A DNA stretch of 64,000 nt from an uncultured Oscillospiraceae bacterium (GTDB lineage: Bacteria > Bacillota > Clostridia > Oscillospirales > Oscillospiraceae): positions 11,337 through 75,336 of the forward strand of contig CATMVA010000012.1 in NCBI GenBank assembly GCA_950075865.1, read 5' to 3'. This document shows, piece by piece, positions 1-64,000 of this stretch; position 1 is the first letter of the stretch, and every line of letters starts with the position of its first letter. A model generated the notes under the pieces. It was given only the letters and a program-made list of their open reading frames with translations, was not told the DNA's origin and did no database searches. The position numbers and the translations under genes are program-made.

Positions 1-1
1 C

Positions 2-334
2 GGCTTTGTGGGCACCCACGACTTTGCCGCCGTCCGCAGTGTGGGCACCGACGTGCGCTCCACCGTCCGTACCGTCCACTACTTCAACATCAGCCGGGAC
101 GGGGTGCTCATCGACTGCAGGGTCTGCGCCAACGGCTTTCTCTATAACATGGTCCGGGCCATGGTGGGCACCATCGTCTACGCCGCCGAGGGGAAATTCC
201 CGCCGGAGGCCATTCCGGACATCTTAGAAGGCAAGTGCCGCACCGACGCCGGTCCCACCGCTCCGCCGGGAGGACTTTACATGAGCAGGCTCTGGTATAC
301 CGAGCCAGGTCTCACTGAGGGGGAGATGACATAG
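2..334 (+). CDS. truA: tRNA pseudouridine synthase A, C-terminal part (5' truncated by window edge)
   Basis: Frame from nt 2 reads GFVGTHDFAAV...NGFLYNMVRAMVGT...GLYMSRLWY, typical TruA C-terminus. Confidence 0.9.
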   Translation, partial: GFVGTHDFAAVRSVGTDVRSTVRTVHYFNISRDGVLIDCRVCANGFLYNMVRAMVGTIVYAAEGKFPPEAIPDILEGKCRTDAGPTAPPGGLYMSRLWYTEPGLTEGEMT

Positions 335-335
335 G

Positions 336-1496
336 ATGGACAAGACGAAACGCTCCCTCCCCCGCCGGGTATTGACCTTCCTCCTCACCGCCGTTCTGGT
401 GCTTGGCTCGGTGTTTTTAATCGCCAACTGGCAAAAGCTGAATTTTGACTTTATCCGCCGCTACTTCGTCTACCGCAACCTCACACGCAGCGAGAACGGC
501 CAGGTGGAATCCTTCTCCTATGACGGCGGGCTGAACAGCTCCTTTCTCCGGGTGGGCGGCGACCTGCTGGTGTGCTCCGCAGGCGGCGTGCGCCTATACT
601 CCGAGGGGGGCGCGGCCTATGTGGACCAGGTCTGCGCCCTTACAAATCCCGTCCTCTCCTCCGGTGGAGACGTGGGACTGGTCTACGACGCGGGAGGCCG
701 CGACCTCTTCGTCTACCAGAACCATGAGCTGGTCTTTTCCCTCACCACTGATGAGGGTCGGACCCTCCTCTCTGCCTCCCTCTCCGCCCAGGGCCGGCTC
801 ACCACCGTCACCCAGCAGAGCGGCGTCAAGGGCTCGGTGACGGTATACGACGCCTCCTTCCAGCCCAGCTGGGGGGTCAACCTCTCCTCCCGCTTTGTCA
901 CCGACGCCATCCTCTCCCCCGACGGGACCACCCTGGCGGTGCTCACCGCAGGGCAGACGGTTGGCGTCTACGACAGCCAGGTCGCCCTCTACTCCCAGGC
1001 CCACGCCGCCGGCGACCCCACCCCCGACGCGGTGTGCTCCCTGGGCAACAACGCCGTTCTGAAGGTGGCCTGGCCCTCCGGTCCCCTCCGGGTGCTGGGC
1101 GAGACCGCTCTGTGCTACGTCACCGCCGACGGCACCCTGGCCGGGAGCTACCCCTACTCCTACCGCTACCTCAAGGGCTTCTCCCTGGACGGGGACAGCT
1201 TTTCCACCCTCCTGCTGGGCAAATACCGGGCGGGTACCGAGGCCGAGCTCATCACCGTGGGTCTGGACGGTCAGGCCGTGGCCTCCCTGCCCCTGGACCA
1301 GCAAATTTTATCCCTCTCCTCCGCAGGGCGGTATCTCTCCATCCTCACCGCCGACGGTCTGAGCATTTATACCGGCGACCTTAAGCCCTACCACAGCTCC
1401 GCCGACCTTCTGGGCGAGCGAAAGCTCCTCCAGCGCCCCGACGGCACCGTCACCCTCCTGGGCGACGAGACCGCCCGGCTCTACCTCCCCGACTGA
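336..1496 (+). CDS. Membrane-anchored beta-propeller-like protein (DUF5711-type)
   Basis: 386 aa ORF, N-terminal TM segment, repeated propeller-like blades; abuts truA. Confidence 0.65.
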   Translation: MDKTKRSLPRRVLTFLLTAVLVLGSVFLIANWQKLNFDFIRRYFVYRNLTRSENGQVESFSYDGGLNSSFLRVGGDLLVCSAGGVRLYSEGGAAYVDQVCALTNPVLSSGGDVGLVYDAGGRDLFVYQNHELVFSLTTDEGRTLLSASLSAQGRLTTVTQQSGVKGSVTVYDASFQPSWGVNLSSRFVTDAILSPDGTTLAVLTAGQTVGVYDSQVALYSQAHAAGDPTPDAVCSLGNNAVLKVAWPSGPLRVLGETALCYVTADGTLAGSYPYSYRYLKGFSLDGDSFSTLLLGKYRAGTEAELITVGLDGQAVASLPLDQQILSLSSAGRYLSILTADGLSIYTGDLKPYHSSADLLGERKLLQRPDGTVTLLGDETARLYLPD

Positions 1497-1527
1497 TCCC
1501 ACCCTCCCGGAAAGAAGGTAATCATTC

Positions 1528-2208
1528 ATGGTAACTCCTATCCTCATTGACATCCTCATCGTGGCCGCCCTGGTCTTCTTTGCCTGGCGCGGAGAACGCA
1601 GGGGCTTTATCCTCACCCTGTGCTCCCTGGTGGCCGTCCTGGTGGCCTTTGTCGGCGCCACCATCATCACCAACGCCGCCGCCCCCAAGGTGGCCGAGTA
1701 CATACAGCCCAAGCTGGAGCAGTCCATCCAGGAGACCTTGGACGAGAAGGCCCAGGAGGTGGACCTCATCGACTACTTCCAGGCCGAGGACGTGATGGCC
1801 GCCCTCCGGGAAAAGGGCGGGGTGTATGAGTGGGCCGCCGACTCCCTTGAGGATATCTTACGGGACGCCGACTTCAGCTCCTACACCCAGCAGGCCGCCA
1901 AAACCGCCGCGGCTCTGGCGGGGCAGCTTTCCCGGAGTATCCTCTTCCCCATTGTCTTTCTGCTGCTGCTCATTGCCTGGTTCTTTGTCTCCCACGCGTT
2001 GGACCTGGTATCCAAGGTGCCGGTCATCAATTCCCTGAACCACGGTCTGGGCGGCGCCATCGGCCTTATCAAGGGCGTGGTGGTGGTCTATGTGGCGGTC
2101 TGGCTCCTGTGCGGACCCTTGGGGGCCATCTCCCCCCAGATGACCCAGGAGACCCATCTGCTCCGCCTGATGACCCAGTATGATCCCATCGGCCTGTTGG
2201 GGAAATAA
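1528..2208 (+). CDS. CvpA family membrane protein
   Basis: 226 aa, N-terminal ILIDILIVAALVFFAWRGERRGFILTL and C-terminal TM helices typical of CvpA. Confidence 0.75.
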   Translation: MVTPILIDILIVAALVFFAWRGERRGFILTLCSLVAVLVAFVGATIITNAAAPKVAEYIQPKLEQSIQETLDEKAQEVDLIDYFQAEDVMAALREKGGVYEWAADSLEDILRDADFSSYTQQAAKTAAALAGQLSRSILFPIVFLLLLIAWFFVSHALDLVSKVPVINSLNHGLGGAIGLIKGVVVVYVAVWLLCGPLGAISPQMTQETHLLRLMTQYDPIGLLGK

Positions 2209-2394
2209 GCCTCCCCTGGCCCCGCCATGGTTTCTCCGCCAGTTCACGGCAGAGCTTCCAGAGGAATCTTGACTTTTCTTCATATCCAGTTCATAATTTG
2301 AGTTTACAGTAGTTACACTCAGCCGAAAAGTCGGCCTGTGTGACGCGACCACCGCCCCAGGGGGAAACGCCCCCGTTCCAAAGGAGTTGAGAAT

Positions 2395-4953
<2,559 letters not shown>

Positions 4954-4983
4954 ACCCTGCCAAATATACAGCCTTAAACGCAA

Positions 4984-5012
4984 AGCAGCCTCCCCACCGG
5001 GGAGGCTGCTGC
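4984..5012 (+). terminator. Rho-independent terminator
   Basis: agcagcctcccc-accg-gggaggctgct hairpin just after the clp stop. Confidence 0.7.
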
Positions 5013-5016
5013 ATTT

Positions 5017-7125
5017 TCAATATGTCCAAATTAACGGGTCGATGGGAGATTGCAGATTCCAACCGTCCACCCCGTTATTTGCATAGAATCTTACAAGCAG
5101 GTCATCCTCAAACACAAAGCACAGTATCTTAAATCCGCAGTTGGGCTCATCATTGTAAGCGTATATGACCTCCGGGGCCGATGACATGAGATACGCCTCA
5201 GGGTACAAGGCCTGAAATTCCTCCAGGGACATACCGATATAGGCCCCCCGGTAGGTCTTATAGTCCGGCTTCCGGTTATCAAATCCCGTCAAGGAACCGT
5301 TTTCTGTGGTTTCCACACTCTTTTCCCGACGCAAACCCGCTAATTGCAGACCTTCACCACAGTCAATGGCAAAACTGTAAAAGCCATCCATATTCCAATA
5401 AACTTCGCTGTCCGCTTCCAGGTCAGTCCCCCAGGGAAATTCTCCCGACTGCTCCCCCAGGGTCAGGAGCTGATCCCCGATCACAATGGAAAATTCCAAT
5501 CCGGCAGAGCTTGGCGGTTCCGGCGGGAGCTCTGCCACCGGCAGGTTGGAAACGAACCAATATTCTCCCTCGCCCTGCTGTTCCAACGTCAGGCAGTAGA
5601 GCACATCGCCCGCCCGCTGATAGAGCCGGACGTTGCTCCCCTCCCGCTCGCCCCTCAGAAGGGTCAGGGGCCCCGGGTAGTTGTTGTCGCCGTGCATCCA
5701 GTACCAGGCGTCCCACTCCTCCAGGTAGGGCAGACTGTACAGCTCCACCTGATTGGTCTCCTCCAGGGTCAGGCCGGTGTATTTCAGCAATACCTCGTTC
5801 ATCTCGGCCCGGGTCACCCGGTAGGCGGGACAGGTGATCATCTCCGGCTTCAGATCCGGGTAAGCGGCCCTCAGCTCCTCCTCGGTGGCCGTCACCCGTT
5901 CCCCCAGGCAGGGGCCGTCATAAAAAAGCCAATAGAGGTCAATGTCCCGGGGACTTGCATAGGCATATCTCTCCCCCGGCCGCCCAAACACATTGCGGAT
6001 ATTGTCAGCCCCGGAGCGGAAAAACTCCTCCTGAAACCACTCCAACTCCTCCGCCGTCAGGTCCTCCACCCCATCGCTCGCCCCGGCGCTGGGTGCGGGA
6101 GTCTCGGTCCCGTCAGGCCCCGCCCCCTCTTCGGCCGGGCGGCAGGCCACCAGCCCGGAGAGCAGCAGGGCGGCCAACAGCAGGACGCACACCAGGGTCC
6201 GGCTCCTTTTCCCCGGCCGGAAGAGCTGGGTCAGCCTGGCCTTCATCTGCTCCTTGCTCCCTCCGAAGCGGGTGGCGAAGGGCAGCGCCCCCGCCTCCCC
6301 GGCCGAAGCCAGAAGCAGCGCGCCGTAGGCTCTCCGCTCGGTGAGGGACAGCCCCTCGGCCATCTGGGCGTCGCAGGCCGCCTCCACGTCCCGGTCGGCC
6401 CGGCGGGCCATGAGCCACACCAAGGGGTGGAACCAGTAGAGGGCGCAGGCCAGGAAAAGCAGAGCCTTGCCCCAAGTGTCCCGCCGCTTGATATGAGTCA
6501 GTTCATGGCACAGAGCCATAGGGTCGGTCTCCTCCGAGGGGAGAAAGACCACAGGGCGGCAAAAGCCCACCGTCACCGGGCTCCCCAGCCCGGCCAGGGC
6601 CCGGAGGGGAGAGCCCTCCCGCTCCCCCGCCATGGGCCGGGAGAGCTTCATCAGCCGCCAGCGGACCAGAAGATAGCGGAGGCCCTCCCCCGCCAGAAGT
6701 AGGGCGGCCACCCCCAGCCAGACCGCGGCAGCCAACTCGGTCCAGTCCACCCTTCGGCTCACCGGGGCCACTTGGGGCACCTCCGTCACGGTCCCCACAT
6801 CGGTATGGGCCGGGACCTTCTCTCCATCCACGGTCCCGGGCCGCTCCTCCCATTGGGGGTCGTTCCCCACGGGCACGCTCACTTGCGGCGTCTGGACGGT
6901 CCGCTCCAGAGGCAGCGTGTAGGCGGGCACCTCCACCTGCACCGGGGCGGCCCGCTGGGGCAGCAGGGGGGCGATCAGGAGCACTCCCGCCAGGGACAGC
7001 CACAGGATCCACCGGGTCTGGGCGCTGTACCGCCCCTCCAGCCATCTATGTCCCAGCAGCAGCGGGAGCAACAGAACGGTCACCGTTCCCCCTACAGTAA
7101 GATAACGCAAAAACAGGCCGGCCAT
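5017..7125 (-). CDS. BlaR1/MecR1-type M56 family metallopeptidase
   Basis: LCHELTHIKRRD (HExxH) motif with TM helices; start MAGLFLRYLTVGG overlaps the BlaI stop. Confidence 0.85.
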   Translation of the reverse strand: MAGLFLRYLTVGGTVTVLLLPLLLGHRWLEGRYSAQTRWILWLSLAGVLLIAPLLPQRAAPVQVEVPAYTLPLERTVQTPQVSVPVGNDPQWEERPGTVDGEKVPAHTDVGTVTEVPQVAPVSRRVDWTELAAAVWLGVAALLLAGEGLRYLLVRWRLMKLSRPMAGEREGSPLRALAGLGSPVTVGFCRPVVFLPSEETDPMALCHELTHIKRRDTWGKALLFLACALYWFHPLVWLMARRADRDVEAACDAQMAEGLSLTERRAYGALLLASAGEAGALPFATRFGGSKEQMKARLTQLFRPGKRSRTLVCVLLLAALLLSGLVACRPAEEGAGPDGTETPAPSAGASDGVEDLTAEELEWFQEEFFRSGADNIRNVFGRPGERYAYASPRDIDLYWLFYDGPCLGERVTATEEELRAAYPDLKPEMITCPAYRVTRAEMNEVLLKYTGLTLEETNQVELYSLPYLEEWDAWYWMHGDNNYPGPLTLLRGEREGSNVRLYQRAGDVLYCLTLEQQGEGEYWFVSNLPVAELPPEPPSSAGLEFSIVIGDQLLTLGEQSGEFPWGTDLEADSEVYWNMDGFYSFAIDCGEGLQLAGLRREKSVETTENGSLTGFDNRKPDYKTYRGAYIGMSLEEFQALYPEAYLMSSAPEVIYAYNDEPNCGFKILCFVFEDDLLVRFYANNGVDGWNLQSPIDPLIWTY

Positions 7126-7517
7126 CAGGATCCCTCCTTTGTTAGCTCGTCCAGATAGTCCCGAAGCTCGGCGGCCTCCTGGGCGGTCAACTTTCCCCCG
7201 TCCCATAGGGCGGCGGCAAAGCTCTTCAGGGAGCCGTCATACAGCTTTTCCAGCACCGTGCCCCCTTCGGCACGGCGGTAGTCCCTTTCGCTCACCAGGG
7301 CGGTGTAGACGTTCACCTTCCCCTCCTTCCGGCAGGAGAGGAACCCCCTCTCCTCCAGCCGTTTCAGGTAGCTGTGCAAAGCGCTGGCCGTCAGAGGCCG
7401 GCCCAGAGTGGCCCCGATCTCCGGGGCGCTTGTCTCTCCCCCGGAGCGCCACACCGCCAGCATCACGTCCAGCTCAGACTCGGGCAGCCGCCCCATGTTT
7501 TTGTTCTCCATACCCAT
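7125..7517 (-). CDS. BlaI/MecI/CopY family transcriptional repressor
   Basis: LPESELDVMLAVWRSGGETSAPEIGATLGRPLTASALHSYLKRLEERGFL; directly upstream of M56 gene. Confidence 0.88.
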   Translation of the reverse strand: MGMENKNMGRLPESELDVMLAVWRSGGETSAPEIGATLGRPLTASALHSYLKRLEERGFLSCRKEGKVNVYTALVSERDYRRAEGGTVLEKLYDGSLKSFAAALWDGGKLTAQEAAELRDYLDELTKEGS

Positions 7518-7524
7518 CCCTCAT

Positions 7525-7607
7525 TTCTGCAAATGTAGAGGTCCTCTTGATTATATTCTACATTTGCAGAAGTTCTTTGTCAAGCATTATTTCTGTATTT
7601 GCAGAAA
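7525..7607. promoter_or_regulatory. Three BlaI-operator-like sites
   Basis: ttctgcaaatgtaga (7525-7539), tctacatttgcagaa (7557-7571), ttctgtatttgcagaaa (7591-7607) upstream of blaI-like gene. Confidence 0.6.
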
Positions 7608-7627
7608 TAAATTCCGGATACGCACAA

Positions 7628-7656
7628 ACAGGCTGAGGCCCAAGGTCCTCAGCCTG
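7628..7656 (-). terminator. Rho-independent terminator of the SLOG gene
   Basis: aggctgagg...cctcagcct hairpin at 7630-7655 directly after the stop codon. Confidence 0.55.
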
Positions 7657-8184
7657 TCACAGCTCGATGGTCACGATCTCCACGCCCTTTTTCATGGCGT
7701 ATGTCACCGTATACATGGTCCCCCCCAGGGTCCCGTCAAACGCGGCAATGAGCAGAGAGGACCGGTCCACCATATACCGGTTCCGCCGGAGCATACAGCC
7801 CCGGTCATAATTGTGCTGTACCATGGTCTCAAAGTCACACAGCCCCACCAGCCGGAAATACCGCTCCCGGTCGGCCTCGCCCCAGCGGTCGGCCTGGCTT
7901 TCACAAGGGATGGCGGCCTCCACCGTCACCCCCGGCCGCTGGTCCCGGAGCGCCAGAGCGGCCTCGCAGAAATAGAAGTCGCACCCCTGAGCCATGCCGC
8001 AGATGAAGTGGCGAAAGCCCCGGTCATAGGCCCTTTCCAGCTCTTCCCGGATGCGGATTTTCAGCTCCAAACACCGGGGATCGGTCTCATCGCTCCCCCA
8101 GGGCAGCTTGTTGGGGCGGTGCCCCGTAAAACAGCAGGAGGTCTCTCTGTCCACCGGAAACTCCCCCCTTTCTTTTTGTTTCAT
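7657..8184 (-). CDS. SLOG family protein (YpsA/DUF1273-like)
   Basis: SCCFTGHRPNKLPWG...GFRHFICGMAQGCDFYFCEAAL; start probably MKQKERGEF. Confidence 0.75.
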   Translation of the reverse strand: MKQKERGEFPVDRETSCCFTGHRPNKLPWGSDETDPRCLELKIRIREELERAYDRGFRHFICGMAQGCDFYFCEAALALRDQRPGVTVEAAIPCESQADRWGEADRERYFRLVGLCDFETMVQHNYDRGCMLRRNRYMVDRSSLLIAAFDGTLGGTMYTVTYAMKKGVEIVTIEL

Positions 8185-8259
8185 TGTACCCGACCTGTTC
8201 CCGTTCGTCAAGGCAGAATAGAATCTTTGTTCTAATTTTAAGAATTTTCCGTTTCCCTC

Positions 8260-8287
8260 TTGCATTTTTCCCGAAAGGCGTTATAAT
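8260..8287 (+). promoter_or_regulatory. Sigma-A type promoter upstream of the FMN riboswitch
   Basis: TTGCAT - 16 nt - TATAAT. Confidence 0.6.
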
Positions 8288-8312
8288 AATAACGGAACAA
8301 CTGAATGAGGTG

Positions 8313-8443
8313 TCTTCAGGGCAGGGTGAAAATCCCGATCGGCGGTAAAGTCCGCAACTCCCTTTCATAAGGGACTGACCCGGTGAAACTCCGGGACCGA
8401 CAGTGACGTATCTTCGGATACGAAGTCTGGATGGAAGAAGATG
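8313..8443 (+). ncRNA. FMN riboswitch (RFN element)
   Basis: Conserved cttcagggcagggtgaaaatcccgatcggcggtaaagtccgc...gacccggtgaaactccgggaccgacagtg...agtctggatggaagaag. Confidence 0.95.
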
Positions 8444-8523
8444 TGTAAACACACGCCCCTTTTTGTTTGCACCCGAAGGCATGGTCTTTCGGGTGTTACC
8501 TACAAAAAGAGGAGTGTTTTATT

Positions 8524-9234
8524 ATGTCCGAACTGTCCGCAAACATGAGCCCCAACCGTTCCAGGTCCGCCATCGACACCCGTACCATGGTCTGCACCGC
8601 CATGCTCTGCGCCGTGGCCTACGCCGTGATGTACGCCTCCAAGTCCATCTTCGCCTTCATGGCCGTGGGCGGCTTCTTGAAGTTCGACCTGAAGGACGTG
8701 ATCATCGCCATCGGCGGCTTCATCTTCGGCCCCCTCAACGTGCTCTTTATCTCCACGGTGGTCTCCCTCATCGAGATGGTCACGGTCTCCACCACCGGTC
8801 CCTGGGGCCTTTTGATGAACATCATCTCTACCTGCTCCTTCCTCTGCCCCGCCGCCTATCTCTACAAGAAGCACCGCTCCTTCCAGTGGGCCGTCCTGGG
8901 TCTGGTCATCGGCGGCGTGTTCATGACCGCCACCATGATGCTGTGGAACTACCTTGTTACCCCCATCTACCAGGGCATGCCCCGGGCCGCCGTCGCCGAT
9001 CTGCTCATCCCCGTGTTCCTCCCTTTCAACCTGACCAAGGGCCTGATGAACGGCGCTCTCACCATGCTCCTCTATAAGCCTGTGGTCATGGCCCTGCGGC
9101 GGGCCCGGCTGGTACCCGAATCCACCTCACACGAGCAGGAGAAGAAGAGCCGCACCCTGATCATCAGCGTGGTGGCCCTCTTCCTGACCGCCACCGCCGT
9201 CCTCCTGGGTCTGGTGCTGGCCAAAGTCATCTGA
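8524..9234 (+). CDS. ribU: ECF transporter S component, riboflavin uptake (RibU-like)
   Basis: Hydrophobic; preceded by FMN riboswitch; FAFMAVGGFLKFDLKDVIIAIGGFIFGP typical of RibU. Confidence 0.88.
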   Translation: MSELSANMSPNRSRSAIDTRTMVCTAMLCAVAYAVMYASKSIFAFMAVGGFLKFDLKDVIIAIGGFIFGPLNVLFISTVVSLIEMVTVSTTGPWGLLMNIISTCSFLCPAAYLYKKHRSFQWAVLGLVIGGVFMTATMMLWNYLVTPIYQGMPRAAVADLLIPVFLPFNLTKGLMNGALTMLLYKPVVMALRRARLVPESTSHEQEKKSRTLIISVVALFLTATAVLLGLVLAKVI

Positions 9235-9249
9235 ATGTTCCACCTATTT

Positions 9250-9285
9250 ACAACCCCCACATTTCATGTGGGGGTTGTTTTTGTC
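9250..9285 (+). terminator. Rho-independent terminator of ribU
   Basis: caacccccac-atttcat-gtgggggttg-tttttg. Confidence 0.85.
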
Positions 9286-9323
9286 GAACTAATGTGCTAT
9301 TATTGGGTGAAAGGGGTGATTGG

Positions 9324-10577
9324 ATGATGTCTCCTACGACCGACCGGACCATTCTGCACTGTGACCTGAACAGCTTTTACGCCTCGGTGGAGCTGCTCAG
9401 TTACCCCGAGCTGCGGGATAAGCCGGTGGCAGTCTGCGGCGACCCGGAGAGCCGTCACGGCATCATCCTGGCCAAGAACGAGCTGGCCAAAAGGTTCAAG
9501 ATCCAGACCGCCGAGACGGTCTGGCAGGCCAAAAAGAAATGCCCCGACCTGATCCTCCTCCCCGCCCACCACGAGAAGTACCACGAATACTCCAAAAAGG
9601 TCAACGCCGTCTACGGCCGCTATACCGATCTGGTGGAACCCTTCTCCATCGACGAGAGCTGGCTGGACGTTACGGGCACCCTCCACCTCTTCCACGCTGA
9701 CGGCAAGGGCTTAGCCGACCGGATCCGCCAAACCATCCGGGAGGAACTGGGTCTCACCATCTCGGTGGGGGTATCCTTCAACAAAATTTTTGCCAAGATG
9801 GGCTCGGACTACAAAAAACCCGACGCCACCACCCTCATCACACGGGAGAATTTCCGGGATCTGCTCTGGCCCCTCCCGGTGGGGGACCTCATCTTCGTAG
9901 GCCGGGCGGCATCCAGGACCCTGGGGGAATACGGCATCCGGACCATCGGAGATCTAGCCGCCTTCGACCGGGACGCCCTCGTCCGGATCCTGGGCAAACA
10001 GGGCGCAACCCTCCACGACTACGCCACTGGCGCCGAGCATTCCCCGGTGGTCCCGGCCCATGAGATGCCCGGCCCTAAGTCGGTTGGAAACGGGCTTACC
10101 TTCCCCAAAAACCTGGTGGGCTGGGAGGAGCTGAAAGCCGGGGTTTCCCTCCTCTCCGACGAGGTGGCCGCCCGGCTCCGCCAACTGGACCTGAAATGCG
10201 CCACCGTGAGCGTGGCCGTCCGGGACCCCAACTTTAACGACATCTCCCGCCAGAAAGGACTGCCCACCCCCACCTATCTGGCCCGGGAGATCATCGGGGC
10301 CGTAATGGAACTGCTGGAAAGATCTTGGAATCCCCGCTCCCCCGTGCGGGCCCTGACGGTCACCGCTCAGAACCTGGTGCCCGCCGACCAGGCCGGGGAG
10401 CAGCTCTCCCTCCTCTCCCCCGACACCGCCCCACGCCGGGACAAGGTGGAAAAGCTGGAGCGGGCCATGGACGGCATCCGGGGCAAATACGGCAAGGGCG
10501 CCATCTCCTCCGCCCGGACCCAAAACCGCCCCTCCGGAGAGAAGCCCATTCCGCCCGGGCCCAAACGGCCAGAGTAG
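9324..10577 (+). CDS. dinB: DNA polymerase IV (Y family)
   Basis: ILHCDLNSFYASVE, EPFSIDESWLDVTG, SVGVSFNKIFAKMGSDYKKP. Confidence 0.93.
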   Translation: MMSPTTDRTILHCDLNSFYASVELLSYPELRDKPVAVCGDPESRHGIILAKNELAKRFKIQTAETVWQAKKKCPDLILLPAHHEKYHEYSKKVNAVYGRYTDLVEPFSIDESWLDVTGTLHLFHADGKGLADRIRQTIREELGLTISVGVSFNKIFAKMGSDYKKPDATTLITRENFRDLLWPLPVGDLIFVGRAASRTLGEYGIRTIGDLAAFDRDALVRILGKQGATLHDYATGAEHSPVVPAHEMPGPKSVGNGLTFPKNLVGWEELKAGVSLLSDEVAARLRQLDLKCATVSVAVRDPNFNDISRQKGLPTPTYLAREIIGAVMELLERSWNPRSPVRALTVTAQNLVPADQAGEQLSLLSPDTAPRRDKVEKLERAMDGIRGKYGKGAISSARTQNRPSGEKPIPPGPKRPE

Positions 10578-10587
10578 CTCTGAATAC

Positions 10588-10630
10588 TATAAAACAACGC
10601 CGCTGTCAAAAACAGCGGCGTTGTTTTATG
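10588..10630. terminator. Bidirectional terminator between dinB and ferredoxin
   Basis: aaaacaacgccgctg-tcaaaaa-cagcggcgttgtttt. Confidence 0.85.
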
Positions 10631-10643
10631 TGTGTTCGGTCAC

Positions 10644-10814
10644 TCAGGCCTGCTCGGGAGCCCCCACAGGACAGGTAGCGGCACAGGTCCCGCAGTCAAT
10701 GCAGACGTTGGGATCGATGACATACTTGCCGTCACCTTCGGAGATGGCGGACACGGGGCAGGCGGCAGCGCAGGCGCCGCAACTGACGCAAGCGTCGCTG
10801 ATCACATAAGGCAT
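10644..10814 (-). CDS. 2[4Fe-4S] ferredoxin (56 aa, absent from ORF track)
   Basis: Reverse strand reads MPYVISDACVSCGACAAACPVSAISEGDGKYVIDPNVCIDCGTCAATCPVGAPEQA; two CxxCxxCxxxCP motifs. Confidence 0.95.
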   Translation of the reverse strand: MPYVISDACVSCGACAAACPVSAISEGDGKYVIDPNVCIDCGTCAATCPVGAPEQA

Positions 10815-10996
10815 TGGTTACACCTCCGTCCCTTGTTGGATGTGTGCATTATAACAGCAAACGCAAAAAATTTCAATGCTAAAATGAGGAAAAACGGAAA
10901 TAATTTTCATGGCGGAAGCTATAGGGAGAGAAGGTCTCCCGGCCTTTTCGGGTTGTCTTCCGCTAACCACAATCTGACACAGACAGGGGGAACGCC

Positions 10997-13276
10997 ATGC
11001 ACGCCATGGAATTCACCGGAGGTGCCGAGACCGCCCTCCGTTTGGCCCAGCAGTGCGCCGCCGAGCTGGGCCACAGCTATGTGGGCACCGAACACCTGCT
11101 TCTCGGCGTGGTCCGGGAAGGCAAGGGCCCCGGTGCCCGGATCCTTCTCTCGTCCGGGCTGACCGACCAGATCCTTCGGAGTACGCTGATCCGGCTCATC
11201 GGCCTGGGAAGCGCGGGGGGCCTTCCCACCCAGGGGCTCACCCCCCGTTGCCGGGAGTGCCTGGAGCTGGCTCTGGGGGAGGCCCGCCGGCACCAGGCCC
11301 TCCGGGCCGACACCGGACACCTGCTGGCCGGGCTGCTCCGGCAGGAGGACAGCGCCGCCAAACGGGTCATCACCGCCGCCGGGAAGGACCCCCGCCAGCT
11401 CCTGGGCAGCGCCGTCCCCTCCTTCGGGACGGCCGACCGCCGCCGGGCGGACCGGGAAGAGCGCCCGGTCACCTCCACCAAACTGCTGGACCAGTTTTCC
11501 CGGGACCTCACCGCCCTGGCCGCCGCGGGGGAGCTGGACCCGGTCATCGGCCGGGAAAAGGAGGTCAAGCGGGCCATAGAGATTTTATCCCGGCGGCGGA
11601 AGAACAACCCGGCCCTCATCGGGGAGCCAGGAGTGGGCAAAACCGCCGTGGCCGAAGCCCTGGCCATCGCCATCGCCAACCACCGTGTCCCCCAGGACCT
11701 CTCGGGCAAGCGTCTGGTATCCCTGGACCTCAGCTCCATGGTGGCGGGCACCAAGTACCGGGGTGAGTTCGAGGAGCGGATCAAAAACATTCTGGCCGAG
11801 GTCCGCCGGGCCGGGGACGTGATCCTGTTTTTGGACGAGCTCCACACCATCGTGGGGGCCGGCTCGGCCGAGGGGGCCATCGACGCGGCCAACATTCTAA
11901 AGCCTGCCCTGGGCCGTGGGGACCTGCAGGTCATCGGCGCCACCACCACCGAGGAATACCGGCGGTATATCGAGAAGGACGCCGCCCTGGAGCGCCGGTT
12001 CCAGCCCGTGACCGTGACCGAGCCCTCCCCCACAGACGCCGAGCATATTCTCCGGGGCCTCCGCCCCCAGTATGAGCGGCATCACCACATCACCATCTCG
12101 GACGCCGCCCTCTCGGCCGCCGTGGAGCTGTCGGTGCGCTACCTCCCTGACCGCCGCCTCCCCGACAAGGCGGTGGACCTGATGGACGAGGCGGCCAGCC
12201 TGGTCCGGCTCCGGGAGGGCTTCTCCCCCCTCGTCACCGGGGATGATGTGGCCCAGGTGGTGGCGGGCTGGACCGGGATCCCCACCGCCGCCCTCACCAG
12301 TACCGAGGCCCAGCGTCTTCTGAAGCTGGAGGATACTCTCAGTTCCCGTGTCGTCGGCCAGCCCCAGGCGGTGGAGGCCGTATGCCGGGCCATCCGCCGC
12401 AGCCGGGTGGGGCTCAAGGAGCCCGACCGCCCGGTAGGCTCCTTCCTCTTCCTGGGCCCCACCGGGGTGGGCAAGACCGAGCTGTGCAAGGCCCTGGCCC
12501 AGGCCCTCTTCGGCACCGAAAAAGCCCTCATCCGCTTCGACATGTCCGAATATATGGAGAAACATACCGTCTCCCGGCTCCTGGGCTCCCCGCCGGGCTA
12601 TGTGGGCCACGAGGAGGGGGGCCAGCTCACCGAGGCTGTCCGCCGCCGTCCCTGGTCGGTGGTCCTATTTGACGAGATCGAAAAGGCCCACGAGGATGTG
12701 TGGAATATCCTCCTTCAGGCCATGGAGGACGGCACCCTCACCGATGCCCAGGGGCGGAAGACCGACCTGCGCAACTGTGTGCTCATCCTCACCTCCAACG
12801 TGGGCGCCCGGCAGATCGCCGCACGGGGCTGCCTGGGCTTCTCAGCCGAGGAGAGCGAGGGCGCCCTCCGCCCCCGTGCCCAGGTGGAGCGGGCCGTGAT
12901 AGAGGAGGTCAAGCGGACCTTCCGGCCGGAATTTCTCAACCGTTTGGACGAAACCGTGGTCTTCCACCAGCTGGGCACAGTGGAGCTCACCGCCATCGCC
13001 GGCGCGCTGCTGGACGCCTTCTCCCGGCGCCTCCACGCCCTGGGGGTGGGCCTCAAGGTCACCGACGAGGCCCTGGCGCTCCTGGCCCAGGCCGGGCTGG
13101 ACCCGGACTATGGCGCCCGGCCCCTCCGCCGTGTCATCCGCGCCCAGGTGGAGGATCCGGCCGCCGAGCTGCTCCTCTCGGGTGCCCTCCCGGAAGGGAG
13201 CCTTCTCACACTGGCCGCCCAGGGCGGGAAGGTGATCCTCCTCCCTGCCGCGGCTGCCCTTCCCTCCGGGCGGTAG
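10997..13276 (+). CDS. clpC: ATP-dependent Clp protease ATP-binding subunit (ClpC-like)
   Basis: Clp_N repeat domain (LGHSYVGTEHLLLGVVREG), two AAA+ modules, Clp C-terminal domain. Confidence 0.9.
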   Translation: MHAMEFTGGAETALRLAQQCAAELGHSYVGTEHLLLGVVREGKGPGARILLSSGLTDQILRSTLIRLIGLGSAGGLPTQGLTPRCRECLELALGEARRHQALRADTGHLLAGLLRQEDSAAKRVITAAGKDPRQLLGSAVPSFGTADRRRADREERPVTSTKLLDQFSRDLTALAAAGELDPVIGREKEVKRAIEILSRRRKNNPALIGEPGVGKTAVAEALAIAIANHRVPQDLSGKRLVSLDLSSMVAGTKYRGEFEERIKNILAEVRRAGDVILFLDELHTIVGAGSAEGAIDAANILKPALGRGDLQVIGATTTEEYRRYIEKDAALERRFQPVTVTEPSPTDAEHILRGLRPQYERHHHITISDAALSAAVELSVRYLPDRRLPDKAVDLMDEAASLVRLREGFSPLVTGDDVAQVVAGWTGIPTAALTSTEAQRLLKLEDTLSSRVVGQPQAVEAVCRAIRRSRVGLKEPDRPVGSFLFLGPTGVGKTELCKALAQALFGTEKALIRFDMSEYMEKHTVSRLLGSPPGYVGHEEGGQLTEAVRRRPWSVVLFDEIEKAHEDVWNILLQAMEDGTLTDAQGRKTDLRNCVLILTSNVGARQIAARGCLGFSAEESEGALRPRAQVERAVIEEVKRTFRPEFLNRLDETVVFHQLGTVELTAIAGALLDAFSRRLHALGVGLKVTDEALALLAQAGLDPDYGARPLRRVIRAQVEDPAAELLLSGALPEGSLLTLAAQGGKVILLPAAAALPSGR

Positions 13277-13353
13277 GTCTTTTTCCATTGCATTTTTTCC
13301 GCTCCTGTGATACACTAATGGAAATCCCCGTGCGGAAAGGATCCTGAAGATTT

Positions 13354-14124
13354 ATGCTTGACATATGGGATGTGACTATCCCTTCTCTGACCGGAGAACA
13401 GCCCCGGCGGGCCTACTGTTATCTTCCCGATCGCTTGGAGGAAGATCCGGACGCCCGTTTTCCGGTCCTTTACATGTTTGACGGCCACAATCTCTTCGAC
13501 GACGAGGAGGCCACCTACGGCAAAAGCTGGGGGCTCTCCGCCTTCCTGGAGGAGAACCAAGTGCCCCTGATCGTGGCCGCCGTGGAGTGCAACCACGGTG
13601 AACACAATGAACGGCTCAACGAGTACTGCCCCTTCAACGCCGAGATGCCGGGCTGGGGAAAGATCCGGGGCCAGGGTAAGGCCACCATGGACTGGCTCAC
13701 CGGGACCTTCAAGCCTTACATCGACGGGCACTACCCCACCCTCCCCGGCCGGGAGTATACCTTCATCGGCGGAAGCTCCATGGGCGGCCTCATGAGCCTG
13801 TACGCCGTCACCGCCTATAACAGCGTCTTCTCCCGGTGCGCCGCCCTCTCCCCCTCTCTCTGGTTCGGCGGGGAGAAAGCCGAGCGGATGCTCACCTCCC
13901 ACCGGCTCCGCCGGGGCACGGTGGTCTACATGGACTACGGGGAGCGGGAACTCCATCACCGGGACGGCATGTCGGGCACCTTCGGCCGGTACGCCTCCCT
14001 CCTGATGGGCAAGGGGGCCCTGGTCACCGCCCGCATCGTCCCCGGAGGTGACCACAGCGAGGCAAGCTGGGAGAAGCAGGTCCCCTTCTTTATGGAGACC
14101 CTGTTCTACGGTCTGGAGCTCTGA
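13354..14124 (+). CDS. Alpha/beta hydrolase, putative esterase family
   Basis: FPVLYMFDGHNLFDD, FIGGSSMGGLMSLY nucleophile elbow. Confidence 0.82.
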   Translation: MLDIWDVTIPSLTGEQPRRAYCYLPDRLEEDPDARFPVLYMFDGHNLFDDEEATYGKSWGLSAFLEENQVPLIVAAVECNHGEHNERLNEYCPFNAEMPGWGKIRGQGKATMDWLTGTFKPYIDGHYPTLPGREYTFIGGSSMGGLMSLYAVTAYNSVFSRCAALSPSLWFGGEKAERMLTSHRLRRGTVVYMDYGERELHHRDGMSGTFGRYASLLMGKGALVTARIVPGGDHSEASWEKQVPFFMETLFYGLEL

Positions 14125-14161
14125 GCCCGGCGCATCATCACAGCAAACGGAGGTCTTTCCC

Positions 14162-14920
14162 ATGGAGACGCAGTATCTCAAGCAGTACAGCCCTTCCCTG
14201 GGCCGGGAGATGGAGTGCAAGATATACGGCCACGCCGGCAAGCCGGTCCTCTTCATCCCCTGCCAGGACGGACGGTTTTTTGATTTTGAGGACTTCCGCC
14301 TCACCGACTCCTGGGCACCTTGGATCGAGTCGGGCAAAGCCATGGTCTTTGCCATCGATACCATCGACAGGGAGACCTGGTCCGACAAGAACGGGGATCC
14401 GACCTGGCGGAGCAGGCGGCATGAGGCGTGGATCAACTACATCACCCGGGAGATGGTCCCCTTCATCCGGGAGACCGCCAACGCCCGCAACGGCTGGACC
14501 GGTTACCCCGGCGTCATGGTCTTCGGCTGCAGCATGGGAGCCAACCACGCGGTAAACCTGTACTTCCGCTTCCCCGACCTCTTTGACAGTATGCTAGCCC
14601 TCAGCGGCGTATATGACTCGGGCACCTTCTTCGGCAGCTATATGGACGAGACTCTGTACCACAACTCCCCCGAGCGTTACCTGGCCGACCTGCCCTCCGA
14701 CCACCCCTACATCGAGCGCTACAACCGGAACCAGGGCATCATTTGCGTGGGCCAGGGGGATTGGGAGGTCCCCGGCGCCACCCGGAGACTGAATGATATC
14801 TTCCGGGAGAAGGGCATTGAGGTCTGGGTGGACTTCTGGGGCTGGGATGTGGCCCATGACTGGCCCTGGTGGTACAAGCAGGTGCCCTACTTCCTCCCCT
14901 TCCTGCTGGGGGAAGCCTGA
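14162..14920 (+). CDS. Esterase family protein (alpha/beta hydrolase)
   Basis: METQYLKQYSPSLGREMECKIYGHAGKPVLFIPCQDGRF; VFGCSMGANHAVN nucleophile elbow. Confidence 0.8.
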   Translation: METQYLKQYSPSLGREMECKIYGHAGKPVLFIPCQDGRFFDFEDFRLTDSWAPWIESGKAMVFAIDTIDRETWSDKNGDPTWRSRRHEAWINYITREMVPFIRETANARNGWTGYPGVMVFGCSMGANHAVNLYFRFPDLFDSMLALSGVYDSGTFFGSYMDETLYHNSPERYLADLPSDHPYIERYNRNQGIICVGQGDWEVPGATRRLNDIFREKGIEVWVDFWGWDVAHDWPWWYKQVPYFLPFLLGEA

Positions 14921-14972
14921 CCGGGCCTTTCTATCTGTTCCCTCGCGAAAGATGAGAAAAGAGGTGTGATCC

Positions 14973-16169
14973 ATGAAAAACGTGATCTTTCTCTCCCCCA
15001 ATTTCCCGGAAAACTACTGGAAATTCTGCTACGAGCTGAAGCAGAACGGCATGAACGTGCTGGGCATCGGAGACGCCCCCTACGACGACCTTCTGCCCGA
15101 GCTGCGGGAAAGCCTCACCGAGTACTACCGGGTGGACTCCCTGGAAAACTATGACCAAGTCTACCGGGCAGTGGCCTTCTTCATCTTCAAGTACGGCCCC
15201 ATCGATTGGCTGGAGTCCAACAACGAGTACTGGCTGGAGCGGGACGCCGCCCTCCGCACCGCCTTCCACATCACCTCGGGCTTTCAGTGCGAGGACATCC
15301 CCCGGATCAAGTATAAATCCAGGATGAAGGAATACTATCAGAAAGTCGGCATCCCCACCGCCCGGTACCACATGGTGGACGACGAGAAAGGCTGCCTGGC
15401 CTTCATCAAAGAGGTGGGCTGGCCCGTGGTGGCCAAGCCGGACAACGGCGTGGGGGCCAACGGTACATATAAACTCAGGAGCGAGGATGACCTGCGCTCC
15501 TTCCTCTCCCGGAAGAATCCCTCGGTGCCCTACATCATGGAGGAGTTCGTCCACGCCGAGGTCTGCTCCTTCGACGCCATCGTGAACTCCCACGGTATCC
15601 CCATGTTCGCCTCGGGCAACATCACCCCCGACTCCCTCATGGACGTGGTCAACAACGCCGGCAACTGCCGGTACTACATTGTCAAAGACCTGGCCGACGA
15701 CGTCCGGGCAGCTGGCATGGCGGCGGTCAAGAGCTTCGAGGTCAAGAGCCGGTTTATCCACTTCGAGTTCTTCCGCCTCACCCAGGACCAGCCTGGCCTG
15801 GGCAAAAAAGGCGCCCTGGTGGGCCTGGAGGTCAACATGCGTCCTCCGGGAGGGATCACCCCCGAGCTGCTCAACTACGCCAACTCCACCAACGTCTATA
15901 AGGTATGGGCCGACATGATCGCCCTTGACCGCTCCACCCAGGCCGCAGGCAAGCGCTGTTTCTGCGTCTTCGCCGGCCGCCGGGACGGCAAGGACTTTCT
16001 TCTCAGCCACGAGGAGGTCCTGGAGAAATACGCCGCTCACCTGAAGATCGTGGACCGGGTGCCCGACGCCCTGTCGGCCTGCATGGCCAACCAGATGTAC
16101 GTGGCCACCTTCTCCACCCAGCGGGAGTTGGACCGCTTCTACAAGGACCTCTTTGCCTGCAAGGCATAA
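14973..16169 (+). CDS. ATP-grasp domain protein
   Basis: GWPVVAKPDNGVGANGTYKL, YIMEEFVHAEVCSFDAIV, FIHFEFF...LEVNMRPPGG. Confidence 0.85.
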   Translation: MKNVIFLSPNFPENYWKFCYELKQNGMNVLGIGDAPYDDLLPELRESLTEYYRVDSLENYDQVYRAVAFFIFKYGPIDWLESNNEYWLERDAALRTAFHITSGFQCEDIPRIKYKSRMKEYYQKVGIPTARYHMVDDEKGCLAFIKEVGWPVVAKPDNGVGANGTYKLRSEDDLRSFLSRKNPSVPYIMEEFVHAEVCSFDAIVNSHGIPMFASGNITPDSLMDVVNNAGNCRYYIVKDLADDVRAAGMAAVKSFEVKSRFIHFEFFRLTQDQPGLGKKGALVGLEVNMRPPGGITPELLNYANSTNVYKVWADMIALDRSTQAAGKRCFCVFAGRRDGKDFLLSHEEVLEKYAAHLKIVDRVPDALSACMANQMYVATFSTQRELDRFYKDLFACKA

Positions 16170-16204
16170 TTTTCAAACTCTTTTTCCCACAAGGAGAGAT
16201 ATCC

Positions 16205-19066
16205 ATGGAATTTTATCGCTGCGATTCACCGGACTGCGATTTTGTCACCGACGACCCCAATCTGGAGGTCTGCCCCCACTGCGGAGGCACCATGTTTATT
16301 CCCGTGGAGGAGGACTACATCTCTGGCCACGGCTGGCTGTGCCTGTCTGACGCCGCCCTGGACGCCGGGGACGAGGGCAGGGCTCTGCAGTATCTGGAGC
16401 GGGCCGCCCGTGACGACTACCCCTACGGCTTCTTCCGACTGGGCATGTGCCACCTCCGGGGCGACCTGGGGCTGGAGCCCTCGGTGGAGACGGCCATGAG
16501 CTGTTTCCGCAAGGTGGAGGAGCTGGACGACCCCGCCGGCTGGTGCGCCGTGGGCCAGCTCTACCAGCGGGGCGACGGAGTGGAGAAGGACCCCGTGCGG
16601 GCGGTGGAGCTTTTCGAGAAGGGCATGGAGCTGGAATATCCCCCCGCCATCTGCTGCATGGGCCTGAGCTACGAGATCGGCGAAGGTGTGGAGCAGAGCT
16701 GGGAGAAAGCCACCGAGCTCTACCGCCAGGCCGCCGGCCTGGGCGATGCCAGGAGCCAGTGCAATCTGGGCTGGTGCTACGAGTTCGGCAAAGGCGTGGA
16801 GCAGAGCTGGGAGGAGGCCGTCTACTGGTACTCCTCGGCCGCCGACCAGGAGGACCCCCGGGCCCTGTGCAACCTGGGCCTCTGCTATGAGCGGGGCGAG
16901 GGGGTGGAGCAAAGCTGGGAGAAGGCCGTGGCCCTCTACCGTGCCTCGGCCGAGCGCGATTTTCCCCCCGCCATGTGCAACCTGGCCTGGTGCTATGAAA
17001 ACGGCATGGGGATCGAGCGGGACTCCAGCCAGGCCATTGCCTGGTACTCCAAGGCCGCCGAGGCCGGTGAGGCCCGGGGCCTGACCAACCTGGGCATTGC
17101 CTTTGAGCGGGGCGAGCAGTTCCAGCAGGACTTCGGCAAGGCGGTGGAGCTTTACCGCCGGGCCGCCGAGCAGGAATACCTGCCCGCCATGTGCAACCTG
17201 GGCTGGTGCTACGAGGCTGGCCAGGGCGTGGAGCAGAGCTGGGAGGAGGCCATCCGCTGGTACCGGGCCGCCGCCGACCTGGGCTACGCCCGTGCCCAAT
17301 GCAACCTGGGCTGGTGCTACGAAAACGGTAAGGGCGTCCCCCAGAGCTGGGCCGACGCCGTGGCCTGGTACGCCAAGGCCGCCGCCCAGCGGGACTCCCG
17401 TGCCCTCAACAACCTGGCCTGGTGCTACGAATACGGCAGGGGGGTAAACCAGGATATGGAGGAGGCGGTGAACCTCTACAAAACGGCCGCCGCCCAGGAC
17501 TATCCCCCCGCCGTCAGCCGGCTGGGCCTGTGCTTTGAGAACGGCGAGGAGGTGGAGCAGAGCTGGGAAAAGGCCGCCGAGCTCTACCTGAAGGCTGCCC
17601 AGATGGACTTTGCCCCCGCCATGTGCAACTACGCCTGGTGCTGCGAGTTCGGCAAGGGCGTGGAGAAAAACCTGGCCGAGGCTTTCCGCTGGTTCAACAT
17701 GGCCGCAGAGCGCAATTTCCCCCGCGGCCTGAGCCGGATCGGCCTGTTCTACGAGACCGGCGAGCAGGTCCCCCAGAGCTGGGAGAAAGCCACCGAATAC
17801 TACCGCAAGGCCGCCGGCCAGGGCTTCGCGCCGGGACAGTGCAATCTGGCCTGGTGCTATGAATACGGCAAGGGGGTCCCCCAGAGCTGGCAGGAGGCCG
17901 TCTACTGGTACACCAAGGCCGCCGAGCAGAACTACCCCCGGGCCCTGTGCAACCTGGGCTGGTGCTATGAGCGGGGCAAGGGGGCCAAGGTGGACTATGA
18001 CGAGGCTTTCCGCCTCTACTCTGCCGCCGCCCAGCAGGACTACGTCCCCGCCCTGTGCAACCTTGGTGTCTGCTACGAGATGGGCTGGGGCTGCCAGCAG
18101 AGCTGGGAGAAGGCCGTCGAATACTACCTGAAAGCCGCCCAGCGGGATGACGATGCCGCCCAGTGCAACCTGGGCTGGTGCTACGAAGCCGGCAAGGGCG
18201 TGGAGCAGGATCCGGTCAAGGCCGTGGAGTGGTACCGCAAATCGGCCCACCAGGGCTATGCCCGCGCCCAGTGCAACCTGGGCTACTGCTACGAGGCCGG
18301 CATCGGGGTGGAAAAGGACCTGCAGGAGGCCGCCCACTGGTACCTCCAGGCCGCCCAGAGGGGCTATCCCCGCGCCCAGTGCAACCTGGCCTACTTCTAC
18401 GACGAGGGCATCGGGGTGGAGCAGGACTACGCCACCGCCGTCCACTGGTACACAGAGGCCGCCAATCAGAACTACCCCCGTGCCCAGTGCAACCTGGGCT
18501 ACTGCTACGAGATGGGCCACGGCGTGGAGAAAAATCTGCTGGAGGCCGCTAAGTACTACACCCTGGCCGCCGATGCCGGGGACGCGGTGGCCCAGTGCAA
18601 CATCGCCTGGTTCCTCCTCAACGGTACCACCGGCGTCAAGGACCCGGAGAAGGCCTTCCAGTACTTTTCCAAGTCCGCCGAGCAGAACAACACCCGCGGC
18701 CTCTACAACGTGGCCCTCTGCTACGCCAACGGCGACGGGGTCCACAAAGACCGGGTCAAGGCGGTGGAGTGGTTCCGAAAGGCCGCCGCCCTGGGCCACC
18801 CCGGCGCCATGTTCTACCTGGGCCAGTATAGCGAGACCGGCCTGGGCGGCCTCCCCAGGGACCTGAACAAGGCCCGTGACTGGTACCAGCGTGCCGCCGA
18901 CAAGGGCGACAAGAGCGCCAAAGATGCCCTGGAAAAGCTGAACGCCGGCGGGGCTTCCCAAAAGACCACCCCGCCCGTCGCCCCCCCCAGTCCCGACAAG
19001 CCCGAGGAAAAACCCTCCGACGAGGACAAGAAAAAGGGTGGCTTCTTCAAAAAATTCTTCGGCTGA
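16205..19066 (+). CDS. Large Sel1-like (TPR-like) repeat protein with N-terminal zinc-ribbon-like motif
   Basis: More than 20 consecutive ~36-aa units of type xxAQCNLGWCYExGKGVEQSWxxAVxWYxxAAxQ; N-term CDSPDCDF...CPHCGGTMF. Confidence 0.92.
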   Translation: MEFYRCDSPDCDFVTDDPNLEVCPHCGGTMFIPVEEDYISGHGWLCLSDAALDAGDEGRALQYLERAARDDYPYGFFRLGMCHLRGDLGLEPSVETAMSCFRKVEELDDPAGWCAVGQLYQRGDGVEKDPVRAVELFEKGMELEYPPAICCMGLSYEIGEGVEQSWEKATELYRQAAGLGDARSQCNLGWCYEFGKGVEQSWEEAVYWYSSAADQEDPRALCNLGLCYERGEGVEQSWEKAVALYRASAERDFPPAMCNLAWCYENGMGIERDSSQAIAWYSKAAEAGEARGLTNLGIAFERGEQFQQDFGKAVELYRRAAEQEYLPAMCNLGWCYEAGQGVEQSWEEAIRWYRAAADLGYARAQCNLGWCYENGKGVPQSWADAVAWYAKAAAQRDSRALNNLAWCYEYGRGVNQDMEEAVNLYKTAAAQDYPPAVSRLGLCFENGEEVEQSWEKAAELYLKAAQMDFAPAMCNYAWCCEFGKGVEKNLAEAFRWFNMAAERNFPRGLSRIGLFYETGEQVPQSWEKATEYYRKAAGQGFAPGQCNLAWCYEYGKGVPQSWQEAVYWYTKAAEQNYPRALCNLGWCYERGKGAKVDYDEAFRLYSAAAQQDYVPALCNLGVCYEMGWGCQQSWEKAVEYYLKAAQRDDDAAQCNLGWCYEAGKGVEQDPVKAVEWYRKSAHQGYARAQCNLGYCYEAGIGVEKDLQEAAHWYLQAAQRGYPRAQCNLAYFYDEGIGVEQDYATAVHWYTEAANQNYPRAQCNLGYCYEMGHGVEKNLLEAAKYYTLAADAGDAVAQCNIAWFLLNGTTGVKDPEKAFQYFSKSAEQNNTRGLYNVALCYANGDGVHKDRVKAVEWFRKAAALGHPGAMFYLGQYSETGLGGLPRDLNKARDWYQRAADKGDKSAKDALEKLNAGGASQKTTPPVAPPSPDKPEEKPSDEDKKKGGFFKKFFG
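16370..18930 (+). repeat. ~108-nt coding tandem repeats (Sel1-like units)
   Basis: Recurring tgcaacctgggctggtgctacgag...gagcagagctgggag...gccgccgag blocks at ~108 nt period. Confidence 0.85.
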
Positions 19067-19090
19067 TCCACTCTTTGCCCGCCAACATGC

Positions 19091-19135
19091 AATGGTCCGT
19101 CTCCCGGTGGGAGACGGACCATTGTTCTTTTTTGT
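19091..19135 (+). terminator. Rho-independent terminator
   Basis: aatggtccgtctccc-ggt-gggagacggaccatt-gttctttttt. Confidence 0.85.
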
Positions 19136-19261
19136 CGAAAACTATTGACAAATCCTTGACATTTGAACGCCGCCGGCGCGGGGCCCGACCGGTTCGGGGA
19201 GATCCTTCCCATTTTAGACCGTCTGCTGTAAAAGCAGAGAAAATAGAAAGGAGACCTGCAT

Positions 19262-20193
19262 ATGTCCAGTTTTAAAGATCTGCGCGTGGTAGACAATTTC
19301 TACCAAACCTCCCTGTTCTTCCCCATGCCCACCGTGGTCATCTCCACCCTGTGTGAGGACGGTTCCACCAGCCTGGGGCCCTATTCCCTGGTCCAGCCCT
19401 ACTATGTGGCCGGCAAGGACTTTTACGCCATGCTCCTGTCCTGCCGCAACTCCTCCAACACCGCCCAGCACATCCTCCGCACCGGCAAATGCGCCATCAA
19501 CTTCATCTCTGACGAACCCAAGTATTTCAAGGAGTGCGTCAAGCTCAGCTGGCCCGGCGACACGCCCGCCGACAAAATGCCCAACTGCCTGTTCCGTCTT
19601 GAAAAGAGCCTCATCGAGGAAAAGGACCCCACCGACAAGCGCCCCATGGTCCTCTCCGACGCCGTGCAGGCCATCGAGTGTACCTGGGTCCGGGAGCTGG
19701 ACGGCGCCCAGGACGACGCCCCCGGACAGCTCAACGGCTACGAGCCCCCCTACCACGACTTCAACGGCATCACCAGCAAGTTCGGCGCCCACTTCATCCT
19801 GAAGGTGGACAAGATCCTAATGAAAAAGCAGTACTCCGACGCCATCATCCGGGGGGCACTGCCAAGGACTTCCCCAACCTGCCCGTGGACTATGGCTACC
19901 GGGATTCCAAGAACTTCTGGTATCACAAAAAGGCCTGGAAGATGCGGGCCGAGCTTCTCCCCATACGGGAGGCCAGCCTGGAATCAGTGCGCTATGCCGC
20001 CGACCGGGCCGACGACAAGGTGAAATTCACCGACGACGCCCTCAAGACCATCCTCAACGTGCCCCGTGTATTCCTCCCCCTGGTGCTCAAGGGCTGCGTG
20101 GACTGGGCCAAGGAGAACGGCGTGGAGCTCATCACCGAGAAGGAAATGAAGATCATCAACGACAAGCGTGCCAAGGAAAAGGCCAAGAAGTAA
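19262..20193 (+). pseudogene. Flavin reductase-like (FMN-binding split barrel) protein, apparent frameshift at a G6 tract
   Basis: Frame 19262 reads to ...KQYSDAIIRG; homology-like reading continues only in frame of 19678 (GTAKDFPNLPVDYGYRDSKNFWYHKK...KEKAKK); shift at 19851-19856. Confidence 0.75.
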
Positions 20194-20205
20194 GGAGGAA
20201 TCACC

Positions 20206-21111
20206 ATGAAGATCCTATTGGCAGGTGCCTTCGGCAAGCTGGGCAGCGACATTCTCCGGGCCCTGTGCGCCACCGAACACCAGATCGTGGCCGCCGACGC
20301 GGTGCTCCGCATCCCGGCCGATGTGGACCAGTCCCGCTTTACCACCAAACAGATCGACGTGACCAAACCTGAAACCATGAAAGGCCTGTGCGACGGGGCC
20401 GACGTAGTCATCACCACCGTGGGCCTCACCGGAGCCTCCACCAAGGTAAATAACTACGACATCGACTACCACGGTAACCTGAACCTGATGAACGAGGCCA
20501 AGGCCGCCGGAGTGAAGCACTTTGCCTACATCTCGGTCATCAACGCCGACAAGGGGGAGGGTATCCCCATGGTCCACTCCAAATTCCTGATGGAAGAGGA
20601 GCTGAAGAAATCGGGCCTTACCTACGTGATCTACCGCCCCACCGGGTATTTCTATGACATCGCCCATGTGTTCTGTCCCATGATCAAGTCCAAATCGGTC
20701 CAACTTCTCAAGGTAAAGAAGGACCCGGTGGCCAACGTCATCGACACCCAGGACTTCGCCGGGTTCATCCTCAAAACCATGTGCGATGAGAACAAGACCT
20801 ACAATGTGGGCGGCACCGAGACCTACACCTACCGCCAGATCGCCGAGATGTTCTATAACGCCGACGGTGTGACCGACGGCCCGGTGAAAACCGTCCCTGC
20901 TTTCATGATGAGCGTGCTGGCAGGCCTGCCTAAGATCAAAAAGTCCGGCCGGAGCGACGTCATAAAGTTCTCCAAGTTCACCCTCACCAACGACTGCTAC
21001 GGCGATACCGAGGTGCCTGGCAAGAGCTTTCAGGCGTACATTGCCGAAAAGAGCTACGCCCCGGTCATCGAGGCCGAGCTGAAGGCCAAGGAGGAGGCGG
21101 CAAGGAAATGA
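20206..21111 (+). CDS. NAD(P)-binding SDR/NmrA-like protein
   Basis: MKILLAGAFGKLGSDILRAL (GxxGxxG) and atypical-SDR layout. Confidence 0.8.
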   Translation: MKILLAGAFGKLGSDILRALCATEHQIVAADAVLRIPADVDQSRFTTKQIDVTKPETMKGLCDGADVVITTVGLTGASTKVNNYDIDYHGNLNLMNEAKAAGVKHFAYISVINADKGEGIPMVHSKFLMEEELKKSGLTYVIYRPTGYFYDIAHVFCPMIKSKSVQLLKVKKDPVANVIDTQDFAGFILKTMCDENKTYNVGGTETYTYRQIAEMFYNADGVTDGPVKTVPAFMMSVLAGLPKIKKSGRSDVIKFSKFTLTNDCYGDTEVPGKSFQAYIAEKSYAPVIEAELKAKEEAARK

Positions 21112-21896
21112 TCGACTGGATTTTGCTGGGCATCCTTTTCGCCGTGGCTCTGGTATGCTGCACCATGGGTTTCAAACGGTTCGTCTGGTTCATGTCCATT
21201 GGCTACGGCTACGCCGTGGCCGGCATCGCCATCGCCGCCCTGTGCTATGGCGCGGGAATGAAGCTGATGACCATTCCCTTGGCCATCGCTCTCCTGGTCT
21301 GCGCCGCCTACGGCCTGCGGCTGGGCACCTTCCTGCTGAAGCGGGAGACCGGCAACAAGGCCTATAAGAAGATCTTGGACGCCAAGGTGGGCAAGGAGCC
21401 CCCCATCTTCGTGAAGGCGATCATGTGGCTGATGATGGGAGTCATCTACCTGGCTGAGACCGCCGGACTCCACTTCCGCATGACCAATCGGACCCCCGAC
21501 GACCCCTGCCTCTATGCGGGCATGGTCATCATGGTCATCGGCGCCCTCATCGAAGCCCTGGCTGACAAGCAGAAGAGCGGCCAGAAATCCCGGCGCCCCG
21601 ACATGGTGGCCACCGAGGGGCTTTTCAAACTGGTGCGCTGCCCCAACTACTTCGGGGAGATCCTCTTCTGGACCGGCGTGTTCGTCTCTGGCATCACCGC
21701 CTACACCGGCGCTTTCCAGTGGATCACGGCCGTGCTGGGCTACGTGTGCATCGTCTACATCATGGTAGACGGGGCCAAGCGGATGGAAAAAGGCCATATA
21801 TCCCGGTATGGGAGCAAGCCGGAATATCAGGCCTACGCCCAAAAGACCCCCATCCTCTTCCCCTTCATCCCCCTGTATCACCTAAACAAACAGTAA
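21108..21896 (+). CDS. DUF1295 / steroid 5-alpha-reductase-like membrane protein
   Basis: Multi-TM with C-terminal LVRCPNYFGEILFWTGVF...YQAYAQKTPILFPFIP; overlaps previous gene by 4 nt. Confidence 0.75.
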   Translation: MIDWILLGILFAVALVCCTMGFKRFVWFMSIGYGYAVAGIAIAALCYGAGMKLMTIPLAIALLVCAAYGLRLGTFLLKRETGNKAYKKILDAKVGKEPPIFVKAIMWLMMGVIYLAETAGLHFRMTNRTPDDPCLYAGMVIMVIGALIEALADKQKSGQKSRRPDMVATEGLFKLVRCPNYFGEILFWTGVFVSGITAYTGAFQWITAVLGYVCIVYIMVDGAKRMEKGHISRYGSKPEYQAYAQKTPILFPFIPLYHLNKQ

Positions 21897-21930
21897 GCGC
21901 CCCACCACATAGAGAGAAGGAGAATGCGGT

Positions 21931-22227
21931 ATGAAAGATTTTTCCGTCCCCATGGCCCTGGTGGACTTTATCCCCGTGATCCTGTTCACCGTCTCAGCCG
22001 TTATGCTCCAGCGGGACCTGTACAACAAAATGAGCAAGGGAGCCTTTGCCCTCTTTGCCCTTGCCTTTATCTGCTCGCTGTGCATGGGCTACCTCTCCAC
22101 CAAGGACTTCGCCCAGGCCGCCATGAACTGGCTGGCCGAGGGGATCAATGTGGCAGGCCAGCTTGCCCTGTTCCTGGGCGTCCTCAGTCTCCACAAAGCC
22201 GGACTGTCCAAAGCCCAGTCCGCCTGA
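21931..22227 (+). CDS. Small membrane protein, unknown function
   Basis: 98 aa with hydrophobic helices; same operon direction. Confidence 0.6.
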   Translation: MKDFSVPMALVDFIPVILFTVSAVMLQRDLYNKMSKGAFALFALAFICSLCMGYLSTKDFAQAAMNWLAEGINVAGQLALFLGVLSLHKAGLSKAQSA

Positions 22228-22230
22228 CCC

Positions 22231-22274
22231 GCACATAAAAGGCGCCTCCCGGGAGGGAGGCGCCTTTTATGTGC
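22231..22274. terminator. Bidirectional Rho-independent terminator
   Basis: gcacataaaaggcgcctccc-gg-gagggaggcgccttttatgtgc. Confidence 0.88.
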
Positions 22275-22281
22275 CCTGCAC

Positions 22282-23940
22282 TTATTTTTCGTTCTGAACG
22301 GCCGTGCGGAGGGGCGGAATGAACTGCATCTTCCGGCTCACCACCCCGGGCAGGATGATCTTTCCATCCACCGGCTCCACCCCAAAGGCCTCCCTCAGTA
22401 GCTCCTTTGCCCCCTTGCCATAGCACAGCACCCGGCTGGACTCGCCCGGGGTGTCGGTCAGCAGGTAGAAAAGCAGAGACACCCCCTGTTCCCCCGCCGC
22501 CTCGGGCAAATAAGGCGCCAGCAGCTCCTCGGCAGCCTTCCGGGATTTCTCGGTCATAAAGTTGGCCTGCCCCACACCGAAACGCCGCTGGCCAAACTGG
22601 AAGATCTTGAAATCGGACTGAAACACCTCGGCAGCCGTCCGCCCGGTCAGGTCTCCCCCCGCCTCAAACATCTGCTCGGCGTACGCGTCGATGTCCTCCT
22701 CCGCCAACTGGGCCAGGGTTCTGGCAGCGGCCACATCCGCCGGCGTGCAGGTGGGGGAGCGAAATTTCAGGGTGTCGGACAGGATGGCCGACAGGAGCAG
22801 CCCGGCGATCTGCCTGGGGGGTGTGACCCCCTTTTCCTGGCACATCTGATAGACGATGGTGGCCGTGCAGCCCACGGGCACATTGCGGAAATAGACCGGC
22901 CCGTCGGTCTCCAGCGCCCCGATACGGTGGTGGTCAATGATCTCTAAGATCTCGGCCTGCTCAATGCCATCCACCGCCTGGGTCCGCTCGTTGTGGTCCA
23001 CCAGGATCACCTTCTTGGAGCGCAGGTTCAGGTAGTTCCGGCGGGAGATCATGCCGCAGTACTTCCCCTCCTCGTCCAGCACGGGGAAATACTGAAGCCG
23101 GACGCTGGCCATCACTTTCTCCACATCCTCCAAAGGGGTGGTCAGGTCGAAACGAAACAGCCCGGAGCTCTTCATCAGATGCCGCACCGGCGCGGCGGTG
23201 GACACCAGCCGGGCGGCCGCGTAAGTATCATAGTGGGTGGTGATGACCGCGCAGCCTTTGTCCCGGGCATAGCTCAGGATGGTACTGGGCACCGTGGAGC
23301 CGCAGCAGACCACGATGCAGGCCGCCCCGCTCTCAATGGCGCAGAGCTGGACCTCGTACCGGTTGGACAGCAGCACCAGGTCACCGGGCTGGATCACGCC
23401 GTCCATGGCCTCGGGGCTGGTGCCGATATGAAGATGCCCCTTCACCCGGTCCTCCGCGTCCCCCACCAGCAGTTCCCCCTCCAGGGTGGAGATCAGGTTG
23501 GCGTAGGCCGTGTTGGCTGCCGCCAGGATATTGGTGTCCAGCAGATCCATGTTGGCGTTGGCGATGTCCTTTACCGCGATGACCCCCAGCAGTTCCTTCT
23601 CCTGATTGGTCACGCAGAGGGTGTCCACCTCCTCGTCCCGCATCATGGTCCACACGGCCCGGACGCTCATCTCCGGATCAATGCCCGGTTCCCGCCGGAT
23701 CTCCATATCCCGGACCTGGGGGCTCACATCGGTGCAGATCTGAGGGGGCGCCACCCCCAGATGGCTCAGCACAAACTCGGTCTCCCGGTTCAGCGCCCCG
23801 GCCCGGAAGGCGCAGTAGTCGGTGCCGCTGCCCTCCTGATTCTTGAGCCAGGCGTAGGCCAGTGCCGAACAGATGGAGTCGGTATCGGGATTCTTGTGTC
23901 CAATGACATAGATCGGATGCTTCGCTTCCTGCTTCGCCAT
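22282..23940 (-). CDS. Putative manganese-dependent inorganic diphosphatase (family II, with CBS/DRTGG insert)
   Basis: IGHKNPDTDSICSALAYAWLK; IIDHHRIGALETDGPVYFRNVPVGCTATIV. Confidence 0.88.
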   Translation of the reverse strand: MAKQEAKHPIYVIGHKNPDTDSICSALAYAWLKNQEGSGTDYCAFRAGALNRETEFVLSHLGVAPPQICTDVSPQVRDMEIRREPGIDPEMSVRAVWTMMRDEEVDTLCVTNQEKELLGVIAVKDIANANMDLLDTNILAAANTAYANLISTLEGELLVGDAEDRVKGHLHIGTSPEAMDGVIQPGDLVLLSNRYEVQLCAIESGAACIVVCCGSTVPSTILSYARDKGCAVITTHYDTYAAARLVSTAAPVRHLMKSSGLFRFDLTTPLEDVEKVMASVRLQYFPVLDEEGKYCGMISRRNYLNLRSKKVILVDHNERTQAVDGIEQAEILEIIDHHRIGALETDGPVYFRNVPVGCTATIVYQMCQEKGVTPPRQIAGLLLSAILSDTLKFRSPTCTPADVAAARTLAQLAEEDIDAYAEQMFEAGGDLTGRTAAEVFQSDFKIFQFGQRRFGVGQANFMTEKSRKAAEELLAPYLPEAAGEQGVSLLFYLLTDTPGESSRVLCYGKGAKELLREAFGVEPVDGKIILPGVVSRKMQFIPPLRTAVQNEK

Positions 23941-24099
23941 GATCAACACTTCCTTCTTGTATCCTTTATTTTTAATTATAGCACAAATTCCCTTTTCATT
24001 TCAACCGTATGCCCGTATTTCCCCAAGTTCTGGTTGAAACAGGGCCAAAACCATGGTACAATAAACAAAAATGCCTCCTTCAGGAAGGTGGATACGCGT

Positions 24100-25902
24100 A
24101 TGAGCGAAGAGAGAAGGATCTACCGGGACTACCTCCTTGCCCGCGGCGAGGGTCCAGACCGCCGGATCACCTACGTCAGCCCCGAGCTCTGCCAGGTCCT
24201 GGGCGTCAGCGCCGGGGACCTGCTGGACCGGGATCCTGCCGCCGTGCTTCGGGGCCGCGCCATGTCCGAAGCCCCCCTCCCCGACGGTCAGTCCATCCTG
24301 GTCCTGGAGAGCAACACCCTCACCGACGAGCTGCGCCAGGTGAACTTTGCCCTCCAGCAGGCCCTCCAGGCGGCCGAAGCGGCCAACGAAGCCAAATCCA
24401 GCTTCCTGTCCAACATGAGCCACGACATCCGCACCCCCATGAACGCCATCATCGGCATGACCAACATCGCCCTGAACCACTCGGACGAAAAGCGCCGGGT
24501 CCTGGACTGCCTTAAAAAGATCCAGACAGCCTCCAACCATCTTCTCAGCCTGATCAACGACGTGCTGGACATGTCCCGCATCGACAGCGGCAAAGCCACC
24601 ATCACCGAGGAGGAATTCTCCTTGGCCGACTTGGTCCACGACCTGAACCTGATGCTCCGTCCCCAAGCCGAGGCCAAGTCCCACACCCTGACCCTGGATG
24701 TGACCGGTATCCTCCAGGAAGAGCTTATCGGAGATGTTCTGTATCTCCGGCAGATCTTCGTCAACATTATCGGCAATGCCGTCAAATACACCCCAGACGG
24801 CGGCCTGATCCAGGTCGCCTTCTCCTCCCGTCCGGGGGAGAACCCCCGGCAGATCCTTCTTGACTTTTCCTGCAAGGACAACGGCATCGGCATGAGTCCG
24901 GAGTTCCTCCAGCGGGTCTTCCTGCCCTTTGAGCGGGCCCAAAACACTACTCTGGGCAAGGTGGAAGGCACCGGCCTGGGCATGGCCATCACCAAGAGCT
25001 TGGTGGAGCAGATGGGCGGCTCCATCCATGTGGAGAGCGAACTGGGGCAGGGCAGCCTATTCACTGTCAGTATTCCCCTAAGCGCTGAGACATCCGGCGA
25101 AAATACCGACGCCCTCATAGGCAGGACCATCCTGGTAGTCCAGCCCGGTGACCCCCATGCCGACTTTATCCGGGAATGCCTGACTCAGAGCGGCGCCACA
25201 GTCGTCGTCCTCCCCTCGGGCACCGAAGCGGTCACTTGGCTCACCCAGGCCCAGGTAGAAGGCAGCGCCCCCTACGCCGTCCTGCTGGGCAGTGCCATTG
25301 ACGAGGCCGTCGTCCTGGACCTGGCCAGCCACCTGCGCAACCAACTGGGGAACCACGTGCCCATCCTGCTCCTGTCTGACCGGGACTGGGGTCCCATAGA
25401 ATACGCCGCCCAGCGTGCCGGCGTCACCGGCTTCATCCCCTGTCCCCTCTTCCGGGGCCGCCTGCTCCACGCCCTGTGCGGCACCCCCACTCAGGCTGGC
25501 GACGAGGAGCAGAACGATTTCAGCGACATGCGCATCCTGCTGGCCGAAGACAATCTCCTCAACCGGGAGATCGCTCTGGAACTCATCGGGGAGACCGGCG
25601 CCCACATCGACACCGCTGAGGACGGCCAGCAGGCCCTGGATGCCTTCGCTGCCTCAGCCGAAGGTTTTTATGACCTGATCCTGATGGACATCCAAATGCC
25701 GGTCATGGACGGCTGCGAGGCCACTCGACGGATCCGTGCCCTGGACCGCTCCGACGCCAAGACCGTGACCATCGCTGCCATGACGGCCAACGCCTTTGCT
25801 GAGGACGTCCAGAAGACCCGGCAGGCCGGCATGAACGAGCACCTGTCCAAACCCATCGACTTCAAATACGTGGAGGAGCTGCTGCGTCATTGCCGCCGCT
25901 GA
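24100..25902 (+). CDS. Hybrid sensor histidine kinase / response regulator
   Basis: FLSNMSHDIRTPMNAIIGMT (HisKA), DNGIGMSPEF...GTGLGMAI (HATPase), C-terminal REC RILLAEDNLLNREIALELI...LILMDIQMPVMDG. Confidence 0.9.
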   Translation: MSEERRIYRDYLLARGEGPDRRITYVSPELCQVLGVSAGDLLDRDPAAVLRGRAMSEAPLPDGQSILVLESNTLTDELRQVNFALQQALQAAEAANEAKSSFLSNMSHDIRTPMNAIIGMTNIALNHSDEKRRVLDCLKKIQTASNHLLSLINDVLDMSRIDSGKATITEEEFSLADLVHDLNLMLRPQAEAKSHTLTLDVTGILQEELIGDVLYLRQIFVNIIGNAVKYTPDGGLIQVAFSSRPGENPRQILLDFSCKDNGIGMSPEFLQRVFLPFERAQNTTLGKVEGTGLGMAITKSLVEQMGGSIHVESELGQGSLFTVSIPLSAETSGENTDALIGRTILVVQPGDPHADFIRECLTQSGATVVVLPSGTEAVTWLTQAQVEGSAPYAVLLGSAIDEAVVLDLASHLRNQLGNHVPILLLSDRDWGPIEYAAQRAGVTGFIPCPLFRGRLLHALCGTPTQAGDEEQNDFSDMRILLAEDNLLNREIALELIGETGAHIDTAEDGQQALDAFAASAEGFYDLILMDIQMPVMDGCEATRRIRALDRSDAKTVTIAAMTANAFAEDVQKTRQAGMNEHLSKPIDFKYVEELLRHCRR

Positions 25903-25920
25903 GCCCGGGGAGGGACCGCC

Positions 25921-27762
25921 GTGGAGCCCTATCAGGAAAAATACATTCAAAATTGCCGGACCTATCAGGAGTTGACTGCCCTTGACCTTCTGAACTGGTC
26001 CTCCTTTGACGCGGCCATGGAGCAGTTCCGCCGGGCTGGGCTTCTAGCCGAAGAGAATACCATCCTTCTTCAAGAGAAGCTCCTTCCTGTTCTGGACCAG
26101 CTTTACGAGCAGGATGATGGGACCCTGACCTGTCTGGAGGAATTCGCAGATACCCTCACCGCCGGCCGGCAGCCTCTGGACCTGGCCCTGGCCGAGCAGC
26201 TCCACACAGCCCTTCTCAACGTCCACCGCCGGAGCAAACGCAGGGAGCGGATCATCAAAGCCCTCTACAAGCTGGGTATGGTACGCTACCAGACCTGGAA
26301 CATGCTCACCGGCATTGACGGTCCCACCGCCGAGCAGTACACCGCCCGGATGCGCTACTGCTTCGCTGAGGCATCGGGCTATCTCAAATACTATCAGGAA
26401 TTTGACGAGGAGACTCTCAGCTATATCCTCCGTTCCCTCGCCAACATCTACTTGGGAAGCTTTGCCGACTGGCGGGAACGGCTTGGTGTGGTACGTCACA
26501 CCATGCAGGTCTTTACCGACGACCGCTACCGTGCTGCCGCCCCCGGCCTTCCCTGGGAGCGGTATATGGACGCGGTCCACCGCCAGATGCTCAGCGTGCT
26601 CCCCCACTCCTTTCCCGAGGGCAACCTTTCCCCCGACGAAGTGGAAGACGTGATGGACTCCGCCCTGCTGATCTACGAGCGCCAGCTCCAACAAGCCGCC
26701 CAGGAGGCCAAGGACCTGGAGGCCTCCCGTCTCCTCCCCTACTCCCGCATCGAGTTTTCCTGCGGCCTGATCTCCAAGGAGGCCTTTCTCTCCTACATGG
26801 AGGAGCTGATGGATGCCGCCGCCCCCGCCCGGTTTGACAGCGATACCAGCTACCGGATCATCTCCATGCCCGCTTTCTATGTCCAGTACCTCCTCCAGAT
26901 GCCCGGGCTGATCCCCCCCCGCCGGAAGTACATCGACCAGCTCTATGCCCGGATGCTGGACTATATCCGGACCATCCCCGCCGCCGAGGTGAGCGAGGCC
27001 ACCTACCTCCACATGCGTCAGACCCTCAGCGTGTTCCTGGAGCAAGAGGGGGGGCTGCCCTACCTGGAGCTGGCCCGGAGCATGATGCTTTGGCTGGCCC
27101 CCGAGCTTTACGCCCACGGCTATGCGGTGGGTCGAATGGCCCAGGTCCTCAGCCAGGCCATCCTCTCCGGCGAGCCGGGTTACTTTGATGACATTCCCCA
27201 GATAGCCGCCCTCGCCGGCCGGTTGGAGAAGCTCCGCGCTGTCTCCAAGCTGAGCTTTACTGCCGGGATCCTCCACGACATCGGCAAGCTGAGCTTCACC
27301 TCTCTTTACGACCACGCGGGCCGGCAGCTCCTCTCCAGTGAGGCCGAGGCCCTCCGCCTCCATACCGAGACCGCCCGACGGCTCCAAAACTACCCTTCCA
27401 CCGAGCTTTACGCCGATGCCGCCCGGGGTCATCACCGCTGGTATGACGGCAGCGGCGGCTTCCCCGAGGACTTCCGCCGCCAGGAGAGCGCCACCCGGGC
27501 CTTGGTGGATGTGATCGCCCTATCCAACTTTCTGGACAGTGAACCGGACAATGCCAAGCTCCCCTATCACACCAGCCCCTTCGAAGACCGGGTCCGGGAA
27601 GCACTTCGCCTGGAAGGCCGCCGCTTCTCCCCCCTGGTCACGGTCTGCCTCAGGGACCCGTCGGTGCTGGAGCAGCTGAAAACTCTCTACGAAACCGGCC
27701 GCCGGGAGGGCTACGACTACTGCTTCCGCCACGCCCTGGGCACCGCGGAGCAGCCCGGCTGA
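25921..27762 (+). CDS. HD / HD-GYP-like domain protein (GTG start)
   Basis: C-terminal GILHDIGKLSF...HTETARRLQNYP...GHHRWYDGSGGFPEDF. Confidence 0.75.
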   Translation: MEPYQEKYIQNCRTYQELTALDLLNWSSFDAAMEQFRRAGLLAEENTILLQEKLLPVLDQLYEQDDGTLTCLEEFADTLTAGRQPLDLALAEQLHTALLNVHRRSKRRERIIKALYKLGMVRYQTWNMLTGIDGPTAEQYTARMRYCFAEASGYLKYYQEFDEETLSYILRSLANIYLGSFADWRERLGVVRHTMQVFTDDRYRAAAPGLPWERYMDAVHRQMLSVLPHSFPEGNLSPDEVEDVMDSALLIYERQLQQAAQEAKDLEASRLLPYSRIEFSCGLISKEAFLSYMEELMDAAAPARFDSDTSYRIISMPAFYVQYLLQMPGLIPPRRKYIDQLYARMLDYIRTIPAAEVSEATYLHMRQTLSVFLEQEGGLPYLELARSMMLWLAPELYAHGYAVGRMAQVLSQAILSGEPGYFDDIPQIAALAGRLEKLRAVSKLSFTAGILHDIGKLSFTSLYDHAGRQLLSSEAEALRLHTETARRLQNYPSTELYADAARGHHRWYDGSGGFPEDFRRQESATRALVDVIALSNFLDSEPDNAKLPYHTSPFEDRVREALRLEGRRFSPLVTVCLRDPSVLEQLKTLYETGRREGYDYCFRHALGTAEQPG

Positions 27763-27774
27763 ACCCCACAAGAA

Positions 27775-27808
27775 AAGCGCGCGGAGAAGCTTCTCCGCGC
27801 GCTTTTTG
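27775..27808. terminator. Rho-independent terminator
   Basis: aaagcgcgcggagaagcttctccgcgcgcttttt. Confidence 0.85.
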
Positions 27809-27824
27809 CTCCCTTACGGCTTCC

Positions 27825-29309
<1,485 letters not shown>

Positions 29310-31187
29310 TTACGCAATGGTGGAGAGCAGAGGCTCCCCGGTCTTGACGGACTTGTCGGTCATCTCCACCACGTCGGTGAACTCGTCGGCGTTGGTCACC
29401 AGCACGGGGGTGTCCATCACAAAGCCCTTGGCCTTCATGCCCTCCAGGTCGAAGGTGATGAGCTTCTGGCCCTTCTTCACGGCCTCCCCCTGCTTCACGT
29501 GGGCGGTAAAGCCCTCCCCGTTCAGCCGGACCGTGTTCATGCCGATGTGGATGAGCACGGTGCATCCGCTCTCCGAGGTAAGGCCGATGGCGTGGCAGGT
29601 GTGGAACAGGTTCTCCACCACCCCGTCAAAGGGAGCGCAGATGGTCCCCTCGGTGGGCACGATGACCGCCCCCTTGCCCAGCACCTCGGTGGCAAAGGCC
29701 TCGTCCTCACATTCGGCAAGGGGCTTCACGGCTCCGGAGACAGGAGCAAACACGGTGACATTCCGGGCGGCCTTCTCGTTCTTGGCGGCCTGGGCCTCCA
29801 TCTTTTTCACGGCTTTTTCGGGGATGGCAGCAGCGGTCCCGGTGCCGTCCTCATCCTTATACAGTACATAGGCTACAGCAAAGGAGAACAGGAAAGGTAC
29901 AATAACAGCCAGGGCAATACCCAGGAAGTTGGTTCCGCCGGTGGGATTGACCATTCCCAGCAGGCCGATTACGCCCATACCCGTATAGGTGTACATAAAG
30001 ATATTGAAAATGCCGATAAACAGGCCGCCGATGGCGCCGCCCACACAGGAGATGGCGAACATCTTGATCCGGGGCAGGGTGACGCCGTAGATGGCGGGCT
30101 CGGTGACGCCGAAGACACCCGAGAAGAAGGCAGGCAGGGCCACATCCTTCAGCTTCTTATCCTTGGTCTTGAGATAGATGGCCAGCACCACGCCGATCTG
30201 GGCAAAGCAGGGAATGGAGGTAAAGGCCAGCAGCTGGACCGGGATCCCCTGCATCAGGTCCATAAAAGAGAACATAACCAGCATGCCGTGGACTCCGAAC
30301 AGCACAAAGATCTGCCACAGGCCACCCACCAGAATGCCTGCGATAATGGGCGAGAAGCCGAAGATGGTGTTGATCACCGTGCTGATCCCTACCCCCACCA
30401 TGTTGGCGAAGGGCCCCACAAAGGCAAAACCAAGGGGGATCATGATCGCCATGACCAGCGCCGGGGCCAGAAAGCTGCGCACCACATCAGGAATGATCTT
30501 GTTCAGGAACTTATAGACAGGGGCCGACAGGCACACCACAAAAATGACCGGCAGGAAGGTGGAGGTGTAGGTGGCGTTGACCACAAATCCAAAGAGGTTC
30601 AAGTCCACCCCCTGAATGGTGGGGTAGAGCATACCGGCGGCAATGATAAAGCCCAGCACCGGGTCCATTCCCATCTTTTTTCCCACATGATAGCCCAGCA
30701 GTAGGGGCATGAACCAGAAAAAGGCGTCAGCAATGGCGCTCATCAGAACATAGGGTCCGCTGTTGATGTCCACCCCCGCCATGGTGGCGATGGCCAGCAC
30801 GCCCTTCAGAATACCGGACGCGCACAGGATATTCAGGGTAGGCCCCATGGCAGCCATGACCACATCCAGAGCCCGCAGGAAAATATTTTTCTTCTTCCCT
30901 CCGGCGTTTCCCTGAGGTCCGCCGGCTTCATCCGCGGCGATCCCCAACTCTTTGCACACGTCCTCATAGACAAAATGAACGTGTTCGCCGATGACCACCA
31001 TGTACTCACCGCCGCCCCGGACCACCGTGATGACCCCCTCCCGGTTTTTCAGGTAGTCGGTGTCTGCTTTGCCCTCGTCGTTCAGGGTGAAGCGGAGCCG
31101 GGTGATGCAGTGGCGCAGGCTGGACACATTCTCCTTGCCGCCCACATGGGCGACAATGTCTTTTGCTAACTCAGTGTACTTTCCCAT
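29310..31187 (-). CDS. Beta-glucoside PTS transporter subunit IIBCA
   Basis: EIIB VSSLRHCITRLRF, EIIC TM domain, EIIA GCTVLIHIGMNTVRLNGEGF. Confidence 0.93.
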   Translation of the reverse strand: MGKYTELAKDIVAHVGGKENVSSLRHCITRLRFTLNDEGKADTDYLKNREGVITVVRGGGEYMVVIGEHVHFVYEDVCKELGIAADEAGGPQGNAGGKKKNIFLRALDVVMAAMGPTLNILCASGILKGVLAIATMAGVDINSGPYVLMSAIADAFFWFMPLLLGYHVGKKMGMDPVLGFIIAAGMLYPTIQGVDLNLFGFVVNATYTSTFLPVIFVVCLSAPVYKFLNKIIPDVVRSFLAPALVMAIMIPLGFAFVGPFANMVGVGISTVINTIFGFSPIIAGILVGGLWQIFVLFGVHGMLVMFSFMDLMQGIPVQLLAFTSIPCFAQIGVVLAIYLKTKDKKLKDVALPAFFSGVFGVTEPAIYGVTLPRIKMFAISCVGGAIGGLFIGIFNIFMYTYTGMGVIGLLGMVNPTGGTNFLGIALAVIVPFLFSFAVAYVLYKDEDGTGTAAAIPEKAVKKMEAQAAKNEKAARNVTVFAPVSGAVKPLAECEDEAFATEVLGKGAVIVPTEGTICAPFDGVVENLFHTCHAIGLTSESGCTVLIHIGMNTVRLNGEGFTAHVKQGEAVKKGQKLITFDLEGMKAKGFVMDTPVLVTNADEFTDVVEMTDKSVKTGEPLLSTIA

Positions 31188-31245
31188 TTGTTTTAACCTC
31201 CAGTTTTGAAAATGTTTAACAGATCATGCTTCCTTTGAAAACGGA

Positions 31246-31290
31246 AGGTCAAGCCAACTGGGAACGCAGGCTCCCATTGTCACCATCCTG
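31246..31290 (-). promoter_or_regulatory. RAT-like ribonucleic antiterminator upstream of the PTS gene
   Basis: Minus strand AGGATGGTGACAATGGGAGCC...GGCTTGACCT shares both flanks with the 32347-32380 element. Confidence 0.6.
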
Positions 31291-31389
31291 TTCCTTTTCA
31301 AAAGCTGGATCGGCCCGGGCGGTCCTCCCCTCTCTCCTTTCCTGCCGGTCTGGGCCCTTGCCGCTCCACATAGAGCGTATCAAGCGAAC

Positions 31390-32283
31390 TTAAATATCAT
31401 CCTCTTCCGGCGGAAGAGGAGCCGCTGACCCGTCAGCGGCCCGGTTGGCCTTGCTCACCACAAGACGGATGTGTATGGTAAGGTACATCAGCTCCTCCAC
31501 ATTCAAGTCGTAGCGGTACTGCTTTTTCAGAAATTCGCTGACCTTCTTGGCGCAGCGGTAAGGCTCGGCGTACTTGACGAACACGATGTCGGCCAACTCT
31601 TCGCTGGACGCCTCGGCGTACTGATCCCCCCGAAGGACCCGGCGGGCAAAAAATTTCAGGTGAGTGATAAAACGGTAGTAGTAGCTGGAGCTGGTGTCAA
31701 ACTCCATCACAAAGCTCCGCCCCACAATGTTGAGCACGTCCTGAATGATCCTGGTGATGTGGAAGGTCTCGTCGATGGTGGAGTCCTCGGCCTCGGCGTT
31801 GACGATGTGCATGGCGATGAAGGCGGCTTCGGCCTCGGGGAGCTTCTCCCCAAAGGCCTCCTCCATCATGTCCAGGGCAAGGGTGCCGATCTCAAATTCC
31901 TTCTCGTAGAACTGCTTGATCTCCCAGGTGAGGCCGTTGGTGATGGCCATTCCCTCCTTCGCCCGCTGAAGGGTGTAGTAGAGATGGTCGGCCAGGGAGA
32001 TCACCAGGCTGTCGCTGAGCTTCTGCTCCAGGGCAAGCCTGGCCATCTGGACGATCCGGTCGGAAAGCTCGATATACTCCATGGGGAGCTCGGCAAGCAG
32101 CTTTTCCAGTTGAGCGGACACCTTGCCGTCGGCGGCCGGAGTGTAGGTCTTTTCCACCAGGGCCGGGTCCAGTTCATCCCCCACCCGCTTCTTGAAGCCG
32201 ATGCCCTTACCGCAGACGATCTTTTCTTTTTTCCCGTCCATGACCACCAGTGCGTTGTTGGTCAATATCCTCTCAATTCGCAC
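31390..32283 (-). CDS. PRD-domain transcription antiterminator (BglG/LicT family)
   Basis: RIERILTNNALVVMDGKKEKIVCGKGIGFKKRVGD and two PRDs; GTG start at 32283. Confidence 0.9.
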   Translation of the reverse strand: MRIERILTNNALVVMDGKKEKIVCGKGIGFKKRVGDELDPALVEKTYTPAADGKVSAQLEKLLAELPMEYIELSDRIVQMARLALEQKLSDSLVISLADHLYYTLQRAKEGMAITNGLTWEIKQFYEKEFEIGTLALDMMEEAFGEKLPEAEAAFIAMHIVNAEAEDSTIDETFHITRIIQDVLNIVGRSFVMEFDTSSSYYYRFITHLKFFARRVLRGDQYAEASSEELADIVFVKYAEPYRCAKKVSEFLKKQYRYDLNVEELMYLTIHIRLVVSKANRAADGSAAPLPPEEDDI

Positions 32284-32299
32284 AGGGCCACACCTCCCA

Positions 32300-32351
32300 G
32301 GCAAAAATAAAGACCCATTTACTCGCACTTCAACTGTGCGGTAAACAGGTC
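32300..32351 (-). terminator. Leader terminator of antiterminator gene, overlapping RAT-like element
   Basis: Minus strand GACCTGTTTACCGCAC-agttgaa-GTGCGAGTAAATGGGTC followed by TTTATTTTT. Confidence 0.65.
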
Positions 32352-32380
32352 AAGCTCGCGTTGCCGCGATCACCATCCTC
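32347..32380 (-). promoter_or_regulatory. RAT-like ribonucleic antiterminator upstream of bglG-type gene
   Basis: Minus strand AGGATGGTGATCGCGGCAACGCGAGCTTGACCT; overlaps 5' arm of the terminator. Confidence 0.65.
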
Positions 32381-32499
32381 GTTTATCTGTCAATAACATA
32401 GCATATCCCTTCCCGCTTTTCAACCTCTTTTCTCTCCGAAAAAATATTTTAGGCGTTTTCGACAGATTTTCGCCCTCTTTTTTGTGCATAACCCACAAC

Positions 32500-32534
32500 A
32501 AAAGGCGGGGCCCACAGGCCCCGCCTTTCCATGT
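32500..32534 (-). terminator. Rho-independent terminator of the Cys-rich peptide gene
   Basis: Minus strand AAAGGCGGGGCC-tgt-GGGCCCCGCCTTTTGTTG. Confidence 0.8.
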
Positions 32535-32561
32535 CTGTGCTGTCTTAGGTATCCGGTCTTA

Positions 32562-32717
32562 TCAGCAGCAGCCGTTGTTGCACCCACAGCCGTTGTTGCA
32601 GCCGCAGCCACAGCCACACCCGCCGCCGCAGCAGCAGATCAGGATGATGAGGATGAGGATGATCCAGCAGCAGCCACCGCCGCCGCCCCAGCCACAACCG
32701 TTATTGCAGCATCCCAT
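32562..32717 (-). CDS. 51-aa Cys/Gly-rich peptide with central hydrophobic helix (absent from ORF track)
   Basis: Minus strand MGCCNNGCGWGGGGGCCWIILILIILICCCGGGCGCGCGCNNGCGCNNGCC; RBS AGGAGG 10 nt upstream; own terminator downstream. Confidence 0.75.
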   Translation of the reverse strand: MGCCNNGCGWGGGGGCCWIILILIILICCCGGGCGCGCGCNNGCGCNNGCC

Positions 32718-32811
32718 AGTGAAGTACCTCCTAAAGAGATTTAGAAGTCCGGCGGTCTCCCGTCCGGCTTCACTTCATCTTATGCCGCCGCGTCTGATTG
32801 GTTCCGCTCCC

Positions 32812-33507
32812 CTAATTCGCTTGGGTCTCTCTGTCGGGCTCCCGTCTCTGGAGAAGCTTCTCCGCCCCCTCGGGCAGCTTCCCCATGGTGCCCACACACC
32901 GGTTAATGGGGGTACCCAGGTTGTAAAACTTCTCCTCATAGTCGGTCATGACCCCCACCGGACCGTTTTCATGCAGGTCCCGGGTCACCTCGGACAGGGC
33001 GAACCCCGCCTTGGGAAACTGGAACAGGGACCACTCATACAAATCATGGTTGTCTGTCTTGAAGTGGATCTGCCCCCCCTCCGCCAGCACCTTCCGGTAC
33101 CGGAGCAAAAACCCCGGATGGGTAAGCCGCCGCTTGGCATACCGGGCCCCAGGCCACGGGTCGCAGAAATTGATGTAGAGCCGGCTCACCTCCCCGGGGG
33201 CGAAATACTCCCCCAGGTCGGCCGCATCGGCGTCAATGAAAAAGACGTTTTGAAGTCCCATATCTCTGGCCCTCTCTGCGGCAATGACCATGGCGTCGGG
33301 CACCCGCTCCACCGCCACAAAGAGCACGTCCGGCTCAGCCTGGGCGGTCCCCACCGTAAAGCGCCCCTTGCCGCAGCCCAGCTCCACCCGGAGCTCCCGC
33401 GCCTGGGGCATCAACTCCCGCCAGCACCCCCGGTGCTCCTTCGGCTCCGTGACCACCAAATCGCCGCAGGCCACCAACCGTGCGTCCAGATTCGGCTTCT
33501 TTCTCAT
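32812..33507 (-). CDS. trmB: tRNA (guanine-N7-)-methyltransferase
   Basis: LRVELGCGKGRFTV...LYINFCDPWPGARYAKRRLTHPGFL. Confidence 0.93.
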   Translation of the reverse strand: MRKKPNLDARLVACGDLVVTEPKEHRGCWRELMPQARELRVELGCGKGRFTVGTAQAEPDVLFVAVERVPDAMVIAAERARDMGLQNVFFIDADAADLGEYFAPGEVSRLYINFCDPWPGARYAKRRLTHPGFLLRYRKVLAEGGQIHFKTDNHDLYEWSLFQFPKAGFALSEVTRDLHENGPVGVMTDYEEKFYNLGTPINRCVGTMGKLPEGAEKLLQRREPDRETQAN

Positions 33508-33684
33508 TCTCAAAAGGATCCCCTCCAAAATTCGGGTTTCTTTTATCTTATCACGCTTTTTCAAAAAAGTCGATATCCCCTTGCTTTTTCCTTTCTCAAA
33601 GTCTATGATTATGGGGGCAAAACCCCCGAAAATGGCCTCAAACCTGCCCCAAAAACTCTCTTTTCATCGAAGGAGGCAATTTCC

Positions 33685-34206
33685 TTGAAAAAGTTTCAGG
33701 ATCCCCACATTTCTCTGGCCAAAGAAAGTCAAATCGATGAAATTTATTCTATTATGACCACTGTAGCCACCCAGATGGACCACCCGGAATACTACGTGAT
33801 CGACGACCGGAACTATGTCGCCCGCCACATCTCCCAAGAGGGCTTTACCTTACTCTGGCAAGAGGTTGACACCATCGCTGGCTTCCTCATCGTCCACCTC
33901 CCAACCCCCGACGACCCCCACAATCTGGGCCGCGATCTTTCCTTCTCATCCTTACAGCTGCAAGGGGTTTCCCATATGGAATCCGCCGCCGTCCTCCCCC
34001 AATTCCGCGGCAAAGGCATCCAGAAAAAACTGATCTCCGCTGCCGAAACCCGCGTCCGCTCCTTGGGCTTCCGATACAGCCTCTGCACCGTCCACCCCAA
34101 CAATCTCCCCAGTCTCCAAACCCTTCTCTCCCTAAACTATGAGGTATCCACCACCAAACTCAAATACGGCGGCAAGCTGCGCCACATTATGAAAAAAGAG
34201 CTCTAA
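33685..34206 (+). CDS. GNAT family N-acetyltransferase (TTG start)
   Basis: AAVLPQFRGKGIQKKLISAAETRVRSLGF; aaggagg RBS at 33670. Confidence 0.8.
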   Translation: MKKFQDPHISLAKESQIDEIYSIMTTVATQMDHPEYYVIDDRNYVARHISQEGFTLLWQEVDTIAGFLIVHLPTPDDPHNLGRDLSFSSLQLQGVSHMESAAVLPQFRGKGIQKKLISAAETRVRSLGFRYSLCTVHPNNLPSLQTLLSLNYEVSTTKLKYGGKLRHIMKKEL

Positions 34207-34480
34207 CTTCCCCACTCTCCCCCTTGCAAAACAGCCAAAAATCGGTTATACTGTTCCATACCATCTCCCCAAGCATATCGAAGTTGCTATCGTGCCACTT
34301 TGAGAGAATAGATGGCTTATCCTTGAGCTTCAAATCGAAGCCTCGAAAGCCGTCTGGACAGTAGCGGACAGCGGAAACCTTAACTTAAAATTTCTTATCC
34401 AAATCCCCCTCTGACCACAGCAAAGCCCTCAGCCAGAGTGAACTTGCTTTTTCCCGCAAATCATGATATAAACTAAATAC

Positions 34481-34517
34481 CCGGGTGTAGCCTATCGGTT
34501 AGGCACTTGGTTTGGGA
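34481..34517 (+). pseudogene. 5' half tRNA-Pro duplicate
   Basis: 37 nt identical to the intact tRNA-Pro up to the end of the anticodon loop (TTTGGGA), then unrelated. Confidence 0.7.
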
Positions 34518-34692
34518 GCGTAGGTGGGAGGTTCGTCAGGTTTGAACCGCAACCCCGGAAGTTACTGGGGCAGTAGCTCATTCTAAAATCTCCCGGCGTA
34601 AATTCTCGCTTCAAATTCCCCTTTGACCACATGGGTGACCACAGTCAGAGTAGACTTGCTTTTTCTTGCGAATCATGATATAAACGAAATAC

Positions 34693-34767
34693 CCGGGTGT
34701 AGCCTATCGGTTAGGCACTTGGTTTGGGACCAAGCCCAGGCTGGTTCGACTCCAGTCACTCGGACCA
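34693..34767 (+). tRNA. tRNA-Pro (anticodon TGG)
   Basis: CCGGGTG acceptor, CTTGG-TTTGGGA-CCAAG anticodon arm, GGTTCGACTCC T arm, encoded CCA. Confidence 0.93.
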
Positions 34768-34830
34768 TGAAGAAGCTACATTTTGCCTTGCAGTAAAGGC
34801 GTAGATGTAGCTTCTTCATATAATTTTTAT
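34768..34830 (+). terminator. Terminator after tRNA-Pro
   Basis: tgaagaagctacat...atgtagcttcttca hairpin followed by tataattttt. Confidence 0.7.
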
Positions 34831-34993
34831 CCACAGTCTTTAAACAAATAATGTGATATAATAGCAACTGTAATATTAAGGAGGCTTCTTAATACTGTCC
34901 GATTCTAACTATGCTAAAATTCTAAACTATTTCGATCGTCAGTTTTGGAGTGGAAAGACCGATGAAACGAACTGGTCCTATTATGGAATTATA

Positions 34994-36361
34994 TTGGATT
35001 GGTATTTCGATAATTCAGTTCTTTGTGTTGACTACTTGGATATTGCAGACTATTTTAGCAGTAATGGGGGGTTTTCTTTTTCTGAAACTGAACTTTTTTC
35101 AAAGCAGTACGTAGCAGTCGAGGGCCAAAAACGCTTAGAACTTATCCAAGCCATTTTAAACTTAATAAGAATGTCAACCGTAAATACCGAACAGAGTAAG
35201 CACATTATTTCGGTGATTACAAATGTATTGGCTCGTGATGCAGTTACAGTTATTGTTCCAGAAAGCGGCCCCATATCCATAAAGCTCAATGATATTCTTG
35301 ATTCCGGATCTTATTGTAACATTATTCGGGTAAAAGATGGAATATTGCGAAAAGAGTTGCGAGCTGTCTATAAAGATGACCCAAAACTGCAAAAAAGGAT
35401 GCAGTATGAGTATGAAAATATGGCCAAGTTGTCTGGATGCCCGCAAATTCTCAACGTCTTTGGATATGATGACGCAACTCATTCTTATCTTATGGAACAA
35501 GCAGATATGAATTTAGCAACATATCTTGAAAGCGAAATTGACCTTTCTTTTGAGGAACGACTTAAAATAGTTATGGATATCCTGCATGGCATGAGCTATG
35601 CGCATAATCACTCAATCATCCATCGGGATTTGCACTTGGGAAATGTTCTGAAAATTGGGAGCGACTATGTTATATGCGATTTTGGATTAAGTAAGGACCT
35701 TTCGATTGTTCGTAGTATGAAATCGTCATATACTCAGAAAAACAACCATCTTTTTGTAGACCCGCTGGCATTAACTGATTTCACCCTGCTGGATCAAAAA
35801 AGCGATATTTACTCCCTCGGCAAAATGATGGACTATATCTTCACCTGCAATGCGCCAACAGCAGATCGTGTTTTCAAAACTATTGTTGAACGATGTATTT
35901 GCCGTGACAAAGCTCTGAGATATAGTTCAGTAGATCAGATTATTGCCGATATGGAAAACACATTGAACGCTCAGTCAGAAGAGGATAGAAAAAGAGGTAT
36001 TGTTTCAAAAATCCTGAATAACCAGTACGATGTACAAGTGCAAGAATATATAATCGGGCTTGTTGAATCTGATAGACTAAGTAAGTTCATTGTAGCTAAT
36101 AAGCTACAATCTTTTTGGAAATTGATTCTTAGATTTGAGTCTGTATACCAAGTTCAAATTCTTCGTTCCATTGAAACCGGCTATTCGGCGGCAACAGGAT
36201 ATGGCGGTTGGGCAAACTATGATATTTTTGCCACAGTTGCTTATAACTTGTGTATACATCTGCCAGATGGAGAGCCAAAAGCAATTGCCAGGCACATCTT
36301 GGAGGGCTGCGCAAATATTCGTTACTATGCGCAAGATTTGCTTGAACGCCTTCCCATATAG
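34994..36361 (+). CDS. Ser/Thr protein kinase domain protein (true start probably upstream near 34892-34895)
   Basis: IIHRDLHLGNVLKIGSDYVICDFGLSKDL...KSDIYSLGKMMDYI. Confidence 0.82.
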   Translation: MDWYFDNSVLCVDYLDIADYFSSNGGFSFSETELFSKQYVAVEGQKRLELIQAILNLIRMSTVNTEQSKHIISVITNVLARDAVTVIVPESGPISIKLNDILDSGSYCNIIRVKDGILRKELRAVYKDDPKLQKRMQYEYENMAKLSGCPQILNVFGYDDATHSYLMEQADMNLATYLESEIDLSFEERLKIVMDILHGMSYAHNHSIIHRDLHLGNVLKIGSDYVICDFGLSKDLSIVRSMKSSYTQKNNHLFVDPLALTDFTLLDQKSDIYSLGKMMDYIFTCNAPTADRVFKTIVERCICRDKALRYSSVDQIIADMENTLNAQSEEDRKRGIVSKILNNQYDVQVQEYIIGLVESDRLSKFIVANKLQSFWKLILRFESVYQVQILRSIETGYSAATGYGGWANYDIFATVAYNLCIHLPDGEPKAIARHILEGCANIRYYAQDLLERLPI

Positions 36362-36563
36362 CAATTTCAGATGTCTTTTCAAGGGGCAATATTTGATTAA
36401 AATAGGCGTTTGAATTCAATTACAAAAATGAAATTGCTAATGAAGTCAGTTTCCCTCTCTTTTATCCCTTTTGCATGTTGTTAAATCTGTGATAATGAAT
36501 TTGTAAGACTTTTCTTCAGAGAAAATACCTAAGCCTATAATAACGGACTTATGGAGGTTTAGC

Positions 36564-39500
36564 ATGAATTTGAATCATGTGCTTACAGCAAACGAAATTG
36601 ATGCTTGGGCCAGAGAAAATCCAAGGCGGGCCCAAGAACTATTGCCAGAACTGATTATACGTCTTATCCTATGCACTTCTTCTGAAATAAGAAATTTTAA
36701 TTTCCCTATTGAAAAAGGAATCCAGTATTCTGGATATGACGGTGCGCTGGATTCTGGCAAGTCTTCAAGCTATTTCCCGGAGGGGAAATCTGTTTGGGAG
36801 TTTGGTACAAACGAGGATGCTCTGGGAAAATTTAAGTCTGATATTGAAAAAAGACATTGTAATCCTTTAGGTGTTGATGTAAAAGAAACAGCATTTATTT
36901 TTGCCACTTTAAAGATATGGAACCACAGAACTTCGATAGAAGAAATCGTAAATGAAAGTAAAGGCAAGTATAGTTGGAAAGACATTCGGATCATAGATGG
37001 TAGCAAGATTTCCCTTTGGATACAATCACATAGTGCTGTTGCGGCGTGGTTTGCAAATGCCATAGGAAAACATATAAATGGTATCCGCACCATTGAAGAT
37101 TTTTGGAATGACTATAGTCAAAGTGCGTCTCCAAATCTTAATAAGGATTATTTTTTGCTTGGCAGAGAAGCTCAAATCGATCAGTTGTCAAAATGGCTTG
37201 AGCAGAAGTCCGGCTCTCTTACCTTGATTTCTGAATCATCATTGGAATCCGTCCTATTTATTTCTGCTTATTTGTTGGCTAATCGTGAAAAAAACAATTC
37301 GATATTGAATAAAACTCTCATCGTTGAGTCCCCGGAGGAATGGAATAATTTTATTGTGGGGAACGAAAGAGATTGCCTCCTTATCCCGACTTTTAACTTT
37401 ACGGAAGATATTCGCTGTCCATCGGACATGTTTATCATTCTTCCGGTAGCAAAATACTCCCCATTATCAAAGATTACAAAAAATATTGATTCAGTAAAAA
37501 TCGACAAGCGTCCCAAAGCCGTATACCACAAGGCATTGGAGTCGCTTGGTTTTAAACCCACAGATTTTTCAAAAATTGAAACAGAGACGAAAAGAAGCTT
37601 TTTGCCATTCTATCGGATGATTACCAAGTTGTCCACCAGGAAAAGTCCGAGATGGCTATCCGAGCCAGGTTTACAGGATCTTATCCCCGCTTTTCTGGTC
37701 GGCGGATGGAATGGTGACTCAGAGGGAGATCGAAAGGCAATCGCAGCAATAAGTGGGCTAAATTATGAGGATTATGTCTGTCGAATCAACAAATGGTTGG
37801 CTGTAGAAGATGCTCCTATTTTCAAAGTTTTTAACACTTATCAGATTGTGTCCGTTCAAGACATGTGGACATTTTTATACGAATCATTGACAGAGGATCA
37901 AGTAAAGAGATTCAGAGAATGTGTCATTGCTGTTTTGGGAGCAACAGATCCAGCGTTTCAACTTCCAGAAGAGCAATGGGCATTTGCATCTGTTTATGGG
38001 AAAGTGTCAAAATATTCCGAACTATTGCGAGAAGGTCTGACCATTAGTTTGATTTTACTTTCAGAGCAAGGCAATCGAGAAAATAATTTCAATGTTGTTT
38101 CTGCTGAGCGCTATGTTTACCTTTTAGTTCAAGAAATCTTTCATTCTATCAACACATGGGAGGAGTGGAATACCATAGCTCCTTCTCTGATGGCGCTGGC
38201 AGAAGCCTCGCCAGAAGCAGTTCTTGAAAAATTAGAGCAAGAAATTTCAAACGGTAAAAGTGAAATGTGGCATCTCTTTAAGCCGGCAAAAGATGTCCTT
38301 ACTGGCCCAAGCAATTATACCCACATACTTTGGTCATTGGAACAGCTTGTTTGGTACCGAAGCTATGTAGTGCGTGCCATAGATCTGCTCGTTGCTATCA
38401 ATGAAAAACAATTTGAATATACCCTTGCGAATTCTCCAATTAACACATTGTATGATATTTTTTGCACCTGGTATTCCCAAAGCTGCCTTAATTGCGAAGA
38501 AAAGATAGAACTTCTCAAAAAAATATGTAAACACAACCCGACGACAGGAGAAGCTTTGATTAATAAGCTAATTCCTACAGGGCCTGCTTCTTGCGGGAGT
38601 ATTCAAAAACCCAGGTGGCATAGTTTTGATACAGAATTTCAGGAGAAAGTGACATATGCAGAATACAACTCCACACTGCAGGCAATCGCAAATATTGCGG
38701 TAAGTGAGGCTACTACGACAGCTCAATGGTGTACCATCGTGAACCACGCTTTGTTTTTCTTCCGCTTTGACGAACAGTGGCTTGAGAAGCTTAGTGAATA
38801 CTGCACAAATATCTCCGAGGTCGAGAAGCAAGAAATTGCAAACTCTTTGCGCTCGGAAATTAGTAGAAACAGAGAGTTTTGTAGTGCAGACTGGTCTATG
38901 CCAGAAGAATTCTTGTCGCAGATGGAGACAGTACTACTACAAATTTTGCCAAACAATATAGGACAATATACATACTTATTTCAGCATCATCCTGCTCTTT
39001 TACATCCCATTCCATACGATAAAGATCACTTTAGCTACGAGAAAGAGCAAGACTACCTCCGAACCGTTCGAATGGAAACTATTCATAATATTTTAAGTAG
39101 CTTCGGTCCTGATTCGCTGGTTGACTTTTCTCTCCAAGCGGAAAGCACAAGTGAATTAGCAGAAGTCATTGCTTCTAAGGTCCTTCACAACACATATGAC
39201 TTCCCCCTCATCCTAAAAACGAAAGAGAATGCTTCGCTTTATTCTTCTGTTTTACATCAACTTTAGCAGCTCAATGGATTGGAGGCATTTTTACTTGCAT
39301 TAAAAGATGCACCTCTTACCAATGAAGAGAAAGCCGATATGATATGCAATAGCCCATTGGATCCTGAAATCTGGATAAGGCTTGATGATTTGGATAACGG
39401 AATTGCCCGATACTATTGGGAACATATCAACGCCCTTGCTCTTTTGGGGCGAAGTGATGAGCGTGATGAGCGTATAGATTATTTCCTTAGTCAGTTGCTT

Positions 39501-40346
39501 AAATATGACAGGCCCTATTCTGCTGCACAAGTTATTACATTTTCGCAGTACTCTAACTCTGAAATCATTATGTGCACTCTCTTTAAATGCTGCGAAATGC
39601 AAAATTGTATGGAACCTACAGGCGCATCATTACGTGGGCTGTCGGAACATGATGTTCTCACCTTGTTTGACAGGCTATACAGCAATCAAAACATTGAATT
39701 AGATGAGTTGGTGCAATTAGAAATTTCTTTTCTCCCCTACTTTAGATTCCATTCAACTCCCAAAGGAATTGCGAAATTCTTACTTGAAAATCCTGTAGAA
39801 TATGTCAAGTTAATTACGATGAATTATAAGCCCGATTCTGGTGTAGATCCTGTAAGCACAGATTTCTCGGATGAACAATGCCGCATAGCATATGAAATTG
39901 TAGACCTCTTTAAGACAATTCCAGGCTGTGACGGAACCACTATTTCAGAAATGGAATTTTCCGAATGGGTTGCAGCGGCTCAAAAATACGCAGAACAGAT
40001 TGGGTACAAAAATTCCTTCGTCCATTGTTTTGGTCGTGTACTTAGCTATGCTCCAGTGGGCAGTGACGGAATTTTCCCACATGAGACAGTGAGGGGCTTC
40101 CTTGAAAAGACCCGAAACGACAAATTGGTAAGCGGCTTCATTCTGGGAAAGCAAAATCAGAGGGGAGTTCATACCGTAACAGGCGGTCTTGAAGAAAAGG
40201 AGATCGCACAAAAATATCAAGATGACGCATCTGCGATACGTGTATCATATCCTCACACTGCAGCCATATTAGAAAAACTTTCAGAGTGTTACAAGGAGGA
40301 ATCACTCTACGAACAGAAAAGAGAATTGCTCGATTTTCGTGGCTAA
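36564..40346 (+). pseudogene. ~1260-aa protein with nuclease-like N-terminus and STAND/NTPase-like region, interrupted by in-frame TAG at 39264-39266
   Basis: ORFs 36564-39266 and 39279-40346 are in the same frame; reading through TAG gives ...SSVLHQL*QLNGLEAFLLALKDAPL...; N-term GIQYSGYDGALDSGKSSSYFPEGKSVWEFGT. Confidence 0.7.
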
Positions 40347-40539
40347 CTAAAGCATCAATCAAATTTTATCCTATTCCTTGTTCGGGTCGGGCAAGAGTAA
40401 GGCATATGTATATCCAGAATTGAATGTACCGCTGAAGAAAAAAAGAAAATATTTACTTGATTAGTATGCTTTTACCTGCAAGGAGCCATAAGTGGAAGAT
40501 CTTAGGCATCGGATATTTTCCCACATGCAAATATCTATA

Positions 40540-40932
40540 GTGTTTCGCTATTACAAAATCGCTTGCTATTATTGAAATTTAATGTCCTATGAAGCCTTTA
40601 CTCGGAAGAGAGTTTCGTCAAACATATACGCTAAGTGATGAATTAGAAGATGGTATAAACCAGCTTCTTGGACAAAGGCAGACCTTTTATCGGTCGTATG
40701 CCAATCTTTTTGTCGAGTCAGAAGAACGGTTCGAAGGCAACAACATTGATGCATTTGGGTTATTGGCAATGTCGGAGCATTGAATTCCGCTCAACGCAAG
40801 GCTTTCGATACATACCGGAATGAGCTGCGCTCTATAAGAATAGATAGATTTGACGAGCTTTTGCAACGGGTTGAAAATCAATTGGATCTATTTAGAGCAA
40901 GCATAGGAGGAGGAAATCTTGAAAAACGCTGA
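40540..40932 (+). pseudogene. Degraded DUF4263/Shedu-like nuclease C-terminal fragment
   Basis: TKSLAIIEI*CPMKPLLGREFRQTYTLSDELEDGINQLLGQRQTFYRSYANLF, then frameshifted IGNVGALNSAQRKAFDTYRNELRSIRIDRFDELLQRVENQLDLF. Confidence 0.5.
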
Positions 40933-41587
40933 TTTAAAAGAAGAAGAGATTATTAAATGTTTCCACTGCGGGAACGAAACCCCAATGAAAAAAGTTGGGG
41001 AATATAGCTGGGGATCACGCGATTTAGATTATTCGGAGTTTGATTTTCTATTTCAATATGAGCTTTTTGCCTGCCCTGTTTGTCATAAAGTAACGCTTCG
41101 GCAGACGTACAGTGATGAATCCATGATAAACTATCATACCAATGACCAGTTCAATTTTTATGATGAACAAAACATTCTTTTTCCGCTAAGTAGTATAGAA
41201 AGCAATTTCGTTCCTCAAAAAATCAAAGCTGCCTATGAAGCTGCCCTAAAGACGAAAGGAATCGATAAAAATATCTGTCTTATGGCGTTAAGGCGAACTC
41301 TTGAACTGATGCTCAAAGATCAAGGTGCCACCAAATGGGGCCTAAAAGATAAAATTGAGGAAGTTGCCGCAAGAGGTCTGCTTCCCGATACATTGAAAGA
41401 AGCTTCATCATTTGCCAAAGTGCTCGGCGATACGGCAGCCCATGATAAAGAATTAGAAATAGACTCATACGACATAGAATCTATCGCTGAATTTATCAGA
41501 TATATTATTGAGTATTTGTATATCATTCCAAGCAAAATTAGCGCCTATAAGAAAGTTTTAGACGGCAAATCCCATGAGTCAGAGTAA
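40919..41587 (+). CDS. DUF4145 domain protein (TTG start)
   Basis: CFHCGNETPM zinc motif; FVPQKIKAAYEAALKTKGIDKNICLMALRRTLELMLKDQGA. Confidence 0.75.
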   Translation: MKNADLKEEEIIKCFHCGNETPMKKVGEYSWGSRDLDYSEFDFLFQYELFACPVCHKVTLRQTYSDESMINYHTNDQFNFYDEQNILFPLSSIESNFVPQKIKAAYEAALKTKGIDKNICLMALRRTLELMLKDQGATKWGLKDKIEEVAARGLLPDTLKEASSFAKVLGDTAAHDKELEIDSYDIESIAEFIRYIIEYLYIIPSKISAYKKVLDGKSHESE

Positions 41588-41626
41588 TCATAAACCAATT
41601 TTGGACCCATTAAATTTCAATTCTAT

Positions 41627-43234
41627 TCACCAGTTGGCCTCAGTAGGTTTTGGTTTTCTTAAGTGTTTTCTGATTTCGTCATAATATCTCCGCACCGTAT
41701 TTTTATCCACCCCCACCTCTCTTGCAATCAGGCTCTTATTGGTGACCTCCGGATGTTCTCGCATATAGGCGGCAATCAGCTTTTTCTTCTTGCTGACGCC
41801 GTCCGGAATGGTGGACAAGTCGCCGCTCTGTTTGATGGCTTGGATCTCCGCCTTCATCTCTGCAATCAGCCCCGGCAGAAGGGCTTCGCATTCCTCCCTC
41901 GTCTTGGCGTACACATTCCGGGAATGCTTCTTGCCGTCTGGCCACACGGGAGAATAGCGGCCTTCCCAAAGGTGTTCGCTGATCTGGCTGATGCAACCGG
42001 TGCCAGGTTTGCGCATCTTGCCGATGTATGGCTGGAAGGTGGTCATGGTTCGCTTCGCTTGCGGCTCTGCGGGTAGCTCCTGCGGGGCCGCTTTTCCTAT
42101 CCCTTGATCGATCTTTGCCGCTGCCTCCGCCTGCATGGTGTCGGTGACGTGGGTGTAAATGTCCAGCGTGGTGGCCGCCGACACATGGCCCAGCATGGCT
42201 GAGAGGGTCTTGACGTCCATCCCGCTGCCCAGGGCTGTGGTGGCAAAGGTGTGACGGAGGTCGTGGAACCGAACCTGTTTACACTGGGCGTGTTCCAAAA
42301 TCAGGTGGAGTCGCTGCCGGATGGCTCCCGGATCCATGGGGCTGTCCTCCTTTACCGGGGAGGGAAACATCCAGCGGGAATCCAAGGTTTTCCTGTATTC
42401 TGCCAGGATCGCCAACATGGGCGGCGGTAGAATGATCGTGCGGATGGAGGATTTCGTCTTGGGCTGAGAAATCAGAAGGCCGTCCTCCTTGGTGCGGTAG
42501 ACCTGCTTGGTGATATGTAACTCCCCGGTTTTCACGTTCAGGTCTTCCCATTGGAGGGCCAGCAGCTCTCCCCGCCGCAGCCCTGTGGTCAGTTCCAGAA
42601 GGAAAAGTTCAAAGTATCCCTCCGCCTTGGCTTGAATCAGGAAGCGCTGGATCTCCTCACGGGTCAGCACCTGCATTTCCCTTGCCTTCTTGGGAGGCAG
42701 CTTACAGCCGATAGCCGGATCAATTTTAATGAGTCCCTCGTTCTTGGCTCTCTCCAACGCTGTCCTGCAACTGGCGTGACAGGCACGCACCATGCGGTCT
42801 GATAGTCCCTCGCCGTAGTGGTCAGCATGGATGAGCCGCCCGCTCTTTTTCAGTCTGGAATAGAACTGCTGCAAGTCGTTCTGGGTCAGCTTGTTCAGAG
42901 GTATTTTACCAAGTTCCGGGATGATGTGTCCGTAAATGCGTCCCTCATAGCCTGACCGTGTAGTAGCCCGCAGTTTTGGTTTGGAGTAGTTCTGATACCA
43001 GAAATCCATCCAATCCCCGAAGGGCATACCGGGATGTATCTTTTCCGTTTTAGTCGGCCCCACCTGCTCCTTTAGCTTCTTCAGTTTTTCAACGCACTCA
43101 CTTTTCGTCTTTGCCAGAACGCTTTTCGTCTTGGGCAGGTTCTTCTCATCGTAGCCGATGACCACCCGGCCTTCCCAGCGGCCATCCCCTCTCAGGCGGA
43201 CGGTTCCATCGCCATTTTTGCGCTTTCTTCCCAC
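41627..43234 (-). CDS. Tyrosine site-specific integrase with extra C-terminal arm-like and HTH domains
   Basis: Catalytic HDLRHTFATTAL...LGHVSAATTLDIYTHV; C-term WEGRYSPVWPDGKKHSRNVYAKTREE and NKSLIAREVGVDKNTVRRYYDEI; GTG start. Confidence 0.88.
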   Translation of the reverse strand: MGRKRKNGDGTVRLRGDGRWEGRVVIGYDEKNLPKTKSVLAKTKSECVEKLKKLKEQVGPTKTEKIHPGMPFGDWMDFWYQNYSKPKLRATTRSGYEGRIYGHIIPELGKIPLNKLTQNDLQQFYSRLKKSGRLIHADHYGEGLSDRMVRACHASCRTALERAKNEGLIKIDPAIGCKLPPKKAREMQVLTREEIQRFLIQAKAEGYFELFLLELTTGLRRGELLALQWEDLNVKTGELHITKQVYRTKEDGLLISQPKTKSSIRTIILPPPMLAILAEYRKTLDSRWMFPSPVKEDSPMDPGAIRQRLHLILEHAQCKQVRFHDLRHTFATTALGSGMDVKTLSAMLGHVSAATTLDIYTHVTDTMQAEAAAKIDQGIGKAAPQELPAEPQAKRTMTTFQPYIGKMRKPGTGCISQISEHLWEGRYSPVWPDGKKHSRNVYAKTREECEALLPGLIAEMKAEIQAIKQSGDLSTIPDGVSKKKKLIAAYMREHPEVTNKSLIAREVGVDKNTVRRYYDEIRKHLRKPKPTEANW

Positions 43235-44409
43235 GGCTTCCACTCCTCTCCTAAAATGTCCGTCATGAAGTCGCCCACGATGCCCGCCGCCTGCTTCTGC
43301 ATATCCCCGGTCACGTGGGTGTAGGTGTCCAGGGTGAAGGAGGCATTGGTATGTCCCAAGATCCCGGATAGGGTCTTGGCGTCCACGCCGCTGGTCAAAG
43401 CGTGGGTGGCAAAGGTATGCCGCAGATCGTGGAAGCGGATACTGGGCAGTCCCTCCTTTTTCAGGATGGCCTTCATATGGTAATAGGCTGAGTGGGGATT
43501 GGTCGGCTCCTCTGGCTTCAGCGGCTGGGGGAATATCCACTCGGTCAAGGCCGTTTTCTTCCGCTCCCGGAGCACCGCCGCTGTTGTCGCCGGCAGGACA
43601 ATCTTTCGGTTCCCCTTCCCCGTCTTGGGTTCTCCTACATTCAGCACACCATTTCTCTTGGCATGGACGGTGCGCTGGATCTTCAGCGTTCCCGCTTCCT
43701 CATCGAAGTCCTCCCATTTCAGGCCGCAGAGCTCACCGCAGCGCAGGCCGATGGTCAATTCCGTGTAGAAGAAGTCTCGCCAGACCTCGTCCCGCTGGAT
43801 AGCTTCCATAAAACTATCCAGTTGCTTATCGTTGAGGATTTGCTTGGGGCGGTAGTTCGGCTTTGGCACCGCGACTCCCTCTGTGGGGTTCTTGGAGATC
43901 AGATGTTCCTGCTCCGCAATCTTCATAGCCCGGTGGAACATGGCATGGATTCGGTTGAGCATGGCATCGGAGAGCTGATACCCAAACTCCGGGTGTTCGT
44001 GGACCCGCCCCTCCCGCTTGAGCCTGGTATAGAGCTTCTGCACATCCATGGAGGTGATCTGGCTCACCTGCTTGTCCCCCAGGTAGGGTTTGATGTAGTG
44101 CCGGGCATAGTTGCGGTATCCGTCCAGGGTGCTGGGCCGGACGGTGGATGCCGCGTATTCCTTCAGCCAGCGGTCCAGCCATTCCGACAGGGTCATGCGG
44201 CTGTTCTCTGTCAGTTCGATCCCCTCATAGGCGTCCAGCTTCTGGTGGAGCTTTGCCAGCAGTTCCTTCTGGGTCGGGGCGTAGATGTAGCGGAAGATGG
44301 GATCGCTGTTTTCCTTATGTCCCACCACGATGCGGCCCTCCCAGCGGCCATCGGGCCGTTTGCGTACCATGCCGTCACCGGATGGTCTGCGTTTTGCCAC
44401 TCTTGTCAC
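43192..44409 (-). CDS. Tyrosine site-specific integrase
   Basis: TIGLRCGELCGLKWEDF...HDLRHTFATHAL...LGHTNASFTLDTYTHVTGDM. Confidence 0.92.
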   Translation of the reverse strand: MTRVAKRRPSGDGMVRKRPDGRWEGRIVVGHKENSDPIFRYIYAPTQKELLAKLHQKLDAYEGIELTENSRMTLSEWLDRWLKEYAASTVRPSTLDGYRNYARHYIKPYLGDKQVSQITSMDVQKLYTRLKREGRVHEHPEFGYQLSDAMLNRIHAMFHRAMKIAEQEHLISKNPTEGVAVPKPNYRPKQILNDKQLDSFMEAIQRDEVWRDFFYTELTIGLRCGELCGLKWEDFDEEAGTLKIQRTVHAKRNGVLNVGEPKTGKGNRKIVLPATTAAVLRERKKTALTEWIFPQPLKPEEPTNPHSAYYHMKAILKKEGLPSIRFHDLRHTFATHALTSGVDAKTLSGILGHTNASFTLDTYTHVTGDMQKQAAGIVGDFMTDILGEEWKPWEESAKMAMEPSA

Positions 44410-44628
44410 TTCCTCTCTGATATAACGAAACCGGGATCCTCTCCATCATACGTGGAGGGGATCCCGGCATTCTTTTGCAATTCTCTCATGTGGTTCAGCA
44501 TGGTGTGTGCCTCCTTTTCAGTGACACACAATACCATACCCTGCCGAAAATAGCTACTGAATTTTTTGCCTTTTCCTTGTCTATCGCGGCGCAACTGGTG
44601 CTGTCATAGAGAGACTTTTTCCCCAGTT

Positions 44629-46095
44629 TTACGCCTTTAACCGATAGGTACGGTTTCGATTACCACCCTCCGCCACAATCGTTCCCTCGGCCACCATAAC
44701 TCGAAGCAATTCCTTGACTCGAGTGCTTTTCAGCCCAAGCAACTCCGCAAAATCCGCATTGCTACCGCTGATATGATCCGTTAAATACTCAATAATTGCA
44801 GCCTTCTGGGCAACAGTTTTTATCGGCGGTTTTTTATCGGCGGTTTTTATCGGCGGTTTTTTATCGGCGGTTTTTTCAAATGAAAGTACCAATATAGTTC
44901 GTTCCGGTTCAAGTTGCTCTCTGATAGCAGGAGTTGCCCACCCTTGCTCCCGCCAAACCCGGAAAATATTGGGGATACCACTTCCAGCACGCTCGCCGAC
45001 ATCAATCAGATTGAACATCTTCATCATGGTCCCGTTGCGGGGGTCGGAGACACCGCCGCTTTTCGCCGCATCGATCTCAATACGGAATCCTCCGGGGTTG
45101 GCCATAGTGATACTGTCCCGCTTTTTGATAATGACCAGCCCTTGTCTGCCGTAATAGTCTGCATTGACCAGGCAGTTTGCCAGAGCCTCACGAAGCGCCT
45201 GATGCACGGCAGTATCGTCCACCCTGGTTCCACCCTCCATTTTGAACGGCACCTTGATGTCCTGGATCAACTTATTATAGACACGGAAATAGAAGTCGTA
45301 CACATTGCCGCTCCAGTCGCCGGAGGAGGAAATGATCCGGTCGGTCCAGCGGGTGTCAGCGTCATACTGCTCCTGATAATCCAGAAAATAGGCGTTGAAT
45401 TCACGCACGATGTCATACTCATTGCCGAACATGAGAAGCCCGGCAGAAGTGGGATGCTTTTGCCCATCAGCACCGATACCGATAGCCCCCAGCTTCAGGA
45501 GAAAGTCTTCCTCCTCCAGTGCTTCCCACACATGTCCGGGACGGGAGAGCCGCATCCTTTGGCGATAGCTGCGGATGCTCTCCTTGTTGAACACAGTCAG
45601 ATCCATCTCGTTCAGGACAAGCATATCCTGGGTTTTCACGGAGGCATCCCGCACCATGGCCTGGTACTCTTCCTTGGTACAGCGATAATCCCCTTCCCCA
45701 TTGCGGCGGTAGGTGCAGAGCGGATTACCATCCACATAGACCGGCTTATAAGAGCGCTCTGCGCGGGGCACATTGATGACCACGATGTGGTCACCGTTGA
45801 CCTCCTGGACAAACACATCCTTGGCGGAGAGGACATTTACGCTGGTCTTGTTTGGATTGTTGACGATGTCCCAAAACTCCTTGATGAGTTTCTCCGGGTC
45901 GGGCAGGTCGACTGTGTGCAGGGATTTATCCGCCCACTCCTCCACGCCCAGCAGAATGATCCCACCGTAGGTGTTGGCAAAGGCGGAGTAGGTTTCCCAG
46001 ATGCTCTTGGGCAGACCCCCCAAGGCTTTCTTGGCCTCAATACGGTTATTCTCCCGGTATTGCTCGATGTTGGAAAAGTCGATCATAATAAGCAC
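44629..46095 (-). CDS. Schlafen/AlbA_2-type ATP-binding protein with C-terminal winged helix
   Basis: NRIEAKKALGGLPKSIWETYSAFANTYGGIILLGVEE; LREALANCLVNADYYG. Confidence 0.82.
   Translation of the reverse strand: MLIMIDFSNIEQYRENNRIEAKKALGGLPKSIWETYSAFANTYGGIILLGVEEWADKSLHTVDLPDPEKLIKEFWDIVNNPNKTSVNVLSAKDVFVQEVNGDHIVVINVPRAERSYKPVYVDGNPLCTYRRNGEGDYRCTKEEYQAMVRDASVKTQDMLVLNEMDLTVFNKESIRSYRQRMRLSRPGHVWEALEEEDFLLKLGAIGIGADGQKHPTSAGLLMFGNEYDIVREFNAYFLDYQEQYDADTRWTDRIISSSGDWSGNVYDFYFRVYNKLIQDIKVPFKMEGGTRVDDTAVHQALREALANCLVNADYYGRQGLVIIKKRDSITMANPGGFRIEIDAAKSGGVSDPRNGTMMKMFNLIDVGERAGSGIPNIFRVWREQGWATPAIREQLEPERTILVLSFEKTADKKPPIKTADKKPPIKTVAQKAAIIEYLTDHISGSNADFAELLGLKSTRVKELLRVMVAEGTIVAEGGNRNRTYRLKA
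44815..44876. repeat. Short tandem repeat in coding sequence
   Basis: tatcggcggttttt repeated four times; encodes KTADKKPPIKTADKKPPIKT. Confidence 0.85.
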
Positions 46096-46210
46096 CTCGC
46101 CCGCTGGATCGTCAGATATAATGATTATATCATAAAACGCCCGCTTGTCTATTGAAACCTCAGTTTTAATTTGTGGAGCCGGGTACCAACACCCCGTAGA
46201 TTTTGACCCC

Positions 46211-47977
46211 TTACATACTCATGCCGCCCATACTGAAGTCCTGACTTCCGTGGTCATCCGGCCGGTGCCCCATGGCCAGCTTCTTCTCTCTGAGCTTTTC
46301 CATCCGCTTGCGGTCGATTTGAGGCCGCATTGTGGTGGCGTCACGGGGCAGGGGTGCTTCCCGGAAGGTCTGGGCCACACGATGAAGGAGCCGGGTGGCG
46401 GAGAGCATCACCGAGGGCTGGCCCATGGTGTCCCAGCGGTCCAGGAAAAATTGAGCGTACTCGTTGCCCTGAGAAGCAGACTGCGTGAGCCAGTGTAGAG
46501 CTTGTTCCCGGTCTTGAGGAATGTTTTGTCCCACGAGGTACAGCTTGCCCAGAGTGTACTGAGCATACTGGTTTCCGGCTTCGGCGGAGGCGGTCAAGTG
46601 TCTGACCGCTTCCGCCACATCTTTGGGCATCCCTTTCCCTGTGAGGTAGAGCTTCCCCAACCAGTAGTCGGCGTACTGGTTCCCCTGGGTGGAGGCCCGG
46701 TTGTACCACTCCACTGCTTCAGTGGTTCGTTGCTGGCCTTGGAGTAGCTTTCCAAGAGCGTATTGGGAGTAGCCGTTTCCAGCCTCTGCTGACAATCGGA
46801 ACCACCGCTCTGCCTGTTCATCGTCCGGGATCACACCCAGGCCATCCCGCCAGCATTTGCCCAACTGATGGGCTACCACCGTTAGGCCTTCATCCCAGAG
46901 CAGCTCCAGCGTGTGGACCGCGTTCTCCTTCTCTATCCAACTGGAATCGTCATCGTAGAGGGCGGCCTTGGCTTCCCGGTAGGCCATGACCTGTCGCCAA
47001 AGATTCTGAGGTGTGGAGGTCAGTTCCTCGTCCTCCTGCTCGTCCTCCATCTGCCCGTCTTCAAAGGTCACTACGCCCAGGCGGATATTCTCCGCTTCCT
47101 GAATGACGGCGTTCTTGATAGAGCGGAACTCCTTTTGCTCGGAGAGTTTTGGACGTTTGCGCTCATGCTCCGAGTAGTAGTCCATGATCTCACATTGAAG
47201 CTCCCACCAGGTCTGGTAGCACTGATCCACCACCGGGAGCTTCTCCAACTCATCAATGATCTTGTCCACTGTTTCCTTGACCGCCTTGGGAAGATATCCG
47301 TATTTCTTTTTGCCGGTGACCTCGCTCAACTGCGCCACCAGCGTTTGGATCAGCGGCTCCATCTCCGGGCAGTCGCAGATGCCATTCTTCATCTGCCATG
47401 CCAGTTCTTTCATTGTGCGGCGGCTCTCCCGCATCAATTCATCTCTGGATACGGACTTCTGCTCATAGGTGTGGAGCATCTCCTGTTGGAAGATGTCGTT
47501 GGTAAGGACGGACCTGATTTGCTGAATGCCGTCTTTGGACAGATACGCCTGTCCCGGCTTTACCGACCACGCCATCATGTGGACGTGAGGATGGTCCCCC
47601 TCATCGTGGAAGGCAGCATACCAACGGAAGTCCTGAGGTGGGATGTGCATGACCTTGGCAATGTCGTTTCTATGTGCCCGGAGGAGATTCCTCCATTGAG
47701 GCGCATGGTCATAGCCCAGCCGCTCTGCATCTTCGCGTTTCAGCGAGATGATGTGTGTCCAGATGTTGCCAGGATACTCGTTCACTTCCTGAATGGCTTT
47801 ACCCAAGTCTACACGGTCATCATCACCGAACAGGCCGTGGGATCGTGGGCGCTCCGCCATGTACTCCATGTAGCCGGAGGGCAGCAGCTCCACGCCGTCC
47901 CGTGTGGCGATGTACCTGGCATAGCCGCCCTTACCGCCGCCCTTGATGTAGGGACTCTTGACAATCAGTCTTGCCAC
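46211..47977 (-). CDS. MobP-type relaxase with C-terminal Sel1-like repeats
   Basis: MARLIVKSPYIKGGGKGGYARYIATRDGVELL...AFHDEGDHPHVHMMAWS; Sel1 units YAQYTLGKLYLxGQ. Confidence 0.88.
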   Translation of the reverse strand: MARLIVKSPYIKGGGKGGYARYIATRDGVELLPSGYMEYMAERPRSHGLFGDDDRVDLGKAIQEVNEYPGNIWTHIISLKREDAERLGYDHAPQWRNLLRAHRNDIAKVMHIPPQDFRWYAAFHDEGDHPHVHMMAWSVKPGQAYLSKDGIQQIRSVLTNDIFQQEMLHTYEQKSVSRDELMRESRRTMKELAWQMKNGICDCPEMEPLIQTLVAQLSEVTGKKKYGYLPKAVKETVDKIIDELEKLPVVDQCYQTWWELQCEIMDYYSEHERKRPKLSEQKEFRSIKNAVIQEAENIRLGVVTFEDGQMEDEQEDEELTSTPQNLWRQVMAYREAKAALYDDDSSWIEKENAVHTLELLWDEGLTVVAHQLGKCWRDGLGVIPDDEQAERWFRLSAEAGNGYSQYALGKLLQGQQRTTEAVEWYNRASTQGNQYADYWLGKLYLTGKGMPKDVAEAVRHLTASAEAGNQYAQYTLGKLYLVGQNIPQDREQALHWLTQSASQGNEYAQFFLDRWDTMGQPSVMLSATRLLHRVAQTFREAPLPRDATTMRPQIDRKRMEKLREKKLAMGHRPDDHGSQDFSMGGMSM

Positions 47978-48396
47978 AGGTCATCCTCGCCTTCGTCATA
48001 CTGTTCCTGAGCCTTCCGCTCGAAGGTCAGCCGCCCATTGGTGGCTTTCACGTTTTTGACACTCTCCGCCCGGAGCTTCTTCAGGTAGTCCGGGTCAATA
48101 TTCAGATAGGACAGTAGCGCAGTCAGGCCCATGTCCGTTTCCACCGTCTGCTTGAACATCAGCTTGGCCATCCTGTCCTCGAACATTCCAAGCCGCCCAT
48201 CGATGGCAGATTGGATGGCTATCGGGAGAATCTCGCTCTGTCCTGCTTCCAGATGATCCAGATAACGAATGATGGCCCGTTCGATGAATTCGTTCTTGCT
48301 ACGGCTGCCGTCCAGACTATAATCTCTGTCCAGGCGGAATTCTGTCAGCGGCGACAGCCGAATGGTCATTTTGTAGGTATTTTCCGTTTTGTCCAT
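47965..48396 (-). CDS. Mobilization accessory / RHH-like protein
   Basis: MTIRLSPLTEFRLDRDYSLDGSRSKNEFIERAIIRYLDHLE; overlaps relaxase start. Confidence 0.65.
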   Translation of the reverse strand: MDKTENTYKMTIRLSPLTEFRLDRDYSLDGSRSKNEFIERAIIRYLDHLEAGQSEILPIAIQSAIDGRLGMFEDRMAKLMFKQTVETDMGLTALLSYLNIDPDYLKKLRAESVKNVKATNGRLTFERKAQEQYDEGEDDLWQD

Positions 48397-48431
48397 AAAA
48401 TCCTCCAAATCGTGGGTTTGGTGCCGGGGAA

Positions 48432-48537
48432 CCGTTGACCACTCTAAGACAGAGCCTCGGAGTGAGGTCAACGGCTTGTTTTCCCCTCTGAAATGAGGTC
48501 ACTTTTGACCCCCGGAAACTGCCCGCACTGCGGGCAG
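48432..48537. other. Candidate oriT region with two inverted repeats
   Basis: ccgttgacc(48432-48440)/ggtcaacgg(48466-48474) and ctgcccgc-act-gcgggcag (48519-48537), upstream of the mob genes. Confidence 0.45.
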
Positions 48538-48611
48538 AAGTGGCCGGAGGGATGCCGGTTGCGGCGGCACTCCTTTATCCTGCTCTTCTTTGTTGCCAGC
48601 TTCTGCGCCCA

Positions 48612-49076
48612 CTATGCGGCGCCTCCCTCTTCCTCTGACCCAGTTTCACCGGGCTTCTCCAAGGTCCCTCTCTGGGCAGCTTTCTGTGCCTCCCACCGGG
48701 CGGTATCCAACTTCAGCTTTTCCATCTGCCGCTGATGGTACAGTTCCACTGCTTCCTGGATAGGCCGGATGGTGTAACGGAGAGAGCCATTGCGCCTGAT
48801 GCCCTTCTTGGTGGTGATCGTAGTGTTCTCCGTACTAATGAGTCTCTTGTCCACCAGCTCGCCCACATACTTCTTCACGGTATTCTCACACAGATCCACC
48901 GCATTGCCGATGGTGCGGTAGCTGGGATGGCACTGGTAGGTCTTGCGGTCCTCACATCGAAGCAGATAGTTATAAATGGAGATCTCATCAGAATTCAAAC
49001 CAAGGCTGAAGACTTCATTGGGTACCATGAAGTAGTTCTTGACCGGGTCGCGTTTTTGCCAGCGCTGATACATCAA
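48612..49076 (-). CDS. Helix-turn-helix protein (replication-initiator-like)
   Basis: YFMVPNEVFSLGLNSDEISIYNYLLRCEDRKTYQCHPSYRTIGNAVDLCENTVKKYVGELV. Confidence 0.7.
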   Translation of the reverse strand: MMYQRWQKRDPVKNYFMVPNEVFSLGLNSDEISIYNYLLRCEDRKTYQCHPSYRTIGNAVDLCENTVKKYVGELVDKRLISTENTTITTKKGIRRNGSLRYTIRPIQEAVELYHQRQMEKLKLDTARWEAQKAAQRGTLEKPGETGSEEEGGAA

Positions 49077-49282
49077 TTCTCACCTCCGGTCTGTTCCTCC
49101 ACCCACCGGATGAACTTCTCCTTGGGCACCACCATCCGGTTTCCGATTTTCAGAACCGGGAATCCGTCTTCGTGCATCAACTCGTAGCTGCTGGACGGGG
49201 CGATGCCCAGCACCTGCGCCACCAGTTCCGCATTGAGGAACAGGGGCAGATCATCATAACTTTTGAATTCAGATCTCTTCAT
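49073..49282 (-). CDS. Excisionase-like HTH DNA-binding protein
   Basis: LFLNAELVAQVLGIAPSSSYELMHEDGFPVLKIGNRMVVPKEKFIRWV. Confidence 0.8.
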   Translation of the reverse strand: MKRSEFKSYDDLPLFLNAELVAQVLGIAPSSSYELMHEDGFPVLKIGNRMVVPKEKFIRWVEEQTGGEN

Positions 49283-49558
49283 TGAATTCCTTCTTTCCTT
49301 TTTTATTTTGCCTTGGCCACGCACCGTACCGCTTCCTGTCCCGGACTTTCACCGCAACGTCTTCCCTCTGTCGGTGCGCTCCCTTCTGCAAAAGATCCCG
49401 GCGCACTTCCCCCCAGAGGAATATCCTCTCCGATGGTGGGTATTTACTTTTCAAGGTTCATTTGTCCGATCCACGGGGCATTTTGATTTGGCTCTACCGC
49501 TGTCGGCGCTTTTATGGTAAAATATTTTTGCGGGAATTTACATCAGGAAGTGATCTTT

Positions 49559-50809
49559 ATGGAGGAAGTTTCGTATATGGCTCTTGGTGCCTCTCGGTTG
49601 TTTCTGACAGAGGCGGACCATGGTTGTTTCTCTGTTGTACTCCATCACGGGAATGGAGCTGAGGATCGTTTGCCCGCCGCCACACCCGCTGAACTCTTGA
49701 TCGCCGCTTCAGATATCGACTACACAGATTACCGCCGTGAAGTCCAGCGACTGTGGGATGAACATCCTCTGTTTGAGGAGCGGCTGGACATCCCTGTCGC
49801 TGACTTAGAGGATTTTGTTGCCGAGGCTCTTCTTCTCCCCTCCATGCTTCAAGACCGGGACCCCGTGAGTTTTTTCCTGTTGGGCGAGCTTCTCCATCGA
49901 AGTTTGCAGATGCAAGATGACGGCTCCGCCTCTTTTCTGCTAAAAGCTGGGTATCAGATCCTCCGGGTTCTGCGGGAACCGTTTCGTGTGCAGACCTACC
50001 TGCGGAATATTCTGGAGGTAACCTTCGATGGTATGGAGCGGGTCAGCCAGCAGGAGCGGTTCGAGAAACTGAAACAGGTCTATCCCGATGTGGCCCAAAT
50101 CTGTGATCCTGCGTTACTGGACCATGTGCCAGAAGGTCAACGTTCCTTTGCGGTCCGCAATCTCTTTGGCCTTTATCTTCTGGAGCTGGCTCTATACTTC
50201 CGGCAAGACAAGCAGCGTATCGCCCGGTGCGATTACTGCTGGCGTTATTTCATCCCGAAAACGAAAAAGGCCACCCGGTACTGTGACCGGGTAACCGATG
50301 GTTTTCCCTGCAAGGAGCGAGGGTCCAGATTCAAGCGCAATTTGATCTCCGAGCAGGATGAGGCGCTCAAAATATGTGAGCAACTGCGGGGACGGATGTA
50401 TGCCAGACTTCTACGCTGGCAGGAAGCAGCTCCCACAGAGAGGGACAGGCTCATCCCCATGGATTATGATGACTATGAAACGTGGAGTGAGAATGCCCGT
50501 CTTGCTCGCGCAGAATACCTGCTGGGCAAACTCACCGCGGAGGCCTTTCTGCAAAAAATCGATACCACCCATGAGTTAGAAAGCTATGAAGCAGGCAAGG
50601 CAGAGCTGGTGGAGGAAACACCTTGGCAGCAACGGGTGGCACAGCGTTGGGATTTTGACCCGGAAATTTTTTATCCAGAATCAATGATGGTTCTTGATAC
50701 GACCCCCGGAAAAAAGGGTGAATGGGAAATCCTTACCAGGGATGACCTTCGCCGGCAGGATCAGAAAGGACATCAGAGTTTGCGTGATAAATATCAGAAG
50801 GATAAATAG
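49559..50809 (+). CDS. DUF6076-like protein with zinc-finger motif
   Basis: RIARCDYCWRYFIPKTKKATRYCDRVTDGFPCKE; family recalled from similar mobile elements. Confidence 0.6.
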   Translation: MEEVSYMALGASRLFLTEADHGCFSVVLHHGNGAEDRLPAATPAELLIAASDIDYTDYRREVQRLWDEHPLFEERLDIPVADLEDFVAEALLLPSMLQDRDPVSFFLLGELLHRSLQMQDDGSASFLLKAGYQILRVLREPFRVQTYLRNILEVTFDGMERVSQQERFEKLKQVYPDVAQICDPALLDHVPEGQRSFAVRNLFGLYLLELALYFRQDKQRIARCDYCWRYFIPKTKKATRYCDRVTDGFPCKERGSRFKRNLISEQDEALKICEQLRGRMYARLLRWQEAAPTERDRLIPMDYDDYETWSENARLARAEYLLGKLTAEAFLQKIDTTHELESYEAGKAELVEETPWQQRVAQRWDFDPEIFYPESMMVLDTTPGKKGEWEILTRDDLRRQDQKGHQSLRDKYQKDK

Positions 50810-50852
50810 CAGGCAGGGAGCCGCTCGATTTTCGTTGCTCCCTGCCTGCATC
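50809..50852. terminator. Bidirectional terminator
   Basis: gcaggcagggagc...gctccctgcctgc. Confidence 0.75.
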
Positions 50853-50883
50853 ATTCATTTATTACAGGATATCCGATCCCATT

Positions 50884-51681
50884 TCATGATATGCTCCGCC
50901 GGGAAAGTTCCTCCCTCCAGCGACCCAGCACCTCCCGCAGAGGCTCGTCCAGATACTCCCACGCCTTATCTTTGATCCACTGGGGTACACCGTAGGCCGC
51001 CTCCGCGATGCTGCCGGTGATGGCGGCCAGGGTGTCGCTGTCGCCGCCCAGGGAGATGGCGTTGCGGATGGCATCTTCAAAGTCTGTACTCTCCAGAAAG
51101 GCGATGATGGCCTGGGGCATCGTGCCCTGGCAGCTCTCATTGAACCAGTAGCCGGGACGGATCTCGTCCAGGGTCCGGCTCAGGTCATAGCCAAACTCCC
51201 GCTCCACATACTCTTTGATCTCCGCCTTGCTGTGCCCGGTCCGGGCCAGGAAAATGGCGGCCACCGTACTTTCGGCCCCCTTGATGCCCTCCGGGTGGTC
51301 ATGGGTCACCCCCGCCGCCAGTGCAGCCGCGGCTCGGGTCTCCTCCATGCTGTCAAACCACCAGCCCACCGCCGCCGTCCGCATAGCCGATCCGTTGCCC
51401 CAGGAGCGGTAGGGCTCCCTGCTGTCGGTCATGAGCCAGCTTCCGAAGCGCCCACCGTAGCCGGCATCGGGATACATCCTGCCGTACTTTTTCATGGCGT
51501 CGATGAAGTCGTCCTTCTCCCCACCGTTCATCAGGCCTTCGGCTACGGCAATGGTCATGACCGTATCGTCGGTGAAAAAGCACTTGTCCTGAAAGAGCGG
51601 GAACGCCTTGATCTTGATGTTGTTCCACTCATAGACCGAACCCACGATGTCCCCAATGATGGCTCCCATCATTTGCGCCAA
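50884..51681 (-). CDS. ADP-ribosylglycohydrolase (DraG) family protein
   Basis: MAQMMGAIIGDIVGSVYEWNN...FTDDTVMTIAVAEGL...SLGGDSDTLAAITGSIAEAAYG. Confidence 0.92.
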   Translation of the reverse strand: MAQMMGAIIGDIVGSVYEWNNIKIKAFPLFQDKCFFTDDTVMTIAVAEGLMNGGEKDDFIDAMKKYGRMYPDAGYGGRFGSWLMTDSREPYRSWGNGSAMRTAAVGWWFDSMEETRAAAALAAGVTHDHPEGIKGAESTVAAIFLARTGHSKAEIKEYVEREFGYDLSRTLDEIRPGYWFNESCQGTMPQAIIAFLESTDFEDAIRNAISLGGDSDTLAAITGSIAEAAYGVPQWIKDKAWEYLDEPLREVLGRWREELSRRSIS

Positions 51682-52316
51682 CCCCTTTTCTTCATATCCT
51701 TGCGGATGGCCTCCATGGGCGCAGCGGGAACCGCGCCGGTGGCCCGGAAGCAGGCCACGGTCTCGGACATGGCCTGGAAGTTCAGCTCGGTCCCGGCCCC
51801 GTCCGGCACATAGTCCACCGCCCGGTCGGGGGCGATCCCAAACCGCCCCGCTGTCTCCACGGCGTCAATGTTGGCCCCCAGGAACACGAACTCCCAGCCG
51901 TACTTCTCCTTTTCCTGCTCGATCATGGCCTTGACCCTCTGGGAGGAATACTCCCGGCTGGAGTTCTCCGCCCCGTCGGTGATGATGACGAACATCACCC
52001 TGTCGGCCCGGTACTCCTCCGCTGTGTTCCGCTGTACGCTGGCCAGCTTCTGAATGGTCCGCCCGATGGCGTCCAGCAGGGCCGTGGAGCCGCCCACCTG
52101 GTACTCCCGCTCGGTCATGGGGCTCACCGCCCGGATGTCGATGCGGTCGTGGAGCAGCTCATAGCGGTTGTCGAACAGCACCGTGGTGATCCGGCACTGG
52201 CCGGGGAGCGCCTTCTGCTTTTGGAGCATGGCGTTGAACCCGCCGATGGTGTCGCTCTCCAGCCCCGCCATGGAGCCGCTTTTGTCCAGGATAAAGACCA
52301 ATTCTGTTGCTTTCAT
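51669..52316 (-). CDS. vWA domain protein
   Basis: ELVFILDKSGSMAGLESDTIGGFNAML (DxSxS MIDAS). Confidence 0.9.
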   Translation of the reverse strand: MKATELVFILDKSGSMAGLESDTIGGFNAMLQKQKALPGQCRITTVLFDNRYELLHDRIDIRAVSPMTEREYQVGGSTALLDAIGRTIQKLASVQRNTAEEYRADRVMFVIITDGAENSSREYSSQRVKAMIEQEKEKYGWEFVFLGANIDAVETAGRFGIAPDRAVDYVPDGAGTELNFQAMSETVACFRATGAVPAAPMEAIRKDMKKRGWRK

Positions 52317-52431
52317 AAAAATGACCTCCTTGTGTTTTGGATGGCTTCATTTTAGCCCACACAGGAGGTCATCAGGTCGCTTGTAAAGCGACAAGTTTTC
52401 ATTGCGTGTAACACAGCAACCTGGAAGTTGT

Positions 52432-52890
52432 CTATTTCAGCATTCCCAATTCTATACGTCTGTTCAGTTCCCACACAGCGGTCTTATTACTGTCATATTT
52501 TAGCAGTGCTTGGGCACTCTCATAATCCAACCACTCATATTCAGTATGTTCGCGGGACAAAACCAGAGACATACTCTTGACCTTTACAGCAAATGCGTAT
52601 TCGGGAACTACAAAACATTCCTTGCCCCATATTGCTTCTGCGTTCTTAAAACAGTTTGCAGGTATGCTACAGCAGGTATCAAGTTGTAAATAGTCACAAT
52701 TCACGGGGATGCCCGCTTCTTCAAAGGCTTCCCGTTTCGCCGACTCGATTACAGAGGAGTCTTCATCCTCTCCGCCACCTGCTATGAACTGCCAAATATC
52801 CATATCACTTCTTCTAAACACGCAATATCGAATCTTGCTCTCTTCCATATAATATGGAAGAACCAAAACCTGATATTTCGCCCGTGCCAT
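52432..52890 (-). CDS. NUDIX hydrolase
   Basis: FIAGGGEDEDSSVIESAKREAFEEAGI (Nudix box). Confidence 0.9.
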   Translation of the reverse strand: MARAKYQVLVLPYYMEESKIRYCVFRRSDMDIWQFIAGGGEDEDSSVIESAKREAFEEAGIPVNCDYLQLDTCCSIPANCFKNAEAIWGKECFVVPEYAFAVKVKSMSLVLSREHTEYEWLDYESAQALLKYDSNKTAVWELNRRIELGMLK

Positions 52891-52929
52891 CTCCTGTCAC
52901 CTCCGCAAATTTTGTTTTATCTTTTTCCG

Positions 52930-53952
52930 CTACGCCCCCAGCAGCGGCTGGTCATAAGCAAACAGCACCTCGTTGATCTCAAAAATGTCGTACTTCCCGT
53001 TCACAATGAAATACTCCACGATCACATCAAACTTGCTGGCGTGGGACAGGGCGTAGCCCGCCCGCTCCAACAGGTCGTCCGTTTCAGGCAGGGTCAGCTC
53101 CAGAGCGATGGCCAGGGCCAGGATGGTGGGCTTCTTGGGGGTATAGCCCTTGCCGGTGCGGATCTTGGAAAAAAGCTTCCGATCCATGTTAGCCCTCTTG
53201 TAGACCTCCACATCGGTCTTGCCCTTCTTGTCAATGAGTTTCAGAAGGGTATCCGAAAAGGGCTCGTCCATGTGCTCCATCAGGTCGTCCAGCCCCTGGT
53301 CCGGCATGGCCATGGGCGCCGCCATTGAAGGCATCTGGGCGCTCAGGTTGGACTTCGCCACCTGCCGGAGCGCATCCTCCTCCACATTCAGGAGCTGCCG
53401 CCGGGTGACCCGGTGGGTGTCCACATAGTGCTGGTCGATGTAGCTCTTCACATCCCCCAGCAGGACCTTGCTGATCTGGAAGGAGGACTTGTCGAAAACC
53501 GCCAGGTAGACCTCCATATCGTGATCCCGCAGAAAGTCCTCGATGGCTGACCGGGCTACCTCCAATGCCTCGTCCTTGGGGTAGCCGTAGATGCCGCTGG
53601 AGATGAGCGGAAAGGCGATGCTCTCACAGCCGTTCTGCTCTGCCAGCTTCAGGGATTCTATGTAGGCGCTGCGAAGCAGCTCCCGGCTCTGCCGCTTGTT
53701 CCAGAAGCTGTAAACCGGCCCGGCGGCGTGGATCACATACTTGGCCGGGAGCGCGAAGCCGGGTGTGATGGCGGCCTCTCCCGTCCTGATGGGGGCCACT
53801 TGGTCGCAGGCCGCCTGAAGCTCCTGCTCCCCCGCCGCCCGGAAGATGGCTCCGCAAACCCCACCGCCCATTTGCAGGTCGGTGTTGGCGGCGTTGACGA
53901 TGGCACCCACATTCATTTTTGTGATGTCCTGGCGGACGATGGTAAGGGGCAT
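52930..53952 (-). CDS. Macro domain (ADP-ribose-binding/hydrolase) protein with C-terminal HTH-like domain
   Basis: IVRQDITKMNVGAIVNAANTDLQMGGGVCGAIFRAAG; C-term KLFSKIRTGKGYTPKKPTILALAIALELTLPETDDLLERAGY. Confidence 0.92.
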   Translation of the reverse strand: MPLTIVRQDITKMNVGAIVNAANTDLQMGGGVCGAIFRAAGEQELQAACDQVAPIRTGEAAITPGFALPAKYVIHAAGPVYSFWNKRQSRELLRSAYIESLKLAEQNGCESIAFPLISSGIYGYPKDEALEVARSAIEDFLRDHDMEVYLAVFDKSSFQISKVLLGDVKSYIDQHYVDTHRVTRRQLLNVEEDALRQVAKSNLSAQMPSMAAPMAMPDQGLDDLMEHMDEPFSDTLLKLIDKKGKTDVEVYKRANMDRKLFSKIRTGKGYTPKKPTILALAIALELTLPETDDLLERAGYALSHASKFDVIVEYFIVNGKYDIFEINEVLFAYDQPLLGA

Positions 53953-54030
53953 GGTTTATACCTCCCTCATTCCATTTTTCTAAGCAATATCCCCAGAGCC
54001 CATATCGCATCTTGGAGCCTTTGCTTTCTC

Positions 54031-55842
54031 TCACTCTTCAAGGCTGATCCCATAAAGTCGAATCGTCTGCTCTGAGCCTTTATCAGCAATTGCCTTTCCC
54101 ATAGCATTCTCTATCACTTTCATAATAGCCTTTGCTCTATCTACAAAATAAGTATCAAAATCATCGTTGATAAACGCTTCATAATTCACAAGATGTGATT
54201 CCACGCGATTCCGGTATTGGGTTTCATCAATATCAGCCCTTTTAAGAATTTTTTTACTATATTTACTCGGAGCTTCTCCTCCTATCTGACGATTGGACTC
54301 TGGAAGCAAAGGTGTCTTATTAACAATGCTGTTCCATTTATCTTTGGGGTAGCCCCGCTGGATACAATAAACTTCCGGAAAAATATGATGAATATCTGGA
54401 GATTCATCCATACTTTTCACGATATCCATTGTAGTACCCTTGACGAAATCTCTACAGCTTTCCCGGTAAACAAGTGCCATAATACCTTTGTACGCGGCAC
54501 TGTTTCTGGTCTGTAGCGAAATTAACCTGGTAGCTGAGAAATATGCACTATCGATGGTTCGGTTCTGGCTCGGCTTTCCTTGAATCGTAGCGACAATATC
54601 CTCGATATCGTTTGCATAACGAGTCTCGTTTGCTCCTCCATACATTTCTCCCATTATCCCACACCAGTACCATTGCTTAAGAATATTTTGCGTTTTTGGC
54701 TGGTTAAAGGTACTCTTTCCAATAACTGCACAAATAGCCGCCAGTGGAATTAACTGTGTAGTATAAGGCAAATCCCGCATACGGAACACATATTGACTAA
54801 AAAGGAATTTTCGGGCCATTTTATATCCCTCAAGCACTGCCTGCTTATTCGCCTGATATGATTCAAACGGGAGCGCAAGAACATCCTTCTTTTTGCATGT
54901 TGTCATGGAATCTGCGAGATAGCTACAATAAAGAGTAACTGTCGTCAAGAAAGCTGTTTCATCCACGCCATACATAACATCGGTATTGAGTGGCTCACCT
55001 TTTCCCCAAATAACATCACGGCAAACTTCCCAATCCTCACGCAGATCAAATTCGTAAGTAGCAAATGTAGCTGTCACAAGCTCAAACACGGTAAGAGACA
55101 CTCCGCCGGTATTGACATTTTCAAACACTTTACAGACTGCCTCGCGGGGAGTTTCACGTCCAAGCGTTATAACAGGCAACTTATAGTCTATGATGGTATC
55201 TATAACATTCACACGGAACTGCTTATACCTTTCCATGAAGGCTTTATCATAATTGTGGTACTCTTTATATCCATCAGCCCAATCCTCTCTGGCACCGCTA
55301 TCAAAGATAATATTGATGGGAAACATCTCGTGTTCATATTCAAGCTCTTTTGTGGATACATCCAGCAAGACCATTCGATCAAAGTCGGTTTTCACCTTCC
55401 GATCTTCTGGTACAGGAATAACGGCATCATATCGGTCTTGGCTTTCATCGAGGCACTTTTTTATATCCAGATAGTAATACCGCTTGATACTTTTACCTTT
55501 ATCTGTTTTTGTATCAACCGGATCTTTTGAAACAGTTGCACGATACATAGAGGTAAGGCGCTGCTGACCATCCAGAACAAGGTAGCTTGGAGTAACCCCC
55601 TGCATTTTTACTCCCTCAATAGTGCGGCATTTGAACTTCACGTTTTCATTGCCATATTCCAACCTCATAATGGCTCCCATAGGGTACCCCTGTGACAGGC
55701 TGGCAAGAATACCCCTAATTCGTCCATCGTCCCATGTCCAACTCCTTTGAAATTCTGGTAGCTGGGTTTTTCCAGAACTGACATCTCGCATTAACTCGCT
55801 CAGCTCTGTATCAATTGACTTCGGGGCAATATTGACTGCCAT
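54031..55842 (-). CDS. DUF262/GmrSD-like protein with degenerate DUF1524/HNH-like C-terminus
   Basis: QLPEFQRSWTWDDGRIRGILASLSQGYPMGAIM...YLVLDGQQRLTSMYRA; PDIHHIFPEVY...NKTPLLPESNRQIG. Confidence 0.85.
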   Translation of the reverse strand: MAVNIAPKSIDTELSELMRDVSSGKTQLPEFQRSWTWDDGRIRGILASLSQGYPMGAIMRLEYGNENVKFKCRTIEGVKMQGVTPSYLVLDGQQRLTSMYRATVSKDPVDTKTDKGKSIKRYYYLDIKKCLDESQDRYDAVIPVPEDRKVKTDFDRMVLLDVSTKELEYEHEMFPINIIFDSGAREDWADGYKEYHNYDKAFMERYKQFRVNVIDTIIDYKLPVITLGRETPREAVCKVFENVNTGGVSLTVFELVTATFATYEFDLREDWEVCRDVIWGKGEPLNTDVMYGVDETAFLTTVTLYCSYLADSMTTCKKKDVLALPFESYQANKQAVLEGYKMARKFLFSQYVFRMRDLPYTTQLIPLAAICAVIGKSTFNQPKTQNILKQWYWCGIMGEMYGGANETRYANDIEDIVATIQGKPSQNRTIDSAYFSATRLISLQTRNSAAYKGIMALVYRESCRDFVKGTTMDIVKSMDESPDIHHIFPEVYCIQRGYPKDKWNSIVNKTPLLPESNRQIGGEAPSKYSKKILKRADIDETQYRNRVESHLVNYEAFINDDFDTYFVDRAKAIMKVIENAMGKAIADKGSEQTIRLYGISLEE

Positions 55843-55934
55843 TATTATCTCTCCTCACTTTTCGTATCCCTCTGCAACCGATTTTTCCAGAGCACTCATG
55901 ATATTGTGACAGCAGGGAAGTGCGCATCATAGCA

Positions 55935-57533
55935 TTACAGATTTGCAATCATTGTCGCAAATTTGTCTTCTTTTTCACTGTGCTCCATTTGGGCTCTCCG
56001 TTCTGCATCTTCTCGTCTTTGAGCCTCTGATGCCTTATATCTTTGATTTCGGCTATATTCCAAATTAGCTATGTTGACCCAGTCTTTCATGTTTCGCAGT
56101 ATCGTGATGAGATGTTCTTGCCCCTCATCTCCACGAAGCGGCATCGCTAACTCATTTTTTCCAAACCGTGTGAGCTGGCGGGGCTCATATCCTACTATAC
56201 ATGAGTGAGAATAACTACCATATGCAATAAATTGATACCACTCCACAGGCAACTCTTTATCAAAGATAAAAACAAAGTTCCCATCTCTATACTCTTTATC
56301 AACTATTTTTGCCTCAAAATCGCCAGGATCAATAAGTTCAGTGACTACACGTTCCAACTTAGCTCGTTCTTCAGCCCTCTTATGCTTCTCGGCAAGTAGT
56401 TTCATTTCCGAGAGTATCTTCTCCTCCGGAAATAGGCGTTGTGCAGGGTCTTGCGTATATAGCTTATCAAACAAATCATCTAAAAACTTGTAGTTCGCAT
56501 CAACATCCCCAATTTTCTTATATCCTGCTGCTTGTGGAATCTCTTTAGTAAACATCTCGTTAAGAATAAGTGCAACAGCATAAATATCCGTCTGGGCGCT
56601 TGCAGGCACTCCTTTTGCGCGCTGTTCAGGCGCTGCATATTGAAAATTTGCCATTCTATCTTTCTGTTTTGTTTCAACTGCAGTGATTAAATCTTCTTCT
56701 GAGAAATGAGCTATACCAAAATCGCAAAGAATTGGCTCATCACTGCCATCTGCAAACATAATATTTTCAGGTTTAACATCTCTGTGGATTGCCCCACAAC
56801 TATGGGCATATCTCAACCCTTCGATTATCCCTATAAAGATATCCATTACTTGTTCATGAGGAATTCCATTTACTATCCGCTCCCGGAGCGTACTCTTATA
56901 AAGCGGCATTACATAAAATACATAATCTGTATCATCCAGATAAACGTACCCACGATCTAAAATTTGAACAATATTCTTGTGCTGATGTCGTTCACAGAAA
57001 TTTATCTCATTTTTAAATCTCTTTAGCTTCTCTGTTGAAATGTTTCTTTGAACAAATTTAATAGCTACATTTTCTCCGCTCTTATTGGTAGCAGAAAACA
57101 CTCGACCATTTCCTCCTGTCCCAACTTGTTCTCCAAGGATATAATCATCATATGCCGTTTTTATGAGGCTCCCTCTCTTCAATCTCATATGTTCCCACAC
57201 CTCTGTTTCTTTTGGTTGATCTGTAGTTTTTATGTAGTCTTCAAGATTTTCCGCAATCACGCTCAAATTCGCTTTCAACTTTAGAAAATCTTTTTCGTCT
57301 GTCCACCCACTTTGGAAGCCATCATTTATTAGCTGGATAGCCTCTGCGACTATCACATCTTGCTTCAGATTCGGTAGCTGATGTTTTAGTTCCGTTCTCC
57401 ATTTCTGAAATTCAGCTTTTTTATATATTGTCTTTGTATCTGGCATAAAATTTCCACGCATCGGAGTTAAAAGCTTTTCAATTTCAGGTATGCAATCAAG
57501 CAAGTCCCTTATCTTTTGAATATTAGGTTCCAT
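55935..57533 (-). CDS. Ser/Thr protein kinase
   Basis: YILGEQVGTGGNGRVFSATNKSGENVAIKFV...GAIHRDVKPENIMFADGSDEPILCDFGIAHF...QYAAPEQ. Confidence 0.93.
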   Translation of the reverse strand: MEPNIQKIRDLLDCIPEIEKLLTPMRGNFMPDTKTIYKKAEFQKWRTELKHQLPNLKQDVIVAEAIQLINDGFQSGWTDEKDFLKLKANLSVIAENLEDYIKTTDQPKETEVWEHMRLKRGSLIKTAYDDYILGEQVGTGGNGRVFSATNKSGENVAIKFVQRNISTEKLKRFKNEINFCERHQHKNIVQILDRGYVYLDDTDYVFYVMPLYKSTLRERIVNGIPHEQVMDIFIGIIEGLRYAHSCGAIHRDVKPENIMFADGSDEPILCDFGIAHFSEEDLITAVETKQKDRMANFQYAAPEQRAKGVPASAQTDIYAVALILNEMFTKEIPQAAGYKKIGDVDANYKFLDDLFDKLYTQDPAQRLFPEEKILSEMKLLAEKHKRAEERAKLERVVTELIDPGDFEAKIVDKEYRDGNFVFIFDKELPVEWYQFIAYGSYSHSCIVGYEPRQLTRFGKNELAMPLRGDEGQEHLITILRNMKDWVNIANLEYSRNQRYKASEAQRREDAERRAQMEHSEKEDKFATMIANL

Positions 57534-57937
57534 TTTATCCTCCTATCCTCAATCTCATAATCTAAAATTCAATTGTATTTGATTTTATATTAGATTATTT
57601 ATTTCAAAAATATCCAAATATCGGTCCAGTCGCTTACTGGCAACTCGCCAATTAATCGGACCATATTCTCCCTACTGTCGTAGCAGTAAACATCAAAGGC
57701 CTCATAAATACCCGTTTGCAGTCAGCCGGCGTGGCCACTCACCCAATAAAGGGGTAGATACCCCCAAAAACTGGACGACGTGTCCCAATAGTCATACCCC
57801 ATGAAAATCCTTATATAAAATTATACCATTAATCGGAATAATCACAATATCATTTTTCAGTTTCAAGGCGTTGTTTACTGCTCTATCCTCCCATCCTTTT
57901 CTTTGTTTATAGTGGCGCAACTGTTAAGGCGCAATAA

Positions 57938-57977
57938 GGGCGCCCGTTCTGACTGTGGATCACCAGAGCGGGCGCCC
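57938..57977 (-). terminator. Hairpin terminator
   Basis: gggcgcccg...cgggcgccc. Confidence 0.6.
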
Positions 57978-57994
57978 CATTGTTTCGGAATATA

Positions 57995-58474
57995 TTATTC
58001 AGATAATCCCATAATCCCGACCTTGTTGCCGTTCTCATACATCATGTTATCATGAATAACTGTGCCCTCGCCTTGGCTTTCCAACCAGCCGAAGCCGGGT
58101 ACATAGACCATGTCACCGGACTGCGGGTCAATACCCGTCTGCGCCGGGGTAGGTTCAGGAGTGGGTTCTCCGGTAGGGTTTTGTTCCGGTGTCGGCTGTA
58201 CTTTAGCGACAACAGGTGTTGCCGTGGGAGTAACCTCTGGCTCAAGGACAGTTTCCATGGACGGCTCCGGCTGCTGGGGCTCGGTATATTCTTTCTCTGT
58301 CTGCGGTAAAATTTCGGCTTTCTCTTTCGGTGTCGCAACAGGCGCTTCCGGAGTATTTACTGCGGTTGTTTGTGTTGGTTTGGGTATTTCTTCGGCCTCT
58401 TCGTATCGTGGCCACACAGCGGCACACAGGGCCAGACAAGCGGCGACCACGACCGCCATAATGTACTTCCTCAT
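57995..58474 (-). CDS. Secreted/anchored Pro-Thr-Glu-rich protein (DUF6550-like)
   Basis: MRKYIMAVVVAACLALCAAVWPRYEEAEE signal/anchor then PTE-rich linker and short C-terminal domain. Confidence 0.55.
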   Translation of the reverse strand: MRKYIMAVVVAACLALCAAVWPRYEEAEEIPKPTQTTAVNTPEAPVATPKEKAEILPQTEKEYTEPQQPEPSMETVLEPEVTPTATPVVAKVQPTPEQNPTGEPTPEPTPAQTGIDPQSGDMVYVPGFGWLESQGEGTVIHDNMMYENGNKVGIMGLSE

Positions 58475-58794
58475 TTTTCTTCCTCCTTCTTGAATAGGAA
58501 ACGAGCGCCCAACTCTCTTGCCCTGCGGCAGGAAATTGGGTGCTCGTTTTCGTAGTTGTTCAGTTCCGCAGAGAGCTTCCACGCCAGCTCAAAGCCAGAG
58601 AAGAAGCTATCAATAGAAATGTTCTCAATCATGTAGTCTTTGGCATCGATAATTTGGAGCATCAACCGCCGCTCCTGTTTACCCATCGCTTCAATGAGCG
58701 CCTGATGGCATTCCTTGATTTCCAGCTTCTGCGCCGAGAACTCCGGCGGAATGTAGAAACTGTCGTACAGGTCTTTCAGCAGTCTATTTTTCAT
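58471..58794 (-). CDS. Small conserved mobile-element protein (DUF6809-like)
   Basis: MKNRLLKDLYDSFYIPPEFSAQKLEIKECHQALIEAMGK; overlaps next gene by 4 nt. Confidence 0.5.
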   Translation of the reverse strand: MKNRLLKDLYDSFYIPPEFSAQKLEIKECHQALIEAMGKQERRLMLQIIDAKDYMIENISIDSFFSGFELAWKLSAELNNYENEHPISCRRARELGARFLFKKEEEK

Positions 58795-58889
58795 TCGCTC
58801 GCCTCCTTGCAGCACAAACATATATCACAAGGCAGAGGAAATAGCTACTAAAATTTTTCTGTGCACAACCCCCAAGCGCGAATAGTTTT

Positions 58890-59245
58890 CGTTGATACTA
58901 TACTATGGGCAGCGGGACGAACCTTCAAGGATATCCACGGCAAGACTTCCATGCTTGAAGTCAGGAAGCTGTATGGTCTCCTGCATGAAACCGCAGAAGA
59001 GAAGTTTGTCGATACCGTGAACGCTATCACCCAAAGAAAAGACACACCTTTCAAGATACAGTAGCAAAGAAAGCGGTGCGGATACTCTCAGAAGGAACTG
59101 GCAGAGAGATCGAGTGTAAGCTTGCAGCAGTATGAGTTGAAAACCAAGGATATCAGCAAGGCGTCTATCCAGACCGCATTGGCTCTTGCCAATGTTTTGA
59201 ACTGCTGGGCGGAAAAATTGATGGAATATTCGATAGCGGAACGAG
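58890..59245 (+). pseudogene. Frameshifted XRE-family regulator remnant
   Basis: RTFKDIHGKTSMLEVRKLYGLLHETAEEKFVDTVNAI, then in other frames QKELAERSSVSLQQYELKTKDISKASIQTALALANVLNCWAEKLMEY. Confidence 0.55.
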
Positions 59246-59400
59246 TATTGTCATTGGCCTTTTCTCTCGGCGCCGACAGGCCAAAGGTGGTTCCGTTACT
59301 CTTTCGATTTAACATTGATTACTTTTTCAATTAGATGTATAATAATTTTGAAAATAACTCTATTCGTGTGTACTGCCAACTCGTCTTATGGAGGCTACAT

Positions 59401-62400
59401 ATGGCAAAGAGCGTGGTGTTCTTTGACACCGAAATTGGAGTCGACGACAAGAAAATACACGACATAGGTGCGGTACGCAGTGACAGGGGCTCCTTACACA
59501 CTGCATCCGCATCGGAATTTTGCGCCTTTATAGCAGATGCAGACTTTTTGTGCGGCCACAATGTGGTACACCACGATATGAAATATCTTGCACCAGTTTT
59601 AGATCAAAGAGCTCCAAAGAAAATTATTGATACACTTTATTTGTCCCCACTATTGTTCCCCAAAAGGCCATACCACAGGCTGGTAAAAGACGATAAGCTT
59701 CAGGTTGATGAGCTAAACAACCCTGTCAATGATAGTCAAAAAGCGCAAACCTTGTTTTTTGAAGAAGTCGATGCTTTCTGGCAGCTTCCCATCGAAAAGA
59801 AAAAGATATTTTGTGGGTTGCTCTACAACTTCGAGGAGTTCAAAGGCTTCTTTGATTATGTGGATTTCAAACCCTATGCATATAGAATGTCACAAATGAT
59901 TCTCAACGAGTATCATGGAAAAATATGTGCAAATGCAGATATTGAGATCCTCGTAAAGCATTATCCTCGAGAATTGGCATATGCATTGGCCCTTATTGGC
60001 TGCGATGACTATTGCTCCACAACACCGCGCTGGTTGCTTTTCAATTTCCCAAAGATAGAAAATGTTATAAAATTCTTATGTAACACCCCCTGCGTCTCTG
60101 GATGCGATTATTGCAAGAACGAACTGGATATCCATAAAAATCTCAAAAAAATATTTGGATTTGATAGTTTCCGTACATACAATGGTGAGCCGCTTCAAGA
60201 AAAGGCAGCAAGAGCAGCTGTTGAAGGCAAATCCCTTTTGGCCGTGTTCCCAACTGGGGGCGGAAAATCAATCACATTTCAGCTTCCTGCACTCATGGCC
60301 GGAAAAGCAGCGCACGGATTGACTGTTGTGATTTCCCCCCTTCAATCTCTCATGAAGGATCAAGTGGACAATCTGGCAGAAAAAGGAATCGAAGACGCAG
60401 TAACTGTCAATGGTATGCTTAATCCTATTGAGCGCCGGGATGCACTCGAACGTGTTACAAGCGGAAAAGCGTCCATTCTTTATATTTCTCCTGAACAGTT
60501 GCGTTCTAAAACTATAGAGCACATTTTGATGTCCCGCACTATCGTTCGTTTTGTTATTGATGAAGCACATTGTTTTTCAGCGTGGGGGCAGGATTTCAGA
60601 GTCGACTATCTTTATATTGGTGACTTCATACGCAAACTCCAGCGGGAAAAGAAAACCGATAAAAGACCTATCCCCGTGTCCTGTTTTACTGCCACGGCAA
60701 AACAAAAAGTTATTTCAGATATATGCGACTATTTCAAGGCAAGGCTTGGCTTGAATCTTGAAATATTTGCATCTACCGCTACACGGGAAAATTTACATTA
60801 TACGGTTTTGCACAAAGAAACTGATGAAGAGAAATACAATGCACTCCGCGACTTAATTGCTCAAAAAAGCTGTCCTACCATCGTATATGTATCAAGGACA
60901 AAACGTACTTTTGAGTTGGCAACTAAACTAACAAGCGATGGTTTCAAGGCACTGCCTTACAACGGCAAAATGGAGTCCAATGACAAGATTGCCAATCAGG
61001 AGGCGTTCATGAATAACGAGGTGTCCATTATTGTGGCAACCTCGGCCTTTGGCATGGGCGTTGATAAGAGTGACGTTGGACTTGTCATTCACTATGATAT
61101 TTCCGACTCCCTTGAAAATTATGTCCAGGAGGCAGGCCGTGCTGGTCGAGATCCCTCTCTACAGGCAGATTGTTATGTCCTTTTCAACGACAATGATCTC
61201 GATAAACACTTCATTCTTCTTAATCAGACAAAACTGAGTATTAGCGAAATTCAGCAGGTATGGAAAGCCATCAAAGATCTCACCAAAAACCGTCCAAATA
61301 TCTGTTGTTCCGCACTTGAGATTGCGCGTCAGGCAGGCTGGGATGATTCTGCCGGCCCAGAAATGGAAACAAGAGTTAAAACAGCTATTTCTGCACTGGA
61401 AACCGCCGGATACATTGTGCGCGGCAGAAATGCACCGAGGGTGTATGCCACCAGCATTCGTGCTAAAGATATGAACGAAGCGTCCTATAAAATCCGAAAC
61501 TCGGAATTATTTTCGAAGCAGCAGAAAGAGAACGCACTTCGCATTGTAAAGTCGCTCATCTCAAGCCGCAGTATTGCAACGGCAGGCAACACAGATGCTG
61601 AATCGCGTATTGATTATCTCGCAGATATTCTTGGAATTGAAAAAGAGGCTGTGATTGAATCTATTAATCTGATGCGCCAGGAAGGGTTGCTTGAGGATTA
61701 TAGTGATATGTCCGCCTACATCTACGATTCAGACAGCCAGCACAAGTCTATGCTAATTCTTGAACGCTTTGCAAAGCTCGAAAGATTTATTCTTTCCAAG
61801 CTCACTGAGGAAGGCGTATCATTTGGGTTTAAGGAGCTAAACGAGGATGCACAAAACGAAGGCATCCCCACTTCAAATGTGAAAAATATAAGGACAATTC
61901 TTTACTATTTGACAATTAAGAATTACATTGCAAAACAAGAGTATAGAGATAATTTTTCCGTTAGCCTCATGCCATCTCTTGATCTCAAGTGTCTTATGGA
62001 TAAATTTGAAAAGAGGATTCAAATTTGCCGTTTTATCCTCGGCGAGTTGTATGCTAAGACAACTCCTGGTGAGGAGAACAATGCAGAGAAGAAACCCGTT
62101 GAATTTTCGTTAGTAGGTCTTTTCAATGCATACCAAGCTATACCAAGCATGGATACAAACGATATTCCCGTGACCTTGTCTGATGTGGAAGATGCTCTAT
62201 TGTATCTTTCCAAAATCGGTGCATTAAAACTGGAAGGCGGATTTCTTGTTCTTTACAACGGTATGGAAATCAAGCGCATCGTCAAGGATAACCGAATCAA
62301 ATACAAGGTTGATGATTATCGCTTGCTTGATGAATTTTACAAGCAGAAAATTCGCCAGATCCATATTGTCGGTGAATATGCAAACCTAATGGTGCGTGAT

Positions 62401-64000
62401 TATGATGCTGCTCTTCAGTTCGTGCAGGACTATTTTAATATGGATTTCAAGAAATTCATTACGACATATTTTAAGGGCGAACGTGCAAAAGACATTGAGC
62501 GCAATATTACGCCTGATAAGTATCATCAGCTTTTCGGTGAACTTTCTGATATTCAGTCCAAAATAATAAACGATGCCGATTCCAAGTATATCGTGGTTGC
62601 AGCCGGACCTGGAAGTGGGAAAACCCGAGTGCTTGTACACAAGCTTGCTTCTCTCTTGTTACTTGAGGATGTAAAGCACGAGCAGCTCTTGATGGTGACC
62701 TTCTCACGTGCAGCGGCAACCGAATTCAAAAAGCGTTTGGTTCAGCTAATTGGTAATGCTGCAAATTTTGTAGAGATCAAAACTTTCCACTCGTATTGCT
62801 TCGACCTTCTTGGCAAAGTTGGCACCTTGGAAGGATCAAAGAATGTCGTAAAAGACGCCGCAGCAATGATAAGCAACGGCGATGTCGAGCAAGGCAAGAT
62901 CACAAAAACAGTTTTGGTCATTGATGAAGCTCAGGATATGGATGAGCATGAGTTTGCGCTTGTTCGCGCTCTTATGACCATCAACGATGATATGCGTGTG
63001 ATTGCTGTTGGTGATGACGACCAGAATATCTATGAATTCCGGGGTTCTAACTCCGGACACTTAAAAACTCTGATTGAGCATTATGGTGCAACCAAATATG
63101 AAATGACCGAAAACTATCGGAGCAAAACAAATATTGTAGCACTCAGTAATGCGTTTGCTTCATCAATTATCAGCAGAATGAAAACGACTCCTATCGAAGC
63201 TGTGACCGATAAGGCCGGTACTGTTCAGATCACACACCACACATGTGCGAATATGGAAGAAGCTGTTGTCGCCAATCTGATTGCAACCCGTCAAGCCGGA
63301 AAAACCTGTGTGCTCACTAAAACTAATGATGAGACTCTCCGCATTCTGGGCTTGCTTTTGAAACATGGGAAGCATGCGAGACTAATACAATCACTGGAAG
63401 GATTCAGGCTATACAATCTTTTGGAAGTTCGCGTATTTCTCAAAGCGATCGATCGAAAATTGCACTCGCCCATTATCTCTGATGAGATATGGGAAAATGC
63501 AAAAAAAGAACTGTTCAACAATTATTCCGACAGTGCTTGCATAGATAATGTGAGACGCATGATTCTGGACTTTGAAGCCACTCATTCCCCAAAATATCGC
63601 TCAGATTTTGAAGAGTTTATCAACGAATCCAAATTTGAAGATTTTTATGATGATCAAGATCCAGAAATCATTTATGTCTCTACAATTCATAAGTCCAAAG
63701 GACGCGAATTTGATAGCATCTACATGATGTTGAAGAATGTTGATGCCCAAAAGGACGAGGAACGGAGAGCACTATATGTCGGTATGACAAGGGCAAAGAG
63801 CAATCTCTATATTCACACAAACACAAACCTGTTCGATGGATATCATATAGATGGAGTTATGCACATAAATGATGAAAAAGAATATGATGAACCAAAAGAG
63901 ATCATGTTACAAACAACTCATAAAGATGTAGTTCTGGATTTCTTCAAGGGCAAAAGAGAAATTATTTTTGGACTTCGTAGCGGAACAAAGCTCAACTTCG
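59401..64000 (+). CDS. DEDDh exonuclease - RecQ helicase - UvrD/Rep helicase fusion (3' truncated by window edge; absent from ORF track)
   Basis: Frame from ATG 59401: VVFFDTEIGVDDKKIHDIGAVR..CGHNVVHHD; AVFPTGGGKSITFQLP, FVIDEAHCFSAWGQDFR; VAAGPGSGKTRVL, VIDEAQDM, VGDDDQNIYEFRG, VSTIHKSKGREFD. Confidence 0.92.
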   Translation, partial: MAKSVVFFDTEIGVDDKKIHDIGAVRSDRGSLHTASASEFCAFIADADFLCGHNVVHHDMKYLAPVLDQRAPKKIIDTLYLSPLLFPKRPYHRLVKDDKLQVDELNNPVNDSQKAQTLFFEEVDAFWQLPIEKKKIFCGLLYNFEEFKGFFDYVDFKPYAYRMSQMILNEYHGKICANADIEILVKHYPRELAYALALIGCDDYCSTTPRWLLFNFPKIENVIKFLCNTPCVSGCDYCKNELDIHKNLKKIFGFDSFRTYNGEPLQEKAARAAVEGKSLLAVFPTGGGKSITFQLPALMAGKAAHGLTVVISPLQSLMKDQVDNLAEKGIEDAVTVNGMLNPIERRDALERVTSGKASILYISPEQLRSKTIEHILMSRTIVRFVIDEAHCFSAWGQDFRVDYLYIGDFIRKLQREKKTDKRPIPVSCFTATAKQKVISDICDYFKARLGLNLEIFASTATRENLHYTVLHKETDEEKYNALRDLIAQKSCPTIVYVSRTKRTFELATKLTSDGFKALPYNGKMESNDKIANQEAFMNNEVSIIVATSAFGMGVDKSDVGLVIHYDISDSLENYVQEAGRAGRDPSLQADCYVLFNDNDLDKHFILLNQTKLSISEIQQVWKAIKDLTKNRPNICCSALEIARQAGWDDSAGPEMETRVKTAISALETAGYIVRGRNAPRVYATSIRAKDMNEASYKIRNSELFSKQQKENALRIVKSLISSRSIATAGNTDAESRIDYLADILGIEKEAVIESINLMRQEGLLEDYSDMSAYIYDSDSQHKSMLILERFAKLERFILSKLTEEGVSFGFKELNEDAQNEGIPTSNVKNIRTILYYLTIKNYIAKQEYRDNFSVSLMPSLDLKCLMDKFEKRIQICRFILGELYAKTTPGEENNAEKKPVEFSLVGLFNAYQAIPSMDTNDIPVTLSDVEDALLYLSKIGALKLEGGFLVLYNGMEIKRIVKDNRIKYKVDDYRLLDEFYKQKIRQIHIVGEYANLMVRDYDAALQFVQDYFNMDFKKFITTYFKGERAKDIERNITPDKYHQLFGELSDIQSKIINDADSKYIVVAAGPGSGKTRVLVHKLASLLLLEDVKHEQLLMVTFSRAAATEFKKRLVQLIGNAANFVEIKTFHSYCFDLLGKVGTLEGSKNVVKDAAAMISNGDVEQGKITKTVLVIDEAQDMDEHEFALVRALMTINDDMRVIAVGDDDQNIYEFRGSNSGHLKTLIEHYGATKYEMTENYRSKTNIVALSNAFASSIISRMKTTPIEAVTDKAGTVQITHHTCANMEEAVVANLIATRQAGKTCVLTKTNDETLRILGLLLKHGKHARLIQSLEGFRLYNLLEVRVFLKAIDRKLHSPIISDEIWENAKKELFNNYSDSACIDNVRRMILDFEATHSPKYRSDFEEFINESKFEDFYDDQDPEIIYVSTIHKSKGREFDSIYMMLKNVDAQKDEERRALYVGMTRAKSNLYIHTNTNLFDGYHIDGVMHINDEKEYDEPKEIMLQTTHKDVVLDFFKGKREIIFGLRSGTKLNF

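What the first reader, a model, noticed from the sequence alone, without database searches (positions are those of the whole stretch)
32500..32745. Unannotated 51-aa peptide with 16 cysteines around a hydrophobic helix
Minus strand MGCCNNGCGWGGGGGCCWIILILIILICCCGGGCGCGCGCNNGCGCNNGCC. It has a textbook RBS (AGGAGG-N10-ATG) and its own strong terminator, i.e. a complete monocistron that the ORF track omits. The Cys/Gly/Asn composition with a central Ile/Leu stretch suggests a membrane-inserted, metal-binding or crosslinked (spore or envelope) peptide, or a modified-peptide precursor.
Basis: partly seen in the sequence, partly recalled or inferred. Interest (0 to 1): 0.6.

Follow-up and report, generated by a model that had tools for sequence, protein, structure and literature searches.

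The report
Tiny cysteine-rich spore-envelope peptide family
A real, overlooked 51-residue cysteine-rich peptide gene belongs to an unnamed family found across Clostridia, and its conserved promoter suggests it is switched on late in spore formation, probably to help build the spore's tough outer envelope.

Summary
Window 32717-32562 (-) encodes a 51-aa peptide with 16 Cys, AGGAGG-N9-ATG and a strong terminator hairpin. It is a real gene: all 15 same-genus genomes searched carry relatives, dN/dS is about 0.11, and the genome holds a second, differently placed paralogue. The family (short Gly/Asn/Cys head, W-I-I-L hydrophobic core, CCCG, CGCGNN tail) occurs in 68 of 291 sampled Clostridia-class genomes and matches no Pfam or NCBIfam model.

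Where the -10 is present the -35 is AC in 41 of 42 and ATA in 1, the published sigma-K rather than sigma-E signature. A strict version occurs three times in the genome, twice upstream of the two paralogues. Peptide-bearing genomes are nearly all spoIVA-positive (64/68 versus 144/223).

Best reading: a late mother-cell sporulation peptide, disulfide-crosslinked into the coat or exosporium. Expression timing is well supported by sequence; the envelope role is inferred.

The parts
32562..32717 (-). CDS of the 51-aa Cys-rich peptide MGCCNNGCGWGGGGGCCWIILILIILICCCGGGCGCGCGCNNGCGCNNGCC (stop included)
   Evidence: translation; relatives in 15/15 same-genus genomes; dN/dS 0.11
32727..32732 (-). Shine-Dalgarno AGGAGG, 9 nt before ATG; GGAGGTACTTC is conserved in the orthologues
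   Evidence: sequence; alignment of orthologues
32800..32805 (-). -35-like element GGAACC (AC at 32802-32801)
   Evidence: conserved in orthologues and paralogues; AC is the published sigma-K -35 (PMC3789822)
32776..32784 (-). -10-like element CATAAGATG, 16 nt from the AC of the -35
   Evidence: 15/15 group A loci keep AC-N16-CATANNATR; one of only three strict matches in the genome
32745..32774 (-). 5'-UTR hairpin GAAGCCGG...CCGGACTTC just after the predicted transcription start
   Evidence: individual folds of most group A leaders form it; the RNAalifold consensus keeps only part of it
32495..32528 (-). intrinsic terminator: 12-bp G+C-rich stem, then TTTTGTTG
   Evidence: fold, z = -2.58 for the 92-nt stretch; most orthologues have a G+C-rich hairpin at the same place
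32812..33564 (-). trmB (tRNA guanine-N7 methyltransferase), the gene upstream of this copy in most genomes of the genus
   Evidence: Pfam PF02390 2.8e-37; conserved neighbour
31390..32328 (-). LicT/BglG-type antiterminator downstream; not conserved as a neighbour
   Evidence: Pfam CAT_RBD and PRD; its cluster is confined to the own locus

Best explanation
This is a small protein made late in sporulation in the mother cell, transcribed from its own sigma-K-type promoter. It belongs to a family found across Clostridia and present as two paralogues in this genome. The hydrophobic W-I-I-L core probably attaches the peptide to, or packs it at, the outer forespore membrane or coat surface, while the many cysteines in flexible Gly/Asn segments are reduced when made and later form disulfides, so that many copies become crosslinked into the spore coat or exosporium. 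Shown: the gene, its conservation, the family, the promoter signature and the association with sporulating genomes. Inferred: actual sigma-K dependence, location on the spore, membrane attachment and crosslinking.
For: Promoter: group A 15/15 and group B 11/12 loci carry AC-N16/17-CATANNNT/G. 41 of 76 held-out family genes from other genera carry AC-N15..17-CATANNNT in the 150 nt upstream against a shuffle mean of 2.0 (maximum 7 in 300 shuffled sets) and 0.023 per 138 nt elsewhere in the same loci; 41 of 56 loci and 18 of 21 families. Given a -10, AC is present in 41/42 and ATA in 1/42 (backgrounds 16% and 14%); published: sigma-E and sigma-K share the -10, ATA marks sigma-E and AC marks sigma-K (PMC3789822). 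In the 2.29-Mb genome AACC-N15/16-CATANNATR occurs three times, two being the two paralogues. In most tandem pairs only the first gene has the promoter. The genome carries spoIVA and two strong sigma-E/K-type factors. Co-occurrence: 64/68 peptide-positive versus 144/223 peptide-negative Clostridia have spoIVA, Fisher p = 4.4e-7. Two relatives lacking both spoIVA and strong sigma-E/K-type factors (G023, G030) lack the peptide. Purifying selection. Precedent: unrelated Cys-rich proteins such as CsxA self-assemble into disulfide-linked spore layers (PMC7333573).
Against: No transcript, proteome or mutant data. About two thirds of spoIVA-positive Clostridia have no detectable member (144 of 208), though a short low-complexity query loses distant members. 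Four peptide-positive genomes lack a spoIVA match, three of them reported 98-99% complete. Genomes are related, so the Fisher value overstates independence, and several held-out promoters come from one genus. Only 54% of held-out genes have the strict motif. The spoIVA upstream regions gave no useful sigma-E comparison. The structure prediction was uninformative (mean pLDDT 44). The core is short for a transmembrane helix.
Confidence: 0.7

Rival explanations
1. A sporulation-linked metal-binding peptide: CGCGCGC and CNNC stretches chelate Zn, Cu or Fe in the mother cell or spore envelope like a membrane-tethered metallothionein.
For: 16 Cys in 51 residues with repeated C-x-C spacing; the tail stays Cys-rich though its length varies. 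Compatible with the sigma-K-type promoter.
Against: Tail length and Cys number vary freely (6 to 18 Cys), unlike a fixed binding site; no metal transporter or metal regulator was seen to recur nearby; no match in solved structures.
Confidence: 0.13
2. A small membrane protein of the growing cell (stress, envelope or redox), expressed vegetatively; the CATA-type element is coincidental or a secondary promoter.
For: Neighbours are housekeeping genes: trmB, yceG/mltG, fthC, tmk; trmB lies 95 bp upstream on the same strand.
Against: The promoter signature is enriched about 20-fold over shuffles in unrelated gene contexts; in group B and many other loci the peptide is on the strand opposite to its neighbours, so it is not driven by them; no sigma-70 promoter was found upstream of the gene.
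Confidence: 0.12
3. Precursor of a ribosomally made, modified peptide.
For: Small, Cys/Gly/Asn-rich, with a strong ribosome-binding site and a head-core-tail layout.
Against: No recurring modification enzyme or exporter gene near the roughly 45 loci examined; no Pfam or NCBIfam precursor family; the hydrophobic core is the most conserved part.
Confidence: 0.04
4. Spurious ORF in a G+C-rich low-complexity stretch.
For: The DNA is partly repetitive (18-bp and 6-bp units).
Against: dN/dS 0.11-0.13, frame kept through indels, RBS and promoter conserved, paralogue elsewhere.
Confidence: 0.01

Closest known systems
[quoted passage not shown]
   Same: Cys-rich; belong to the spore surface built in the mother cell (for the window peptide by promoter inference); proposed disulfide crosslinking.
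   Different: Those are larger (recalled; CsxA has 25 cysteines, PMC7333573) and, as far as I recall, lack a single short hydrophobic core. No sequence family match here.
YjcZ / tiny_TM_bacill family (TIGR01732, PF09680)
   Same: From memory: very short proteins of spore formers with a Gly-rich variable part next to a strongly hydrophobic stretch.
   Different: No family member scanned matches the Pfam or NCBIfam model, and TIGR01732 over 35 peptide-bearing genomes gave no match over cut-off. The present family is Cys-rich, has a near-invariant Trp and a CCCG end to the core.
Metallothioneins
   Same: High Cys content with C-x-C spacing.
   Different: Hydrophobic core, variable Cys number, sigma-K-type promoter; no family match.
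Bacterial proteins that, as I recall, public databases name 'chorion class high-cysteine HCB protein 13'
   Same: Possibly the same or a related group of Cys-rich clostridial small proteins; recalled, not tested.
   Different: The only paper in the library with the name is on silkworm material, so a relation could not be checked.

Membership tests
sigma-K regulon (late mother-cell sporulation genes) | -10 CATANNNT-type element with AC (not ATA) at -35 | tested here: met
   consensus from PMC3789822
sigma-K regulon (late mother-cell sporulation genes) | expression lost in a sigK mutant | not testable with these tools
   no expression data
sigma-K regulon (late mother-cell sporulation genes) | host genome encodes sporulation genes and sigma-E/K factors | tested here: met
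   spoIVA 4.7e-213; two sigma factors at 267 and 260 bits, under the sigma-K model's cut-off of 298.65 as in 59 of 60 relatives
Cys-rich self-assembling spore-envelope proteins (CsxA/CdeC/CotY kind) | high cysteine content | tested here: met
   16 of 51 residues
Cys-rich self-assembling spore-envelope proteins (CsxA/CdeC/CotY kind) | found on spores and forms disulfide-linked arrays | not testable with these tools
   needs spore proteomics and microscopy
YjcZ / tiny_TM_bacill (TIGR01732, PF09680) | match to the family model over its cut-off | tested here: not met
Ribosomally made modified peptides | modification enzyme encoded nearby | tested here: not met
   no recurring enzyme cluster among neighbours; neighbours identified by eye and partly by Pfam
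Metallothionein | metal binding through Cys clusters | not testable with these tools
   no family match

The most novel reading that the evidence does not exclude
An unnamed, Clostridia-wide class of tiny sigma-K-controlled peptides with one architecture (flexible Cys/Gly/Asn arms around a short W-I-I-L core) forms a membrane- or coat-attached disulfide mesh, a building principle of the spore surface different from the larger Cys-rich lattice proteins known so far.
Probability: 0.35. Interest if true: 0.75.

Novelty: new variant of a known kind. Interest (0 to 1): 0.6.

Why it matters
Spores carry many gut Clostridia between hosts, yet many coat proteins known from Bacillus are not conserved in Clostridia, and PMC3533761 names low-complexity proteins as candidates for unidentified coat components. 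This family gives a class-wide candidate with a testable promoter, absent from family databases and easy to miss because it is short and low in complexity. The promoter signature is a practical handle for finding further late sporulation genes in uncultured gut Clostridia.

Tried and rejected
Pfam and NCBIfam scans of single members and of 45 diverse members: only weak, scattered hits to hydrophobic segments. Solved-structure search: none. Single-sequence AlphaFold: uninformative. spoIVA upstream regions as a sigma-E yardstick: no CATANNNT in most, not useful. Two own-genome promoter patterns were mis-specified (spacer one base short, strict A at the end) and so missed the known copies; corrected. 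Plasmid search: nothing. Phylum-wide survey: 5 of 300 at E <= 0.001, so the detected family is concentrated in class Clostridia. Papers: none found describing this family.

Full report
OBSERVATION. The peptide is in the window exactly as described: minus strand, ATG at 32717, TGA at 32564-32562, 51 residues with 16 Cys, 17 Gly and 6 Asn. AGGAGG precedes ATG by nine bases and a 12-bp G+C-rich stem followed by TTTTGTTG lies at about 32528-32495. Pfam identifies the upstream neighbour as trmB (Methyltransf_4, 2.8e-37) and the downstream one as a LicT/BglG-type antiterminator.

IT IS A GENE. The own genome holds a second copy, 70% identical over the aligned part, on another contig. All 15 other genomes of the genus have at least one relative at E <= 1e-5, and 27 of 60 genomes (own included) have one at E <= 0.01. 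Nearly all have an SD and ATG, and most have a G+C-rich hairpin downstream. In 13 orthologues of the window copy dN/dS is 0.11, in 10 members of the other group 0.13, with differences concentrated at third codon positions.

THE FAMILY. An alignment of 22 members shows an invariant Cys-x-Trp at the start of the core and Cys-Cys-Gly at its end. With it, 68 of 291 genomes sampled evenly from the class have a member at E <= 0.01, and 5 of 300 sampled across the phylum at E <= 0.001. Members range from about 29 to 68 residues; some are tandem pairs and two contain two hydrophobic cores. No Pfam or NCBIfam model covers them.

WHERE IT SITS. Group A (the window copy) lies downstream of trmB on the same strand. 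Group B lies next to yceG/mltG, on the strand opposite to it, and in many genomes between it and 5-formyltetrahydrofolate cyclo-ligase, in the cluster thymidylate kinase, DJ-1/PfpI, cyclo-ligase, peptide (reverse), yceG/mltG, U32 peptidase; parts of this arrangement recur in other genera and families. In the own genome the group B copy is flanked by yceG/mltG and a WecG-type glycosyltransferase instead. Elsewhere members sit beside formate-THF ligase, mutL, or between two other genes, repeatedly on the opposite strand (names there are by eye). The peptide therefore behaves as an independent unit. No modification-enzyme cluster recurs.

THE PROMOTER. Aligning upstream regions revealed a conserved element in both groups: GCACC or GGAACC, 16-17 bases, then gCATAnnATR. 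Group A 15/15 and group B 11/12 have it. Two group A type loci from other genera keep it without trmB upstream, so trmB coding cannot explain it (L048, L061). I then tested the rule AC-N15..17-CATANNNT on family genes from other genera and families: 41 of 76 carry it within 150 nt, against a mean of 2.0 and a maximum of 7 in 300 shuffled sets and 0.023 per 138 nt elsewhere in the same loci. By locus the count is 41/56, by family 18/21. Many of those without it are second genes of tandem pairs. Where the -10 exists, the -35 is AC in 41/42 and ATA in 1/42. In C. difficile the two mother-cell sigma factors share the -10 and differ by ATA (sigma-E) versus AC (sigma-K), as in B. subtilis (PMC3789822). 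In the 2.29-Mb genome AACC-N15/16-CATANNATR occurs three times: the two paralogues, and one upstream of a 211-residue ORF of unknown family. Caveat: the rule was read off the genus and its close kin (five of the 76 held-out genes are from the same family), and the strict genome pattern was chosen after seeing both copies, so the held-out count is the independent test.

SPORULATION GENES. The genome has spoIVA (4.7e-213) and two strong sigma-E/K-type factors. Across the class sample 64 of 68 peptide-positive genomes have spoIVA against 144 of 223 peptide-negative ones (Fisher p = 4.4e-7; relatedness not corrected). Two relatives lacking both spoIVA and strong sigma-E/K factors also lack the peptide (G023, G030).

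MECHANISM. Shown by sequence: an independent, conserved coding unit with a sigma-K-type promoter. Inferred: late mother-cell synthesis; the short hydrophobic core (15-17 residues, mean hydropathy 2.9-3.3) attaches the peptide to the forespore surface or drives its packing; the flexible Cys-rich arms crosslink. Unrelated Cys-rich proteins such as CsxA form disulfide-linked spore layers, and the authors proposed that diverse Cys-rich proteins in spore formers do the same (PMC7333573). A survey of sporulation genes named low-complexity proteins as likely unidentified coat components (PMC3533761). Metal binding is the main rival and could coexist. Structure prediction did not help.

VERDICT. It is an unnamed family, new in form but of a known kind (Cys-rich spore-envelope proteins). 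Confidence 0.85-0.9 that expression is late mother-cell, about 0.7 for the overall envelope explanation.

Noticed in passing
window 32774-32745 (-); L035-L059 leaders: Both paralogue groups have a hairpin at the very start of the predicted transcript, with variable sequence in the upper stem; possibly an mRNA-stabilising leader.
   Followed up: partly
window 34693-39266: A tRNA-Pro gene is followed by a protein-kinase-like ORF (34994-36361) and a 900-aa ORF (36564-39266), which looks like an insertion beside a tRNA.
   Followed up: no
L150 1501-2189 (G000:C10:10038): The third strict copy of the promoter pattern in the genome lies directly upstream of an SD and a 211-aa ORF without a Pfam match: a candidate late sporulation gene.
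   Followed up: partly
L069, L070, L072, L073, L088, L090-L093: One bacterial family carries the peptide as tandem pairs about 100-200 bp apart; in most pairs the promoter was found before the first gene and not before the second.
   Followed up: partly
L111, L116: Members with two hydrophobic cores in one peptide, as if fused from two units.
   Followed up: no
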